A stretch of 64,000 nt of DNA from an uncultured Bacteroidota bacterium (GTDB lineage Bacteria > Bacteroidota > Bacteroidia > Chitinophagales > Chitinophagaceae). The notes beneath the pieces are model-generated. The model saw only the letters and a program-made list of their open reading frames with translations. It did not search any database and was not told the DNA's origin. The stretch's first letter is position 1; each line of letters begins with the position of its first letter. The position numbers and the translations under genes were made by a program. Below, piece after piece: positions 1 to 64,000 of this stretch. The DNA is taken from NCBI GenBank assembly GCA_903882805.1, contig CAIRYK010000075.1, forward strand, positions 28,768 to 92,767. The letters are read 5' to 3'.

Positions 1-1416
1 CTTTGCCCAGCCGGGTTGCAGCAGGCTGATTACCGTGTCTTCGTTGAAGTCTATTTCCAGGCGCAGTTTTTCTTTCGGAAAGGTGTTGATGTCTACATCG
101 TAGACTCCGGGCTCGTAGTCCATACCCTCTGCGCACGACTGTGTTTCGGTGCGGCCTTGTCCGGGCGGCATATTAAGTTGTTTTATCAACGCCTTAAACT
201 CGGTTACCGGTCTCGATGGATTGTCGGAGTACACAAAGGTGATGCGTGTATCTTTTACCGGCACTACCAGCTTGTTGAGCGGCTTGTTTTCCAGGCGCAC
301 ATTGTTGAGGGCCAGTCCCTTTTTGGTAGGAAATGCCAGGTCGTACACGCCCACATTTACATTTTTGTGGGTTTCCAGGTTGCCGAGGCCGTCTATTTTA
401 CGCACAAACTCCTTTACCACTGTTTTTGTGCCTGCCTTCAGCAGTTGCACCCTCGGTTGCGACAGGTAGTACTTGCCTTTGGCGTTTACAAAATACACCT
501 CAAAGCTGGTTGTGCCGGTCTCGGGCATTTCTACTTTTGGCGTAGGCAGGGCCATTATTACGGGTTCGGGCGTAGGGTCTGGTATTGGCGGCGGCGCTCC
601 GGGCACAGGCATCAGGGCCATACGCGCGGCTGTTTCGGGTGTGAGCGTAGTCGTAGGCATCATCATCCACTTGCGCACATATACGTTTGGCGTGGGCTCG
701 TCTCTGAATTTCAGCTTGGGCACCACTATTTTTTGCATAGCCACAGGCACGGGCGGTTTTATCTGAAACCCGGCTATTATGGTCAGCACAGCCCTGTTTA
801 TCTCGCCGTCCTGAGTCACCTGCAGGTATTCGCCCATACAGTCGTACACACGTTTCAGGCTGGCGTCGTCTTCCATGCTCACTATATAGGGCCTGAACTT
901 TATTTTGTTTTTTATGAGCATGCGCGCCACCTGGCATATATCGCCCTCACAGCTTTCGCCGCCGTCGGTTATCAGCACTATGCTGTAGTTGTAGTCGCCC
1001 GGGTCGGTAAGGTCGTTGGTGGCCGCTTCCGATAGCGAGTAGGCAATGGGGGTAATGCCCAGCGGCTGAATATCGGCCAGTCGTAGCGCCATTTGCACCT
1101 GGTTTTCGCGGGCAAAGGGCACTTCCGTGCGGGTGTCGTAGCAGTTATGATCGTCTACCACCGACTGATGCCCAAACACCCTGAGCGCAAATTCTACCTC
1201 GTTATTTACTGCATATACGCTATCCATAAGGCGCAATATCAGTTCGCCGGCGGCTTTGTACTTGGGCTTTCCGCTGGTCCATGGCCGTATCATACTGCTC
1301 GATTCGTCGAGCAGTATCAGTATCCTTGTTTTCTTTGCGGCGGCTTTATCTTGCGCCAGCGCCCCGAGCCCCGACGCTATAAAATATAATAGTATTAGTA
1401 AATGCTTAGCTTTCAT
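1..1416 (-). CDS. VWA-domain (von Willebrand factor A-like) secreted protein, 3' end truncated by window edge
   Basis: Reverse complement from ATG at 1414-1416 reads MKAKHLLILLYFIASGLGALAQDKAAAKKTRILILLDESSSMIRPW...: signal peptide plus MIDAS-like DESSSM motif. Sampled stretches stay open to the edge (...PGVYDVDINTFPKEKLRLEIDFNEDTVISLLQPG). Not in the ORF track because its stop lies outside the window. Confidence 0.85.
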   Translation of the reverse strand, partial: MKAKHLLILLYFIASGLGALAQDKAAAKKTRILILLDESSSMIRPWTSGKPKYKAAGELILRLMDSVYAVNNEVEFALRVFGHQSVVDDHNCYDTRTEVPFARENQVQMALRLADIQPLGITPIAYSLSEAATNDLTDPGDYNYSIVLITDGGESCEGDICQVARMLIKNKIKFRPYIVSMEDDASLKRVYDCMGEYLQVTQDGEINRAVLTIIAGFQIKPPVPVAMQKIVVPKLKFRDEPTPNVYVRKWMMMPTTTLTPETAARMALMPVPGAPPPIPDPTPEPVIMALPTPKVEMPETGTTSFEVYFVNAKGKYYLSQPRVQLLKAGTKTVVKEFVRKIDGLGNLETHKNVNVGVYDLAFPTKKGLALNNVRLENKPLNKLVVPVKDTRITFVYSDNPSRPVTEFKALIKQLNMPPGQGRTETQSCAEGMDYEPGVYDVDINTFPKEKLRLEIDFNEDTVISLLQPGWAK

Positions 1417-1678
1417 GATATTGGCGTGCAAATAAAGTTACGGCAAAAACCGGATATCTTCCTTCTTTGGGTTGGAATGTTATTGTTTTAATCGCTTGTT
1501 TACTTATAGCGCCTTATATACGAGCGGGCCACGAGTACGGATTGGACAATTTGCAGGCGCTGGTTGGTTGTTTTGTGCCCTGTGTATGGCGCAGTATTTA
1601 AACAGCCCAATATATTAATAATAAACGCCACAGACCACCGTTGCGGGTTGTCTGCGGCGTTTGTAATAATAGTCTTGT

Positions 1679-3172
1679 TTATTCTACGGTATAGCTTACC
1701 GTTCCGTCTTTTTCGTCTTTCAGCATTATGCCCGCAGACGCCAGTTTATTCCTAATCTGATCGCTGGTGGCAAAATCCTTGCGTTTTTTGGCGTCGCTGC
1801 GTATTTCAATCAGCAGGCTTAGGGCCTTGTCGAGCTTGTCGGTTTGTTGTGCCTGCATGGCTTGCATACCCAATATTTCTTCCAGAAACACGTGGAACGT
1901 ATCTTTCATCAGCGCTACAGTAGTAGCCGACAAAGCCTTGCCCGACACCTGTCCCCCCTTGATGCCGTTGATTACCGGCGCCAGCTCAAACAGATTAGCC
2001 AATACTTTGGCGGTATTGAAGTCGTCGCACATAAACTCCTCGCATTCGCGGCACCACTGCGCCACCTTGGCGTCCAGTTCGCTGTCGGCAGCAGTTTCGC
2101 CGGCTGTAGCGGGTAGTTTGTTCAGCAGTTCGTAAGCCTCCCACAGCCTCCTAAATGCCCTTTCCGATGCTTGCAGGGCCTCATTGCTGAAATCGAGCGT
2201 GCTGCGGTAGTGGGTTTGCAATATGTAAAAACGTATTACCATTGGGTGGTAGGCTTGCTGCAGCATGGGGTGATTGCCACTAAACAGTTCAGATAGTTTT
2301 ATCTGGTTGTTATAGCTCTTGCCCATTTTCTTACCGTTTATGGTAATCATATTATTGTGCATCCAGTAGCGCACCGGCGGGTGGCCGTGGGCTATAGTGC
2401 TTTGTGCAATCTCGCTTTCGTGGTGCGGAAACTGTAGATCCATTCCGCCGCCATGTATATCAAAGGTTTCGCCCAGGTATTTGCTGCTCATGGCCGAGCA
2501 CTCAATATGCCAGCCCGGGAAACCCTCGCCCCATGGGCTTTTCCAGCGCATAATATGCTGTGGCGGCGCACTTTTCCATAGTGCGAAGTCGGCCTTGTCC
2601 CTTTTTTCTTCTTGTCCGTCCAGTTCTCTGGTAGTCTCTAATTGATCTTCCAGCACCCTCCCCGACAGTTTGCCGTAGGGGTAGCTGGCTGCATATTTGT
2701 TCACATCAAAGTACACCGACCCATTTACTTCATAGGCATAGCCTTTTTCTATAATGGTTTCTATCATGGAAATCTGCTCTATGATGTGGCCGGTGGCTGT
2801 GGGCTCTATTGCCGGGTCCTCGCAGTTAAACAGTTTCATGCCTTGCCTGTAAAGCATGGTATACTTATGTACCAGCTCCATAGGCTCCATTTTCTCCAGC
2901 TTGGCTTTTTCGTTTACCTTGTCTACAGCCTCGCGTCCCTCTTCTTCAAAATGGCCTGCATCGGTAATATTGCGCACATAGCGTACCTTATAGCCAAGGT
3001 GCTTCAAGTAGCGTTGCACCACATCGAAGGTAATATATGGCCGGGCATGGCCCATATGCGACTCGCCCGAGACCGTAGGGCCGCACACATAAAGGCCGGC
3101 ATAACCGGGGGTAATAGGTTCGAACTTTTCTTTTTGCCGGGTATACGAATTGTAGAAATATAAATCAGGCAT
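1679..3172 (-). CDS. cysS: Cysteinyl-tRNA synthetase
   Basis: [56 protein letters not shown]...; HIGH-like [29 protein letters not shown]. Start trimmed from the 3232 ORF start to the conserved N-terminus. Confidence 0.97.
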
Positions 3173-3378
3173 AAAATGGAAAATAAGGTAATTAAATACT
3201 GCTGAAAGCCCCGCAAACAACACACAAGGCATATTAGCAAAAATAGGCTAAAAGATGACTAAACAATGAGTGTATGCGGGTAAATTAGTTTTGGGGAGTC
3301 GGGGAGTGCAGACCTATTGCTTATTCCGCTATCAATAGAGTTTGCATTGCCTTCGTTAAGCGGTCCATTAGCCCCGCG

Positions 3379-3981
3379 CTAATCTATTCCCAAGTCCTTA
3401 TTATACATATCGGCCGACATCGTGCCGGAGAACAACAAAGCCTTTGTTTTGGCGTCGTAAAAAAATATCATCACCTTATCTGTTCCGGTTATGATGGGCT
3501 GTATATCTACAATTATGTCGGTTACTTTTTTGTGTTTGGGGGTTTCTATATAGGCGCGGCCAGCGGTAAGCAGGAAGGCGCCAACCCCGCGCTGCATAAG
3601 CGGTTGCAGGCGGTTGCGGTATTCCTGCCGCGTGCCGCGGTACAGCTCCAGAAAATGATCCTTGGCTGTGTCCAGGCTCGATGTTGCTCCGTAGGTAGTG
3701 TCGCCGGTTTCAGATAGCAGTTCCAGCGCCTTGTTTATATCTTTTATGGTAAATGAGACAGTGTATCCCTCAAACAGCACATGCACCTGCGGCCGTGTCC
3801 ATAAGTTGCGCAGGCGTAGCGAGCGCTGTGCGCAGGCAAACGATAACAATAAAAAAGCGAAGGCTGCTAGGGCAATAACCCTAATCCTGTGGACCTGGTT
3901 CGCTATTTTATACATATTGCCTGCGGGCCGAGCGGCAACCGCAGCGGCAGATACTGCGGAGTCAACACTATTTTGTGCCAT
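3379..3981 (-). CDS. Hypothetical protein with one N-terminal hydrophobic segment
   Basis: Complete 200-aa ORF with hydrophobic segment VIALAAFAFLLLSFACA; no family recognised. Confidence 0.6.
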   Translation of the reverse strand: MAQNSVDSAVSAAAVAARPAGNMYKIANQVHRIRVIALAAFAFLLLSFACAQRSLRLRNLWTRPQVHVLFEGYTVSFTIKDINKALELLSETGDTTYGATSSLDTAKDHFLELYRGTRQEYRNRLQPLMQRGVGAFLLTAGRAYIETPKHKKVTDIIVDIQPIITGTDKVMIFFYDAKTKALLFSGTMSADMYNKDLGID

Positions 3982-4047
3982 GGGCCAGTAATTAGTAGCC
4001 TAAAGTACGGAAAACAGCTAATTTTAACCCTTAAAATAAACCAAAAA

Positions 4048-5073
4048 ATGAAAAGCTTTGCCAGTGATAATTATGCAGGCGTATTGCCGGAAGTTATGCA
4101 AGCCCTGCACGATGCCAACATAGACCATGCACGGTCGTATGGAGCGGATGAGATAACGAAACGGGTGACCGCAAAGTTTAAGGAAGTGTTCGATGCCGAT
4201 GTATCGGTATATTTTGTCTTCAACGGCACTGGCGCCAATGTGCTGAGCATCAGCAGCGCCACCCATTCTTACAACGCTGTGCTGTGCGCCGATACCTCGC
4301 ATATTTATAACGATGAATCGTCGGCGCCGGAAACCTTTACCGGTTGCCGTTTCTTTCCGGTAACGGCCAATGAACACGGCAAAATGGATATTGCCGGCAT
4401 TACCGACCGGCTGATAAGAAAGGGCGATGTACACTATGCGCAAAACGCCATGGTGTCTATAACCCAAACCACCGAATACGGCACGGTATACGCCCCTGCC
4501 GAGATAAGCGCTATAGCAACGCTTGCCCACGACAACGGATTGTATATGCACGTAGACGGCTCGCGCTTTTTCAATGCAGCGGCAGCGCTGGGTTGCGGCC
4601 TTGCCGATATTAGCGCCAAAGCCGGAGTAGACATACTGTCGCTAGGCGGCGCTAAGGCCGGTATGATGTTTGGCGAAGTGGTGGTAGTGTTTAATAAAAA
4701 ACTGAACGAACACATAGCCTACAAGCACAAGCAGGTAATGCAGCTTGCAAGCAAAACGCGCTTTATAGCGGCACAGTTTGAGGCTATGTTGGGCAATGAG
4801 CTGTGGCGCAAAACAGCATCGCACAGCAACGCCATGGCAAAATTGCTGTGCGATAGCCTGGCCGGAAACTCGCACTTTAAGATAACCCGCCCTGTGCAGG
4901 CCAACGCCATATTTGCCGAGATTCCCCGCCACTGGTACGAGCCGCTACAGGAACTCTCGCCTTTTTATGTATGGAAAGACAGCACCCACGAGGTGCGCCT
5001 TATGTGCGCCTGGGACACTACCGAAGCCGAGGTGCGCGCATTTGCCGCAGCCGTAAACGGGATGCAGGGTTAA
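4048..5073 (+). CDS. Low-specificity L-threonine aldolase family (PLP-dependent)
   Basis: MKSFASDNYAGVLPEVMQAL...YGADEITKRVTAKFKEVFDADVSVYFVFNGTGANVLSISS..., PLP-lysine region DILSLGGAKAGMM. Start trimmed from 3889. Confidence 0.93.
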   Translation: MKSFASDNYAGVLPEVMQALHDANIDHARSYGADEITKRVTAKFKEVFDADVSVYFVFNGTGANVLSISSATHSYNAVLCADTSHIYNDESSAPETFTGCRFFPVTANEHGKMDIAGITDRLIRKGDVHYAQNAMVSITQTTEYGTVYAPAEISAIATLAHDNGLYMHVDGSRFFNAAAALGCGLADISAKAGVDILSLGGAKAGMMFGEVVVVFNKKLNEHIAYKHKQVMQLASKTRFIAAQFEAMLGNELWRKTASHSNAMAKLLCDSLAGNSHFKITRPVQANAIFAEIPRHWYEPLQELSPFYVWKDSTHEVRLMCAWDTTEAEVRAFAAAVNGMQG

Positions 5074-5104
5074 ATGTAGAATTAGCCATAATTACCCATA
5101 AAGC

Positions 5105-5151
5105 AAAACCTCCTGCTACCAACCTACTATTGGGTGGCAGGAGGTTTTTTT
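5105..5151 (+). terminator. Rho-independent terminator after threonine aldolase
   Basis: AAAACCTCCTGCTACC...GGGTGGCAGGAGGTTTTTTT stem-loop with T tract. Confidence 0.85.
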
Positions 5152-5173
5152 ACTACCGTTGTCTTTATCTATA

Positions 5174-5932
5174 TCATGCTTCCTTCGTTTTTTCAATAAT
5201 CCAATTTCGGTGCAGATTGGTCCATTTTAGGTTTGATGCGCCGAGTTGACCAGCTTGTCGCGGATGACAGAGCGCCACAACCTGTATGTTATTGCCGCTT
5301 ATGTTCATAGCAACAGGTTTGCCGTAGGTTTCCGGCGTTGCTCCAAAATCACTGAGTTTATTGTATTGGGTATCTGTAGCGTATTTAAGAAAGTACTTAA
5401 TAGGATCGTCTCCTAATAAAATCAATGTCTCTGCTTTTGATGCAACCAACTCCGCCAATATTTCGCTCCGCCTGTTTACGCTATTCAATTCGGTTTTATT
5501 GAATTCGGGTATTGTGGAGTGCAAGCCGAGTCGTTCAATAGCGGCTTTTTGTTTTGGGTTTATCCTGCTTTCGGGTAGCAGGTCGGATAGCCATACGTCG
5601 CTTCTTTCTAAATTTAGTGGTTTTAGGTAGTACTCATCGAGCGTTCTTCCTGATGGCCCATTCATCGCCCTATCGGTAGGAACCGAGAGTGTATATCTAC
5701 TATCGGTAACGTTGATTTGTTTGATAATATCGGCAGCATTGTCGCCACGCCAAAATATTTCAGGTTCGCTTGCTACGGCCAGCGCCTTTACTAGGGTCTT
5801 GCCATTTGGGTCTCTAACCGTGGCGTGTACTGCGCTTGCATAAACCCCCAAAATGAAGATTTTTTTGGGAGTTTTATCTTTTTGCTCCACTTTTTGTAGC
5901 GGCATACCAAATGGATAGAACAGTTGTTGCAT
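5174..5932 (-). CDS. Uracil-DNA glycosylase-like fold protein
   Basis: N-terminal GVYASAVHA (motif-A-like GxYPSAxH), central LILLGDDPIKYF, C-terminal CHPRQAGQLG...H, the layout of bacterial UDG-superfamily proteins. Confidence 0.55.
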   Translation of the reverse strand: MQQLFYPFGMPLQKVEQKDKTPKKIFILGVYASAVHATVRDPNGKTLVKALAVASEPEIFWRGDNAADIIKQINVTDSRYTLSVPTDRAMNGPSGRTLDEYYLKPLNLERSDVWLSDLLPESRINPKQKAAIERLGLHSTIPEFNKTELNSVNRRSEILAELVASKAETLILLGDDPIKYFLKYATDTQYNKLSDFGATPETYGKPVAMNISGNNIQVVALCHPRQAGQLGASNLKWTNLHRNWIIEKTKEA

Positions 5933-6171
5933 CTGCTATTAGTTTTGTTTACCTATAAAACGAAAGAAAAAAGCAGAAGATAGCGCAAAAAGTGCGCGCT
6001 CTAAAATTAATGACATTTTTGTGACAATTTGAGCCTTCTTGTATATGGGTTTCCTATTTCTCGTTAGTGTAGATGTAGCCTGTAATTGCTGAATTGCTAA
6101 AATGGTCGTAGGCTATGCTTGCAAGGTAGATATGGTTAATATAAAAAGTAGATGTAGCCACAACAAATCAA

Positions 6172-7440
6172 TTACGTGGTTATCACAAAATAAATAAGCG
6201 CTACAGCGGCAGCGGTCATTACTATAAGCGTGGTAAAGCCCAAAACATTAGATAGGGTAGAGTTGGTGTTTTCCTGCATTATCTTTTTATTGTTGCCTAT
6301 ATGCAGTATTATGGCTATCAGCACTGGCGCAGTTAGGCCATAGCATATAGCTGTGTAGAGCAACGCCTGTATGGGGCTGATACCCAGAAAATCGAGCGAC
6401 AGGCCTACAAGTAGCGAAAGAATGATGGAAATATAAAACGATTTGGCTTGTGTAAATGTTTTATCGAGACCTGCCACCCAGCCAAAGGTTTCGGCCAGCA
6501 TATACGATTGCGAGCCTGCCAGCACGGGAATAGCTAGTAGCCCGGTGCCCAGCACGCCCAGCGCAAATATGAGATAGGTAAGGCGGCCGGCAAGCGGTTG
6601 GAGCGCTTGTGCAGCCTGATCTACGGTGTCTATCTGGCGAATGCCTGCATTATAAAGTATGCTGCCGGTAGTAAGGATGATAAAAAACATGACCATATTA
6701 GATAACAGCATGCCTACGTTAACATCCATTTTCATATCGTCCAGCATTTTTTTATCCACCATCATTTTCTTTTTTCGGTGGGCTATGCCCTCGGCCTCCA
6801 TGGTAGCCTGCCAGAAAAACAGGTAGGGCGATATAGTAGTGCCCAGCAAGCCTACTACAATAGACAGGAATTCTTTATTGAACTGAATAGAGGGGATAAC
6901 GGTATGCCGGGCTACTGCAGGCCAGTCTTGATGCACCATAAAGGGCACAATAATGTAGAGTAATAGCGACAGGCATAGCCATTTAAGTATAGCGGCGATT
7001 TTCTGGTAGGGAAACCGGATAATAACAAACATTAGCGCCGCGGTAAAAAAAATAGAATACGCAAATACCGGTATGGCCGGGTATATCATATGCGCCACAG
7101 CGCCCATGCCTTGTATGTCGGCGCCAATATTGAGTGTAATGGCCGGGAAGCTGAATAGGAGCATGACATAAAGCAGCGGCCGCGAATAATTTTGTTTGAG
7201 CGTAACCGTAAGCCCCTGACTGGTAACCAGCCCTATGCGGGCACACATGCCTTGTATAGCCGCCATAAGCGGAAAAGAGAAAAGGGCGGTCCATAATGTA
7301 GCCAGCCCAAACTGCGCCCCTGCCTGCGAATAGGTGGCAATGCCCGAGGGGTCGTCGTCGCTGGCGCCAGTTATGAGGCCAGGGCCCAATAAGCCTGCAA
7401 ATCGTTTTATCCTGCGAACGTATCTTTTTAAATTGGCCAT
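6172..7440 (-). CDS. Nramp-related divalent metal transporter (non-canonical motif subgroup)
   Basis: GPGLITGASDDDPSGIATYSQAGAQFGLATLWTALFSFPLMAAIQ plus multiple TM segments; Nramp-type TM1 region with DPSG rather than DPGN. Confidence 0.88.
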   Translation of the reverse strand: MANLKRYVRRIKRFAGLLGPGLITGASDDDPSGIATYSQAGAQFGLATLWTALFSFPLMAAIQGMCARIGLVTSQGLTVTLKQNYSRPLLYVMLLFSFPAITLNIGADIQGMGAVAHMIYPAIPVFAYSIFFTAALMFVIIRFPYQKIAAILKWLCLSLLLYIIVPFMVHQDWPAVARHTVIPSIQFNKEFLSIVVGLLGTTISPYLFFWQATMEAEGIAHRKKKMMVDKKMLDDMKMDVNVGMLLSNMVMFFIILTTGSILYNAGIRQIDTVDQAAQALQPLAGRLTYLIFALGVLGTGLLAIPVLAGSQSYMLAETFGWVAGLDKTFTQAKSFYISIILSLLVGLSLDFLGISPIQALLYTAICYGLTAPVLIAIILHIGNNKKIMQENTNSTLSNVLGFTTLIVMTAAAVALIYFVITT

Positions 7441-7630
7441 GTTGTGGGTTCAACTTAGGGTTATACCCGCTGTTGTAAAAATACTACTGTTAGCGCAACA
7501 ATGTATCGCGCAGGGCTGCAGGTAGTTAAAATATAATCGAGGCGTTGTGGCGCACTAATGTTAACTTTTCTGCATCATTACCTTAACACCCCCTCAACAG
7601 TATGCCGGGTACCTTTACCTTAAAATCAGG

Positions 7631-7945
7631 ATGATGTCTAAAATTACATCAGCGCGGCCTGCGCACAACATCCGTAACGGATTGTTTTTGCTCAGGAACC
7701 GAAGGATAATGTGGCAAATGGTACGTGAGACGCTGAGCGGAAAATACCGGATGTCGGGGGTGAGTGTAGCGGCAGTAATTGTAGCTATAGTTTACATTGC
7801 ATACCCATTCGATCTGTTGCCCGACTTTATACCGTTGCTGGGTTGGATAGACGATGGAGCGGTGTTGTTTATTTTGCTCCGCTGCCTGTCGTGGGAGGCA
7901 AAAAGATACAACCGGCACAAAGCTGCCGAGCGGCGCAACGGATGA
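7631..7945 (+). CDS. DUF1232 (YkvA-like) small membrane protein
   Basis: VAIVYIAYPFDLLPDFIPLLGWIDDGAVLFILLR, the DUF1232 signature. Confidence 0.88.
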   Translation: MMSKITSARPAHNIRNGLFLLRNRRIMWQMVRETLSGKYRMSGVSVAAVIVAIVYIAYPFDLLPDFIPLLGWIDDGAVLFILLRCLSWEAKRYNRHKAAERRNG

Positions 7946-8092
7946 AATTTGCAGCCGACGCAGTTAAATACAGGAAAGTGTGTAACATAAAATGTTGTTT
8001 TTCTGTCATTTTATCAGATTTATCGGGTTATTGGTCACAAAATTTGTTTTACATCGATAAAATAGTACCTTAATACACAAATTACCATCCCG

Positions 8093-10714
8093 ATGAAAAT
8101 ACTGGATATAAAGGCCATGAACGGCCCTAACTACTGGAGCGCTAACAGACATAAATTGATAGTAATGCTGCTGGACCTTGAAGACATGGAACAGCGGCCC
8201 ACAGATAAAATACCCGGTTTTGAGGAACGCCTTGAAGCGCTAATGCCCACTCTATTCGAACATCGCTGCAGCGAAGGCGTGCCCGGCGGCTTTTTTATGC
8301 GTGTAAAGGAAGGCACATGGATGGGTCATGTGATAGAGCATATAGCGCTGGAACTACAAACGCTGGCCGGCATGGATACCGGCTTTGGCCGCACACGCGC
8401 CGCCACTGATCCGGGCACATACTATGTGGTGTTTTCCTATCAGGAAGCTAAAGCAGGTATATATACCGCCAAAGCGGCTGTGAAAATAGCGCAGGCCCTT
8501 GCCGATGGCGAATCCTACAATCTTGAAGCAGATATACAGGAACTACGAGAGATAAGAGAAGACGAACGCCTGGGCCCAAGCACAGGCTCGATAGTAGAAG
8601 AGGCGATACGCCGGAAAATACCCTATATACGCCTCAACCGCCACTCGCTGGTGCAACTGGGCTATGGGGTAAATCAGTGCAGGGTGCAGGCCACTATAGC
8701 CAGCACTACCAGCAGCATAGCGGTAGAGATAGCGTGCGATAAAGAAGAAACTAAAAACCTGCTCGAAGCGTCGGAAATACCGGTGCCCAAGGGTAGGATA
8801 GTATATGACGAGGAGGACCTGCAAAGCGCTATAAACAAAATAGGGTATCCTATTGTTACCAAGCCGGTGAACGGCAACCATGGGAAGGGCGCTACCACCA
8901 ATATTAAAACATGGGAAGACGCAGTAGCCGGGCTGAAAGCAGCCAAGGTATATGGCCGCGCTGTGATATGCGAAAAGTATATTACCGGTCGCGATTTCAG
9001 GGTGCTGGTGGTGAATTATAAATTTGTAGCGGCTGCGCTGCGCACGCCTGCTGCCGTGATAGGCGACGGTATGCACACCATACGCGAGCTGATAGACATA
9101 GTAAACCACGACCCGCGCCGCGGCTATGGCCATGAAAAGGTGCTCACGGCCATTAAGGTAGACGACTTTACTATAGATATGCTGAGCAAGAAAGGCTATA
9201 CCGTAGACTCCGTACCTGAAGACCGAGAGGAAGTATGGCTTAAACCAACAGCCAACCTGAGCACCGGCGGCACGGCTACCGATGTTACCGATTTTGTGCA
9301 CCCTACCAATGTGTTTATGTGCGAGCGCATAGCGCGCATTATAGGTCTGAATATATGCGGTATTGATATTATGGCCGAAGACCTGAGCGTGCCAATAACA
9401 GAAATAGGCGGCGCTGTGCTGGAAGTAAATGCAGCTCCCGGTTTCAGGATGCATCTGGACCCTACAGAGGGACTGGCGCGCAACGTTGCCGAACCTGTGA
9501 TAGATATGTTGTATCCTCCGGGCTCTACGGCGCGTATACCTATTGTGGCAGTGTCGGGTACCAATGGAAAGACCACTACCACACGCCTTATAGCGCATAT
9601 AGTAAAACAAATGGGCTATAAAGTGGGCTACACCACCACCGACGGCGTATACATACAAAACCAACTAATGATGAAGGGCGACTGCACCGGTCCGGTATCG
9701 GCGGAGTTTGTGCTGCGCGACCCTACTGTAAACTATGCTGTACTGGAGTGCGCCCGCGGCGGTATACTGCGCGCAGGTCTGGGTTTCCATAATTGCGATG
9801 TAGCGGTGGTAACCAATGTTGCCGAAGACCATCTGGGACTGGGCGGTATAGATAGTTTGGAAAAACTGGCTAAAGTGAAAGCTGTGCCGGCGCATACGGT
9901 GTTCCCAAAAGGATATGCCATCCTCAATGCCGACGACGATCTGGTGTACAACATGCAAGAAGATCTGGAATGTAAAATAGCTTTGTTCTCGCTACACGAA
10001 GACAACTCGCGTATAAAGAAACATTGCGCCAAGGGTGGTATAGCGGCTATATACGAAAATGGCTTTGTAACGCTGCTGAAGGGTAGCTGGAAGATAAGAG
10101 TTGAGAAGGTAAACAACATACCGCTGACGTTCTCGGGTATGGCGGAGTTCAATATTGCCAATGTGCTGGCTGCTACGCTGGCCGCTTATGTGCAAGACTT
10201 TAAGACCGAAGATATACGCCAGGCGCTGCAAACATTTGTACCGTCGCCGGCGCTTACACCCGGTCGTATGAACATGTTCCATTTCCACGATTACTCGGTG
10301 ATGATAGACTATGCGCACAATACCCATGGCCTGATGGCAATAGGTAAGTTCCTGGCATCGGTAAATGCATCGGTAAAGGTGGGTATCATAGCCGGCGTAG
10401 GCGACAGGAGAGACTCAGATATTATATCGCTGGGCGAGGCTGCAGCCAAGATTTTCGATGAGATAATCATCCGTCAGGATCGCAACCTGCGCGGCCGCTC
10501 AGATCAGGCCATCATAGACCTGATGATACAGGGAATAAGGAACATAGACCCCGACAAGAAAGTAACTGTTATACAGAAAGAAAGCGAGGCAATAGATTAC
10601 GCTTTCGAAACAGCTAAAAAAGACAGCTTCATAGTAATAACCAGCGACGTAGTGCCCGACGCACTGGAGCAAGTGAAAGCCTACAAAGCCAAAGAAGACG
10701 GCGCAATAGCCTAA
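8093..10714 (+). CDS. cphA: Cyanophycin synthetase
   Basis: MKILDIKAMNGPNYWS..., N-terminal domain, ATP-grasp region (KPVNGNHGKGATTNIKTWEDA), Mur-ligase-like region (VSGTNGKTTTTRLIAHIV), C-terminal MIDYAHNTHGL and GDRRDSDI. 873 aa. Confidence 0.97.
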   Translation: MKILDIKAMNGPNYWSANRHKLIVMLLDLEDMEQRPTDKIPGFEERLEALMPTLFEHRCSEGVPGGFFMRVKEGTWMGHVIEHIALELQTLAGMDTGFGRTRAATDPGTYYVVFSYQEAKAGIYTAKAAVKIAQALADGESYNLEADIQELREIREDERLGPSTGSIVEEAIRRKIPYIRLNRHSLVQLGYGVNQCRVQATIASTTSSIAVEIACDKEETKNLLEASEIPVPKGRIVYDEEDLQSAINKIGYPIVTKPVNGNHGKGATTNIKTWEDAVAGLKAAKVYGRAVICEKYITGRDFRVLVVNYKFVAAALRTPAAVIGDGMHTIRELIDIVNHDPRRGYGHEKVLTAIKVDDFTIDMLSKKGYTVDSVPEDREEVWLKPTANLSTGGTATDVTDFVHPTNVFMCERIARIIGLNICGIDIMAEDLSVPITEIGGAVLEVNAAPGFRMHLDPTEGLARNVAEPVIDMLYPPGSTARIPIVAVSGTNGKTTTTRLIAHIVKQMGYKVGYTTTDGVYIQNQLMMKGDCTGPVSAEFVLRDPTVNYAVLECARGGILRAGLGFHNCDVAVVTNVAEDHLGLGGIDSLEKLAKVKAVPAHTVFPKGYAILNADDDLVYNMQEDLECKIALFSLHEDNSRIKKHCAKGGIAAIYENGFVTLLKGSWKIRVEKVNNIPLTFSGMAEFNIANVLAATLAAYVQDFKTEDIRQALQTFVPSPALTPGRMNMFHFHDYSVMIDYAHNTHGLMAIGKFLASVNASVKVGIIAGVGDRRDSDIISLGEAAAKIFDEIIIRQDRNLRGRSDQAIIDLMIQGIRNIDPDKKVTVIQKESEAIDYAFETAKKDSFIVITSDVVPDALEQVKAYKAKEDGAIA

Positions 10715-10732
10715 TAAAACAAACATTGTACT

Positions 10733-10763
10733 ACCAACGGCCTGCGCATTGCGGGCCGTTGGT
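10733..10763 (+). terminator. Terminator-like hairpin downstream of cphA
   Basis: ACCAACGGCC-TGCGCATTGCG-GGCCGTTGGT, 10-bp perfect stem; weak T tract. Confidence 0.5.
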
Positions 10764-11050
10764 GTGTTTGGGGAGTAATACCGTTTGGACATTCAAAATT
10801 GCCATGCGGGGATTGTTGCGAAGCTCCGGGGCGCACCTCATAAATATTACCTAAAGCAACTACAAACCTATAGCGCCTAATGGCGCAATGACATGCGTTG
10901 GCGCCGACTTTTAATCGATTTGGTATTATGCACAAATGCGTACTTTTTCTGAGCGGTGGTATACCGAAAAAAGTAGTCTAATTGGTCTTGCTCAAAATCT
11001 TGAAGTAGCTGTTATTTGAGAAGGAAGAAAAATAATCAGCAGCGCTCCTC

Positions 11051-11767
11051 CTACTTAAACTGTTTGAAATAGTACGTTACATCGTTTTCTTCCAGTATCA
11101 TTTCTCCGTTTTGGCATTTTACCACCTTTAGTATTCTTGGGTTTTTGCCATCGCAATCGAGCGAGAGATCGGTGCCGAGGTTTTTCACAAACCAGGAAGG
11201 CTTGTCGGAGGGGTCTTTACCGCTGTAAATAAATCCCTGCTTACCGTCGGTAGATGGGCCAGTGATATATATTGTGCGTATGGCCACAGCATTATCCAGG
11301 CTCTCGCCTTGCTCCTTGGTGGTGCGTTTATATACCGTCCACTTACCTATCATCTGGTCTAGGCTGGTGATAGTGTCTATTTTTTCTGCCGTTGGCAATA
11401 TTATCAACGCTCCCGTGTCCGATTTGTCGGGCTCCAGCACGTACATATGCTTTTCATCAACAAACACCAGATTGGTAGGGCGTTTCATAGCTATCCTGAA
11501 TCGAGCAGTGCCCAGTTCCAGTATGCTGTCTTCATTAATAGTGTAGGTGCCATTGTATATAAAGCCGTTCTGGTAATGATAGCTCATCGTATCCTTGGCC
11601 TTAAAGGCTATGTAAAACGTATCGGCAAAGTTGATGACCGACGAATCGAGGCCCATGCGCTTCACCTCTCTCCACCGGCTGCGGGGTATTTTCAATGGCT
11701 GCTTCTTGCGGTCGCAAAACGCTACAACCGGCAACAACATAAGCAATATAAAAAGCAGTTTTCTCAT
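11051..11767 (-). CDS. Hypothetical exported protein (possible lipocalin-like fold)
   Basis: MRKLLFILLMLLPVVAFCDRKKQPLK... signal peptide; NGFIYNGTYTINEDSILELG and Y/F-rich strands. Start trimmed to the signal peptide. Confidence 0.7.
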   Translation of the reverse strand: MRKLLFILLMLLPVVAFCDRKKQPLKIPRSRWREVKRMGLDSSVINFADTFYIAFKAKDTMSYHYQNGFIYNGTYTINEDSILELGTARFRIAMKRPTNLVFVDEKHMYVLEPDKSDTGALIILPTAEKIDTITSLDQMIGKWTVYKRTTKEQGESLDNAVAIRTIYITGPSTDGKQGFIYSGKDPSDKPSWFVKNLGTDLSLDCDGKNPRILKVVKCQNGEMILEENDVTYYFKQFK

Positions 11768-11949
11768 AATACACCTTTTGCAATACAGGCCGGCAAGCAT
11801 AACAATGGCGCCAACAACAACGCAAAAATAATTGAATATACTGCCAATACACGTATATTTTTCGCCCTCTGCGCATATGTCGGGCTCATTTATTTTCTGT
11901 GCATTTGCCGCCAACTCGTTATTTTTACGAATCACAAAGCGTTTATGCC

Positions 11950-12732
11950 ATGGCCAGCGATCAATTGTATATAACGGCAATACAGCCCGATATAGTATGG
12001 GAAGATAAAGAAGCAAACCTGCGGCAATATGAAGCCCTGATTGCGGGTATTACCGGCCCGAGGCAGGTAGTGGTATTGCCCGAAATGTTCAGCACGGGCT
12101 TTAGTATGGCTCCCGAACGCCTTGCTGAGCCGATGGACGGACCTACCGTGCGCTGGATGACCGAAATGGCTGTGAAACACCGCTGTATAATAACAGGTAG
12201 CCTGATGATTGCCGAGGACGGCAAATACTACAACCGCATACTATGGGTGCAGCCCGATGGTAAAATAGGCACATACGATAAAAGACACCTATTTGGCTAC
12301 GCAGGCGAAGACAAACACTACAGTCCCGGCGACTCGCGCCTGATAGTGCAGGTAAATGGGTGGCGCATCAACCTTATGGTGTGTTACGACCTCAGATTTC
12401 CGGTATGGGCAAGGAATCAGGGCGCCGAATATGATGCGATTATCTATGTAGCCAACTGGCCCGAGGTCCGTAGTCTGGCATGGAAAACGCTGCTACAGGC
12501 GCGCGCCATAGAAAACATGAGCTACGTACTGGGTGTGAACCGTGTGGGCTCAGACGGTAAAGGCCACAACTATAGCGGCGACAGCAGCCTGTTTGGCCCA
12601 CTAGGCGAGCAGATATGGCAACATACGGGCTCCAATGCCTGCCAAACCGTGATTCTTGAACGCCAAACGCTGGAAAAAGTAAGAACGCAGTTGCCGTTTC
12701 TCAACGATGCTGATAAGTTTGTATTGCTGTGA
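11950..12732 (+). CDS. Carbon-nitrogen hydrolase (omega-amidase/nitrilase-like, YafV-type)
   Basis: QVVVLPEMFSTGFS (Glu), YDKRHLFGYAGED (Lys), INLMVCYDLRFPVW (Cys): the nitrilase-superfamily Glu-Lys-Cys triad. Confidence 0.93.
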   Translation: MASDQLYITAIQPDIVWEDKEANLRQYEALIAGITGPRQVVVLPEMFSTGFSMAPERLAEPMDGPTVRWMTEMAVKHRCIITGSLMIAEDGKYYNRILWVQPDGKIGTYDKRHLFGYAGEDKHYSPGDSRLIVQVNGWRINLMVCYDLRFPVWARNQGAEYDAIIYVANWPEVRSLAWKTLLQARAIENMSYVLGVNRVGSDGKGHNYSGDSSLFGPLGEQIWQHTGSNACQTVILERQTLEKVRTQLPFLNDADKFVLL

Positions 12733-12734
12733 CG

Positions 12735-13973
12735 CTATTTATGCATGAGCCGCTTGTACAATTTGCCAATGGTCAGCCCCTGAACGATAATAGAAAAAAC
12801 AACTACTACATAGGTTATAGATACAAATTGGTCGCGGTGCATGTCGTCGGGCAAAGATAGGGCAAGGGCTATGCTAAGGCCGCCGCGCAAGCCGCCCCAG
12901 GTGAGTATTGCAACCGCGTTTTTCTCGAATTTGAGCCGATAGCGCATAAACATCACCGGTAGCGCCACCGACACCCAGCGCGCCAGCAATACAATACCTA
13001 CGGTAATAATGCTGATAATGAGTATGGTCTTATCTATGGTCACAACCAGCATTTCCAGCCCCATGAGCATAAAAAGCAGTGCGTTGAGTATCTCATCGGT
13101 TAGTTCCCAAAACTTGTCGAGATAATCTTTAGACAGGTCCGAAACGCCGCTTTCGCGCGCTTTGTTACCTATCACTATGCCCGCCACCACCATAGCCAGC
13201 GGTCCCGATGTATGCAATGCATTGGCCAGCATATAGCCGCCCATTACTATGGCCAGCGATATCATCACCTCCACCTCGTATTTGTCTATACTGCGCAACG
13301 CCCAGTAGCCTGCATACCCAAGTGCAAAGCCAAACAGTAGTCCGCCGCCGGCTTCCTGTAAGAACAACAACGAAATATCGGTTACGGAGAGGCGGTCTAA
13401 GCCGGTTTTTGCAACCTCGAGTATGGTAAGAAACACCACGACTGCCACGCCGTCGTTAAAAAGCGATTCGCCTGCTATCTTCAGTTCCAGACTCTTGGGC
13501 AGGCCTGCCTGCTTAAGTATGGCCAGTACAGCTATCGGGTCTGTAGGCGATATGAGCGCCGCAAACAAAAGGCAATATATATATCCTACCTCCAGATGAA
13601 ACGCCACAAACAACCAGTAGAGTATAGTACCCACCAAAAATGTAGAAATAAAAATACCGACGGTAGACAAGATGATGATGGGCCAACGCTCTCGCTTCAG
13701 ACTTTGCGCATCTATATGTATGGCGCCAGCAAACAACAAAAAGCTAAGCATACAGTTGAGCAGCAGGCTATGAAAGTCGATAGCCCTGATGGCGGCTATG
13801 AGCCCCGCCGACTGCTGCGGCAACAACCTTCCCCCTACCGCCAGCAAACCGGAGAACGCAATGCTCAATACCATTATACCAATAGTAGGCGGCCACTTAA
13901 TGAACCGCTGATTGATGTAGGCAAATAATGCCCCCATACAAATGATAATGGTAATAATCTCGTACAACTGCAT
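12735..13973 (-). CDS. Na+/H+ antiporter, CPA1/NhaP-type
   Basis: Multi-TM; YCLLFAALISPTDPIAVLAILK, GESLFNDGVAVVVFL, TWGGLRGGLSIALALSLP. Confidence 0.95.
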   Translation of the reverse strand: MQLYEIITIIICMGALFAYINQRFIKWPPTIGIMVLSIAFSGLLAVGGRLLPQQSAGLIAAIRAIDFHSLLLNCMLSFLLFAGAIHIDAQSLKRERWPIIILSTVGIFISTFLVGTILYWLFVAFHLEVGYIYCLLFAALISPTDPIAVLAILKQAGLPKSLELKIAGESLFNDGVAVVVFLTILEVAKTGLDRLSVTDISLLFLQEAGGGLLFGFALGYAGYWALRSIDKYEVEVMISLAIVMGGYMLANALHTSGPLAMVVAGIVIGNKARESGVSDLSKDYLDKFWELTDEILNALLFMLMGLEMLVVTIDKTILIISIITVGIVLLARWVSVALPVMFMRYRLKFEKNAVAILTWGGLRGGLSIALALSLPDDMHRDQFVSITYVVVVFSIIVQGLTIGKLYKRLMHK

Positions 13974-14178
13974 GTTGCCTCTACCCAGTATTTAGTTTAT
14001 CTGTAAAAATATGCCTTATTTACGGTTATTGGGCGGCGGTATGCGGGTAATGGATGGCGCAAGCCAATAACATGGAATGTTAAAAGCTATTTTGTGCGCT
14101 TGTTTTGGCACAAGAGTTGCAAAAAAGTATAGTAATTAAAAAAACCATTATTTTTGTCGCACAAACAAAACGTATTTT

Positions 14179-15117
14179 ATGAAACTGAGATTTGCCTTAC
14201 TTTTCATTATCGCCTTTTCGCCTGTTTTCTCTTTTGCACAGGGTTGCCTCACCGTTTTTTCTGAAGACGGCGACCGTTTTTTCCTGGTGCTTAATGGTAT
14301 CAAACAAAACCCCGTAGCGCAAACAAATGTGCGTATAGACGGCCTAACCAATGAGTTTTACAGCGCCAAAATCATTTTTGAAGCGCCCGGAAAACCGGAA
14401 ATAACCAAGAGCATACCCGTAAAAGACCCGGGCACCAGCCAATGGGCAGAAGTAACCTACAAAATAAAAACAAAGGATGGCCAGCCTAAGCTACGCTATT
14501 TTGGCGCAACTCCGGTGCCAGTAAACTACAACCCTCCGCCAGATGTGTATGTAATGCACTATGGTCAGCCAGCGCCACCTGCTAATACAGTGACTCAAAC
14601 CACGGTTACCACTACTGCCACTCATCCCGGCGACGGCGGCGGAACCATCAGCATCAGCGGCGGCATGGGCGGCGTGAATATGAACGTAAATATAACGGAC
14701 CCAACGCTTAACGGCGGCGTTACGCAAACCACTACTACTACACGCACCACTACTACCTCAACCTCTACAAACTACGATAATGGCGGCTACAACAATGCGC
14801 CTCCTCCACCCACGCCTGCTCGTTGCCAATACCCAATGGACCGCAATAGCTTTATGTCGGCAAAACAAACAGTAGAAAAGGCAAGCTTCGACGAAACCAA
14901 GCTATCTACTGCAAAAACAATCGTAGGCAGCAATTGCGTATCTACAGATCAGGTTATAGCTTTGTGCAATCTGTTTTCATTTGAAGCGTCTAAGCTCGAT
15001 TTCGCGAAATTTGCTTACAGCAAAACAACCGATCCGGGCAACTACTTCAAAGTGGGTAACATTTTCAGTTTCGATGCAAGCAAAACAGAATTGAACAACT
15101 TCATCAGCGGCAACTAA
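14179..15117 (+). CDS. DUF4476 domain-containing exported protein
   Basis: Signal peptide; Thr/Gly-rich linker; C-terminal MDRNSFMSAKQTVEKASFDETKLSTAKTIVGSNCVSTDQVIALCNLFSFEASKLDFAKFAY..., DUF4476-type repeats. Confidence 0.88.
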   Translation: MKLRFALLFIIAFSPVFSFAQGCLTVFSEDGDRFFLVLNGIKQNPVAQTNVRIDGLTNEFYSAKIIFEAPGKPEITKSIPVKDPGTSQWAEVTYKIKTKDGQPKLRYFGATPVPVNYNPPPDVYVMHYGQPAPPANTVTQTTVTTTATHPGDGGGTISISGGMGGVNMNVNITDPTLNGGVTQTTTTTRTTTTSTSTNYDNGGYNNAPPPPTPARCQYPMDRNSFMSAKQTVEKASFDETKLSTAKTIVGSNCVSTDQVIALCNLFSFEASKLDFAKFAYSKTTDPGNYFKVGNIFSFDASKTELNNFISGN

Positions 15118-15142
15118 TATTTGCACCGTTTTTCTTATTGCA

Positions 15143-15170
15143 AGCCTCTGCCCCGCGCAGAGGCTTTTTT
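15143..15170 (+). terminator. Rho-independent terminator
   Basis: AGCCTCTGC-CCC-GCGCAGAGGCTTTTTT. Confidence 0.88.
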
Positions 15171-15242
15171 ATGCTCCAAATATTGTCGAAATGCTTTACA
15201 GCGCCGTATAAAGCGATGTTTCAAACCTATTAACCTTTTCCG

Positions 15243-15250
15243 TACCTTTG
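15243..15250 (+). promoter_or_regulatory. Bacteroidota-type -7 element (TAnnTTTG) upstream of clpX
   Basis: TACCTTTG about 30 nt before the clpX ATG. Confidence 0.6.
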
Positions 15251-15278
15251 CGCCCTAAATAAGAGGTTCTACTCCATA

Positions 15279-16523
15279 ATGGCAAAACAATCCGAAAAAA
15301 AATGCTCTTTCTGCGATAGATCAGAAAGCGATGTGAATATACTTTTCACAGGCATAAAAGGCAACATTTGCGACCAGTGTATAGAAAACGCACATACGCT
15401 GCTTACCGAGGCAACAGGCGAAAAGGTAAAGAAGGAAGAATCTAAACCTGAACTGCAAAAGAATAAAAACTACAAGCCACGCGAAATAAAAGAATTTCTG
15501 GACCAGTATGTAATAGGTCAGAACGATGCTAAGAAAGTGTTGTCGGTAGCTATTTACAACCACTACAAGCGACTTACTATGCCGCCGCAGGATGATGTGG
15601 AAATTGAAAAATCGAACATTATGATGGTGGGCGAAACCGGCACCGGTAAAACGCTGCTGGCGAAAACCATTGCACGCCTGCTTCAGGTGCCGTTTGCTAT
15701 AGTAGACGCTACCGTGTTTACAGAGGCCGGCTATGTGGGCGAAGATGTAGAAAGTATTCTGTCGCGCTTGCTGCAGGCCAGCAACTATGATGTGCAGGCC
15801 GCCGAACGCGGTATAGTGTATATAGACGAGCTGGACAAAATTGGCCGGAAAAGCGACAACCCTTCTATAACCCGCGATGTAAGCGGCGAAGGTGTGCAGC
15901 AGGCTATGCTGAAACTGCTGGAAGGATCGGAAGTGCTGGTGCCCCCACAAGGCGGACGTAAGCATCCCGAGCAGAAAATGATAAAAGTAAATACGCAGAA
16001 TATCCTGTTCATTTGCGGCGGCGCATTTGAGGGTATAGATAAAATGATAGCCCGCAGACTGCAAACCGCATCTATTGGTTACAACGCCATAAAAGCTACC
16101 AAGGATCTGGACAGAGCCAACCTGCTGCAATATGTAAATGCTCAGGACTTGCGCACTTTTGGGCTGATACCTGAGTTGCTGGGTCGCTTGCCAGTGGTTA
16201 CCTACCTCAACCCACTCGATGAAGAATCGCTGAAACGCATACTCACCGAACCCAAGAATGCGCTGGTGAAACAATACACCCGTCTGTTTGAGTACGAAGG
16301 CATAAAGCTAACAGTAGAAGATGGCGCGCTCGACTATATGGTACAGAAAGCTATACAGTACAAGCTGGGCGGCCGTGGCCTGCGCGCTATATGCGAAATG
16401 ATACTTACAGACGCTATGTTTGAAATGCCGTCAGAAAAACACGATGGCACCTTCCACCTTACGCGCGACTATGCCCACCGTATGGTAGAACATGGTAAAC
16501 TGGAATACATGAAGGCTGCCTAA
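15279..16523 (+). CDS. clpX: ATP-dependent Clp protease ATP-binding subunit ClpX
   Basis: Zn-binding N-domain [31 protein letters not shown]; Walker [38 protein letters not shown]. Confidence 0.99.
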
Positions 16524-16685
16524 AAAGCAATAAAATGAAAGTAAAAAAGTAAAATTTGCGCTGTTGTAGACGTTGTTTATGTGTAATGTGATGGAGGGGA
16601 TAAGTTTACTCAAGACTATCTAATATTGCTGAAACCAAATACCCGCGACCATCTATTGAGTACTAACGACTAATTACTAATTATT

Positions 16686-16862
16686 ATGAACGATATAATA
16701 GAACAACTGAAAACTAAAGCCGGCCTCACCGACGAACAAGCGCGCCGGGCAGCGCTGGTAATGAAAGACTTTATTCATACCAAAGTACCGCCCATGTTCA
16801 GCGGCTTTGTAGATAATTTCTTTGCAGAAACAACGCCCGACGCTACCGATTTTTTACACTAA
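16686..16862 (+). CDS. Small 58-aa hypothetical protein
   Basis: ATG...TAA: MNDIIEQLKTKAGLTDEQARRAALVMKDFIHTKVPPMFSGFVDNFFAETTPDATDFLH. Below the ORF-track cutoff; helical, coherent, followed by a strong hairpin. Confidence 0.7.
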   Translation: MNDIIEQLKTKAGLTDEQARRAALVMKDFIHTKVPPMFSGFVDNFFAETTPDATDFLH

Positions 16863-16883
16863 TCAGGCATGCCTGCTACCTAC

Positions 16884-16936
16884 TACCGGCTTATACGCTT
16901 ACCTTTTTAGGTAGCGTATAAGCCGGTATAATTTTT
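16884..16936 (+). terminator. Long perfect hairpin / terminator
   Basis: TACCGGCTTATACGC-(TTACCTTTTTAGGTA)-GCGTATAAGCCGGTA, perfect 15-bp outer arms, then TAATTTTT. Confidence 0.8.
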
Positions 16937-17080
16937 GAAATGCATGCTTGCATTAATGCCCTGCGTATTCCCGTTGCGTTGATGATTTGTTTCTTTTATC
17001 AACTCTTTTATCAAGTAGATGTGCCGGGCGCAGTTATTGGATGGCTATCTTGAATCAATTTATAGGTTCGTCAATCCACG

Positions 17081-17428
17081 TTAGTTTTTCTTTTTGTAAG
17101 TAAGGAAGGTAATTATCATAGCCAGTTCCTCTGTGTTTACGGTAGTTTCAGTTATGTTGTTGGTATGTTTGGGGTTTTGTATGCGTAGTTCGTAGTTGAT
17201 CAGTTGCGCTGACGTAAAATCGGGTATTATCTTTTTTCTTCCGACAGAAGAGGTATGGCATTTCGCGCAATTTATTTCGTACAGTATTTTACCCTTTTTG
17301 CATTGCTCCAGATAATCGCTTTTTATATGTTCGGGCATGTTTTCCGGAAATTCGTATTTCATATGTTTCTGCGCCAGCGCAGAAACGCAAATACCGCTCA
17401 ATGCTATCAAAAAGATGGTCTGTTTCAT
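17081..17428 (-). CDS. Small periplasmic c-type cytochrome (mono-heme)
   Basis: Signal peptide MKQTIFLIALSGICVSALAQ; single CAKCH heme-binding motif. Confidence 0.82.
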   Translation of the reverse strand: MKQTIFLIALSGICVSALAQKHMKYEFPENMPEHIKSDYLEQCKKGKILYEINCAKCHTSSVGRKKIIPDFTSAQLINYELRIQNPKHTNNITETTVNTEELAMIITFLTYKKKN

Positions 17429-17432
17429 AATA

Positions 17433-19355
17433 CTAGTAGGAGCCTCCTATGACCCTGTTATTTAGAGATTTATTTTTAGATGCGGGCAAATTATAAGGCG
17501 GTGTATCAAATACTATTTGTTCATTGAGCGACTGCATGAAGGATATGATGTCGATTTTTTCTTGTGCAGTAAGGTGCAGCGAATCGGCAGACAATGTTTG
17601 GTTGGCTACTTTCAGTCCATGGGCAGCGCCTCCGCCTGTATTGTAAAACTCAATTACCTGCTCCAGTGTGTTGAATACCCCATTGTGCATATAGGGTTTG
17701 GTGTGTGCCGCATTTCTTATAGAGCCCGTGCGGAAAGCGTTACGCGTTTCTTTAGCCGCATTAATTACATATCGCCCTTCATCGGGACTTAAGTTTCTAT
17801 AAAGCGTATCGGCAGGCACGCCCAACACCTCAAACTCAGAACTCACATAGGGTGGTTTCACCCCGTTGAATTGAGGGACGAAATGGCAGGCACCGCACTG
17901 GGCTTTGCTCATAAACAAATTGAACCCACGCCTTGCGCTAGCGCTGATATCGGCAGTCTTATTCATAGCCTCATCAAACGGCGCATTGTAATTGCTGAAT
18001 TGTCCGTAATAGTAGTTTATGGCTGAGGCTATGTGCTGAAACGTAACTTCTTTTTCCTGTGGGGTATAGGTGAGTAATTGCTTCAAAGTCTTTTTGTACT
18101 CTTTACAGCTCATTACTTTTTTCAGCAGTTCCCGCTCTGTACAGTTCATCTCGTTGGGGTTGGTAACTACACCCTTTGTCTGATCTTGCAGGCTGTAATG
18201 CTTACCATCGAGCATAAGTAAATGATTATAAATCGAGTTGACAAGCGATGGCGAATTTCGGGGTAGCAATTGTACACCGTCGAAGTGCAATGAAGCAGTG
18301 ATTGCAGTGTCGGTAAAGTATTGCGTGGGCTTGTGGCACGATGCACAACTGCGGCGGTTATTGCCGGAGAGCAATGGGTCGTAAAACAATTGTTTACCAA
18401 TATGCTCTATGGTGGCAAGGGCAGCCGTATCGTTTACGCGCAGAAAAATGCCCTTTGTATTTTGGCCGTTGTACAAATGCTTATCGAAAATAGAGGTCGC
18501 CTTGTTGTTCAGGGTATAGTCTACCATGCTTCGGCTTACCACATTATACCGCGCTATAAGGGCTTGATTGAGTATAAACAGCGGATTGACATAATCTTTA
18601 AGGAAAGTATAATGGTCGAAAAGGGTGTAGTTGAGGGGCTGATCGCCAACAAATGCCAGCATGGCCCTGTAGAGCTGCAGGTATTTCGGCGGCAATGGTG
18701 TGGCCGGAAAGCTCTTGTTGAACATTTCATTTGTATTGCCTACCGACTGCAGCAGTGCTTTCAATTCTGGTATTATTCGTTCTCTGTCGGGGCATTCAAA
18801 ACCGGTGGTGTAGATGGCGGCAAGGTTGAGTAAGAACAATCTGTTGCACAGAAAAAAATGGTGGTACTCGCTCAGCCCTTTAGTGGTAGAGTCGGCAGTA
18901 AAAACCGAGGTAGCCGCTACCGAGGCTCGGATGAGGGCGAGCATGGAGTCTTTTTCAAAATTGCCCTCCTCCATATACATCGCCAATAGCGTAAGACCGG
19001 CTCCCTCTCTTTTGTAGGGTTTTTCAAATTTCTCGAATACCTCTGTTTCCCACTCTACAGGCAGAGGTGCGTTTATTTTTTTGTAAGCCAGCGGATTGAG
19101 GTAGCGCAACCAAAAATCTACGCTTTTTAATGTGTTGCGCGCGTTGTTTAGCTCCTGTTTTATTGTGGCTACTTCAGTTGGATTGTTAAGGTCGGCTTTT
19201 ATTATCACCTCCAGCAGTGCTGCTTGTTGGGTGTTGAAGGTAGACACCGTATTTAGGTAATAGGCAACATATTCCTTTTGCTGGCTATTGGTGAAAGAAA
19301 AAATAAATATTGCAATAGTAACGAGTATGGAGCATATCACATAACGTTTTCTCAT
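17433..19355 (-). CDS. Di-heme cytochrome-c peroxidase family protein with long N-terminal helical extension
   Basis: Two CxxCH motifs (CASCH, CGACH), FYDPLLSGNNRRSCASCHKPTQYFTD, FRTGSIRNAAHTKPYMHNGVFNTLEQVIEFYNTGG; about 300 residues precede the peroxidase domain. Confidence 0.93.
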   Translation of the reverse strand: MRKRYVICSILVTIAIFIFSFTNSQQKEYVAYYLNTVSTFNTQQAALLEVIIKADLNNPTEVATIKQELNNARNTLKSVDFWLRYLNPLAYKKINAPLPVEWETEVFEKFEKPYKREGAGLTLLAMYMEEGNFEKDSMLALIRASVAATSVFTADSTTKGLSEYHHFFLCNRLFLLNLAAIYTTGFECPDRERIIPELKALLQSVGNTNEMFNKSFPATPLPPKYLQLYRAMLAFVGDQPLNYTLFDHYTFLKDYVNPLFILNQALIARYNVVSRSMVDYTLNNKATSIFDKHLYNGQNTKGIFLRVNDTAALATIEHIGKQLFYDPLLSGNNRRSCASCHKPTQYFTDTAITASLHFDGVQLLPRNSPSLVNSIYNHLLMLDGKHYSLQDQTKGVVTNPNEMNCTERELLKKVMSCKEYKKTLKQLLTYTPQEKEVTFQHIASAINYYYGQFSNYNAPFDEAMNKTADISASARRGFNLFMSKAQCGACHFVPQFNGVKPPYVSSEFEVLGVPADTLYRNLSPDEGRYVINAAKETRNAFRTGSIRNAAHTKPYMHNGVFNTLEQVIEFYNTGGGAAHGLKVANQTLSADSLHLTAQEKIDIISFMQSLNEQIVFDTPPYNLPASKNKSLNNRVIGGSY

Positions 19356-19670
19356 AGGCAGTTATTGGGATACTTACATCCCGTAGTTGCTGCAAAACTA
19401 TGGGGGCTACATTGCCTTAATCTTATGGGCGTATTAAGTTGGCATTAACTGGTCAGGCGACATTTGCTTGTATGTATTGCAGCAACAATATGTAGGTGCA
19501 ACAGGCGTATTCCGAATGTTGTAAACCATGCATACAAATGGTGATGGCGAATTTTTCAGCCCTGTACTTTTTGCAAGCGCCATCAACAATTTGGGAACAG
19601 GATCCTACAAAACATCGTATACGATTTTCAATTAAAAGTAACCTTTTTGTCCAAAGCTAAATAGCCCTAT

Positions 19671-20309
19671 CTATTCCCCACCCACTTCCTTTACATCCTC
19701 TCGGGCGCTAATACTATAACTGATGCCGGCATTGAGGAAGCCTTTGTAGCCTACGCCTACTTCTAAAAATCCGGACAGGGCGCGGCCTACGCGCAGGCCA
19801 AAGGGAGTGAATTGTATATTGGGGTAGTAGGCCGTTTTAAATTGCGGACCATCGTTGTAGGTAGGGTAAGAGTAGTTGAACCTTGTTTTGGCATAGCTGA
19901 AAGCCAGCCCGTAAACGGTGTATAGCTGCAGGTATTTGCGCTGCCGGTGCACCACCACTGCTTCGGCGCCTATGGTAAGATAATCCTGATTGTAGCTATA
20001 CGGCGATGATGCGCCCAGCCTGTCGGGGTTGCTGTGGCCAGATAGCGATTGCATACCAACGGTGAGCCCCAATGCCAGATGCGGACGCACAAAATAGCTG
20101 CAACTCATAAAGTAGTTGGGCGTAGCGGCGGTTTCTATACGGTCGTTGTTTTTGGCCTGAGCGCTCAGGTAGTTGAGCATTTGCACGCCCGAGGCGTAGC
20201 CCATGCTACCGGAACACAGTACCTGCGACTGTAGCGTTTGAGCGTTTGCCGTCAGGCATGCGATCAAGGTAAGCCCTAATAAAAAGCTATGTTTCAGGTT
20301 GTTGCTCAT
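19671..20309 (-). CDS. Hypothetical outer-membrane beta-barrel-like protein
   Basis: Signal peptide; alternating aromatic/Gly strands (YGLAFSYAKTRFNYSYP, EVGVGYKGFLNAGISYSI). Confidence 0.65.
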   Translation of the reverse strand: MSNNLKHSFLLGLTLIACLTANAQTLQSQVLCSGSMGYASGVQMLNYLSAQAKNNDRIETAATPNYFMSCSYFVRPHLALGLTVGMQSLSGHSNPDRLGASSPYSYNQDYLTIGAEAVVVHRQRKYLQLYTVYGLAFSYAKTRFNYSYPTYNDGPQFKTAYYPNIQFTPFGLRVGRALSGFLEVGVGYKGFLNAGISYSISAREDVKEVGGE

Positions 20310-20353
20310 AACGTACAGAGCGCAATATTTATGCCAATAATACCCTCGCCAGT

Positions 20354-21376
20354 CTAAATGCTCCAGGTAAACAGTCCGCGCTCGGTAAACTGGTACGGAC
20401 TAAAATCTCCGCCAAAGGGCTGGAGGGCTTTTTTTACAGCATAACGGGTATTGCCTGGGCAGTAAAACATCATAAATCCGCCGCCGCCTGCGCCCGATAT
20501 TTTGCCGCCGGTTGCGCCCGCTTTCAGCGCCACCTCATACAGTTCGTCCATGGCGTTGTTAGATATGCCCTTGGCCATTTGTTTCTTATATCTGAATCCG
20601 TAATCCAGTATGCCGCCTATCTCGTGTATGTTACCTTTCAGCAGGGCCTCTTTCATCATCAGGGCCTGCTCTTTCAGGTGGTGCATAGCGTCTATCGACG
20701 TCTGGTTTTTATCTTTCACATTCTGGCTTTGCGCCTCTATGATGGTAGACGACAATCGGCTGGTAGCCGTAAAGTAAAGCAACAGATTGTTTTCCAGCTC
20801 ATACAGATACTCTTGCTTTATGCGCAGAGGGTTTACTATTACTTTATTGTCTTTATAAAACTCCATGAAGTTTACGCCGCCAAAGGTTGCCGCATATTGG
20901 TCTTGCTTGCCGCCAGCCATAGCCAGCTCCACGCGCTCTATATCATAAGCCATTTGGGCAACATCGTACTCGCCCAGCGGCAGGTTAAGCCATTCGGCAA
21001 ATACGCCTATTATAGCCACCATAAGTGTAGACGAGCTGCCAAGACCCGACCCTGCCGGCGCATCAACAATAGTGCTTAGCCGGAAACCCGATGGTACGGG
21101 TCCGTATTTTTTCACAATATGGTTGTACGCGCCCTTCGCCAGATCCAGCATACCATCTATAGGCAGCGCATCGGCCTTGGGGTAAGAAACGGTCTCGCTT
21201 CTGTCTACAGCCTCTATCACTATCGCCGGCTCGTCGAGCGGCTCTATGGTAGCATAAGCATACAGCGAAATAGTGGCGTTGAGTATAGCGCCGCCATACA
21301 AATCGCAATAAGGGCTAACATCTGTGCCGCCGCCGGCGAGGCCTATGCGCAAAGGCGCTTTACTTCTGTAGATCAT
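20354..21376 (-). CDS. GHMP-family sugar kinase (HddA-like)
   Basis: MIYRSKAPLRIGLAGGGTDVSPYCDLYGGAILNATI; DAPAGSGLGSSSTLMVAIIG; KISGAGGGGFMMFYCP. Confidence 0.92.
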   Translation of the reverse strand: MIYRSKAPLRIGLAGGGTDVSPYCDLYGGAILNATISLYAYATIEPLDEPAIVIEAVDRSETVSYPKADALPIDGMLDLAKGAYNHIVKKYGPVPSGFRLSTIVDAPAGSGLGSSSTLMVAIIGVFAEWLNLPLGEYDVAQMAYDIERVELAMAGGKQDQYAATFGGVNFMEFYKDNKVIVNPLRIKQEYLYELENNLLLYFTATSRLSSTIIEAQSQNVKDKNQTSIDAMHHLKEQALMMKEALLKGNIHEIGGILDYGFRYKKQMAKGISNNAMDELYEVALKAGATGGKISGAGGGGFMMFYCPGNTRYAVKKALQPFGGDFSPYQFTERGLFTWSI

Positions 21377-21558
21377 AATGAGGTAGCTAAATTACGAAAA
21401 TGTTTTGGCACACACCTAACCCTGCTGCGTAAAAGACCGGAACAGGTAAGAATGGATTGGGGAAATGGGGAAGGGTATGAGAAGGTGGGATAGTTATTAA
21501 TGAACAAAAGCCGCCGTGAGGCAGCTTTTGTTCATTAACTATTAATTATCTACTCACC

Positions 21559-24432
21559 TTACGCCTCTGCATACGAAGAAGTTGGCTCGCAGGTACATAC
21601 CAGATTGCGGTCGCCGTAGGTGTTGTTTACGCGGGCAACAGATGGCCAGAACTTGTTGTTCTTAACCCAGGCAAGCGGAAACGCTGCCGACTGACGGCTG
21701 TAAGCGTGGTTCCACTCATCGGCAGTTATTACAAACTGAGTGTGTGGAGCGTTTTTCAGCGCATTGTCTTTTTTGTCGGCTTTGCCATCTTCTATAGCGC
21801 GTATTTCTTCGCGTATAGCCAGCATAGCGTCGCAGAAACGGTCCAGTTCGGCTTTGTCTTCGCTTTCTGTAGGCTCTATCATCAGCGTGCCCGGTACGGG
21901 GAAGCTCATGGTAGGCGCATGGAAACCGTAGTCTATGAGGCGTTTAGCCACGTCTTCAGCTTCTATTTCGGCTGTTTTCTTAAACGGACGAAGGTCGAGG
22001 ATAAATTCGTGAGCGCAGGTGCCGCCGCTACCGGTATACAGTATGTCGTAGTCGTTTTGCAGGCGCACGCGCATGTAGTTGGCATTCAGGATAGCGTATT
22101 CGGTAGATTTACGCACACCTTCCTGACCCAACATACGGATGTAGCCATAAGATATCAGCAATATGCTGGCCGAGCCATAAGGAGCTGCAGATACTGCATG
22201 ACCCGCTCCGCCATTGCCCATCATTACGTGCGATGGCAGGAACGGAGCCAGGTGCTGCTTAACGCAAATGGGGCCCATGCCGGGACCGCCGCCGCCGTGC
22301 GGAATAGCAAATGTCTTGTGCAGGTTTAGGTGACAAACGTCGGCGCCAATAAGGCCCGGAGCCGTAAGACCCACCTGCGCATTCATGTTTGCGCCATCCA
22401 TATATACTTGTCCGCCATGGCTGTGCACCACATCGGTTATTTCCTTTACTGTTTCTTCATACACGCCATAGGTACTTGGGTAGGTAATCATTATACCAGC
22501 CAGGTTTTGCGCATGCTGTTCTGCTTTTACTTTCAGGTCGGCAACATCTATATATCCGTTTTCCAACGCTTTTACCACTACTACTTTGTAGCCTACCATC
22601 ACGGCGCTGGCAGGGTTGGTGCCGTGCGCCGAAATTGGTATCAGTATCACATTTCTGTGCGCGTCGCCGCGGCTTTCGTGGTAAGCGCGTATAGTCAGCA
22701 ATCCGGCATATTCGCCTTGGGCGCCGCTGTTTGGCTGCAGGCTGCAGGCGTCGAATGCGGTGATTTCGCAAAGGTATTCGCTCAGTTCCTGTACTATTTG
22801 CAGGTAACCGGCTGTTTGATCTACGGGTGCAAATGGGTGCATTTTGCTCCAGTTAGGGAAGCTGAGCGGCATCATTTCGCTCGCTGCGTTCAACTTCATG
22901 GTGCAGCTACCCAGCGATATCATGCTCGTATTCAGACTCAGGTCTTTGTTCTCCAGCATCTTTATATAGCGCATCATCTGCGTTTCGCTGTGGTGCGTGT
23001 TGAACACCGGATGCGTGAGGAATGCGCTTTCGCGGGTAAGGCCGGCAGGTATATGCTCGAGGGCTATTTCCTGATCGAGGCTGAATGATGTTGGCGTATC
23101 GGCATGTGTAAACACATTGATGATAGCGTGAACGTCGTTAGCGGTAGTTGTTTCATCGAGCGATATGCTGATGCGGCCGCTGGCGTGGTAGCAGAAGTTC
23201 ATGCTGTTGGCTTCGGCTTCTGCGCGCACTGCAGCTACGTCGGCTACCGATACGGTAATAGTGTCGAAATATGTAGCGTTGTGTACAGTTACGCCGGCTT
23301 CGGTAAGCGAGTTGCCCAGCGCCTGTGTGAGGCCGGCTACGCGGCGCGCTATACCTTTCAGTCCGTTAGGGCCATGGTACACGGCATACATTGCCGAAAT
23401 ATTGGCCAGCAACGCCTGTGCAGTACAGATATTTGAAGTGGCTTTTTCTCTTTTGATGTGTTGTTCGCGGGTGCCGAGGGCCATACGCAATGCGCGGTTG
23501 CCCTGAGCATCTATGCTCACGCCTATGATACGGCCGGGGATATGACGTTTGAAATCGTCTTTGGTTGCAAAAAATGCCGCGTGCGGACCGCCAAAACCCA
23601 TTGGAACGCCAAAACGCTGTGCGCTGCCTATAGCTGCATCGGCGCCCAGCTCGCCGGGAGGCGTAAGCAGGGTAAGCGCCAGAAGGTCGGTGGCAAATAC
23701 TACATAACCGCCGGCCTCGTGCATAGCTGCGCAAAAACCGCGATAATCTTCTACGCTGCCCTGTGCGTTGGGGTACTGCACCATACCGCCAAAGAAAGTA
23801 GTATCGAGGTCGGCAATACGATAGTCGCCCACCACTACTTCTATACCCAATGGAATAGCGCGGGTGTACAATACATCGAGCGTTTGTGGAAACACATCGT
23901 GGTCAACAAAAAACTTAGGACGCTCCGGCGCTTTGTCGTCTTTGTTGAGCGAGTGGAAGAACATGGTCATAGATTCGGCTGCTGCAGTTGCTTCATCGAG
24001 CAGAGAAGCGTTGGCCAGCGGCATACCGGTAATGTCGCATATCATGGTTTGGTAGTTGAGCAAGCTCTCCAAACGGCCCTGACTGATCTCGGCCTGATAA
24101 GGAGTGTATTGCGTGTACCATCCCGGACTTTCAAAAATGTTGCGCAATATTACGCTTGGCGTGTGGGTATCGTAATAACCCTGACCAATGTAGTTTTTGT
24201 ACAGTTTGTTTTTAAGAGAAGTTTCTTTAGACTGCTGCAGGTATTCGGCCTCGCTCATAGCTGCCGGTATGCGCAGCTTGTGGTCCATGCGGATGGCTGC
24301 CGGCACTGTGCGGCCTATCAGTTCTTCCATGCTTTCCACGCCTATAGCGTGCAGCATTTTTTTGGTATCCTGTTCGCCAGGGCCAATATGGCGGCCTGTA
24401 AACTCCGCGCTCTGAATGGAAAGTAAATTCAT
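21559..24432 (-). CDS. gcvP: Glycine dehydrogenase (decarboxylating), P-protein
   Basis: Single-chain 957 aa: [17 protein letters not shown]...; PLP-Lys region [25 protein letters not shown]. Start trimmed to [17 protein letters not shown]. Confidence 0.98.
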
Positions 24433-24667
24433 AAAACAGTATAAATGATTAAAAGAAAATACACGGGTAAAGCGGCGCAAAGATAACTTAAATTGCGAAA
24501 TTGTACATGACTCTGGTTAGCTGCGCTCAAAGCTGCGAGCAAACGCCCAACCCTATCCTTTTTTGTATCATTCTGCATCCCGCCGCCTACATTGTTTACC
24601 TGCCTGCCTATCTGGCTATTGTAAAAAACAAACCTCATCACGCAACAAAACTACAGCATTAAAAATT

Positions 24668-24705
24668 ATTTTGTTTAAATAAATCCTATTTTTGTTAAAC
24701 AAAAT
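24668..24705. promoter_or_regulatory. Operator-like inverted repeat over predicted -7 box upstream of cry-DASH
   Basis: ATTTTGTTTAA (24668-24678) - 16 nt - TTAAACAAAAT (24695-24705), perfect 11-bp arms; spacer contains TATTTTTG (24687-24694), matching TAnnTTTG. Confidence 0.55.
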
Positions 24706-24728
24706 GACGGATATTTTTTCGCAGGCAG

Positions 24729-26066
24729 TTGAAAGCAGATACAGTGGGAAGCAATAAGGTAAGCATAGTATGGTTTAGAAACGATCTCCGGGTGTGCGAT
24801 CAGGCTGCATTGTCGGCGGCGGTTGCTGCCAGCGAGCGGGTATTGCCCGTTTATATATTCGATCCCCGGCAGTTTGGCATAGTAGGCGGTTTTGCAAAAA
24901 CCGGCGGCTTCAGGGCGCGTTTTCTGCTGGAGAGCGTGGCCGATCTGCGCGCTTCGTTGCGCATTTTGGGCGGCGACCTGCTGGTGGCGCGCGGCTTGCC
25001 CGAGGATATATTGCCAAGCCTGTGTAGCGAATATGCCGCGACAGCCGTATATGCAAGCTGGGAGGCGGCCCCCGAGGAAGCGGCTATAGAGCGCAGCCTG
25101 CAACAGAAGCTCGAACCCATGGGCATAAAATGGCGCACGCAATGCACAGCCACCCTTACGCCCCGCAAAGAGCTACCCTTTGATGTGCGCCACATGCCCG
25201 ATGTTTTTACAGCATTCAGGCAAAAGGTAGAGCCGCGACTTGCAGCAGCCACTGCCATACCGGCGCCCACAGTGGTGCGGGTACCGGATATGGGCGACCC
25301 CGGCGCTATACCGGATCAGGAAACGCTTACCGGCATGCCTGCGCCCGCGGCCGACCCGCGAGCTGCCATAAGCTTTACGGGTGGGGCCGCGGCGGCAATG
25401 GAGCGGCTGCAAGACTATATGTGGCGCGGCGACTGCCTGAAAAACTACTTCGATACCCGCAATGGATTGATAGGCGCCAACTACTCTACCAAATTTTCGG
25501 CATGGCTGGCGCTGGGTTGTATATCGCCCCGTACCATATACGACGAGGTGCAGAAATACGAGCGGCAACGCATACACAACAAAAGCACCTACTGGCTGAT
25601 ATTTGAATTGCTGTGGCGCGATTTCTTCCGTTTTTATATGGAGAAATACCACCAACGCCTGTTTTGTGCGGGCGGCGTAAAAAACAAAACATCAGCGGCC
25701 GCTACCGACAGAAAATTGCTGACGCAGTGGATAAAAGGACAAACCGGATCGGCATTTGTAGATGCCAATATGAACGAGCTGCGCCTGACCGGCTTTATGA
25801 GCAACCGGGGCAGGCAGGTTACGGCCAGCTATCTGGTGCACTATATGAAGGTTAGCTGGCTGCTGGGCGCAGCGTATTTTGAAAGCGCGCTGATAGACTA
25901 TGATGTGTATAGCAACTACGGCAACTGGGCCTATGTGGCCGGCGTAGGCGCCGACCCGCGCCCCGACAGATATTTCAACACCGAAAAACAAGCCGCCACC
26001 TACGATGCCGATGCACGCTACCGAACCCTATGGCTACCAACCGCTAAACCGCTACAAACCATATAA
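24729..26066 (+). CDS. DASH-type cryptochrome / photolyase
   Basis: KVSIVWFRNDLRVCDQAAL..., PVYIFDPRQFG, LFWRDFFRFY-like (LLWRDFFRFYMEKY), NMNELRLTGFMSNRGRQVTASYLV, YGNWAYVAGVGADPRPDRYFN, the DASH-clade C-terminal region. Confidence 0.93.
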   Translation: MKADTVGSNKVSIVWFRNDLRVCDQAALSAAVAASERVLPVYIFDPRQFGIVGGFAKTGGFRARFLLESVADLRASLRILGGDLLVARGLPEDILPSLCSEYAATAVYASWEAAPEEAAIERSLQQKLEPMGIKWRTQCTATLTPRKELPFDVRHMPDVFTAFRQKVEPRLAAATAIPAPTVVRVPDMGDPGAIPDQETLTGMPAPAADPRAAISFTGGAAAAMERLQDYMWRGDCLKNYFDTRNGLIGANYSTKFSAWLALGCISPRTIYDEVQKYERQRIHNKSTYWLIFELLWRDFFRFYMEKYHQRLFCAGGVKNKTSAAATDRKLLTQWIKGQTGSAFVDANMNELRLTGFMSNRGRQVTASYLVHYMKVSWLLGAAYFESALIDYDVYSNYGNWAYVAGVGADPRPDRYFNTEKQAATYDADARYRTLWLPTAKPLQTI

Positions 26067-26076
26067 ACAAACGCAA

Positions 26077-26451
26077 ATGAGCAACGAAACACCCGGTAAT
26101 TACTGCTACTACAGCGACCTGCCCTCGCCGCTGGCCTATGAGGACGAAATGCCCGCTCCGCAGCCGACCCCTGCCCTCACCCTTGCCGACAAAGACCGGA
26201 TAATAGAAATGGCCTGGGAAGACCGCACGCCGTTTGAAGCTATAGAATTCCAGTTTGGCCTAAAGGAAAGCGAGGTGCGCGCCCTAATGAAAGCCAACCT
26301 GAAACACCGCAGCTATGCGCTGTGGCGGGCCAGGGTAGAGGCCTGCAAAACAAAGCACGGCACAAGGCGACCGGCCGACATAATGCGCTTTAAATGCTCG
26401 CGGCAACGCCAGATATCGGGCAACAAAATCTCGAAACGCAACAACAGATAA
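26077..26451 (+). CDS. DUF2805 / TIGR03643-type small conserved protein
   Basis: LTLADKDRIIEMAWEDRTPFEAIEFQFGLKESEVRALMKANLKHRSYALWRARVEACKTKHGTRR; HTH-like pattern. Start set at MSNETPGN, 10 nt after the cry-DASH stop. Confidence 0.8.
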   Translation: MSNETPGNYCYYSDLPSPLAYEDEMPAPQPTPALTLADKDRIIEMAWEDRTPFEAIEFQFGLKESEVRALMKANLKHRSYALWRARVEACKTKHGTRRPADIMRFKCSRQRQISGNKISKRNNR

Positions 26452-26479
26452 ATGGATTTTCGTCAGGATGTGGGTACGT

Positions 26480-26690
26480 AACATCACCCTTTTGAGCGAG
26501 CCGAGGCACACAACATCACCCTCTCCCTTGGAGAGGGCCGGGGTGAGGCCTTTTATACTTGCAGAATAGTTCTTCTGCATTTGGTTACCGCCCTGAAAGG
26601 GCAAAAGCTCATAGCGATGGGCATCGCCCATCGACATAATCAACAACACCTTCTCCCTTGACGCTTGGAGGCGCCAGAGTGAGGCAGTAA
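26480..26690. repeat. Palindrome-rich intergenic repeat island
   Basis: Successive palindromes: CCTCTCCCTTGGAGAGG, TGCAGAATAGTTCTTCTGCA, GCCCTGAAAGGGC, CGATGGGCATCGCCCATCG; degenerate second copy CCTTCTCCCTTG...GGAGGCGCCAGAGTGAGGC. Confidence 0.65.
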
Positions 26691-26698
26691 AAATAACT

Positions 26699-27355
26699 AT
26701 GAACAAAAAAGAACTGAGTATAGACGATATTATGTGCATGGAGCAGCGGTATCGCGCTGCATTCATCAATTCGCTGGGCGGCTTTAAGAGTGTGGCGCTT
26801 GTAGGTACGCGTAGCGCCGGTGGGCAAACCAATCTGGCTATTTTTAATTCGCTGTTTCATTTGGGGGCAAACCCACCGTTGTTTGGGTTTGTAGTGCGTC
26901 CCGATTCGGTAGAGCGGCATACACTGGCTAACATACTGGAGACAGGACAATTTACGGTAAACCACATTCGCCCTGACTTTTACCGACAGGCTCACCAAAC
27001 CTCTGCTCGCTATGGCGCCGATGCATCTGAATTTGAGGCTGTAGGGCTTACCGAGCTGTACCGCAATGGATGGCAGGCTCCGTTTGTAGCCGAAAGCGAG
27101 GTGCAGATAGCCGGCGAGCTGGTGCGCAGGGTAGATATTGCCGAAAACGGCGCCATAATACTGGTATGTAAAATACTGTTTGTTAGCGTGCCCGAGACCT
27201 GCCTGCAGCCCGATGGCTACATAGACCTGGAAGCTGCAGGGACAGTAACCTGCTCTGGACTGGACAGCTACCACACCACCAACAGATTGGCGCGACTGAG
27301 CTATGCCAAACCCGATATAGATCCCATAGAGATAGCAGTAACCAATGGTGGGTAA
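26699..27355 (+). CDS. Flavin reductase-like (FMN-binding split-barrel) protein
   Basis: [71 protein letters not shown]. Confidence 0.85.
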
Positions 27356-28871
27356 ACAACCCATAAGCATAGTGTGGCTAAAGCGCGACCTGCGCCTTAC
27401 CGACCACGAACCGCTGAGCCTGGCCATAGCCGCAGGCTTGCCGGTAATGCTGTTGTATTGCTTCGAGCCAACTGTTATGGCCTACCCCGATAGCGATGTG
27501 CGCCACTGGCGGTTTGTATATGAGTCGCTGGCCGATATGCAGCGGCAGCTAAGCGCTTATGAAGGAGCAGTACAGGTGTTTCATAGCGAGGTAATACTCG
27601 TCTTTACCCTGCTGGCGGAGCGCTACGATGTGCGCAACCTATTCTCGCACGAGGAAACCGGCAATCGGCTCACCTACGACAGGGACATTGCCGTACAACG
27701 GTTTTGCGACAACCAAAATATTTTATGGCACGAAAGCCCAACAAACGGTGTGGTGCGCAAGCTGAAAACACGGGCGGCATGGCAAAAAATATGGGAGGCG
27801 CGCATGGCGGCGCCTATAGTGGCCGTGCCGCTTGCCGATGTTCGCTGGCTGGCGGTAGATGCTGATGTGCACAATGCGTTGCGCGGTCCTGAGTTGCCCG
27901 ACACCGTTACTACTCACAATCCCGCATTTCAGCGAGGAGGCGAAACAATGGCAACCCGGTACCTGCACGATTTTTTTAAGAACAGGTATCACAATTATGC
28001 CCGCCATATATCTAAGCCGCTACTCAGCCGGCGCAGTTGCAGCCGGTTATCTCCCTATCTGGCATGGGGCAATGTGTCTATGCGCACCGTTTATCAGCAG
28101 GCGCTTACCCTGTACCTGGGCGGGGGCAATAAGCGCACGCTCAGTCAGTATATATCGCGGTTGCATTGGCATTGCCATTTTATACAGAAGTTTGAGACCG
28201 AGTGCCGCATGGAAACCGAACACGTAAACACCGGTTACCAAAACAAGTGCAAACCCTACAACGCAGCTCTGGTAGCGGCATGGCAGCAAGGCCGCACCGG
28301 CGTGCCAATAGTAGACGCCAATATGCGCTGCGTAATAGCCACTGGCTTTATCAACTTCAGGATGCGGGCTATGCTGGTGTCGTTTTTGGTATATAATCTT
28401 TGGCAGGAGTGGCAGACCGGGGCGTACCACCTTGCCCGCCAGTTTCTCGACTACGAGCCCGGTATACACTATCCGCAGTTTCAGATGCAGGCGGGCGTTA
28501 CGGGCATCAATACCCTGCGCATATACAACCCCGTAAAAAACTCCATGGAGCATGACACTGAAGGCTTGTTTATAAGAATGTGGGTACCCGAACTAAAAGA
28601 CGTACCATCGAAGCTGATACACGAGCCATGGAACATGACACAGATGGAACAGCAGCTATACGGTTGCACAATAGGCAAAGACTATCCCGAGCCGGTAGTA
28701 GATGTAACCGTGAGCCAAAAAACAGCCACCGATACCGCCTGGGCATGGCGCAAAGAAATAGATGTGCAGCAAGATGCACAACGTATACTGCAACAGCACA
28801 CCAACCGCAAAACCACTAAAGAAAAAACATTGCATCCGCTATTGCTATTCGATACCGAACATGGAACGTAA
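27345..28871 (+). CDS. Cryptochrome/deoxyribodipyrimidine photolyase family protein
   Basis: [25 protein letters not shown]..., [84 protein letters not shown]. Overlaps previous CDS by 11 nt. Confidence 0.92.
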
Positions 28872-29019
28872 CAACAAAACAGTGCAAAAAGCACACCTAC
28901 CCCAGAAAATATGTCTGCGCTGTGGCCGCCCCTTTGCCTGGCGCAAAAAGTGGGCACGCGTGTGGGACGAAGTAAAATACTGTAGCGACGGCTGCCGCAC
29001 TGCGCCTAAAAAACAGTAA
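28861..29019 (+). CDS. DUF2256-type small zinc-ribbon protein
   Basis: [52 protein letters not shown]; CxxC...CxxxC with RPFxWRKKW signature. Start trimmed from 28762; overlaps photolyase by 11 nt. Confidence 0.87.
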
Positions 29020-29029
29020 CCCTAACCCC

Positions 29030-29091
29030 TCTGGCGCGAGTGTTCCGCAGGATCACTCGTGTCTCACTAAAGAAGCCGGTTTGTAACCGGC
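29030..29091 (-). repeat. REP-like double hairpin, left copy (inverted relative to the right copies)
   Basis: TCTGGCGCGAGTGTTCC-GCA-GGATCACTCGTGTCTCACTAAAGAAGCCGGTTTGTAACCGGC; reverse complement closely matches 29714-29774. Confidence 0.85.
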
Positions 29092-29104
29092 GTTAAGTGG
29101 TATT

Positions 29105-29663
29105 TCACAATTCCAGCTTTACAATAGGAAGAATACCCGGTTTGTTATCGTAATAATCTATTGCGCTACTGTATTTATAATCTTGTGCCCGCCACACAAT
29201 ACCTGCTCTTACCGGATTTTCGTGAAGGTAGTTTAGTCGTTGGGCTATTTTTTCATCGGTATTAAGGGCTATAGGGTGGTAGTCGTGTTTCCAAAACTGA
29301 TATTCAACAACATGGTTATTTATTCTTCCGGCATAGTTAAACAGGTTGAGCATCCAATCTCGCCGACTTTCTTGTGGGTTTTCGTGTATGGCTTTTATAA
29401 TCTGTTTGGATGTGTATTTTTTGAAATCCCTCATTATATCGCTCACAGTATTGGTTTCGCTGCCTCTTATTACCAAATGAATGTGGTTGTTCATTATCAC
29501 CCACGCATGCAATATCATCCCGTTTTTCATTTTGACAATACAGGAGGCTCTTGCAAATAAGCTCTTTATATTGCTCTCTTGAAAGTGCGTCTATCCAAGC
29601 CACAACAGTGGAATTAACAAAGTAGGATAGATAATTATCGTAGATTTTATACCGCGAAGACAT
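29105..29663 (-). pseudogene. REP-associated tyrosine transposase (RAYT / IS200-like Y1), frameshifted
   Basis: N-part MSSRYKIYDNYLSYFVNSTVVAWIDALSREQYKELICKSLLYCQNEK in one frame; C-part KNGMILHAWVIMNNHIHLVIRGS...FWKHDYHPIALNTDEKIAQRLNYLHENPVRAGIVWRAQDYKYSS in another. Joined by one extra A at the A5/T5 run 29523-29527. HxH (HIHL) motif present. Confidence 0.85.
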
Positions 29664-29713
29664 GGAATAAAGATAGGTTATGGATTTTATAACTACAAGC
29701 AATCCCATACGCC

Positions 29714-29774
29714 GCCGGTTACAAACCGGCTACTTTAGTGAGACACGAGTGTTCATTCGAACACTCGCGCCAGA
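29714..29774 (+). repeat. REP-like double hairpin, right copy 1
   Basis: GCCGGTTACAAACCGGC...CGAGTGTTC-ATTC-GAACACTCG CGCCAGA. Confidence 0.88.
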
Positions 29775-29865
29775 TGTTAATGGTAATTATAGTAGGTTTT
29801 ATACCGCGAAGACATGGAATAAAGATAGGTTATGGATTTTATAACTAAAAGCTCGTCCCTGTGCC

Positions 29866-29925
29866 GCCGGTTACAAACCGGCTACTTTAGTGAGACACGT
29901 GTTCATACGAACACTCACACCAGAT
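29866..29925 (+). repeat. REP-like double hairpin, right copy 2
   Basis: GCCGGTTACAAACCGGCTACTTTAGTGAGACACGTGTTCATACGAACACTCACACCAGA. Confidence 0.88.
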
Positions 29926-30145
29926 GGTACCGCCAATTTATATTAATTTTTGCCTGAATAATATTGCCTACCTTTATTTGTAGAGTTCAGCATTTACCCC
30001 CATTAACCGATTTGAAGACTGAGATTTACGAATTTACAGCATAAAAAACACAAAAATATATTGTATCTTTTTGTGACAATCTAAAGATATCAGTCGAAGT
30101 AAAATAGGGTAATGCGCTACCGCAATGCACAAAAAACAATAAGCA

Positions 30146-30613
30146 ATGAAGAAGACACTACGATTGATAGGGTGCATAGGGCTGACGCTGGCGGTTGGCG
30201 GTATATCGGGGGCGTTTACGGTAGATGGTGTGAAGGGCTGGTACCGCACTCTCAACAAGCCATTCTTCAATCCGCCCGACTATCTTTTTGGTCCGGTATG
30301 GACGTTGCTGTATGCGCTTATGGGTGTGTCGTTGTTTTTTATATTGGGGTTGCCACCAACGCCGCAACGCAAGCGGGCAATAATGCTATTTGCTACGCAG
30401 CTTATTCTTAATTTTTTCTGGAGCATAATATTCTTTAGCCTCCACGCTCCTGGTTGGGCCCTGGTAGAGATAGCTGCACTTTGGGGCTGCATACTCTATA
30501 TGATCATTTCCTTCTCCCGGTTGCGCCGTGTGGCTGGTGCGCTACAATGGCCCTATCTGGCATGGGTGTCGTTTGCAGCGTTGCTCAATGCGGCTATCTT
30601 TTACTTGAATTGA
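30146..30613 (+). CDS. tspO: TspO/MBR family protein
   Basis: YRTLNKPFFNPPDYLFGPVWTLLYALMGVSLFFI; LILNFFWSIIFFSLHAPGWALVEI; five hydrophobic segments. Confidence 0.92.
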   Translation: MKKTLRLIGCIGLTLAVGGISGAFTVDGVKGWYRTLNKPFFNPPDYLFGPVWTLLYALMGVSLFFILGLPPTPQRKRAIMLFATQLILNFFWSIIFFSLHAPGWALVEIAALWGCILYMIISFSRLRRVAGALQWPYLAWVSFAALLNAAIFYLN

Positions 30614-30660
30614 TATAATAAATTCAAAAGGATAACCGCAACAAGAATTCGGTTACCTAA

Positions 30661-30879
30661 GGTCTATTATCAAAAACAACACTGTTGCTAACCATAGACG
30701 TGCCCACAAACGCCTACTCAACCTTTACTATAGCCAACGCCATAGGCCAGGAAGTAATGCACCAACCAATATCAGCGGCATCTACGCGGCTCGATGTGGC
30801 AGCCCTTGCGCCTGGTGTGTACACCCTAACCCTGCGCGGCGAAAGCGGTGTGCGGGTAGAGAAGTGGACAAAGTGGTAG
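30661..30879 (+). pseudogene. Orphan T9SS C-terminal sorting-domain fragment
   Basis: LLTIDVPTNAYSTFTIANAIGQEVMHQPISAASTRLDVAALAPGVYTLTLRGESGVRVEKWTKW resembles the end of a T9SS type-A CTD; in-frame stop at 30658-30660 and no cargo domain. Confidence 0.6.
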
Positions 30880-30894
30880 GATAAATAATGAACT

Positions 30895-30948
30895 AAAAAC
30901 CATCGGCCAACCGTGCATAAAATGCAGCCCGGTTGGCCGATGGTTTTT
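30895..30948. terminator. Bidirectional terminator hairpin
   Basis: AAAAACCATCGGCCAACCG...CGGTTGGCCGATGGTTTTT between convergent coding strands. Confidence 0.85.
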
Positions 30949-32152
30949 AAAACACCTTTACTGTGATACCCGGAAACACCTGACGGAGATTGTTGGTGAT
31001 GATGAGCTCGGGGCTGATGGTAATGGTGTTCTTCAGCTGTATGTTAGTAAACACCTTGAATGTGGGGCCTTTAAAGTAGTCGCCCTGCTGACGGATAAGG
31101 TAGCCGGCGCCGCCAGTTAGACGAGAGTATTTACCTTTTTTTGAGTCTTCGAACGACAAGCCCACCTCTCCATTCAAAAACCAGTTGTCTTTTATAAACG
31201 AAGCGCCTGCGGGGTTTTTCTCGAAAAAGTAATAAGACGACAAAGAGAAACCACCCTCTACATAATCTTTGTCGCCTCGATCGCGCTTCAATGTCATACC
31301 CAGTTCAGCCATAGGCGCTAGGGTGTTCATAACCACTCCCGCGCCTATGTGTCCATCCAATACAAGCATATCGTTGTGTTTCACGCTGCGCCACCGTTTT
31401 GAGATATCCGACTTAATGAGAAAGTCATACCTGTCCAGCCTGTCGTAGGCGCGCGTAGGGTTGTACACAGTAGATGACGGATTGCGCTGCGCATCCTTAG
31501 CCGACCGTTTGTAGCGGGTGTTTTTCAGTGTATCCAGTATAATTGTGAGCTCTTCTCTACTGGCAAAAAACTTGTCTATGTCGGTATAATTGTTCAGGCA
31601 AAAAGTGCAGGTAATGAGGTACTGTGTTTTTAAGGTTGTTTTTATCACCGGCGATCCTTTGGGTTTAATTTTACGGGGTATCTCTTCGCCATTCATTTTT
31701 ATAATCACCCGCACGGTGTCTTGCTCCATTTTCAGCGGAGCAACCATTCCATATTTGTTTACAAAAATTGCTCCGTCAGGGTCGTGCTTCAGGAATCGTA
31801 TCTGCTTGTAGCCTGCGTTTGCGCTCAGCGCATAGTCTATGCGTAAATTGCCAGCAAAATGCGCCAACGAGTCTTTGTAAAAAGCCACATCGCGTTTCAG
31901 GTCGGTAAGTATAGAGTCCAGATGCGCCACACGATCGAAGTCGCCCATATTGTTCATCTCTAATATCAGCTTACCGGTGGGTAGCTTTACGAAATCGCGT
32001 ATGCCTGTTGCGCCCACTGGCCCCTGAAAAGTACGCTCTGTATTGCTTATTTTCATAGCCGCTTCAGCGCCAGCCTCATAGGTGTTTTGCGCCCATAGTT
32101 TCCCCTGAATGCCTGCAATGAGTAGCACCGCAAATGCAATTTGTTTCTTCAT
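30947..32152 (-). CDS. Hypothetical exported/outer-membrane protein, third gene of an ECF sigma operon
   Basis: Signal peptide; C-terminal half with beta-strand pattern (GGFSLSSYYFFEKN..., LTGGAGYLIRQQGDYFKGPTFKVFTNIQL). Confidence 0.7.
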   Translation of the reverse strand: MKKQIAFAVLLIAGIQGKLWAQNTYEAGAEAAMKISNTERTFQGPVGATGIRDFVKLPTGKLILEMNNMGDFDRVAHLDSILTDLKRDVAFYKDSLAHFAGNLRIDYALSANAGYKQIRFLKHDPDGAIFVNKYGMVAPLKMEQDTVRVIIKMNGEEIPRKIKPKGSPVIKTTLKTQYLITCTFCLNNYTDIDKFFASREELTIILDTLKNTRYKRSAKDAQRNPSSTVYNPTRAYDRLDRYDFLIKSDISKRWRSVKHNDMLVLDGHIGAGVVMNTLAPMAELGMTLKRDRGDKDYVEGGFSLSSYYFFEKNPAGASFIKDNWFLNGEVGLSFEDSKKGKYSRLTGGAGYLIRQQGDYFKGPTFKVFTNIQLKNTITISPELIITNNLRQVFPGITVKVF

Positions 32153-32172
32153 TATGTTGGTTTTAGTTGATT

Positions 32173-32913
32173 TTAATATATGCGTAGTTTTAAGCCGCCC
32201 ATGTATCTATTATCCCCGTTGTAGGTGCGTTGCGGTGCATTCAGCAAAATAGAAATGCCGCCCACGGTCAGTCTGTTTTCTCTACGCAACTCTTGCAGGT
32301 AGGTTTCCTCATGCAGTAGGTCGTTTATATGCACTGGCGGCAATTTCATTATCTCGGCAAGAGCAGTATTGGGTTGTTCCGGCTCATTTTCAGCGGTAGT
32401 AGGCGTTATATCTTTATCCAGTTCGCTGAGGTGCACTATGCGCATGGGTCTTGGCTTTGGCGGTGCAGTGGGTGCGGGCGCAAGGGTCGGCGTAGGTACA
32501 ACGGCTATATCCACAACCTGCTCCGTAGGTGTCGGTACAATAAGCGGCGGCGCTATGCGGCGTTCGCTATATCTGGAATTTTCTTTGTTTATTGTTTTGG
32601 TTTTGGCAACCGGTTGTGTACTCTCGGCCACTACTGCAGGCTGCGCCGGTACGGGCATTAAGGGCATTGGCGCCGCAACAGGAGTAGCTGAAGTCATCTG
32701 TGGCGCAGGTTGGTTATATAGTTTTGCTACAAGTAGCAGCAGCGCAAGCGCGGCTGCAGCCGCCAGCCAATAAAGCGGTTTTTTGTTACGGGCAGGAGCA
32801 GCATCGAGGCGGGAGTGCAGCTTTCGCCATGCATCCTCCTTGCCGAACACAATACCTCCATCCAGCGTGTCGAGGCTGTTCAGTTTATCTTTTATGGCAT
32901 TGTCGTTGTTCAT
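32173..32913 (-). CDS. Probable anti-sigma factor: single TM, Pro/Ala-rich periplasmic region
   Basis: Cytosolic N-terminus, TM YWLAAAAALALLLLVAKLY, Pro-rich segment; directly downstream of an ECF sigma gene. Confidence 0.7.
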   Translation of the reverse strand: MNNDNAIKDKLNSLDTLDGGIVFGKEDAWRKLHSRLDAAPARNKKPLYWLAAAAALALLLLVAKLYNQPAPQMTSATPVAAPMPLMPVPAQPAVVAESTQPVAKTKTINKENSRYSERRIAPPLIVPTPTEQVVDIAVVPTPTLAPAPTAPPKPRPMRIVHLSELDKDITPTTAENEPEQPNTALAEIMKLPPVHINDLLHEETYLQELRRENRLTVGGISILLNAPQRTYNGDNRYMGGLKLRIY

Positions 32914-32944
32914 AACAGTTGGTTATTGGGTTGTTTTCCTGGCA

Positions 32945-33481
32945 TTACAAGTCGGTTTGTACGTTTATTATTCGTTTTTGCAGCATTGCCCGCGCCTTGT
33001 TCAGTTGCGATTTTGAGGTTCCTTCCGATATTTCCAGCAGTCCGGCTATTTCTTTATGGCTCATATCCTCTACTACATAAAGGTTGAACACAGTGCGATA
33101 CCCGGGCGGCAGCTCTATTATGTACCTGTAAATCTCGGCGGCGCTCATACGGCCTATAATGTCATTGTCGGCCACTACATCCATTGCCCCTGTGTCGGGC
33201 GATAGCTGCAATCCGCCTTTCTTTCGCAAAAATGCAAGGCACTCATTAACCATTATCTTCTTCAGCCACGGCCCCACACTACCCGGCCCGCTATAGTCGA
33301 ACCGGTCTATTTTATTGAAAAAGTTGTAAAACCCATTCAGCATCATTTCTTCGGCATCGTGCAGGTTTTTCAGGTAGCGCATACACACCATAAGCATTGC
33401 GTCGGCATAGGCATCCCAAAGGTATTTCTGCGCTTTTCGGTCGTGGCGTCGGCAACCCTCTATGGCTTTTTCCTCGGTCAT
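32945..33481 (-). CDS. ECF-type RNA polymerase sigma factor
   Basis: DRKAQKYLWDAYADAMLMVCMRYLKNLHDAEEMMLNGFYNFFNKIDRF (region 2) and ELPPGYRTVFNLYVVEDMSHKEIAGLLEISEGTSKSQLNKARAMLQKRI (region 4). Confidence 0.95.
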   Translation of the reverse strand: MTEEKAIEGCRRHDRKAQKYLWDAYADAMLMVCMRYLKNLHDAEEMMLNGFYNFFNKIDRFDYSGPGSVGPWLKKIMVNECLAFLRKKGGLQLSPDTGAMDVVADNDIIGRMSAAEIYRYIIELPPGYRTVFNLYVVEDMSHKEIAGLLEISEGTSKSQLNKARAMLQKRIINVQTDL

Positions 33482-33689
33482 GAATCGTGTGTAGCTATTT
33501 GTGTATAGTAATATATGCCTTTTCTGGCCCTAAGGTTGCCCGGACTGCAAAAAATAATTTCTTTTTACCCGCTAAGCGCAAAAGCAGGAAACAATAAGGT
33601 AATAATCAGTTAACACGGTGTTTTAATTGGGGTCATACGACCCAAATAATTTTACACCCTCTTATACTGTTTTTTAAAATGATGTTGTT

Positions 33690-36146
33690 ATGAAGAAAAT
33701 TGCCCTAATTGTGCTGCTTTATTTTATAAATGTACCGCTTGTTTTTTGTCAGGATGTGTACACTTATGTAAACAATACCGCGGGCATACCCACCTATGTA
33801 GACCCTCTGATACCTGTATTTACCAACCTTACCGCCATAGGCACAGGCGTTACTACGCCCTGCACCTGGGGTTTTAGCGGTATTACAGGTTTCACCGGAC
33901 TTACCTATTCTACAGCGGGCCCCTGTATAGATATTACGCTTACTGCTACGCCTGGTTATACTATAGATGTTACTGGCTTTACCGCCGGCCTGCGCCGGTC
34001 TACCACCGGCCCAACGCTGGCCCGCCTGGCCTATAGCACAGACGGCATATCGTGGACCGATGAAGGGATAGACCATGTGCCGCTCAACGCCGGATGCGCT
34101 ACATCGCCCGCCGGAACAACGCTGGCCAGTTGGAGTCCGTTTTATGTTACCAATCCTACGCTGCATTTCCGCATTTACCCTTATGCAGCATCGGGCATGG
34201 GCGGAACAATACAGATATACGGATTGAGCATCATTGGTTCAGTGCGGTTGTTGTGCACGCCGCCTGTTGTTAGCGTTTCGCCAGCAGCGGCAACCATCTG
34301 CAGCGGCAGCAGCGTAGCGCTTACCGGTAGCGGGGCAGGTCTGGGCGGCGTTTACACCTGGAGTCCGGGCACAGGCTTGTCGGCTACCACAGGCGTCACA
34401 GTTACAGCCAGCCCCACAGCCACTACTACCTATACCGTTATTGGTACAACATCGGTAGGGTGCAGCGACACCACTACTGCAGTGGTAACCGTAAACCCAC
34501 TGCCTGCCACAACCATTACCCCATCTGGTCCGCTAACATTTTGTATCGGCGATACCGTGCGGCTTATTGCGCCTTCCGGCTTAGGCTATACATACCAATG
34601 GAACAATGCATTCGGAGCCATACCCGGCGCTACCAATCAATATTTTACTACTGGAGCCACAGGCATTTATACCGTAGATGTGACAAATGGTTTTGGCTGC
34701 ACTGCTTCCAGCTCCGCCGCAATAGTTACTGCCGTGAGCCTGCCTGTAATTACAGTTAGTCCGGCAGGAGGCAGTATATGCCTGGGCGGCGGCGGATTGT
34801 CGCTTACTGCAAGCGGAGCCGGCCTAGGCGGCGCTTATGCATGGGGCCCTACCACTGGCCTTACACCAGCATTTGGCCCTACAGTACTGGCCAACCCTAC
34901 CGCAACCACCACTTATACCATTACCGGCACATCTGTGATAGGCTGCGTGGGTACTACTACAGTTACGGTTACCGTAAATCCTGCGCCTCCGGCAACAGTG
35001 GTTGCCTCCGGTCCGCTTACTTTTTGCGCCGGCGACGAGGTGACGCTTACCGGACCGGTAGGCTACAGCTACCAATGGTATAACGGCCCCGGACTGATAG
35101 CGGGCGCTACCAATAATACTTACATAGCTACATCATCGGGCGCCTACCGGCTGGTAGTCACCAATAGTTTTGGCTGTAGTACCACCAGCTCGGTGAATAC
35201 AGTGAACACACTTCCTGCCCCAACAGCGTTGATAACAGTAACTGGCAGCGCTGTTTTCTGCGCCGGCGGCAGCGTAACGCTTAATGCCGCTACCGGCCCC
35301 GGCTATGTATATCAGTGGAACAAAGACGGAAGCCCGATAGCGGGCGCTATTGCGCCTGTGTACACCGCATCGTTAACAGGCGCCTACACAGTGCGGGTTA
35401 CCGGTACCAACGGCTGCTCAGCCAATGCTGCCGGTATTATGGTAAATGCAGTAGATCTGCCCTTTATTGAAAATACAGGTCGCAAATTTTGTGCAGGTAC
35501 TACCTCTACGCTCAGGGTCAATACCGGCGGCGCCATTACCGGCATTACCTACCAGTGGTATAGAAACGGCATTGCCATACCCGGCGCCGTGAACGGCAGC
35601 TATATGGCTACCCTGTCTGGCATATATACTTGTTATGTAAACATAGCCGGTAGCTGCGCCACTACCACCGCGCCCGATACTATTACGGTATACCCCACGC
35701 CGCGACCCTTTACCACATTTGATGGAACCTACTACATTGCCAACCCCGGCTACGTAACCTATCAGTGGTACCTGAACACCATAGCTATACCCGGCGCAAC
35801 AACTACTACCCTGAAACCATTTGTAAACGGTAGCTACCGAGTAAGGGTTACAGACCCCAACAACTGCAGCGCCTATAGCATAGAGCAAAACATATACAAT
35901 GTAGGGGTAACCAATATAAACGCAACAGATATAGCCGTATACCCTAATCCGGCTACCACTACCTTACGGATTACTGCCCCTGTTAGCGTAACCGCGCAAA
36001 TAAGCGGAATAGACGGCAAAACAATACTTATCCAGCCCAATGCCGAACAGATAAACATAGCTGAACTGCCCTCCGGGCTGTACCTGTTGCAACTATACAG
36101 CGCCACCGGCGAACGTCTGCTTACGCAGAAGGTAATGAAGCAATAA
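33690..36146 (+). CDS. Secreted Ig/PKD-like repeat protein with T9SS C-terminal sorting domain
   Basis: Repeats of the type SGPLTFCAGDEVTLTGPVGYSYQWYNGPGLIAGATNNTYIATSSGAYRLVVTNSFGCS; C-terminal VYPNPATTTLRITAPVSVTAQISGIDGKTILIQ...LPSGLYLLQLYSATGERLLTQKVMKQ. Confidence 0.92.
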   Translation: MKKIALIVLLYFINVPLVFCQDVYTYVNNTAGIPTYVDPLIPVFTNLTAIGTGVTTPCTWGFSGITGFTGLTYSTAGPCIDITLTATPGYTIDVTGFTAGLRRSTTGPTLARLAYSTDGISWTDEGIDHVPLNAGCATSPAGTTLASWSPFYVTNPTLHFRIYPYAASGMGGTIQIYGLSIIGSVRLLCTPPVVSVSPAAATICSGSSVALTGSGAGLGGVYTWSPGTGLSATTGVTVTASPTATTTYTVIGTTSVGCSDTTTAVVTVNPLPATTITPSGPLTFCIGDTVRLIAPSGLGYTYQWNNAFGAIPGATNQYFTTGATGIYTVDVTNGFGCTASSSAAIVTAVSLPVITVSPAGGSICLGGGGLSLTASGAGLGGAYAWGPTTGLTPAFGPTVLANPTATTTYTITGTSVIGCVGTTTVTVTVNPAPPATVVASGPLTFCAGDEVTLTGPVGYSYQWYNGPGLIAGATNNTYIATSSGAYRLVVTNSFGCSTTSSVNTVNTLPAPTALITVTGSAVFCAGGSVTLNAATGPGYVYQWNKDGSPIAGAIAPVYTASLTGAYTVRVTGTNGCSANAAGIMVNAVDLPFIENTGRKFCAGTTSTLRVNTGGAITGITYQWYRNGIAIPGAVNGSYMATLSGIYTCYVNIAGSCATTTAPDTITVYPTPRPFTTFDGTYYIANPGYVTYQWYLNTIAIPGATTTTLKPFVNGSYRVRVTDPNNCSAYSIEQNIYNVGVTNINATDIAVYPNPATTTLRITAPVSVTAQISGIDGKTILIQPNAEQINIAELPSGLYLLQLYSATGERLLTQKVMKQ

Positions 36147-36170
36147 GCGTATAACCCAATCCTAAAGTAC

Positions 36171-36203
36171 AAAATGGCAATCCTGTGCGGGATGGCCATT
36201 TTT
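36171..36203 (+). terminator. Rho-independent terminator
   Basis: AAAATGGCAATCCTGTGCGGGATGGCCATTTTT. Confidence 0.75.
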
Positions 36204-36574
36204 GTATTATAGGTTATATGCATGTCGGAATCTTTTAGCGGGCATGGGAATAGAAATAGCGCTGTAAGCGTTATTGCAATATCTGGTTGCTGGGTTGCAG
36301 AAAAAATGACCTATTTTGCTTAATGTATGCTGGAATGGTTTCAATTATGCATTACTGTGGGCTATTAAGGTATATTGGAAACAAACAACCCAAGTTGAGG
36401 TGAACTGCAAGCGGCCGTACAATCGCTGAAATGCCCACATCCTCACCTCTGGCTAATAACATTTGTGGCCTAACAAATAAGGACTATCAAGGTAGGAAAT
36501 GCCAAAACAATCCGTCATTTTTTACCATGCTGAATTGTTGAAGAAGGGCAACTTTAGTTGCTATTAGTTTCCTC

Positions 36575-38224
36575 TCACTTCAGCTCTACCAGATAAAAAT
36601 GTTTCACCACTTTACTGCGGGTTGATGGGTTGAGGAAGTCGGGGGTTAGCTCGCTTACTTTGTAAAATGGACCGTGGTGCAGTACTTTATATTCCATTCC
36701 GTTTTGTTTCAGTTCGTTCAGTCCTTTGTCCATGGTAAGCACATATTTACGGCCCGCCAGTTGTGTGGGCGCATCTATGCCAGCTATTGTGCCTTGCGCA
36801 TAAAACTGCAGACAGTTTAGTGGGTCGTCTACACCCATGGTCACTACCTGATTGTGGGGCAGCGATTTGTTGTGAATATACCTGCCTGCCTGCGCCCCTA
36901 CCTGATACCGCAGCAATGAGGTGTACACGTGGTTGCTGAGGAAAATATTTACAATAATCATTCCACTAGCGGCCAGGAGAAACACCTTGCCTGCCATACC
37001 CCTGAACGATGCCAGAAATATCCATATAGCCGTTGCTACCGCCCAGCCGGTAACAACCATAAAACCCGACGGGAATACATACACCAGCAATACCAGCGCT
37101 ACAAATAGTATGATGGCCATTACAACGGTAATGAGCGGCTTCATAAACGCATGGAGTTTACGGTATCTTTTTTCTTCCACCATCTGAAAAATAAATCGGG
37201 CGGTGATGATGGACGCCAGAGGGAAGGCAATGAAAATATAATGCGGCAACTGATAGGCCGACGAACCTAAAGCCAGATAGGTAAGCAGAAAACCGCCCGT
37301 AGATATCCATTCCTGATCGGGTTGTAGTTTGAATTTTTGGATAAATAACTGCCAGAAGTTGACAAAGAGGGCCGGAGTGAGCAGCAATACCCAAGGCAGG
37401 TAAGACCACAACATGTTGGAGTAAAGAAACGTAATATCTACCCCGTTTTTCCAGGGGCTTTCGCCGGTAATACGGCCGAAACTCTGGCTCCAGTAAAAAA
37501 AACGTAAGCCTGATACGCCCTTTTGGCCATTTACCATTGCATCCGGGTGCATATCGTATTGCTGGTACAGGCCTATGCTCATAGGTATCAGCAAAATGCC
37601 TATTACTGCTATGCCCAGCAGATAGGCGGGATTTAAAAAATTGCGCCACTGGCGTTTCAGTACCCAGTCTGTACCAAAACAAAATACAGGGGTCATCAGG
37701 GCTATAGGCCCCTTGGTCATCATGCCAAAGGCTATTGCAGCGCTGCCCCACAGCAGGTGTTTTAGTTTTTTTTCAGTTATGTATTCCTGTATCAGCCATA
37801 CCGCGGTTATGGTCCAGCTCATCAGTATGGTGTCGCAGCGCACATCGTTGGTCATGAGCCACATACCCTGGCAGGTGGCCAGTACCAGCGCCGCCATACG
37901 GCCGGTAATATCGCCATACAGCAACTTTGTAAGCCTGTAGGTGGCATATAACGCCCATAGTGCAAACAATATGGACGGTAGTTTGTACCCAAAGTTGTTG
38001 ACGCCAAAGATCTTCATACTCAGGGCGCTTACCCAAAACAGAAACGGCGGTTTATCGAGATAGTTGAGGCCCCTGTCGTATATGTGCAGAAAGTCGCCGC
38101 ATTTCAGCATTTCGCGGCTTATCTCTGCATATTGAGATGCGTCTATATCCATGGTGTCTATCCTGACGCCGGTGAAATAAACGATTGCTATTACAATAAA
38201 AATCCAAAACGGGATTTTGGGCAT
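36575..38224 (-). CDS. ArnT/PMT-like (GT39/GT83) membrane glycosyltransferase
   Basis: TMDIDASQYAEISREML...GLNYLDKPPFLFWVSALSMKIFGVNNFGYKLPS; multi-TM. Confidence 0.9.
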   Translation of the reverse strand: MPKIPFWIFIVIAIVYFTGVRIDTMDIDASQYAEISREMLKCGDFLHIYDRGLNYLDKPPFLFWVSALSMKIFGVNNFGYKLPSILFALWALYATYRLTKLLYGDITGRMAALVLATCQGMWLMTNDVRCDTILMSWTITAVWLIQEYITEKKLKHLLWGSAAIAFGMMTKGPIALMTPVFCFGTDWVLKRQWRNFLNPAYLLGIAVIGILLIPMSIGLYQQYDMHPDAMVNGQKGVSGLRFFYWSQSFGRITGESPWKNGVDITFLYSNMLWSYLPWVLLLTPALFVNFWQLFIQKFKLQPDQEWISTGGFLLTYLALGSSAYQLPHYIFIAFPLASIITARFIFQMVEEKRYRKLHAFMKPLITVVMAIILFVALVLLVYVFPSGFMVVTGWAVATAIWIFLASFRGMAGKVFLLAASGMIIVNIFLSNHVYTSLLRYQVGAQAGRYIHNKSLPHNQVVTMGVDDPLNCLQFYAQGTIAGIDAPTQLAGRKYVLTMDKGLNELKQNGMEYKVLHHGPFYKVSELTPDFLNPSTRSKVVKHFYLVELK

Positions 38225-38454
38225 TGGTATTGGCAGTTTGGTTTCAAAAAAGCTAACTACGGGCTATGTATTTATTGCACGCCTTGTAGTATCCGTTTGT
38301 TTCATAAGTATATAGCGCAGGTAAAACGGCAGAACGCTGAATGTTATTGCAACCGGCGCCAGTCAGAAATAAAGTATGTGCCCATAGGGGCAATTTATGA
38401 CAGGTTTAGGGTGTGCAAATTTTCTGTGAGCAAAAATAGTCGCAATTTTATCCA

Positions 38455-39486
38455 ATGTTGCAATTAAAATACTTTTCCTTCGATTTAGCCTTTCAATATC
38501 CCTTTACTATTGCCAAAGGTACGAAGACGCATCAACCTACGCTAATCACAGCTTTGCGCCTCGGCAATGTTGCCGGTTTTGGCGAAGCGCCCGCTATAAA
38601 TTACTACAACGTTACTGTGCCGCAAATGATAGAAACGCTGGAAGCCAAGCGCGCTATGATAGAGCGGTATGCGCTTACCGATCCGCCGCGTTTCTGGCAT
38701 TTTCTGCATCACCTTATTCCCGGACAGCATTTCCTTACCGCCGCGCTCGACATTGCCGGCTGGGACTTGTTTGCTCAAATGCGCCGCCAGCCGCTACACC
38801 AACTGCTGGGGTTGAAATGGGACGGACCGCCGCTAACCGATTACACCATAGGTATAGATACGCTGCCCGAAATGGCGGCCAAAATGGCGGCGCATCCCTG
38901 GCCGGTGTACAAAATAAAGGTGGCCCGGCCCGACGATATAGACCTGCTGCGCGGCTTGAGGACGCACACAGATGCGCCATTCAGGGTAGATGCTAATGAG
39001 GGCTGGGGGCTGGATGATGCCAAACGGCTGCTGCCCGAGCTGCATGCACTGAACGTGACCCTGCTGGAGCAACCGCTGTCCCGCGAGCATAACGAGGCGA
39101 TGCCCGAACTGAAAGCTCTTTCTCCCATACTGCTGTATGCCGACGAAAGCTGCCGCACCGAGGACGAGGTAATAAAATGCGCCGCCGGGTTTGACGGCAT
39201 AAATATAAAGCTGACAAAGTGCGGGGGCATAACGCCAGCCTTGCGGATGATAAAGCAAGCCCGCGAACTGGGTCTGAAAGTAATGATGGGCTCCATGAAC
39301 GAAAGTACCATAGGCGCTGCGGCTGTAGCTAATATGTGGCCCTTGCTCGATGTGATGGACGCCGACGGACCGCTGCTACTGAGGCAGGATGTGGCGCAGG
39401 GGCTAACTTATGACAATGGCGCTGTAACGCTTAGCGGCGGCAATGGTTTGGGCGTAAAGTTTACTGGGTTGAGAGATAGTGTATAG
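38455..39486 (+). CDS. Dipeptide epimerase (L-Ala-D/L-Glu epimerase-like), enolase superfamily
   Basis: VYKIKVARPDDIDLLRGLR (KxK), FRVDANEGWG, LLEQPLSREHNE, LYADESC, GINIKLTKCGGITPALRMIKQARELGLKVMMGSMNES. Confidence 0.92.
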   Translation: MLQLKYFSFDLAFQYPFTIAKGTKTHQPTLITALRLGNVAGFGEAPAINYYNVTVPQMIETLEAKRAMIERYALTDPPRFWHFLHHLIPGQHFLTAALDIAGWDLFAQMRRQPLHQLLGLKWDGPPLTDYTIGIDTLPEMAAKMAAHPWPVYKIKVARPDDIDLLRGLRTHTDAPFRVDANEGWGLDDAKRLLPELHALNVTLLEQPLSREHNEAMPELKALSPILLYADESCRTEDEVIKCAAGFDGINIKLTKCGGITPALRMIKQARELGLKVMMGSMNESTIGAAAVANMWPLLDVMDADGPLLLRQDVAQGLTYDNGAVTLSGGNGLGVKFTGLRDSV

Positions 39487-39600
39487 TAGAATGTATTTAG
39501 TAGAAAGTAGAAAGTAGAAAGTCGCGAGTTGGGGTGGGGGTGTAGGGGTATTTTTAGCAGATAGTAGAAGATTTGCGATTTCAAATAAAAAACAAACAAA

Positions 39601-40443
39601 ATGGATTATATAAACCTGAATGGCAAGATAATGACTGCCGACAAGGCAGGGATACCTGTAGATAATGGAGCGTTCAGGTATGGTTATGGCCTGTTTGAAA
39701 CCATGGTGGTGATAAATGGCGCTATAAGGCTGGCCGGCTACCACTGGGAGCGGCTGTTTGCGGGCTTAAAGCTATTGCAGCTGGATACGCCCGCCCTGCA
39801 TACCCCGCAGTGGCTGGAACGCCAGACGCTGGATACTGTGGCGCGCAACAAAGCCGATAATCTGTGCCGGGTGCGGCTGCAGTATTTTGCCGGCGGCGGC
39901 GGCCTGTATGGCGCTAATGCCGTAAAGCCGGGCTTTATAATAGAGTGTTTTGAACTGAATGAGGAAGCGATAGCCTTCAATGAAAACGGACTGACGCTTG
40001 GCGTGGCCGAAGGGTTGGCGAAATCAAAGGATATGCTGAGCAATGTGAAATCGTGCAATGCGCTGATATACGCCATGGGCGCCAGGCAAGCTAAGGCGGA
40101 AAAATGCAACGATATGCTGCTGCGCAACACCGCCGGCAACCTGATAGAAACTACACTGGCCAATGTGTTCTGGATAAAAAATGACATTGTGTATACGCCG
40201 CCGCTTACCGATGGCTGCATAGCGGGCGTGATGCGCCGCCATATAATGAACAGGCTGCCAACGGTGGAAGAAAGCCTGACAGACCAACGCCTGCAGACTG
40301 CCGACGAGGTATTTGTGACCAATGCCGTGAAGGGGATAAAGTGGGTGAAATCTGTAAACGATTATTTTTACTCTGCAGATCGTGTGAAAAAATTGCATAA
40401 CTTAGTATTTCATCTATCCTCCCCCAATATGCTTGCCCTATGA
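39601..40443 (+). CDS. Class IV PLP aminotransferase / aminodeoxychorismate lyase family
   Basis: AFRYGYGLFETMVVINGAIRLAGYHWERLFAGL; NVKSCNALIYAMGARQAKAEKCNDMLLRNTAGNLIETTLANVFWIK. Confidence 0.9.
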   Translation: MDYINLNGKIMTADKAGIPVDNGAFRYGYGLFETMVVINGAIRLAGYHWERLFAGLKLLQLDTPALHTPQWLERQTLDTVARNKADNLCRVRLQYFAGGGGLYGANAVKPGFIIECFELNEEAIAFNENGLTLGVAEGLAKSKDMLSNVKSCNALIYAMGARQAKAEKCNDMLLRNTAGNLIETTLANVFWIKNDIVYTPPLTDGCIAGVMRRHIMNRLPTVEESLTDQRLQTADEVFVTNAVKGIKWVKSVNDYFYSADRVKKLHNLVFHLSSPNMLAL

Positions 40444-41138
40444 AAAAGTTGTTTAGTTTGATGCTGCTTTCGCTTCTTGGCGCCGTTCAGTTGTTGGCAG
40501 GGCCGCTCAAAAAATTATCGTTGGGCGGCGAGATAGGGGTGAATGTATCTAACTACTATGGCGAAACCAATGGCGATCCCTACAACAACCTGACCGTAAG
40601 AAAGTTGCGGGCAGGCGTAGTGGCTGATTATGAATTGAATAAAAGATTCAGCTTGCAATCGGGCTTGCTGTATGTGGGCAATGGTTTTGAGCCGCTCAAG
40701 GGCGACCGTATCTACTCAAAAGAGTTGCAGGTACATACTGTACAGCTACCTTTAATAGCTACCGCCAAAATAAATGTGCGCGGCGGCAATACTGCTTTTG
40801 TAGGGCTGGGGCCCTATATTGCGGCCAATGTGGCCGGAAGAACCAATATCTATCATCAACTTTCGCTTCCCTACCTGGCATACGATAATATATCGCGCGA
40901 CCTGAAGGTGGGTAGCAACGCCGACGACGACCTGAAGCTGATAGATTACGGTCTGTGCGCCAATGTAGGCTACCTGCTTACTAATGGCTTATACCTTAAA
41001 GTGCACTATCAGGCAGGTATACCCAACTTGTTGCCCGGCGGCGATGAGCAAAACACGCTGCGCAACTTCAATTTCGGATTTTCAGCGGGCTACGTGGTGA
41101 AAATGAAGGAACGCAAAGCAACAGCTAAGTTGAAATAG
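40440..41138 (+). CDS. PorT-like outer-membrane beta-barrel protein
   Basis: Signal peptide; LGGEIGVNVSNYYGE..., FSLQSGLLYVGNGFEPL, VQLPLIATAKINV. ATGA overlap with the preceding gene. Confidence 0.8.
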   Translation: MKKLFSLMLLSLLGAVQLLAGPLKKLSLGGEIGVNVSNYYGETNGDPYNNLTVRKLRAGVVADYELNKRFSLQSGLLYVGNGFEPLKGDRIYSKELQVHTVQLPLIATAKINVRGGNTAFVGLGPYIAANVAGRTNIYHQLSLPYLAYDNISRDLKVGSNADDDLKLIDYGLCANVGYLLTNGLYLKVHYQAGIPNLLPGGDEQNTLRNFNFGFSAGYVVKMKERKATAKLK

Positions 41139-41397
41139 CATCAATTGGCGTTCATTTTGGCATACGCAAACACAAGAAGTTTGTATTGGCGCATAAAAGG
41201 CAACTGACATAATTGCTTTGTTGGTATAGCTACTATTCAAATTGTTATTTTATACTATCCTGCTGGCGGTAATGGAGTTGCTCCAATGGTTATGGGGTAT
41301 GTACAAGTATGTTGCGCAACTCCGTTTCAGAAAGTGGCAATATATGGCCGGTACTCCTTACTTTAGCGTAGCGGCTCCTCTGTTCGCTGCACTGTTT

Positions 41398-42117
41398 ATG
41401 AAATTTCAATTCTTGCTTATTGGTTGTTTGTTGCTTGTGTGCAGCTCGTTATTGGCGCAGGTGGGTTTTGGTGTAGAGGGGGGCATGGGAATGGCCACTA
41501 TGAGGTTTGCGCCATCGCTATACCCTATACGGTACACCAGCGGCGACGCAAGCGCAATAGCGGGCTACAAGGTGGGCGCTTTTGTAGATGTGCCCCTGCA
41601 AAAACGGATCTATTTCCAGTCGGGATTGCTGTATGCGCGCAAGGGCGCGGTAAAAAAGTTTGGTTATTACTTCAACGATAGTTTTAACACCTCGGTCAGT
41701 CAGGGCGTTTACCTGCATTATATTGATCTGCCCATACAGGTATTGTTCAAATCGGGACAGCAGGGCAAGGGCAGGTTTACACTTGGCCTTGGGGCTGTTT
41801 TGGCCTATGCCGTAGGCGGACATACCGATATTGAAGAGCATTTGGTGTATAACGATACGCCCTATGTGCTCACAGATTATGGCAATGTGAGGGAAGGCAA
41901 TGTGGTGCGCAATTTTGAAGCCAGCGTGCACCTCACGGCCGGTTACGAAATGCCTACAGGGCTTTTTTTCAGAGGATATTATACTGCCGCCATTACCGAC
42001 ATCGGCCTGAATAGCGAAATACTGAAAAACCGTGCGTTGGGCTTATCTGTGGGTTACATTTTTGGGAAGGGCCGCAACATCAACAAAGAGGCCGACCTGA
42101 TAGATAAAGATCATTAG
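41398..42117 (+). CDS. PorT-like outer-membrane beta-barrel protein
   Basis: MKFQFLLIGCLLLVCSSLLAQVGFGVEGGMGMATM...; RIYFQSGLLYARKGAVKKFGYYF; HYIDLPIQVLFKS. Start trimmed from 41242. Confidence 0.8.
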   Translation: MKFQFLLIGCLLLVCSSLLAQVGFGVEGGMGMATMRFAPSLYPIRYTSGDASAIAGYKVGAFVDVPLQKRIYFQSGLLYARKGAVKKFGYYFNDSFNTSVSQGVYLHYIDLPIQVLFKSGQQGKGRFTLGLGAVLAYAVGGHTDIEEHLVYNDTPYVLTDYGNVREGNVVRNFEASVHLTAGYEMPTGLFFRGYYTAAITDIGLNSEILKNRALGLSVGYIFGKGRNINKEADLIDKDH

Positions 42118-42950
42118 CCTGCAGCATCGAGGTGCACAAACTGCGACGCTATTTTCTGCCCAAAGAAAACGGTAGCATGATTGTCGAAATCGGTGGTGTC
42201 GTCGGTGGTATAAAAGCTCATGCGGCCTTGCTTGGTCAGTTTTGCGTCTATTTCGGTATGCCGTTGCAGATAGTCGGCAAGGCTGCCGGCCACAATATCG
42301 CCCTGCGCCACTACATTTATGCCTGGCGGTAGGTACTTTTTTATTTTATCTATCAGCAACGGGTAGTGGGTGCAGGCCAGCAATATAGTATCTATGTCGG
42401 GCGCAGCGGTCAGTAACTGATCGAGGTATTGCTGCACAAAAAAGTCGGCGCCTGCCGATTTGTATTCGCCATACTCTATAAGGGGCACCCACATTGGGCA
42501 GGCCAACTGATGAACGCGCGCCTCCGGGAAAAATTTATGAATTTCTATATCGTACGAGCCCGATGCGATGGTGCCCTTGGTGCCCAGCACGCCTATAGCG
42601 CCGGTTTTGGTATAGCTTCCTATTATTTCAGCGGTTGGCCTTATTACGCCCAGCACGCGCCTGTCGGGGGCAATGCGGGGTAGGTCGGCTTGCTGTATAG
42701 TGCGCAGCGCTTTGGCCGAGGCTGTATTGCAGGCAAGTATCACCAGCGGGCAGCCCATTTTAAAGAACCACTCCACACACTCCAGCGTGTACTGATGCAC
42801 AGTCTCAAACGAGCGGTTGCCATAGGGTGCGCGGCCGTTATCGCCAAGATACACATAGTCGTATTGCGGTAAGAGGGCGGCTATAGATTTGAATACCGTC
42901 AGTCCGCCATAGCCGGAATCGAAAATGCCAATAGGATGAGCTGCGTCCAT
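42114..42950 (-). CDS. murI: Glutamate racemase
   Basis: PIGIFDSGYGGLTVFKSIAALLPQYDYVYLGDNGRAPYGNRS; PLVILACNTASAKALRTIQ; TILLACTHYPLL. Confidence 0.97.
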   Translation of the reverse strand: MDAAHPIGIFDSGYGGLTVFKSIAALLPQYDYVYLGDNGRAPYGNRSFETVHQYTLECVEWFFKMGCPLVILACNTASAKALRTIQQADLPRIAPDRRVLGVIRPTAEIIGSYTKTGAIGVLGTKGTIASGSYDIEIHKFFPEARVHQLACPMWVPLIEYGEYKSAGADFFVQQYLDQLLTAAPDIDTILLACTHYPLLIDKIKKYLPPGINVVAQGDIVAGSLADYLQRHTEIDAKLTKQGRMSFYTTDDTTDFDNHATVFFGQKIASQFVHLDAAG

Positions 42951-42978
42951 ACACTAAAGGTAGCAGATATGCGGCACA

Positions 42979-43010
42979 CAAAAAAGCCGCCGGCGCTAGG
43001 GCCGGCGGCT
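42979..43010 (-). terminator. Terminator of the 43051-44601 gene (minus strand)
   Basis: On the minus strand: AGCCGCCGGC-CCTAGC-GCCGGCGGCTTTTTTGTGTG. Confidence 0.8.
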
Positions 43011-43050
43011 GTATATAGCTTAGCGCGGCTTTTGTTGCCGCATTAGTGTA

Positions 43051-44601
43051 TTAGTTGTTTCTGTTGAGCGCTACAGGTATAGTTACTACAAACGGCGTGC
43101 ACGAACCATCTATTCTCCGAATAGTGAATGTACCAGTAATGGTAGAACCCGACAACGTGCCAGTAAGTTGCGCCGAGCAACGCGGCAAGCCATACTGAGT
43201 GGTAAAGCCTGCTGTAACGGTATTGCCATCAATGCGGCTGCTAACAAGCTGGTAGGCATGTGTGTTTTCGGGTATAACCGATCCAGCGCCCGATGTATGC
43301 TCTACAAACAATGCGCCTGCAGAACCAGAGTTGAGCGCTGTGCCGGCAGGATTGATACCTACATTAACCGTGATGTTGCTAAACTGGCCGGTAAGGCTAT
43401 CTGTACACAACGAACCGCCGGTATAGTTGAACGAATAGAAATCTGATTTGAATACAGAAAACTGATTGCTTAGTATCCAGTTGGCTTCTTTATATATTTT
43501 AGAAGTCAGCGCCTGCTCAGCGTCGTAGCCGGTGAGGCTGTTGCCCAAAAATGCCGAGTTGATATGCTGGTGCATGGAGCCGCCCAGCGCAAGGGTGTAA
43601 TCGGGGTCTTTGGTGGTGTCTGAAACAGCTACGAGGCCTATGTTGGCGCCTACATTGCCGGCTACCGATGGCGTTCCCCAAAGGTTGGTGGTAAGGTCCA
43701 TACCTACCAGGGCTTTGCCGCTGGTGTTCCATTCCCAGTCGTTTCTGCTGGGCGTAGCGCTCTCGGCAGTGGCAGAGTCGCTGCTAAACGACGACCAAAC
43801 GCCATTTTGGTACTTAGCGCCCACCGTATGCACGCCGTTAGATGCGATATTAGCGGCAAACTTAGCATTTGACGAGAATGTTGCAGACAGTTGCAGGGTA
43901 TTGCTAAACACGATTAGCGGAAGCGAGACACCTCCAACCGTTACATTGGCCACCATTGGCTTCAGGTTCCAGCTATGCAGATTGAATGTTTTGCCGGCTG
44001 CGCTTTTAGCGGTAGTGTTCAGGGTATTGTTTTCAGTTATTTGCAGCGAGTATTCTATATACTTTGGCGCCGCGCCCGATACCTTCTGGTATTTGAAGGT
44101 AAATAGGTTGGTGAATTGCAGATTGCCGGTAGCTCTTACCACGGCGTCGGCAGGCAATGCTAGTGCATAGCTGTATTCGCCGGTAGTGGTGCGGGCCAGC
44201 GAGTCGGCCGGGCTTGCAACCGCTGAGAATGCGATATCGGCTTGCTCAAATATATCCGTAAGGCCCACATTGGCGGTCATTACTTTTATGGTATTTACGC
44301 CGGGTGTTTTAGACACTATTTTACGGGCATAGCCATTGGGGGCTTTTGCCGAAGGGCCGCTGATGAGTATAGCGCCGACTGCTGCGCTGTCGGCAGCCGA
44401 AGCTCCTCTTTTGAACACCAGACTTGTGGAGTCAATGCTTTCCAGGCCTGTAGAGGCGCTGTCTGTAATAACAATTACATTACTTTTCAGAATGTTTTCT
44501 GTAGTAGATACGGGTCTTGTGTCCGATTTCAGACAGCCGGGCAATACCAGCGTACCGGCAGCCAAACCTAAAGCACAAAAGGATAGCGCTATTTTCTTCA
44601 T
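43051..44601 (-). CDS. Hypothetical lipoprotein
   Basis: MKKIALSFCALGLAAGTLVLPGCLKSD, lipobox LPGC; 516 aa. Confidence 0.75.
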   Translation of the reverse strand: MKKIALSFCALGLAAGTLVLPGCLKSDTRPVSTTENILKSNVIVITDSASTGLESIDSTSLVFKRGASAADSAAVGAILISGPSAKAPNGYARKIVSKTPGVNTIKVMTANVGLTDIFEQADIAFSAVASPADSLARTTTGEYSYALALPADAVVRATGNLQFTNLFTFKYQKVSGAAPKYIEYSLQITENNTLNTTAKSAAGKTFNLHSWNLKPMVANVTVGGVSLPLIVFSNTLQLSATFSSNAKFAANIASNGVHTVGAKYQNGVWSSFSSDSATAESATPSRNDWEWNTSGKALVGMDLTTNLWGTPSVAGNVGANIGLVAVSDTTKDPDYTLALGGSMHQHINSAFLGNSLTGYDAEQALTSKIYKEANWILSNQFSVFKSDFYSFNYTGGSLCTDSLTGQFSNITVNVGINPAGTALNSGSAGALFVEHTSGAGSVIPENTHAYQLVSSRIDGNTVTAGFTTQYGLPRCSAQLTGTLSGSTITGTFTIRRIDGSCTPFVVTIPVALNRNN

Positions 44602-44760
44602 GAGTACAATATTGCTCACCGCGGCGGTAAGGCGCCGGGTGTGTTTTTGAAACTAACTAATTATAACCTCCAAATATATTAAACGGCGCTTAAACCCCAA
44701 AGCTAATGAGTAACTATTTTTTGCAGCTATGACTATGCGCAAATGTATGGGCTATGCGCA

Positions 44761-44795
44761 AAAAAAAGCGGTTCTCATAGATGAGAACCGCTTTT
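44761..44795. terminator. Terminator hairpin
   Basis: AAAAGCGGTTCTCAT-AG-ATGAGAACCGCTTTT. Confidence 0.85.
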
Positions 44796-44816
44796 GTATA
44801 TGATTTTGAGTATTAA

Positions 44817-46139
44817 TTAGTTAGCAACAACTATTTGCTTAACAATGCTACCTTCTTTACCGTTGATTTTCACGATATAATTGCCTGCAGCAAGCGTGTT
44901 GATGTTGATACCGCCTTTGTACTGAGCGCTCATTGGTGTTTCCCATTGCAGCGCTACGCGACCTTGCATATCATAGATAGCGATAGTTGCTGTTTGCGCT
45001 GTGTTCCAGTTAAGATCAATGTGCAAAGTATTTTGCGCTGGTACTGGGTAGATGTTAGCATCGCCGCCTGCGTTTGATACTGCTTTTACAGAAGTTACTG
45101 AAGTAAAAGGGCCATAGTAGTAGTTAGCTTTAGGGTCGCCATAAGCATACTCCCAGGTTACGCCGGGGTGCCAAGACTTGCCTACCATAGAAGTGAGCTG
45201 ATTGTAGCTATTGTAGGTGTAGCTGAACAACAGCGTGTCTCTGAAAGAACCGCTGCCTACATTGCTGTACAACTGTACTCTTTCAACTTGAGGCTGAGAA
45301 CCGCTGAATGCGCTGTAGATGTGCAACGTATCTGGTACCCATTTCATCATGCCTACATTGTTATCCCAATGATCGAACTCCATATAAGTACGGTTGCCGG
45401 TAACATTGTCGTAAGTATTGGTAGTTCTGGTTTTTGGCGCAAAACCTGCCAATGTACCTGCGCTGCTGAAGCTATAAGTGTTGCTCAACACCTGGAAGGT
45501 AGAAGAGTAAGTATAAGCCCACTGGTTAGTGTAAACAGGAGAACCGGTATAAACGTCTTTTTCAATAACGTTCAGCAAATTGTTCGACAAATCGTAGTAG
45601 TAAGTTTTGTCGCTGTAAGGAGTGAAGCCTGTAAGACCCCATACCATATGCTGCGCAAACAACAGTTTGTTGTTTGTGTTGTAGCTGAAGCTGTCTTTAT
45701 GCTGGTTATCCCAGGTAGAAGCTGTACCATTCCACAGTTGGTAAACCGAGCTCGCAACCAGATTGTTGGTAGTGTTGTAGCTATAGATAACGCGTTCTGT
45801 AGGCACCCACAATGAAGTAGTGTTATTCCAGTTGAGCCACGTTGTGCTGTGTATATTGTTCAGGCTGTCGAATTCCTGGATAGTATTTGTGTTGTAGTCA
45901 TACAGACCCAATACGCTGTTATAACGCCAGTTTACACCGTTGTCATATTTCATGGTATGAGTAAGGTCGCCGCCTCTTGTTGCCGCATAGGTATATGCAG
46001 ATGAGTCATACTGCTCAAAAGATACGCCATTGTTAAGCCAATGCGCTTCTGCTATCAGTCTTGAGGAAGTTTGGGCTTGCAAAGACTGAGACAAAACCAC
46101 AGGTATTGCAAGTGTGAAGAGTAGCTTCATTCTTTTCAT
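44817..46139 (-). CDS. Secreted protein with Tyr/Asn/Trp-rich repeats and T9SS C-terminal sorting domain
   Basis: Repeats such as WLNWNNTTSLWVPTERVIYSYNTTNNLVASSVYQLWNGTASTWDNQHKDSFSYNTNNKL; C-terminal IYPVPAQNTLHIDLNW...MQGRVALQWE...LAAGNYIVKINGKEGSIVKQIVVAN. Confidence 0.88.
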   Translation of the reverse strand: MKRMKLLFTLAIPVVLSQSLQAQTSSRLIAEAHWLNNGVSFEQYDSSAYTYAATRGGDLTHTMKYDNGVNWRYNSVLGLYDYNTNTIQEFDSLNNIHSTTWLNWNNTTSLWVPTERVIYSYNTTNNLVASSVYQLWNGTASTWDNQHKDSFSYNTNNKLLFAQHMVWGLTGFTPYSDKTYYYDLSNNLLNVIEKDVYTGSPVYTNQWAYTYSSTFQVLSNTYSFSSAGTLAGFAPKTRTTNTYDNVTGNRTYMEFDHWDNNVGMMKWVPDTLHIYSAFSGSQPQVERVQLYSNVGSGSFRDTLLFSYTYNSYNQLTSMVGKSWHPGVTWEYAYGDPKANYYYGPFTSVTSVKAVSNAGGDANIYPVPAQNTLHIDLNWNTAQTATIAIYDMQGRVALQWETPMSAQYKGGININTLAAGNYIVKINGKEGSIVKQIVVAN

Positions 46140-46493
46140 AAAAAGCAATTTATTTGGAAGTATTAACGTAAATGTCGAAAAACCATACAATGATAGTAAT
46201 TATTTTCCTGAAAATGCAAATTTTGGCTAAAAATAGTCATATAACTGGCCATTGGCTGCGCTTTGGGCCGATATACTACTGTTGCGTTCCAACAATAAAT
46301 GCCGGCTTAATACAATTTATTGGTTAATATGCCCATATTGGTGCTTTCAGCGAAATGTACCCTGAATGATGCAGTTTTTTTGCAAACACCGCTCTTTTTG
46401 ATCAATTAAAAGCATCCGTTAAAATGTGCAAATAGGTGTTAACAATCGCTTATTTTTTTACGCAGCCGTAGCAATATCTCCTATCTTTTTCAT

Positions 46494-46501
46494 TAACTTT
46501 G
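46494..46501 (+). promoter_or_regulatory. Candidate -7 element (TAnnTTTG) for TPR gene
   Basis: TAACTTTG 17 nt upstream of the ATG at 46519; no clear -33 TTG. Confidence 0.4.
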
Positions 46502-46518
46502 ATTCAAACTGTGTGTGT

Positions 46519-47937
46519 ATGTTTTATGACGATTTTGATGATGATGACGATCGTGGGTCGCTGGAGGAAACGCTCAGAAGGTACGAGTTGGTGAAAAAGG
46601 GAGCGGCGGAAGGCGTGCTTGACGAAGACGAATTTGAACAGGTAATAGAGTACTACTTTCAGAACAGCAATGAAGAACAGGCATTACTTGCCTGCGATAT
46701 AGCCCGAACATATTATCCGTTTTCTGCTACAATATTGCTATTGAGAGCCGAAATATTAACGCAAGCGCAAAAGTATGGTCAGGCGCTGCGGGCGCTCGAC
46801 GAAATGGAACAGTACGATGGTAATAACCTCGATGCGGTTTTGTTGCGTTCAGATATATTATTGGCTCAATTCAAATACGATCAGGCGGCTTTGTGGCTCG
46901 AGCAGCGCAGCGCTGATTACGAAGGCAAAGAGAAAATAGAACTGTTGCTCGAACTGTCGGATGTATATGACGAAGCAGAAGAGTTTGAAGCTGTATTTGA
47001 TACGCTGAAGCGCGTTATTGAAATAGATAAACGTAATGAAGAGGCGCTGCAAAAAATTTGTTTTTGGGCAGAGTTTACGGAGCGGCTCGATGAGAGCGTA
47101 ACGCTGCATACGCAACTTACCGACGACGATCCCTATAACGCACTTGCCTGGTTCAATCTTGGCGCGGCCTATCAGGGGCTGAAGTTGTATGAAAAAGCTA
47201 TTGACGCTTACGAGTTTTGCGTGGCTATTGATGAGAAGTTCGAATTTGCCTACCGCAATATGGCTGACGCCTATATGCGACTGAAGTGGTATGATAAGGC
47301 GCTGGAAGTACTGGAAAAGCACATAGAAATTGCCAAACCAGAAGATGTAATATTTGAAGCCATGGGCTACTGCTGGGAGAAGCGCAAGGACTATGCGCGC
47401 GCCCGCCAGTTTTACCGTCAGGCATCGCAGCTTAGCCCTCAGGACGACGATTTGTTTTTTAAAATTGGCGAGACTTACGCCCGAGAGAAAAAGTGGGATA
47501 AAGCTGTAAAATCTTTCACCACTGCGTTGCAGCTCAATAAAGATAATGCTACCTATTGCATAGCCATTGGCAACTGCCTCATGGAGCTTAATGTAAAGAG
47601 TGAGGCGTTGTTGTGTTTTCTAAACGCAGTCCGGTTGAAACCTGCAAATAAAACCGCTTGGGTAGCTTTGGTGAGGGCGTTGTACATTTCGGGTTATTAT
47701 ACCGAAGTTATATCTCAATTAGATGTAGCGCGAGATCTTTGCGGCGATAAGGGCGACTTCTACTATTTTCATGCAGCAGCCCTATTTGAGCTGGGCAAGG
47801 CTAAAGAAGCGCAGTTGCAACTGGAGAAGGCCGTAAAAATGTCGCCTAAAAAAGCGAAGGTATTTACTGAACTGAATCCCGAGTTTATGCTGCGTACCGC
47901 GGTAGCAGATATAATAGCTAAAGCCAAGAAAAAGTAG
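46519..47937 (+). CDS. Tetratricopeptide-repeat protein
   Basis: Acidic N-terminus MFYDDFDDDDDRG; many TPR units (e.g. ALAWFNLGAAYQGLKLYEKAIDAYEFCVAIDEKFEFAYRNMADAYMRLKWYDKALEVLEKHIEI). Start trimmed from 46426. Confidence 0.93.
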   Translation: MFYDDFDDDDDRGSLEETLRRYELVKKGAAEGVLDEDEFEQVIEYYFQNSNEEQALLACDIARTYYPFSATILLLRAEILTQAQKYGQALRALDEMEQYDGNNLDAVLLRSDILLAQFKYDQAALWLEQRSADYEGKEKIELLLELSDVYDEAEEFEAVFDTLKRVIEIDKRNEEALQKICFWAEFTERLDESVTLHTQLTDDDPYNALAWFNLGAAYQGLKLYEKAIDAYEFCVAIDEKFEFAYRNMADAYMRLKWYDKALEVLEKHIEIAKPEDVIFEAMGYCWEKRKDYARARQFYRQASQLSPQDDDLFFKIGETYAREKKWDKAVKSFTTALQLNKDNATYCIAIGNCLMELNVKSEALLCFLNAVRLKPANKTAWVALVRALYISGYYTEVISQLDVARDLCGDKGDFYYFHAAALFELGKAKEAQLQLEKAVKMSPKKAKVFTELNPEFMLRTAVADIIAKAKKK

Positions 47938-47958
47938 ATTACGATATTTTACCTAATA

Positions 47959-47990
47959 AAATCGCCCCGAGCCAATAGCCGGGGCGATTT
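47959..47990. terminator. Bidirectional terminator
   Basis: AAATCGCCCC-GAGCCAATAGCC-GGGGCGATTT between convergent genes. Confidence 0.8.
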
Positions 47991-48020
47991 CGTTATGTAG
48001 AATATCGTTGTTGTGGGGCG

Positions 48021-49274
48021 CTACACGCCGGGACGATGAGAATTGTAATAACCAATGAGTGAAATAATGCCGAGGCCGATGCCGATCATTACCCGCAACG
48101 CCAGCCGCTTGTTGATTTTTATATAGGGCGCGCTGTATATGAGCAGGAAAGGCAGCGACTGATAGGGGTAGCGGGTAGAAAACTGGGCCGCGCTTTTGAT
48201 GGTGGTAAGCGCAATAAAAAGCGCTGCGAAAAGCAGGAACAATTGCCAGTTGTTGTCTTTGTTTTTTACCACCTGAAACCACGTAGCTATAAGATGTAAT
48301 ATGCCAAAGCAAACCATAAGGCATGGCATAAGAATGGATATGTAGCGTTCTACATATAGTATGGCGTTTTTGGGTATTTTGTTGTGCAGTGTTTTCATGG
48401 GCATGTACTGCAGGTTCACAAAATTGAGGTTGATGAGGAATAACACCACCAGCAACACAAAAAGAGCCTTGAAGTAAATGGTGGGTATATTGTACCAGCC
48501 GGGGTAGAAAATGAGCATGAAAAAGCAGGTATAGCCAAAGGTGAATACCAGAAAAAGAGGCTTTATTCCAGATTGTATTTTGGCTACATCGGGCGGCACA
48601 AGACCTTTCCAAACATAGAAAAGCCCTACCGGCAACGACAAAGCAAGCGCCAGATACAATGCCAAACTACCAGTGTTCAATTCTTTGATACGGTATATAA
48701 GTAGCGCAGCTGCAGGTACTATCATAATAAACGGGCTGCGGCCTATGATAGTGATGGACATGAGAACGCCAGACACTATAATGTACAGCAGTTGTTTCTG
48801 CGGCTCCTTTGTAGCCTGCCGTAGCGCATAGATAGATGCTAAAGCGAAAAATATTGTAGGCGTTTCAGTAAGTGCGAGGCCGGCGGTTGTCCATGTAAGC
48901 GGTATGGATATAATGAGCAGCGCTTTTGCCAATGGATACTCTGCCTTTTCCGACTTCATAAGCTGGTAAGACAATAAAATACCCATCAGCAGAAACCCAT
49001 AGTTTACAAATCTGTACTGAATAATGGAAGTAATACCTATAAACTTAAGCGGATAGTATATAAATTGGAATAGTGGACCGGGCGACTGATTTTTCAGGCC
49101 GGTAAGAAATGCAAGCGACAATCCGTGTTGTTCGAATAGGGGTAGGTTAGCAACAAAATTATTCTCATCGTATATAAGACGAGTAGGCGAAAACCAGATA
49201 AATCCAAATAAAACAACTAAAGCAACAACTAATATACACAACAATAAATAGTCCAGATTCTTACTATACTTCAT
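48021..49274 (-). CDS. Multi-pass membrane protein, probable glycosyltransferase-like
   Basis: About 10 hydrophobic segments; FSPTRLIYDENNFVANLPLFEQHGLS resembles GT39/GT83 acidic loops. Start trimmed to MKYSKNLD. Confidence 0.6.
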   Translation of the reverse strand: MKYSKNLDYLLLCILVVALVVLFGFIWFSPTRLIYDENNFVANLPLFEQHGLSLAFLTGLKNQSPGPLFQFIYYPLKFIGITSIIQYRFVNYGFLLMGILLSYQLMKSEKAEYPLAKALLIISIPLTWTTAGLALTETPTIFFALASIYALRQATKEPQKQLLYIIVSGVLMSITIIGRSPFIMIVPAAALLIYRIKELNTGSLALYLALALSLPVGLFYVWKGLVPPDVAKIQSGIKPLFLVFTFGYTCFFMLIFYPGWYNIPTIYFKALFVLLVVLFLINLNFVNLQYMPMKTLHNKIPKNAILYVERYISILMPCLMVCFGILHLIATWFQVVKNKDNNWQLFLLFAALFIALTTIKSAAQFSTRYPYQSLPFLLIYSAPYIKINKRLALRVMIGIGLGIISLIGYYNSHRPGV

Positions 49275-49456
49275 CCTAAAACATTTAACGACAGGGTCAT
49301 TAATAATCCTGAAAAACAATAAAATGCATTACCCATACTGAAAGTTTGTAGGAAAACGTTACAATATAATGACCAGACTGATAAAATTCAGTCTAATTTT
49401 TCGCAAAAGTGCAAAAAAATGAATAAACGCGCCCAATTAAATTGGGCAAGCGTTTA

Positions 49457-49861
49457 TTATCTGAAAACACTATTCATCGCAGTCCACCACGGATGTATTT
49501 GGTAGGCCAGCATACCTGCTCTAATCATAGGGTCGGTAGCTATCAGGGCTTCGGCTTCTTCTTTTGTTTCACAGTCCATTATATAGATACCGCGCCAGTC
49601 CAGATCATCGCCAAAAGGGCCCGCTACCATAAGCTTGCCTTTTTTCGACAACTTGGCTATGTTGGCCAAATGTTCTTCCTGCAGTTTGTTTATTAATACG
49701 GTGTCGGTTATTTCGGCTCTTTTAGGGCCTTTCACCAGCATCACAAAGTAGTACTGCTTTACTGTAAAGCTGTCCATTTTAAAAGTTCTGGGCGATTTTG
49801 CGCTTGTTTGCGCTAAAGCATTGCCGCTTATGAACAGTAGGAAAATTAAAGCATACTTCAT
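49457..49861 (-). CDS. YciI-like (YCII-related) exported protein
   Basis: YYFVMLVKGPKR...LQEEHLANIAKLSKKGKLMVAGPFGDDLDWRGIYIMDCETKEEAEALIATDPMIRAGMLAYQIHPW. Confidence 0.88.
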   Translation of the reverse strand: MKYALIFLLFISGNALAQTSAKSPRTFKMDSFTVKQYYFVMLVKGPKRAEITDTVLINKLQEEHLANIAKLSKKGKLMVAGPFGDDLDWRGIYIMDCETKEEAEALIATDPMIRAGMLAYQIHPWWTAMNSVFR

Positions 49862-49920
49862 ATGTCTATGATTTGCGATTGTTGTCTGTTGTCATAGCGC
49901 TGTAATCCGGCGATCCGTAT

Positions 49921-50670
49921 TTAGTCGGCATCGTTGGTTTGTGCGTTTTTTGGTTTGCACCATTTGTTCAGTTGGTTTATAACTGCCAGCATATCCTTTG
50001 GTAGGGGAGCTTCTACAGTAATAGGCGTGCCGTCTTCTTTTACAAACTCCAGTTTGTAGGCATGCAACGCGAGTCTGCCCAATAGTGGTTTTTCTTCCTC
50101 GTCTTTTTCCGACAGTTTGTAGCGTTTTTTTATCCTCGATAGCAGGAAAGGTTCGCCGTCGCCATATAGGTCGTCGCATACCAGCGAATGGCCTATGGCC
50201 TCCATGTGTACGCGTATCTGGTGTGTGCGGCCAGTATGTATCTGAAACTGCATTAGCGAAAACAGCGGCCACTGGTCTACTACTCTATAGTCTGTAACTG
50301 CCGATTTGCCTCTCTTTGACACGGTCATTTTGCCTTTTACGGCCGGGTGCTCAGCTATCGGGAATTCTATTCTACCTTCAGGAGGGTTTACTTTGCCTTG
50401 TACAATACCTGCGTAAAATTTGTTTATATCCCTTTCCTGAAACATAATAGACAGGTATCGGTGGTAGTGTTCGCTTTTAGCAAAGCATATCACACCGCTG
50501 GTTTCGCGGTCCAGGCGGTGTACCACCCATATTTTTTGTCCGGTTTTTTGTTCCAGTTGTTTGTTGAGGCTCGGCAGGTTTTCATCCCATCGGTCGGGTA
50601 TTACCAGCATACCCGCCGGTTTATTTACTACTATCAGGTCGTCGTCTTCGTATAGTGTTTCAATCTTCAT
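49921..50670 (-). CDS. RluA-family pseudouridine synthase
   Basis: VVNKPAGMLVIPDR; VHRLDRETSGVICFAKSEHYHRYLSIMFQERDINKFYAGIV; QIHTGRTHQIRVHMEAIGHSLVCDDLYG. Confidence 0.95.
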   Translation of the reverse strand: MKIETLYEDDDLIVVNKPAGMLVIPDRWDENLPSLNKQLEQKTGQKIWVVHRLDRETSGVICFAKSEHYHRYLSIMFQERDINKFYAGIVQGKVNPPEGRIEFPIAEHPAVKGKMTVSKRGKSAVTDYRVVDQWPLFSLMQFQIHTGRTHQIRVHMEAIGHSLVCDDLYGDGEPFLLSRIKKRYKLSEKDEEEKPLLGRLALHAYKLEFVKEDGTPITVEAPLPKDMLAVINQLNKWCKPKNAQTNDAD

Positions 50671-50706
50671 TTCGGTAGTTGTATGTTGTTCGTGTATTGC
50701 ACAGCC

Positions 50707-51150
50707 CTATTTTTCTGCCAGCTTTTGTTTGTAGTTTTCCATACACAGGTTTTCCTGTTTGCGCATTTCTTCCTGTTCTGCTTTTGTTTTGTCTTTAAAA
50801 CCGCTCAAGTGCAAAGCTCCATGAAAAATAACCCTCAATAGTTCGTCATCGTAAGCAACGCCAAATTTTGCGGCATTTTCTTTTACTCTTTCTACGCTTA
50901 TGTATATTTCGCCGGTCAGGTTTTTATCGTCGTCGCTAAGGTCAAATGTTATGATATCGGTAAGGGTATCGTGATTCAGGTATTGCTGGTTGTATTGCAG
51001 TAGATATTCGTCGGTGCAAAATATATAATTAAGCGATACTTTTTTAAGATTGGGCCTGTGAGCGCGTGTAATGGTATCGAGAAATACCGAAATAGCGCGT
51101 TTAGCTTTCAATCCAGACTTTATTTCCTGTTCGTAAAAGTGTGCAGGCAT
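50707..51150 (-). CDS. ybeY: Endoribonuclease YbeY (rRNA maturation)
   Basis: LNYIFCTDEYLLQYNQQYLNHDTLTDIITFDLS; GEIYISVERVKENAAKFGV; HGALHLSGFKDKTKAEQEEMRKQE. Start trimmed to MPAHFYEQEI. Confidence 0.92.
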   Translation of the reverse strand: MPAHFYEQEIKSGLKAKRAISVFLDTITRAHRPNLKKVSLNYIFCTDEYLLQYNQQYLNHDTLTDIITFDLSDDDKNLTGEIYISVERVKENAAKFGVAYDDELLRVIFHGALHLSGFKDKTKAEQEEMRKQENLCMENYKQKLAEK

Positions 51151-51322
51151 GTATATTCGTTTGCAGCAAAGGTCGCAACAAAAAACAGGAATTCCGAAAT
51201 ATGCCTGTTCATAAGGCATTAAAGCGTGCAATTATAACGGGCTTTCTTTTATTTTGTGCGACTAAAGCAGGTTTGGGTGTATGTATTTACTATATTTACA
51301 CATACCGCTAATGTAAACCCCC

Positions 51323-53242
51323 TTGATGAAAAAGCGTTATTACTTTTTCTTTTTGTTTGTAGGTATGTTGTCTTCGGGCTTTTGTGCGCGCAGCCAAATT
51401 ATTACCACTTTTGCAGGCAATGGCGTGGGGGCTTATGCCGGCGATAGCGGTATGGCCACCGATGCAGCAGTATATGTACCCAGCTACATAGCAGCCGCAA
51501 GAGACGGCAGCATACTAATTGCCGACTATGGCAACAACCGGATACGCCGTGTAGATGGCGCAGGTGTTATTACCACCATAGCGGGTACCGGAGCGCTAGG
51601 CTACAGTGGCAACGACAGCGCAGCCACGCTGGCTACCATGTTCAGACCTACAGGTATAGTGACCGACGCTGCGGGTAACATTTTTTTTACCGACAATGGC
51701 AACTATGCAGTACGTAAGATACGCGCAGGAGGCATAATTACTGCCATTGCCGGAAATGGGATAGCTGCATATACCGGCGATGGCGGCGCGGCTACCGCAG
51801 CGCAGTTTGTAGCGCCCGACGGGCTGGCTATAGATGCATCCGGAAATTTATATGTGCCCGACGGCGGTGCGCATTGCATAAGAAAAATAGCTACAACCGG
51901 CATAATAACCACCATAGCCGGCACCGGCGTTGCAGGCTATGCCGGCGATGGCGGCGCTGCGACGGCAGCTCAGCTAAACAAGCCGGTAGATGTAGCCGTA
52001 GATACGGCAGGGAATATTTTTTGCACCGACCAGAATAACAATGTGATAAGGAAGATAGACCGCGCAGGCATTATTACAACTATTGCTGGCACAGGCGTAA
52101 TGGGCTATTGGGGCGACAATGGCGCTGCTACTGCTGCATTGCTCAATAGGCCGGCGGGTATTTTTGCCGATGACTCCGGCCAACTTTTCTTCGCCGATTT
52201 TTTTAACAACCGTGTGCGGAAAATAAATGCCGCAGGTATGATAACAACGATCGCAGGTATAGGGCTAGGCGGGTATACAGGCGATGGCGGCCCCGCTACA
52301 GCCGCGCGCCTGCGGTTGCCAAACAAACTGATAATAGATCATTGCGGCAACTATCTGATAGCCGATCGCAGCAACCATCGCATCCGGAAGGTGACTTTTC
52401 CTAATCCGCTTCCGTTTTTTATAGCTACAGAGGCCGATACCGTACATACATGCCTGCAAGTAGCCGTATCGCCATCGGGTTTGCTTGCGGCATTCAATGC
52501 CTATACTTGTCAAGATATTGTCTGGTCTGTATCAGCGCCACCCGGCCATGGTACTTTATTGGGTTTTCCGGTTACCGAGCCTTCTGTGGGCGATACTATT
52601 ACGCCATCCGGCTTAAGCTATATTCCGGGAGCTGGCTATACGGGAGTCGACTCCTTTGCGATAATGCTGAGCGATGGTGTAGATACGGTGCACAAGAAGC
52701 TATATGTGCAGGTGCACCCACTGCCTGTAATAACCCCAATAAGCGGCCCCGACAGCCTTTGCCCGGGCGATACAGCTATGTTTACCTGCTCCACATCGGG
52801 CGGCATATGGAGCGTCGTAAATCCTGCTATAGGTACGATAGATACTTCGGGTCGTTTAATAGGTTTGACGCCCGGCACAGACACTGTAATTTATACTGCA
52901 ACCACCGCCTGGTGTATAGCATCAGTGCGCAACGTATACAAAGTAAGTTTGCCGGAGGCCTGCATAAATGGTATTATCGATAGCAAACTGACGATTACAG
53001 ACAACCCAATTGAAGCAATGCCCAACCCTACCACAGGCCGTGTATGGATAATAGTGAAATCATTATTAACAGAACAAGTAGCAATATGTGTGACAAATGC
53101 ATATGGTCAAAATGTATTGGTAACATCAACGGCTACTAATAAGCGTACGGAATTGCCGCTGCCAGACGGCGCCGGGGTGTATCAGGTAAGGGCATTTAAC
53201 CACCATATGGCAACTACGGCTCGAATATTGAAAATTAGGTAA
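51323..53242 (+). CDS. NHL-repeat beta-propeller protein with Ig-like segment and T9SS sorting domain
   Basis: Tandem units such as ITTIAGTGVAGYAGDGGAATAAQLNKPVDVAVDTAGNIFCTDQNNNVIRKIDRAGI; C-terminal AMPNPTTGRVWIIVKS...LPLPDGAGVYQVRAFNHHMATTARILKIR. Confidence 0.93.
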   Translation: MMKKRYYFFFLFVGMLSSGFCARSQIITTFAGNGVGAYAGDSGMATDAAVYVPSYIAAARDGSILIADYGNNRIRRVDGAGVITTIAGTGALGYSGNDSAATLATMFRPTGIVTDAAGNIFFTDNGNYAVRKIRAGGIITAIAGNGIAAYTGDGGAATAAQFVAPDGLAIDASGNLYVPDGGAHCIRKIATTGIITTIAGTGVAGYAGDGGAATAAQLNKPVDVAVDTAGNIFCTDQNNNVIRKIDRAGIITTIAGTGVMGYWGDNGAATAALLNRPAGIFADDSGQLFFADFFNNRVRKINAAGMITTIAGIGLGGYTGDGGPATAARLRLPNKLIIDHCGNYLIADRSNHRIRKVTFPNPLPFFIATEADTVHTCLQVAVSPSGLLAAFNAYTCQDIVWSVSAPPGHGTLLGFPVTEPSVGDTITPSGLSYIPGAGYTGVDSFAIMLSDGVDTVHKKLYVQVHPLPVITPISGPDSLCPGDTAMFTCSTSGGIWSVVNPAIGTIDTSGRLIGLTPGTDTVIYTATTAWCIASVRNVYKVSLPEACINGIIDSKLTITDNPIEAMPNPTTGRVWIIVKSLLTEQVAICVTNAYGQNVLVTSTATNKRTELPLPDGAGVYQVRAFNHHMATTARILKIR

Positions 53243-53337
53243 TACTGAGTTTTAGGCGCCGTCAAGAAACAGCATGGCGGGTTATTTGGCGTTGGTATCT
53301 GCCTAAATAAATTGGCTAATAAATTCCTTTCAAGATT

Positions 53338-53369
53338 TTGGGTTATTCAGGAAAAACACTTTACCTTTG
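53338..53369 (+). promoter_or_regulatory. Bacteroidota promoter for tRNA-His
   Basis: TTG (53338-53340) - 21 nt - TACCTTTG (53362-53369). Confidence 0.65.
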
Positions 53370-53385
53370 CCCTCCGATTCAGCAC

Positions 53386-53460
53386 GGAGATTGTAGCTCA
53401 GTTGGTTAGAGCATCAGATTGTGGTTCTGAGGGTCGTGGGTTCGAACCCCATCAGTCTCC
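53386..53460 (+). tRNA. tRNA-His (GTG anticodon), genomically encoded G-1 and C73
   Basis: G-GAGATTG TA GCTC AGTTGGTTA GAGC A TCAGA TTGTGGT TCTGA GGGTC GTGGG TTCGAAC CCCAT CAGTCTC C; full cloverleaf by eye; anticodon GTG. Confidence 0.97.
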
Positions 53461-53474
53461 CTAAAGTAATGTAT

Positions 53475-53502
53475 AAAAAGTGCTTCTTGAAGCGCTTTTT
53501 TT
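53475..53502 (+). terminator. Terminator after tRNA-His
   Basis: AAAAAGTGCTTC-TT-GAAGCGCTTTTTTTT. Confidence 0.8.
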
Positions 53503-53528
53503 TATTACATAACGTTCCGTTTTTTTTG

Positions 53529-53536
53529 TATATTTG
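53529..53536 (+). promoter_or_regulatory. Candidate -7 element (TAnnTTTG) for DUF3127 gene
   Basis: TATATTTG upstream of ATG 53570; no clear -33 TTG. Confidence 0.4.
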
Positions 53537-53569
53537 TATCAATTGTCTAATAAATAAAAATTTACTAAA

Positions 53570-54043
53570 ATGTCATTAGAAGTAACCGGCAAGCTAATAG
53601 AAAAATACGATACACAGCAGGTAAGCGATAAGTTCAAAAAACGCGAGTTTGTACTTGAGCTTGAGGAAGTTATAAATGGCAACATTTATACAAACTACGC
53701 TAAGATACAGTTGGTGCAAAACAAATGCGACATACTTAATCCATACAATCTGGGCGATAAAGTGAAAGTGAGCTTCAATATCAAGGGTAACAAATGGACC
53801 CGCGATAACAAGGTTAACTACATAACCAATCTGGATGCATGGAGAATAGAAGCAGCTACCGGCGACGGTTCTAACTCTGGCGGCGGAAATCAGGCTCAAG
53901 CATACAACAACAGTAACAATAACTATAATAATAATCAGCAGCAGGGCGGCGGTAACTACGGCAACCCGGGCGGCGGAAATAATTTTAATCAGTCGCAGAG
54001 TTTCAGTTCATCAAATGAACCTGTTGACGATTTGCCGTTTTAA
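53570..54043 (+). CDS. DUF3127 (OB-fold-like) protein with Gly/Asn/Gln-rich linker and SSB-like acidic tail
   Basis: MSLEVTGKLIEKYDTQQVSDKFKKREFVLELEE...KVSFNIKGNKWTRDNKVNYITNLDAWRIE; low-complexity linker; ends EPVDDLPF. Confidence 0.9.
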   Translation: MSLEVTGKLIEKYDTQQVSDKFKKREFVLELEEVINGNIYTNYAKIQLVQNKCDILNPYNLGDKVKVSFNIKGNKWTRDNKVNYITNLDAWRIEAATGDGSNSGGGNQAQAYNNSNNNYNNNQQQGGGNYGNPGGGNNFNQSQSFSSSNEPVDDLPF

Positions 54044-54078
54044 TTCATTTCCAAATCACCAATAATTAAGGCTATTCT

Positions 54079-55731
54079 ATGTTTGGTAAATTGCGCATAA
54101 CCGTTTGTGTATTATTGGCTATTGCGCTGTTTAGCGCATGCAGTAAAATGCCCGACCACGCCCGGTACATACCCAAAGACGCCGTGGCCGTGGGTGGCGT
54201 GAATGTAAAAGCGCTCAGCAAAAAGATAGCCTGGAACATGATAACGGGTAGTAAGCTTTTTAAGGAAATGCAGAAACGCATGCCCGAGAAAAGCGCCAAG
54301 GATGCTATGAACGGCATAGAAAAAGCCGGTATAGATGCGCTCAATACTTTCTACGTATACGTAAAAACAGATGCAAGATTTAAAAGCGGCAACAGGATCA
54401 CTGGTCTTGTGCCGCTTTCTGATGCTGCACAGTGGGAAACCTATGTGAAGCAAATATTGCCGGGTGTGAACATACAGCAGCACGGCGACCGTAAAGAAGC
54501 CAGTTTGGGCACCGACATGTATGTTGGCTGGAACAAGAATTTGCTTATCATCATCAATGTTATGGAGAATGATGATGAAGATCAATCGGCGCCAAAGAAG
54601 CAAGGAACCGACCTAGCAGCGATGTCGGCAGAAATGGAAAGCGCCTTTAATGTATCTAAAGACAACTCTATAATAAGCAACAAGCGCTATGCAGCGCTGG
54701 AAGAAGAAGGGCATGATGTGCTGTTCTGGCTCAACTACGAGCAACTGATGACCCAATATAGCGGTAACGTATCGGAGAAGATGGGCGGCCTTTCATTGTC
54801 AAACAATCTATGGACTGGCGCAGCGTTTACATCGGGTTTCGATTTTATCAAGGGTAAAATTACCGGAGACATCCGCTATTTTATGCCCGACCAGATGAAA
54901 GAAATAGGCCAGCAACTTGGCGCCCAGAATGCCGATAAGGACATGATGGAACGATTGCCCAATCAGAATATGGATATGTTGCTCGCAATGCACATTTCGC
55001 CGCAGGGTATAAAATCTACCCTCGAAAAAATGGGCCTTTTGGGTTTGGCTAACGAAGGCCTTATGCTGCAGGATTTAAGTGTAGATAAAGTGCTGGAAGC
55101 ATTTACCGGCGATATGGCTTTTGTGATGAATGATTTTGCTCTGAAAAGCGAAACCGTAATAGACACATTTATGGGACAACCGGTAGAACACCAGAACCAG
55201 AAGCCCAGCCTGAACATGAGCTACGTCATTAAAATAAATAAAAAAGAGAACTTCCAGAAAATGGTGCAAATGGCCAAGGACAATGGCCTGAAATCGTTGG
55301 GCAACGGTTTTGTGATACCGCTTAGCGAAAAAGACTCCGTGTATATTATGATGAACGACCAATATGCGGTAGCGTCAAATAAGTACGAAAATGTTGCTGG
55401 TTTTCTGGATGGTAAGTTTAAAAGCAAGCAAATGGAAACAAAGGTGGCCTCTACTGTAATGGGACACCCTTGGGCTTTTTATCTCGATATTCAGCAACTA
55501 TTTAAAAATATCGACAATAACTCGATCAGCCAGTCGGCCCACGATTCAGCTATGATAGCTGAAAGTAAAAAACTACTGAGCAATATTTCATTTACGGGCG
55601 GCGATTTTAAAGAAAGCGCCCTGAGCTATCACCTTGATGTGAACTTTATGAATACTGATGAGAATAGTATCATCAACCTGATGGACTATGGAATGAGAAT
55701 GAGCGATGCCGACAAACTTAAGGATGAATAA
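54079..55731 (+). CDS. DUF4836-type lipoprotein
   Basis: Lipobox LFSAC; MPDHARYIPKDAVAVGGVNVKALSKKIAWNMITGSKLFKEM. Confidence 0.82.
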   Translation: MFGKLRITVCVLLAIALFSACSKMPDHARYIPKDAVAVGGVNVKALSKKIAWNMITGSKLFKEMQKRMPEKSAKDAMNGIEKAGIDALNTFYVYVKTDARFKSGNRITGLVPLSDAAQWETYVKQILPGVNIQQHGDRKEASLGTDMYVGWNKNLLIIINVMENDDEDQSAPKKQGTDLAAMSAEMESAFNVSKDNSIISNKRYAALEEEGHDVLFWLNYEQLMTQYSGNVSEKMGGLSLSNNLWTGAAFTSGFDFIKGKITGDIRYFMPDQMKEIGQQLGAQNADKDMMERLPNQNMDMLLAMHISPQGIKSTLEKMGLLGLANEGLMLQDLSVDKVLEAFTGDMAFVMNDFALKSETVIDTFMGQPVEHQNQKPSLNMSYVIKINKKENFQKMVQMAKDNGLKSLGNGFVIPLSEKDSVYIMMNDQYAVASNKYENVAGFLDGKFKSKQMETKVASTVMGHPWAFYLDIQQLFKNIDNNSISQSAHDSAMIAESKKLLSNISFTGGDFKESALSYHLDVNFMNTDENSIINLMDYGMRMSDADKLKDE

Positions 55732-55861
55732 AAGCAAGGCAGCGCCAAACAGTTTTTTAGGTTGGTAGCAAACTAATTTATCTCTGGTTACGTCTTTACA
55801 TTTAACAATTTTAATCTTAGCTTTGTTTACTAGTTTTTTGTAACTCAATAAATTGTTTTTG

Positions 55862-57034
55862 ATGCAGAAGTCCCCCCTATATAGTTCAATAGCATTGTTA
55901 TCGGCTGCGCTACTAATGTTTATGACGAGCTGCTCGCGCAACAACGGTATAGACAATAGTCAGATTATTGAAACTCCATATAGTTTGTATTTTTCAGACT
56001 CAGCCGGCGCACTGTTTTATACCAACGACGGAAGAAAAATTGTAAAAGTATTTTCGCCGGATGGTCAGCCCAGCAAGGCGATTATAACATCGGGCGAATA
56101 TATATTGTGGTGTAAAGACAATATTATGTTCAGCGTAAACGATGGTAGAAATTTCGACCATTCTTACGATTTTCTGCGGTCTTATAAAGGGTTTACATTG
56201 GGAGGCGTACCGATGGATCTTAACCAATCGCAAATCGTTAACTGCCAGGGCAGCCCGGATATTATTTATGCGTGTTCCAGTTATCCGCACAATTTGCCCG
56301 ATTCTGCAGATTATTTGGGTGTAGCGTTTAATAACAATCATGGCTATCCCAAAAACTGGTCTACAAAGAATGATTATGACACATTGGGCGTTGGTTTTGT
56401 GCCTGTAAAAATGATATCGCTTACCAGAGGAGTAGACGGCAAGCTATATGGATTGGCGCTTAATCAGCAGTTGGGCGATTCAGTGAGCTTGAGGAACTTT
56501 ATATTGCCAAATCCGAATGATTTGTATGATAGGTTTATAGAAGTTACAGGTAGCAAATTGGGTAATCCTGCCGATACAACGGGCAATGAGCTACCTCCAA
56601 ACAGTACAAATCCTACTGCTGGTCATTTCTCATTGGGCCACTTCAACAACAGGCTTATAGCGATAGACGCTACTGGTATAAATGGAGCATGGTATTGCGA
56701 TGACGGTGGAAGAAACTGGAGTCAATACTCTGGTATTCCTGCTAATACTCCATTGTTATGTCAGGGTTCTCCGTTCGAGGAAGTTGCATTTATAGGTACC
56801 TACGGTCAAGGTTTGTATATGCTCAATACAGCAACTAATGTTTGGGAACGCAACAACAGCGGACTGGCAAGCAACCTAATAGTAAGAAGCATAGCCTGGA
56901 AAGAAAATATTTATAAAAACAATACCAAGCAGAAGTATGTGTACCTGGCTACTAACAAGGGTATTTACCAGAGTGTAGACGCAGGATTGCACTGGGTACT
57001 AACCATACAGGGTAACTACACAGCGCTTTATTAG
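55862..57034 (+). CDS. Lipoprotein with BNR/photosystem-stability-like beta-propeller
   Basis: Lipobox MFMTSC; CDDGGRNWSQYSGIPANTPLLCQG, YGQGLYMLNTATNVWERNNSGL, NKGIYQSVDAGLHWVLT. Confidence 0.78.
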   Translation: MQKSPLYSSIALLSAALLMFMTSCSRNNGIDNSQIIETPYSLYFSDSAGALFYTNDGRKIVKVFSPDGQPSKAIITSGEYILWCKDNIMFSVNDGRNFDHSYDFLRSYKGFTLGGVPMDLNQSQIVNCQGSPDIIYACSSYPHNLPDSADYLGVAFNNNHGYPKNWSTKNDYDTLGVGFVPVKMISLTRGVDGKLYGLALNQQLGDSVSLRNFILPNPNDLYDRFIEVTGSKLGNPADTTGNELPPNSTNPTAGHFSLGHFNNRLIAIDATGINGAWYCDDGGRNWSQYSGIPANTPLLCQGSPFEEVAFIGTYGQGLYMLNTATNVWERNNSGLASNLIVRSIAWKENIYKNNTKQKYVYLATNKGIYQSVDAGLHWVLTIQGNYTALY

Positions 57035-57067
57035 TTCGATTGTGATTTTTAATAATAGTACTAAGAC

Positions 57068-57112
57068 AAAAAAGGAACCGGTTTGCCAATCAGCAAGCCG
57101 GTTCCTTTTTTT
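57068..57112. terminator. Bidirectional terminator
   Basis: AAAAAAGGAACCGG...CCGGTTCCTTTTTTT between convergent genes. Confidence 0.88.
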
Positions 57113-57125
57113 ATAATTCCTGTAT

Positions 57126-57518
57126 TTATTCTTCCGTATCGTCGTCTCCAAAGAAATCGGCTCTGTCGCGGCGTTGCTTTTTAGTTGGTTTGCCGGTTTT
57201 ACTCAACCGTTTACCGGTAAAGAAGCTCGATTCAATCATTTTTACCGGTACCTTTTCTTCTTCTGGCGTTAGATCTACATAGTTTTTTATGGCTTCTTCA
57301 TAGGCTACCCTGTTAGCTATTAGTCCCGTTACTTCTATAATCCATTTTCTTGCCGGTGTTCGTATTGTGTACTGGTCGCCTATGCCTACTACTCTCGATG
57401 GTTTTACAGGCGTTGCATTCCATTTTACTTTGCCATCATCTATGGCGCCTGTAGCCTGAGTGCGGGTTTTAAAAATACGGATAGCCCATAAGTATTTGTC
57501 TAATCTTACTTTTTCCAT
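57126..57518 (-). CDS. S4-domain RNA-binding protein, Hsp15 (HslR)-like
   Basis: MEKVRLDKYLWAIRIFKTRTQATGAIDDGKVKWNATPVKPSRVVGIGDQYTIR; basic/acidic C-terminus. Start trimmed from 57743. Confidence 0.9.
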   Translation of the reverse strand: MEKVRLDKYLWAIRIFKTRTQATGAIDDGKVKWNATPVKPSRVVGIGDQYTIRTPARKWIIEVTGLIANRVAYEEAIKNYVDLTPEEEKVPVKMIESSFFTGKRLSKTGKPTKKQRRDRADFFGDDDTEE

Positions 57519-57546
57519 ATCTGTTCGGTTGTTTTTGGCTGTAGGT

Positions 57547-57598
57547 GTTCTATTAATATAAAAATCCCCATCGCAGGGGATTTTTATATTAATAGAAC
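57547..57598. terminator. Perfect 23-bp inverted repeat between lepB and the S4 gene
   Basis: GTTCTATTAATATAAAAATCCCC-ATCGCA-GGGGATTTTTATATTAATAGAAC; all 23 positions pair. Confidence 0.7.
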
Positions 57599-57610
57599 GA
57601 TGGAGTGTTG

Positions 57611-58819
57611 TTATTTTTCGAGCGAATGAATACCACGGAACAAACGGCTCCAGCGCATATCCTTTAATAGTCCGCCCTCGCCATAGCTTAGCCATACAAA
57701 CCAGGCTTTCCCTACAATGTGGTCTACTGGTACAAAACCCCAATAGCGCGAATCGAGCGAATTATGGCGGTTGTCGCCCATCATCCAGTAGTAGTCCATT
57801 TTAAAGGTATAGCTTGTAGCTTCCTTACCATTTATCAAGATTTTTCCGTTCTGTTCGTCCAGCGTATTGCCTTCGTAATTGGCAATAATGCGGCGATACA
57901 GCGCTATGTTTTGAGGGGTTAGGGCTACTGTTACACCTTGCTTTGGTACTGTAAGCGGCCCGAAATTATCTCTGTTCCACTTAAAGTTGGCAGTATCCTG
58001 AGGAAACACCCATTCTCCGGGTTCGGTAGGCGAGGTTCCCGGTCCGTTTTTTTCATCGAGCTCAACCGAAAGCACATTGGTAGCTTTTTTTAGAACATCT
58101 ACCTGATCGTTGGCCAGATTGTAGCGGTAAAGGCTGCTGTTTACCATTTCGGCCATTTCCAGATTTTCTTCAACAATTGGCGTACGGCCATTTGTTTTTA
58201 CAATATAGTTGAGTTTAGAGTGTGGAAACAGAACATTGGGGGCTCCGTTGATGTATACCCTTGCGCTTTTTATTTCCACCACATCGCCGGGCACGCCAAT
58301 ACAGCGTTTTATGTAGTTTTCCTTTTTGTCTACCGGGCGGGTTATTAGTTGGTATCTGTCGGTAACGCGGTTGCGACCGTAGGCGCGGCACAGAGAGTAA
58401 TAGTCAGCAGTTGGTTCTTCCACTATAACTGTATCGCCCGCTGGGAAGTTGAACACTACTACATCGTTGCGCTCCACATGCCCGAAACCCGGAATTCTGT
58501 GATAACCCCATTTTACGGCTTCGGTATATGATTTGCCATTAGTGATGGGCATTGTGTTATGCACCAGCGGCACAGCCAGGGGCGTCATCGGTACACGCGG
58601 ACCATACGCCAGCTTGCTCACAAATAGATAGTCGTTGATGAGCATAGTGCCTTCCATAGAGCCAGTGGGTATGGTATAGGCTTCAAAAAAGAAAGTGCGT
58701 ATTAGCGTAGCGGCTACAATTGCAAATAATGCTGCATCCAGCCACTCGCGGCCAACGCTTTTTTTCTTTTTTTCTTTTGTCGAATTATTTTCTCCGGAGT
58801 TTTTTTTCAGAAATGCCAT
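57611..58819 (-). CDS. lepB: Signal peptidase I
   Basis: EAYTIPTGSMEGTMLINDYLFVSKLAYG (catalytic Ser), ENYIKRCIGVPGDVVEI (catalytic Lys), YWMMGDNRHNSLDSRYWGFVP. Start trimmed from 58849. Confidence 0.97.
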   Translation of the reverse strand: MAFLKKNSGENNSTKEKKKKSVGREWLDAALFAIVAATLIRTFFFEAYTIPTGSMEGTMLINDYLFVSKLAYGPRVPMTPLAVPLVHNTMPITNGKSYTEAVKWGYHRIPGFGHVERNDVVVFNFPAGDTVIVEEPTADYYSLCRAYGRNRVTDRYQLITRPVDKKENYIKRCIGVPGDVVEIKSARVYINGAPNVLFPHSKLNYIVKTNGRTPIVEENLEMAEMVNSSLYRYNLANDQVDVLKKATNVLSVELDEKNGPGTSPTEPGEWVFPQDTANFKWNRDNFGPLTVPKQGVTVALTPQNIALYRRIIANYEGNTLDEQNGKILINGKEATSYTFKMDYYWMMGDNRHNSLDSRYWGFVPVDHIVGKAWFVWLSYGEGGLLKDMRWSRLFRGIHSLEK

Positions 58820-59385
58820 TAGGGCTGTTATTACCTTCAAATGTAACAACTTCCATTACAAATAAGGATAAAAAATAGCTTCGCTACTATTTTTTAACAA
58901 TTAGAGGGCTGGGAAAGGGCGGTGGGTAAGGAGCCTAACTACATGAAGCAGGAGGAGATATGTACTTTATGGATTATCTTTTGATTGGACTAGCTAAATT
59001 TTCAATAGCAGCAAAATAGTACACTTAATTATCTATATATTCATAAGCTAGCCAGGTTCGATGACGACGAATGCTGAATATGTATATGTGACTAGCTGCT
59101 ACATGGGTATATTTTATAGGGGCAGGATGTTGGCCAATTGGGTAAATATGCTTTTTTAATTGGTGTAACTCGTTTAAAGCAAAACAAATAGCGCGGGTAA
59201 ATTTTTTTTTTCGGAATAAAATGTTAACCTTTGTTTGTTGATAAGTAGTTGTTAATTCATTTTACCCCTATCCATGTAGCTGGCCATGCATTTTATGCTG
59301 GCTAAACGTGTCTGAATAAGGTTGAATTTTGTTATATAATCTCAATAAAGTAGTTTTTTTAATCACCACAAATATAAATTAGCGT

Positions 59386-60027
59386 ATGAAGAACAAAACA
59401 CTAATTGTATTTACAGTCTGCTTCGTGCTCGCTTCCTCGGTCATGGCGCAAGATGTAAATAGCAATCAATTGCGAAAGACGCAAAACAGCCAGAAGGCGC
59501 TCGACCGAAAGGTGAAACGAGCATCTGCGGGCGAGGCGGAAACATCGGGCGCCACAAGTGTTGGTTTTATGCCAAACATTTATGCCAAAGCAACACAGGT
59601 AGTACATGCTGGTCCTAAAACCACCATCACTATCGACAAAGATTTACCAGGCGTAATAACCATTGGCTCGAAGTTGAAAATCTACAACGAGCGTAATGAG
59701 GAAGCTCAGGTATTTGTTACAAACGTAAATGGCAACAGCTTCACAGTTGAAGGGCTCAACAAGTCTACGTTTGGCGATAAGTTATTTGTATTTGGTAAGG
59801 AAGTGAATGATTATAAGCCAGTTGATTTTAATGCTTTGAGCATTATGAATGCAACTGCAAATCAGGAGCTTAAAGCAGAATTGGAAACGTTAAGAAGAAA
59901 GATCCACAGCACAGAGTCGCTTGAGGAGGATCTGAAATCACAACAGATTCAACTAAGGGAAATGAGAGAAAAAATGGAACAAACAAGCGTTCCTCAAGGT
60001 CAATCTAAATCGAAAACTTCAAGATAG
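59386..60027 (+). CDS. Hypothetical exported protein with C-terminal coiled coil
   Basis: Signal peptide MKNKTLIVFTVCFVLASSVMAQ; C-terminal heptad-like ELKAELETLRRKIHSTESLEEDLKSQQIQLREMREKMEQ. Confidence 0.75.
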   Translation: MKNKTLIVFTVCFVLASSVMAQDVNSNQLRKTQNSQKALDRKVKRASAGEAETSGATSVGFMPNIYAKATQVVHAGPKTTITIDKDLPGVITIGSKLKIYNERNEEAQVFVTNVNGNSFTVEGLNKSTFGDKLFVFGKEVNDYKPVDFNALSIMNATANQELKAELETLRRKIHSTESLEEDLKSQQIQLREMREKMEQTSVPQGQSKSKTSR

Positions 60028-60087
60028 ACGTTGAATATTTTTGACAATTTTCTTCAAGAAATTATTAAATCATCAAAATCAAATAAC

Positions 60088-63000
60088 ATGAACTTCAAAA
60101 AATTACTTTATTTGGCTATGCTGCTCCTTGGGGCAAGCGTCGTCTCGTACGGTCAGCTGGTCTGTCCGCCGAATATTGATTTTGAGATGGGGACATTAAC
60201 TACAACGCCGGGTTGGTTATATTACACCGGTGTTTGTTGCCCTGTATCAATGACGGCTGGGCCAATCAGCCCAGTGTCAACAAGACACACTCTAACATCA
60301 GGTACCGGGGTAGACCCCGTAGGTGGCTTCCCAATTGTTTACCCAGACGGCGGATCATATTCTTTCCGCATAGGTAACAATGGTACCGGAGCACAGGCCG
60401 AAAAAGCTCGTTATTATGTAAACGTGCCATCAGGTTCATCTAACTACAGTTTGATTTATCGTTATGCTGTTGTAATGCAGGATCCAGGGCACGCATTGTC
60501 TGCACAGCCTCGTTTTCAGGTTTCGGCATTTGACTCAGCAACAGGACAGCCATTATCTTGCGCAAACGCTACCTATACTCCATCTGGCGGTATACCAGGC
60601 TTTTTCAGCAATGATGGCGGTAACACGCTCTATCGTCCTTGGGGAACCGGTACGATGGATCTTTCTAATTATAGCGGCCGTACTATTGCCGTTGATTTCA
60701 TAAGCGGTGACTGCGGACTTGGCGGTCACTATTGCTATGGTTATGTTGATATGTCATGCGGCGTTTTCGCGACGTCTATCGTTGTTTGCGGTTCTACTAC
60801 AGCTACATTAACTTCTCCAAGCGGTTTTGGTGGATATCAGTGGTACGATTCTGCTACGTTTTCTACATCTTATGGCACTGCTCAAACAGTTACCATCACT
60901 ACACCTTCTGTTACTACCACTTATGCTGTTATTCTTACCCCATTCAGCGGTTTCGGTTGTCCCGATACGCTGTATACACGTTTGGTGCCAATGCAGTTGA
61001 ACATTGTTCCCATGAACGATACTGCAATTTGCCTTGGCGATGCTATTTCACTTGATACACGCGCAACCGATATATCTTTGCCGCTTACTTACACATGGAG
61101 TTCATTAGGAACTATGAGTTGTACCTCTTGCGCAAATCCTGTTGTTAGTCCATCTGTTGCTACAACTTATCGCGTTATGGTTGAAGATGCCGGCGGATGT
61201 CGCGCATTCGACACAATGAGGGTGAACCTTGGATTACCAGCTATAATAGGCGATCGCGGTCAATGTTTGGGTCTTACAAAGTTGATGCGTGATTCAGTAT
61301 CAGGCGGAACATGGATCAGCAGCGATCCTTCTGTATGTACAATTGGTTCTACTACAGGTTTGATCACAGGTATAGCTTTGGGCACAGCTACAATTACATA
61401 CACACAAGGTTGTAACTCCACCTCTACAACTGTAACTGTAAATGCGTCTCCTGCTGCTATTACTGGCGGTACTAATATTTGCGTTGGCGCTTCTTCCGCC
61501 CTTTCAGATGCAACATCTGGCGGTATATGGAGCAGCAGTAACACAGGCATTGTATTTGTAGGTAGCGCTACAGGCGTTATAACAGGTATCTCGCACGGCG
61601 TAGCTACCATAACCTACAACGTTCCTGCTACAACCTGTTACAACACAATTTCTTCAACAGTTAATCCTCCGGATGCTATCGTAGGTCCACACTTTATTGC
61701 TCCTGGCGATACGGTAACTATGTTAGAAGGCGTTTACGGCGGTTCATGGAGCAGCAGCAATCCTGCAGTTGCGACTATTGATGCAACAACTGGTCTGGTT
61801 ACTGGTATTGCTGTTGGCGCTACTACGTTGACTTATTCATTGGGTCTCGGCTTCTGTTATGTAACATTCGATCTGAATGTATCTAACTATTGCGTAGCAG
61901 GTTTATATTCAAGTCCTGCAGCAACTTGTTCTTTAGGTTTGTACATCAACGACTTTACATTGACAGGCGCAGGCGGAACAACGCTTTCGGATTTGTCGTC
62001 AGGTTGCGATGGTACCGGCTATTCTGATCGCAGGTCAATAATTGCTCCACACACGATGAATATTTCATCTACGTATTCAGCAAACGTAGGTGTTGGTACA
62101 ACAAGTAACCAGAATGTTCAGGTATGGATCGATTTCAATAATGACGGTACATTCCAGAGTTCTGAGACTCGCGGCGGTTCAAATGGTTTCCTTGGTTCTC
62201 GCATCTTTAATATTACAATTCCAAATGGTATAACAGGTGGATATCGTGTTATGAGAGTTCGTTCGGTTGAATCATCTGGTTCACCTTCTTACCCGAGCAT
62301 CGATCCTTGCGCAACTTATGCGCGTGGCGAGGTACATGATTATCTTGTATATATTGTTTCTCCTTGCGGACCACTTTCTGGAACGAGCACTGTATGTCTT
62401 GGTACTACATCATCGTATACCGGCACAGTTGGCGGCGGTACATGGAGCAGCAGCAACCCTGCTGTAGCAACAGTTGGTTCTACTACCGGTGTTGTAACTC
62501 CAGTTGCAACAGGTACAATGGTGCTGACCTACACTCCTCCTACAGGCGGATGTACTTCTACCAAAACACTTACAGTTGAAAGCTCACCAGCAGCTATCAC
62601 CGGCGTTACTACAATGTGCGCAGGTTCAAGCGAAACTTTGGCTGATGCTACATCTGGCGGTTCATGGTTCAGCAGCAACCCAACAATTGCTTCTATCGAC
62701 AATACAACAGGCGTTGTAACCGGTATTGCAAGAGGTACGGCTACAGCTACATACCTGATGCCAAACGGTTGTTTTGCAACTACTTTGGTTACTATCGACG
62801 ACGTTCCATTGGTTGCTCCTATCGTAGGTCCTTCAAGCGTTTGTATTAGTTCTACAGGTACCTATACTTGCGCTACCCCCGGCGGTTTCTGGTTCTCAAG
62901 CGATCCAACAATTGGTTCAATCACTTCAAGAGGCATTCTTACCGGTGTTTCAAGCGGTTGGATAAATGTTGTTTATGGCTTTGGCAACGTATGCGGTGTA

Positions 63001-64000
63001 AACGTAAGTTTTGCATTAGTAAACGTTGGCGCTTCTTCATCACCAATCACAGGCGCTTCTTCACTTTGTCAGGGTTCTACTACTACACTTAGTCATGCAG
63101 TGTCTGGCGGAACATGGCAGAGTTCAAACCCTGCAGTAGCTGCAATTGGTTCAACAACTGGTCTTGTTTCAGGTGTTGCTCCTGGTAGTGCGGTGGTTTC
63201 TTACTTCCTGCCATCAGGTTGCGCATCTACTACTACCATCACTGTTAATCCGTTGCCAGTATCAGGTACTTTATCTGGTCCTACAACAGTTACGGTAGGT
63301 TCTACCATTACAATTACACCATCAGTATCAGGCGGTACCTGGACTAGCAGCGCTCCTGCAGTTGCTACTGTTACAGGCGGTACTGTTACAGGCGTATCAA
63401 CAGGTACAGCAGTAATCTTCTACGCTGTAACTAACTCTTGCGGTACAGCTACAGTTACACGCACCATTACGGTTGGCGCTTCATTGTCGCCTATTACCGG
63501 CACAACTTCAGTTTGCGCTGGCGGTACAGCTACATTAAGCAATTCAACAACTGGCGGTACATGGTCAAGCTCAACTCCAGGCGTTGCAACAATTGATGTA
63601 ACAACTGGCGTAGTAACAGCAGTTTCTACCGGTACTACTACAATTACTTACACGTATCTTTCAAGCTATGTTACCACTGTGTTTACGGTTACTTCGGGTC
63701 CGGCAGCAATTGGCGGTCCATCTACAGTATGCGTAGGTCAGTCTATAACATTGACTAACTCAGTAGGCGGCGGCGTATGGAGCAGCAGCGACCCAACCAA
63801 TGCTACAGTAGGTTCTACTACCGGCGTTGTTACAGGCGTTACTACCGGCGCAGCAACAATCACCTATTCAATAGGCGCTTGTACAGCTACTAAAGCAATT
63901 ACAATTAATGCATTGTCTCCAATCACCGGCACAGGCAGTCTTTGCTCTGGCGGCGTATTGACATTGAGCAACACAACTCCAGGCGGCGTATGGAGCAGCA
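60088..64000 (+). CDS. Giant secreted Ig-like (BIg2-type) repeat protein with GEVED-like domain, truncated by window end
   Basis: ATG at 60088: MNFKKLLYLAMLLLGASVVSYGQLVCPPNIDFEMG...; frame still in phase at 64000. Repeats GG(T/S/V)WSSSNPAVATVGSTTGVVTGV recur about every 210-226 nt; ARGEVHDYLVYIV matches a GEVED-like domain. Not in ORF track (no stop in window). Confidence 0.9.
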   Translation, partial: MNFKKLLYLAMLLLGASVVSYGQLVCPPNIDFEMGTLTTTPGWLYYTGVCCPVSMTAGPISPVSTRHTLTSGTGVDPVGGFPIVYPDGGSYSFRIGNNGTGAQAEKARYYVNVPSGSSNYSLIYRYAVVMQDPGHALSAQPRFQVSAFDSATGQPLSCANATYTPSGGIPGFFSNDGGNTLYRPWGTGTMDLSNYSGRTIAVDFISGDCGLGGHYCYGYVDMSCGVFATSIVVCGSTTATLTSPSGFGGYQWYDSATFSTSYGTAQTVTITTPSVTTTYAVILTPFSGFGCPDTLYTRLVPMQLNIVPMNDTAICLGDAISLDTRATDISLPLTYTWSSLGTMSCTSCANPVVSPSVATTYRVMVEDAGGCRAFDTMRVNLGLPAIIGDRGQCLGLTKLMRDSVSGGTWISSDPSVCTIGSTTGLITGIALGTATITYTQGCNSTSTTVTVNASPAAITGGTNICVGASSALSDATSGGIWSSSNTGIVFVGSATGVITGISHGVATITYNVPATTCYNTISSTVNPPDAIVGPHFIAPGDTVTMLEGVYGGSWSSSNPAVATIDATTGLVTGIAVGATTLTYSLGLGFCYVTFDLNVSNYCVAGLYSSPAATCSLGLYINDFTLTGAGGTTLSDLSSGCDGTGYSDRRSIIAPHTMNISSTYSANVGVGTTSNQNVQVWIDFNNDGTFQSSETRGGSNGFLGSRIFNITIPNGITGGYRVMRVRSVESSGSPSYPSIDPCATYARGEVHDYLVYIVSPCGPLSGTSTVCLGTTSSYTGTVGGGTWSSSNPAVATVGSTTGVVTPVATGTMVLTYTPPTGGCTSTKTLTVESSPAAITGVTTMCAGSSETLADATSGGSWFSSNPTIASIDNTTGVVTGIARGTATATYLMPNGCFATTLVTIDDVPLVAPIVGPSSVCISSTGTYTCATPGGFWFSSDPTIGSITSRGILTGVSSGWINVVYGFGNVCGVNVSFALVNVGASSSPITGASSLCQGSTTTLSHAVSGGTWQSSNPAVAAIGSTTGLVSGVAPGSAVVSYFLPSGCASTTTITVNPLPVSGTLSGPTTVTVGSTITITPSVSGGTWTSSAPAVATVTGGTVTGVSTGTAVIFYAVTNSCGTATVTRTITVGASLSPITGTTSVCAGGTATLSNSTTGGTWSSSTPGVATIDVTTGVVTAVSTGTTTITYTYLSSYVTTVFTVTSGPAAIGGPSTVCVGQSITLTNSVGGGVWSSSDPTNATVGSTTGVVTGVTTGAATITYSIGACTATKAITINALSPITGTGSLCSGGVLTLSNTTPGGVWSS

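Follow-up and report, generated by a model that had tools for sequence, protein, structure and literature searches.

The inverted repeat that leads a five-gene photolyase block in the window, a 64,000-nt stretch of contig from an uncultured Bacteroidota bacterium, is common to this block and to the LitR and pterin loci, and is new here. Because this switch also precedes light-sensor, carotenoid and pterin genes, the five genes probably belong to a programme of protection against sunlight, and the roles in it of two small proteins, DUF2805 and DUF2256, are undescribed. We consider it likely that a light regulon of the LitR/CarH type is present, with the block as its photolyase/cryptochrome arm. 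In the dark, LitR, a B12-binding repressor of the MerR type, would occupy the repeat, overlapping the promoter, and light would release it from this operator. Release would switch on LitR-crtI-crtB (carotenoid), an SDR gene, PTPS-folE-SRPBCC (a putative pterin pathway) and the gene for a fasciclin-like protein, and with them the cry-DASH, DUF2805, flavin-reductase-like, PHR500 and DUF2256 genes.

Both DUF2805 and DUF2256, widespread families whose function is unknown, gain a testable context in light-induced DNA repair; DUF2256 occurs at least in Bacteroidota, Proteobacteria, Cyanobacteria and Deinococcus. The candidate operator is defined by sequence and should let the light regulons of non-phototrophic Bacteroidota be read from genomes. 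The analysis also singles out PHR500, a photolyase-family subfamily whose active-site changes are conserved.

Table 1. Features of the window and the LitR gene of the same genome (G000; contig C92).
Feature	Position	Strand	Description
Operator-like inverted repeat, TTGTTTAA-N16-TTAAACAA	24671-24702	.	Leads the five-gene block
cry-DASH	24729-26066	+	DASH-family cryptochrome, 445 aa, TTG start
DUF2805/TIGR03643 protein	26077-26451	+	124 aa, helical, HTH-like; PF10985 (112 bits), TIGR03643
Non-coding gap	26452-26698	+	247 nt; short repeats, hairpins
Flavin-reductase-like split-barrel protein	26699-27355	+	218 aa; Flavin_Reduct PF01613
PHR500	27345-28871	+	Photolyase family, distinct ~500-aa subfamily; PF00875 and full PF03441
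DUF2256 protein	28861-29019	+	52 aa; PF10013
REP-associated tyrosine transposase (RAYT)	29105-29530	-	NF047646
TspO	30146-30613	+	PF03073; 1126 nt downstream of DUF2256
LitR	G000:C92:21198-22076		LitR/CarH-type (B12 photoreceptor) MerR-type regulator; heads crtI-crtB operon

The gene block and its products

Open reading frames and profile searches confirmed the gene positions and plus strand of the original prediction, together with its 10-nt gap (cry-DASH to DUF2805) and two 11-nt overlaps (flavin-reductase-like/PHR500 and PHR500/DUF2256). Its six-gene module, which took in TspO, is corrected here to five genes, with a RAYT element separating TspO. A single transcript is a candidate only, because 247 nt lie between DUF2805 and the flavin-reductase-like gene, at the position held by an SDR gene in the same-genus cluster of G007 (L121). 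A scan for sigma-70-type promoters and terminators gave results near chance level.

The first gene of the block scores 526.5 bits against TIGR02765 (curated cut-off 317), which places its product in the DASH family, and its best PDB matches are 6kii and 1np7 (E 1e-125 or better). Judged by sequence, the second photolyase gene is a member of a conserved non-canonical subfamily. The aligned PHR500 set (n=35) is without the canonical CPD-site and terminal Trp-triad residues: the equivalents of E. coli E274, N341, M345, N378, W382 and W384 are R, F, A/S, H, F/L/I and M, respectively, with only the W277 equivalent of those compared being retained. These replacements rule out a class I CPD photolyase, and an FeS-BCP or prokaryotic 6-4 photolyase is ruled out by PF00875 in place of PF04244, for which the window's own genome gave no match. 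With these conserved changes in its active site, PHR500 is predicted to act on a different substrate or to have a different function, and the loss of the terminal triad Trp suggests that its FAD may need another reductant. The flavin-reductase-like protein, with 3fge as its best PDB match (E 4e-62), may supply reduced flavin.

The alignment of DUF2805 (A1) has 18 invariant columns, and the start at 26077 agrees with the relatives, which share a YCYYSDLPSP motif close to their start. Its AF2 model is helical (core pLDDT 85-94), and the best fold matches, sigma region 4 and TrpR, are weak (E 2 or more). In DUF2256, C18, C21, C41, C45, W31 and W35 are invariant in all 40 aligned sequences (A2), and the four zinc-ligand-type cysteines form the CxxC...CxxxC pattern of a TRASH-type treble clef. 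The AF2 model, a beta-hairpin plus helix, is treble-clef-like, Foldseek matches to YacG and an FCS finger are weak (E above 1), and the family has been placed in the TRASH clan (PMC4047054). Neither protein has a significant solved relative by sequence or fold, and no fusion to a photolyase was found among 40 DUF2256 genes (frames up to 102 aa) and 36 DUF2805 genes (up to 167 aa). We suggest that DUF2256 may be a small protein that binds zinc and partners accessory photolyases, and DUF2805 a putative HTH-like protein of the light regulon.

Co-occurrence with accessory photolyases

Across 101 related genomes, the match between DUF2256 and accessory, that is, non-housekeeping, photolyases is close to one to one (37/39 vs 2/62 genomes, p 1e-22), and the pattern is repeated within the genus of the window (9/11 vs 0/24, p 8e-7); the figures for DUF2805 are 32/36 vs 7/65. 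DUF2256 lies on the same strand and within 150 nt of an accessory photolyase for 21 of 40 genes in relatives and 31 of 41 in the named set, and its partners are PHR500, DASH, FeS-BCP and short photolyases alike. Proteobacteria have similar pairs, and that of Salinivibrio overlaps by 11 nt. The same clusters, in shuffled order, repeatedly include DUF2805 and the flavin-reductase-like gene, the latter adjoining DUF2805 or photolyases in 20 of the genomes sampled. The gene-neighbourhood check thus bears out the proposal that all three genes belong with photolyases: in related genomes the small genes clearly do co-occur with them. There are counter-examples, plasmid loci that have no photolyase within 8 kb, in Pantoea, Deinococcus, Erwinia, Salipiger, Spirosoma and Nostoc. 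Of the 36 genomes with DUF2805, 4 have no accessory photolyase (G003, G011, G045 and G093), and DUF2805 stands alone behind the same operator at four loci (L178, L186, L194 and L200), so membership of the light regulon fits it at least as well as a role as dedicated photolyase subunit. No DUF2805 was found in phage records. The literature searched held no paper linking either small family to photolyases; papers naming DUF2805 deal with metagenome correlations and a Nudix fusion.

The operator-like repeat and LitR

The repeat is exact in the window and is the sole site there even at up to three mismatches. Inside it lies TATTTTTG (24687-24694), which we take to match the Bacteroidota -7 box, TAnnTTTG. 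The 4.9-Mb genome of the window has the repeat, at up to one mismatch, at only five places: one copy directly adjoins the LitR-crtI-crtB operon, two sit between the SDR gene and the PTPS-folE-SRPBCC operon, and one is 91 nt from the fasciclin gene. Perfect sites number 27 in 2.2 Mb of Bacteroidota module loci against none in 150 permuted arms, and sites with up to one mismatch number 52 (permuted mean 0.35, maximum 4), counts that include some of the loci in which the motif was discovered; neither the whole-genome scans nor the LitR site is affected by this overlap. The spacing of the 52 sites is 16, each of the alternative spacings between 10 and 22 giving at most two matches, and 37 of them fall in the 150 nt preceding module genes, a zone that makes up 3.6% of the DNA. 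For DUF2805, a site is present within 150 nt of only 20 of the 116 genes. Each arm contains TnnACA, the CarH half-site, in inverted orientation with N16 between.

At the LitR locus, the gene order LitR-crtI-like-crtB links the regulator to carotenoid genes. The MerR domain is clear (PF13411, 65 bits), the B12 domains fall below the Pfam cut-offs (PF02607 at 21.7 against 23, PF02310 at 20 against 32.1), and the Wx9EH and ExHxxG motifs defined in PMC9304148 are retained, as read from the sequence. The operator tracks LitR: it is present in 28 of 32 genomes with LitR and 3 of 14 without (p 2.6e-5), or 23 of 26 and 1 of 8 when genomes at least 90% complete are taken. No LitR was detected in G003 (82% complete) or G067 (75%), yet both have sites above their control. 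The operator also adjoins LitR itself in several genomes, and genome and module-locus scans alike have one shared site preceding both regulator and target genes. No Bacteroidota LitR operator was found in the literature searched, the closest report being a speculation that LitR acts in light-induced Chryseobacterium carotenoid production (PMC7064467).

Competing explanations and known systems

The regulon could be real and its operator bound by another regulator, such as a CRP/FNR-type protein as in Thermus, with LitR merely a target. The symmetry and fixed N16 are unlike described CarH/LitR operators, and the sites of G003 and G067 fit this too, but it seems unlikely to us given that sites track LitR, adjoin it in several genomes and hold TnnACA within their arms. 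We would also be surprised if the cluster were simply a mobile or selected UV-resistance island, its small proteins linked by shared selection only. Lone small genes keep the operator and therefore look co-regulated, not merely co-inherited, and DUF2805 has its 18 invariant residues, against a patchy distribution inside one genus, shuffled gene order and the existence of plasmid copies. A tetrapyrrole-linked photosensory module including TspO, whose gene follows on the same strand after 1.1 kb, is highly improbable, and largely refuted by lack of conservation: set against 70 relatives' loci, the window is the sole case of TspO close to the module. Scanning with up to three mismatches finds no operator in the vicinity of TspO, and the RAYT, which has inverted REP repeats of 38-47 nt on either side, stands between DUF2256 and TspO; we have rejected its membership.

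Compatible with the light regulon that we favour, yet a stronger claim, is the view of DUF2256 and DUF2805 as dedicated physical partners of accessory photolyases in DNA or lesion targeting or cofactor loading, with the flavin-reductase-like protein keeping the FAD of these reduced. We think this somewhat less likely than not. The near one-to-one co-occurrence and same-strand adjacency of DUF2256, an arrangement that repeats across phyla, the Salinivibrio overlap included, and the possible need of PHR500 for another FAD reductant all speak for it. The absence of fusions in the genes surveyed and the genomes with DUF2805 and no accessory photolyase speak against it, and the pairing of DUF2256 with several photolyase types argues against a single specific interface. 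A joint reading, rather doubtful at present, would make zinc treble-clef DUF2256 and HTH-like DUF2805 general accessory factors for several distant subfamilies of bacterial photolyase/cryptochrome-family proteins, in a B12-dependent light regulon that spans Bacteroidota and has an operator not described before, and would give PHR500 an altered substrate chemistry, its FAD being reduced by the co-encoded flavin reductase and not by a Trp chain.

Relatives' clusters contain ~370-aa FAD-domain-only proteins and PF04244 proteins that are probably SPL (PMC9178010, PMC9426592) and FeS-BCP; neither is in the window's cluster, where PHR500 is without PF04244 and keeps the N-terminal photolyase domain. 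The UV-B inducible operon of Synechococcus PCC 7335 (PMC9649867) likewise has two photolyase-family genes with an 11-nt overlap, but DUF2805, DUF2256 and a flavin-reductase-like gene are unreported there, and its PhrSph98-type enzyme keeps the Glu and Asn absent from PHR500. As with CarH of Thermus, Bacillus and Myxococcales (PMC9304148), the regulator adjoins crt genes and has the Wx9EH and ExHxxG motifs, and TnnACA half-sites would overlap the promoter; in contrast to the tandem 11-bp direct repeats of CarH (Thermus, Bacillus), the repeat here is inverted with a 16-bp spacer, and the proposed regulon extends to photolyase and pterin genes at unlinked loci. The closest parallel in content is the established LitR/CarH (PplR/PmlR) regulon of Pseudomonas putida and P. 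mendocina (PMC9758184), where a MerR-type LitR co-regulates phrB, a cryB-type photolyase, folE, a short-chain dehydrogenase and genes of unknown function. The Pseudomonas operator is T(G/A)TACA-N12-TGTA(C/T)A, in contrast to the Bacteroidota repeat, LitR here keeps Wx9EH, as AdoB12 sensors do, and the regulon proposed here includes DASH, PHR500, DUF2805, DUF2256, flavin-reductase-like and PTPS genes.

The five-gene block and its companions in relatives

All six genes named in the original prediction were found, with a 10-nt gap and two 11-nt overlaps among them. The compact block consists of five, at 24729-29019, and also includes a 247-nt gap, which any single transcript would have to span. 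TspO, which had been counted as a member, falls outside the module, as it lies 1126 nt past the block, beyond a REP-associated tyrosine transposase with inverted REP copies on either side, and is missing from every other module locus examined. These repeats (38-47 nt, inverted) are accompanied by a 119-nt direct repeat within window 29046-29902. The assembly of the window's genome (95 contigs, 98% complete) carries a third photolyase on a different contig, of the type seen in most relatives.

Among 101 relatives, DUF2805 was found in 36, DUF2256 in 39, FAD_binding_7 in 79 and PF04244 (FeS-BCP type) in 31. When photolyases were grouped on score, length and similarity, a clustering rather than a tree with references, one CPD type proved near-universal and four types were accessory: DASH, PHR500 (~500 aa, the subfamily of the window's second photolyase), a ~370-aa type with the FAD domain only, and FeS-BCP. 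With no tree correction, an accessory type was present in 37/39 genomes with DUF2256 versus 2/62 without (p = 1e-22), and in 32/36 with DUF2805 versus 7/65 without; four relatives with DUF2805 and two with DUF2256 had no detected accessory photolyase. The DUF2256 association was seen both in the genus of the window (9/11 versus 0/24, p = 8e-7) and in the remaining family, with each genus represented by a single genome (7/7 versus 1/19). The patchy within-genus distribution speaks for these genes having been gained and lost together more than once.

ORF clustering of 70 relatives' loci revealed shuffled gene order and frequent short overlaps. All four accessory photolyases, DUF2805 and DUF2256 were cluster members, along with genes for a flavin-reductase-like protein (20 genomes), SDR (15), folE (5) and SRPBCC (5) and, more rarely, a DUF429-like (4) or LitR-type MerR gene (3). 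The order in G007, of the same genus, is DASH, SRPBCC, DUF2805, SDR, flavin reductase, PHR500, DUF2256; the window cluster is without SRPBCC and SDR. In 80 named Bacteroidota loci fetched via DUF2805 alone, a sample selected by similarity to a Bacteroidota alignment, 48 had a photolyase within 10 kb, and DUF2256 was present in 41. Beyond Bacteroidota, FeS-BCP, DUF2256 and TIGR03643 adjoin one another in Acinetobacter, DUF2256 follows FeS-BCP in Rhizobium and Ensifer, and Vibrio parahaemolyticus has DASH, FeS-BCP, SDR and DUF2256. PHR500 and DUF2256 overlap by 11 nt in Salinivibrio, and in Vibrio pelagius a flavin reductase adjoins PHR500, with TIGR03643 close by. Co-occurrence and clustering thus uphold the proposal that DUF2256- and DUF2805-type genes are photolyase companions.

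Several plasmids carrying DUF2256 or DUF2805 had no photolyase within 8 kb. The mobilizable Acinetobacter plasmid pABA-2f10 (L244) bears FeS-BCP, DUF2256, TIGR03643 and nudC, a portable photolyase cassette, and on a Sphingobium plasmid (L254 7980-8464) DUF2256 precedes a DUF3253 gene, a possible DUF2805 substitute. At four loci (L107, L110, L118, L122) the operator described below leads a two-gene unit of DUF2805 and the flavin-reductase-like gene, and no photolyase lies close to it; this may point to a function of the pair separate from photolyases.

A shared operator

In same-genus genomes, TTTTGTTTAA...TTGTTAAACAAAA stands upstream of the cluster's leading gene, whichever gene that is. This inverted repeat with an N16 spacer contains TAnnTTTG, the Bacteroidota -7 box, at a constant position in 8 of 11 aligned same-genus cases read. 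The window's whole genome matches the operator pattern at ≤1 mismatch in only five places.

Operator sites and associated features in the window's genome
Feature	Location	Strand	Setting
Operator, TTGTTTAA-N16-TTAAACAA	window 24671-24702		single exact occurrence in window
Operator			abuts MerR-B12 gene (LitR), then phytoene desaturase-like and phytoene synthase genes
SDR divergent from PTPS-folE-SRPBCC	contig C42, 73000-75600 (L312 7003-9575)		two operator sites between
Operator			fasciclin gene 91 nt downstream
REP-associated tyrosine transposase	window 29105-29530	minus	within inserted element 29046-29902, DUF2256-TspO interval

The sites at SDR and PTPS-folE-SRPBCC place the SDR and SRPBCC kinds missing from the window cluster in the same putative regulon elsewhere. 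The gene content there (GTP cyclohydrolase I, 6-pyruvoyl tetrahydropterin synthase, reductase) resembles a tetrahydrobiopterin-like pathway.

Loci in which the operator was first noticed were among those later counted, but its definition drew on neither the genome-wide sites nor the LitR site. In 2.2 Mb of module loci, 27 sites were perfect, where 150 permuted arms gave none, and 52 had ≤1 mismatch (permuted mean 0.35, maximum 4). All other spacings from 10 to 22 gave 0 to 2 sites each, versus the 52 at spacing 16, and 37 of these 52 fall ≤150 nt upstream of module genes, in 3.6% of the DNA. Stand-alone DUF2805 genes (L178, L186, L194, L200) also have the operator upstream, as do PTPS, rhodopsin and, identified by eye from sequence, DUF4397-like and HtpG-like genes. 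Across 46 genomes, a site was present in 28/32 with LitR versus 3/14 without (p = 2.6e-5), and in 23/26 versus 1/8 of those ≥90% complete.

A perfect operator at L220 (9652-9683) is separated by 7 nt from a gene for a rhodopsin (PF01036); LitR, photolyase and folE genes cluster nearby. Operator-like sites ahead of HtpG-like genes in Flavobacteriaceae (L203 2479-2510, L215 5992-6023) may reflect a wider stress regulon, or chance. In three genomes (L232, L243, L153), operator-like sites with two mismatches precede the gene for a ~54-aa MFGxFKKKS protein.

The module proteins

At sites matching E. coli E274, N341, M345, N378, W382 and W384, 35 PHR500 sequences carry R, F, A/S, H, F/L/I and M, whereas 29 CPD-type relatives retain E, N, M, N, W and W; W277 is the sole compared position common to both. 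Sequences from Vibrio, Salinivibrio and Novosphingobium share the H and M signature. By these residues, PHR500 is a conserved, distinctive subfamily and probably no ordinary CPD photolyase; it may instead be a photoreceptor or act on a different lesion. The window protein passed none of the NCBIfam subfamily cut-offs, and in the PDB it matches a DASH protein best, chiefly across the FAD domain. Because the terminal triad Trp is missing, we speculate that another reductant serves the PHR500 FAD, a candidate being the flavin-reductase-like protein, which is close to PDB 3fge and whose gene overlaps PHR500 by 11 nt.

The DUF2805 alignment shows AWEDRT as an invariant core and a basic C-terminus that is also conserved, most sequences reading NKISKR; the protein's model is helical and HTH-like, with no significant fold match. 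Four Cys are invariant in DUF2256, which also has a conserved WRKKW patch and is modelled as a treble-clef-like hairpin and helix, again with no significant fold match. That these two proteins are partners of the photolyases, as originally predicted, is an added possibility, live but unproven.

Comparison with known LitR and CarH systems

The window block is a genuine, functionally coherent unit and probably one arm of a light regulon. The LitR protein of the window's genome contains both Wx9EH and ExHxxG, marks of AdoB12-sensing CarH (PMC9304148), and the CarH half-site TnnACA lies inside each operator arm. However, the operator here is inverted with an N16 spacer, whereas described CarH sites are tandem 11-bp repeats and Pseudomonas sites have N12; given this layout, LitR control of the module is putative, although well supported. 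In Pseudomonas (PMC9758184), a known LitR regulon includes phrB, cryB, folE and an SDR gene; new in the regulon here are the operator, the host phylum and the two small members.
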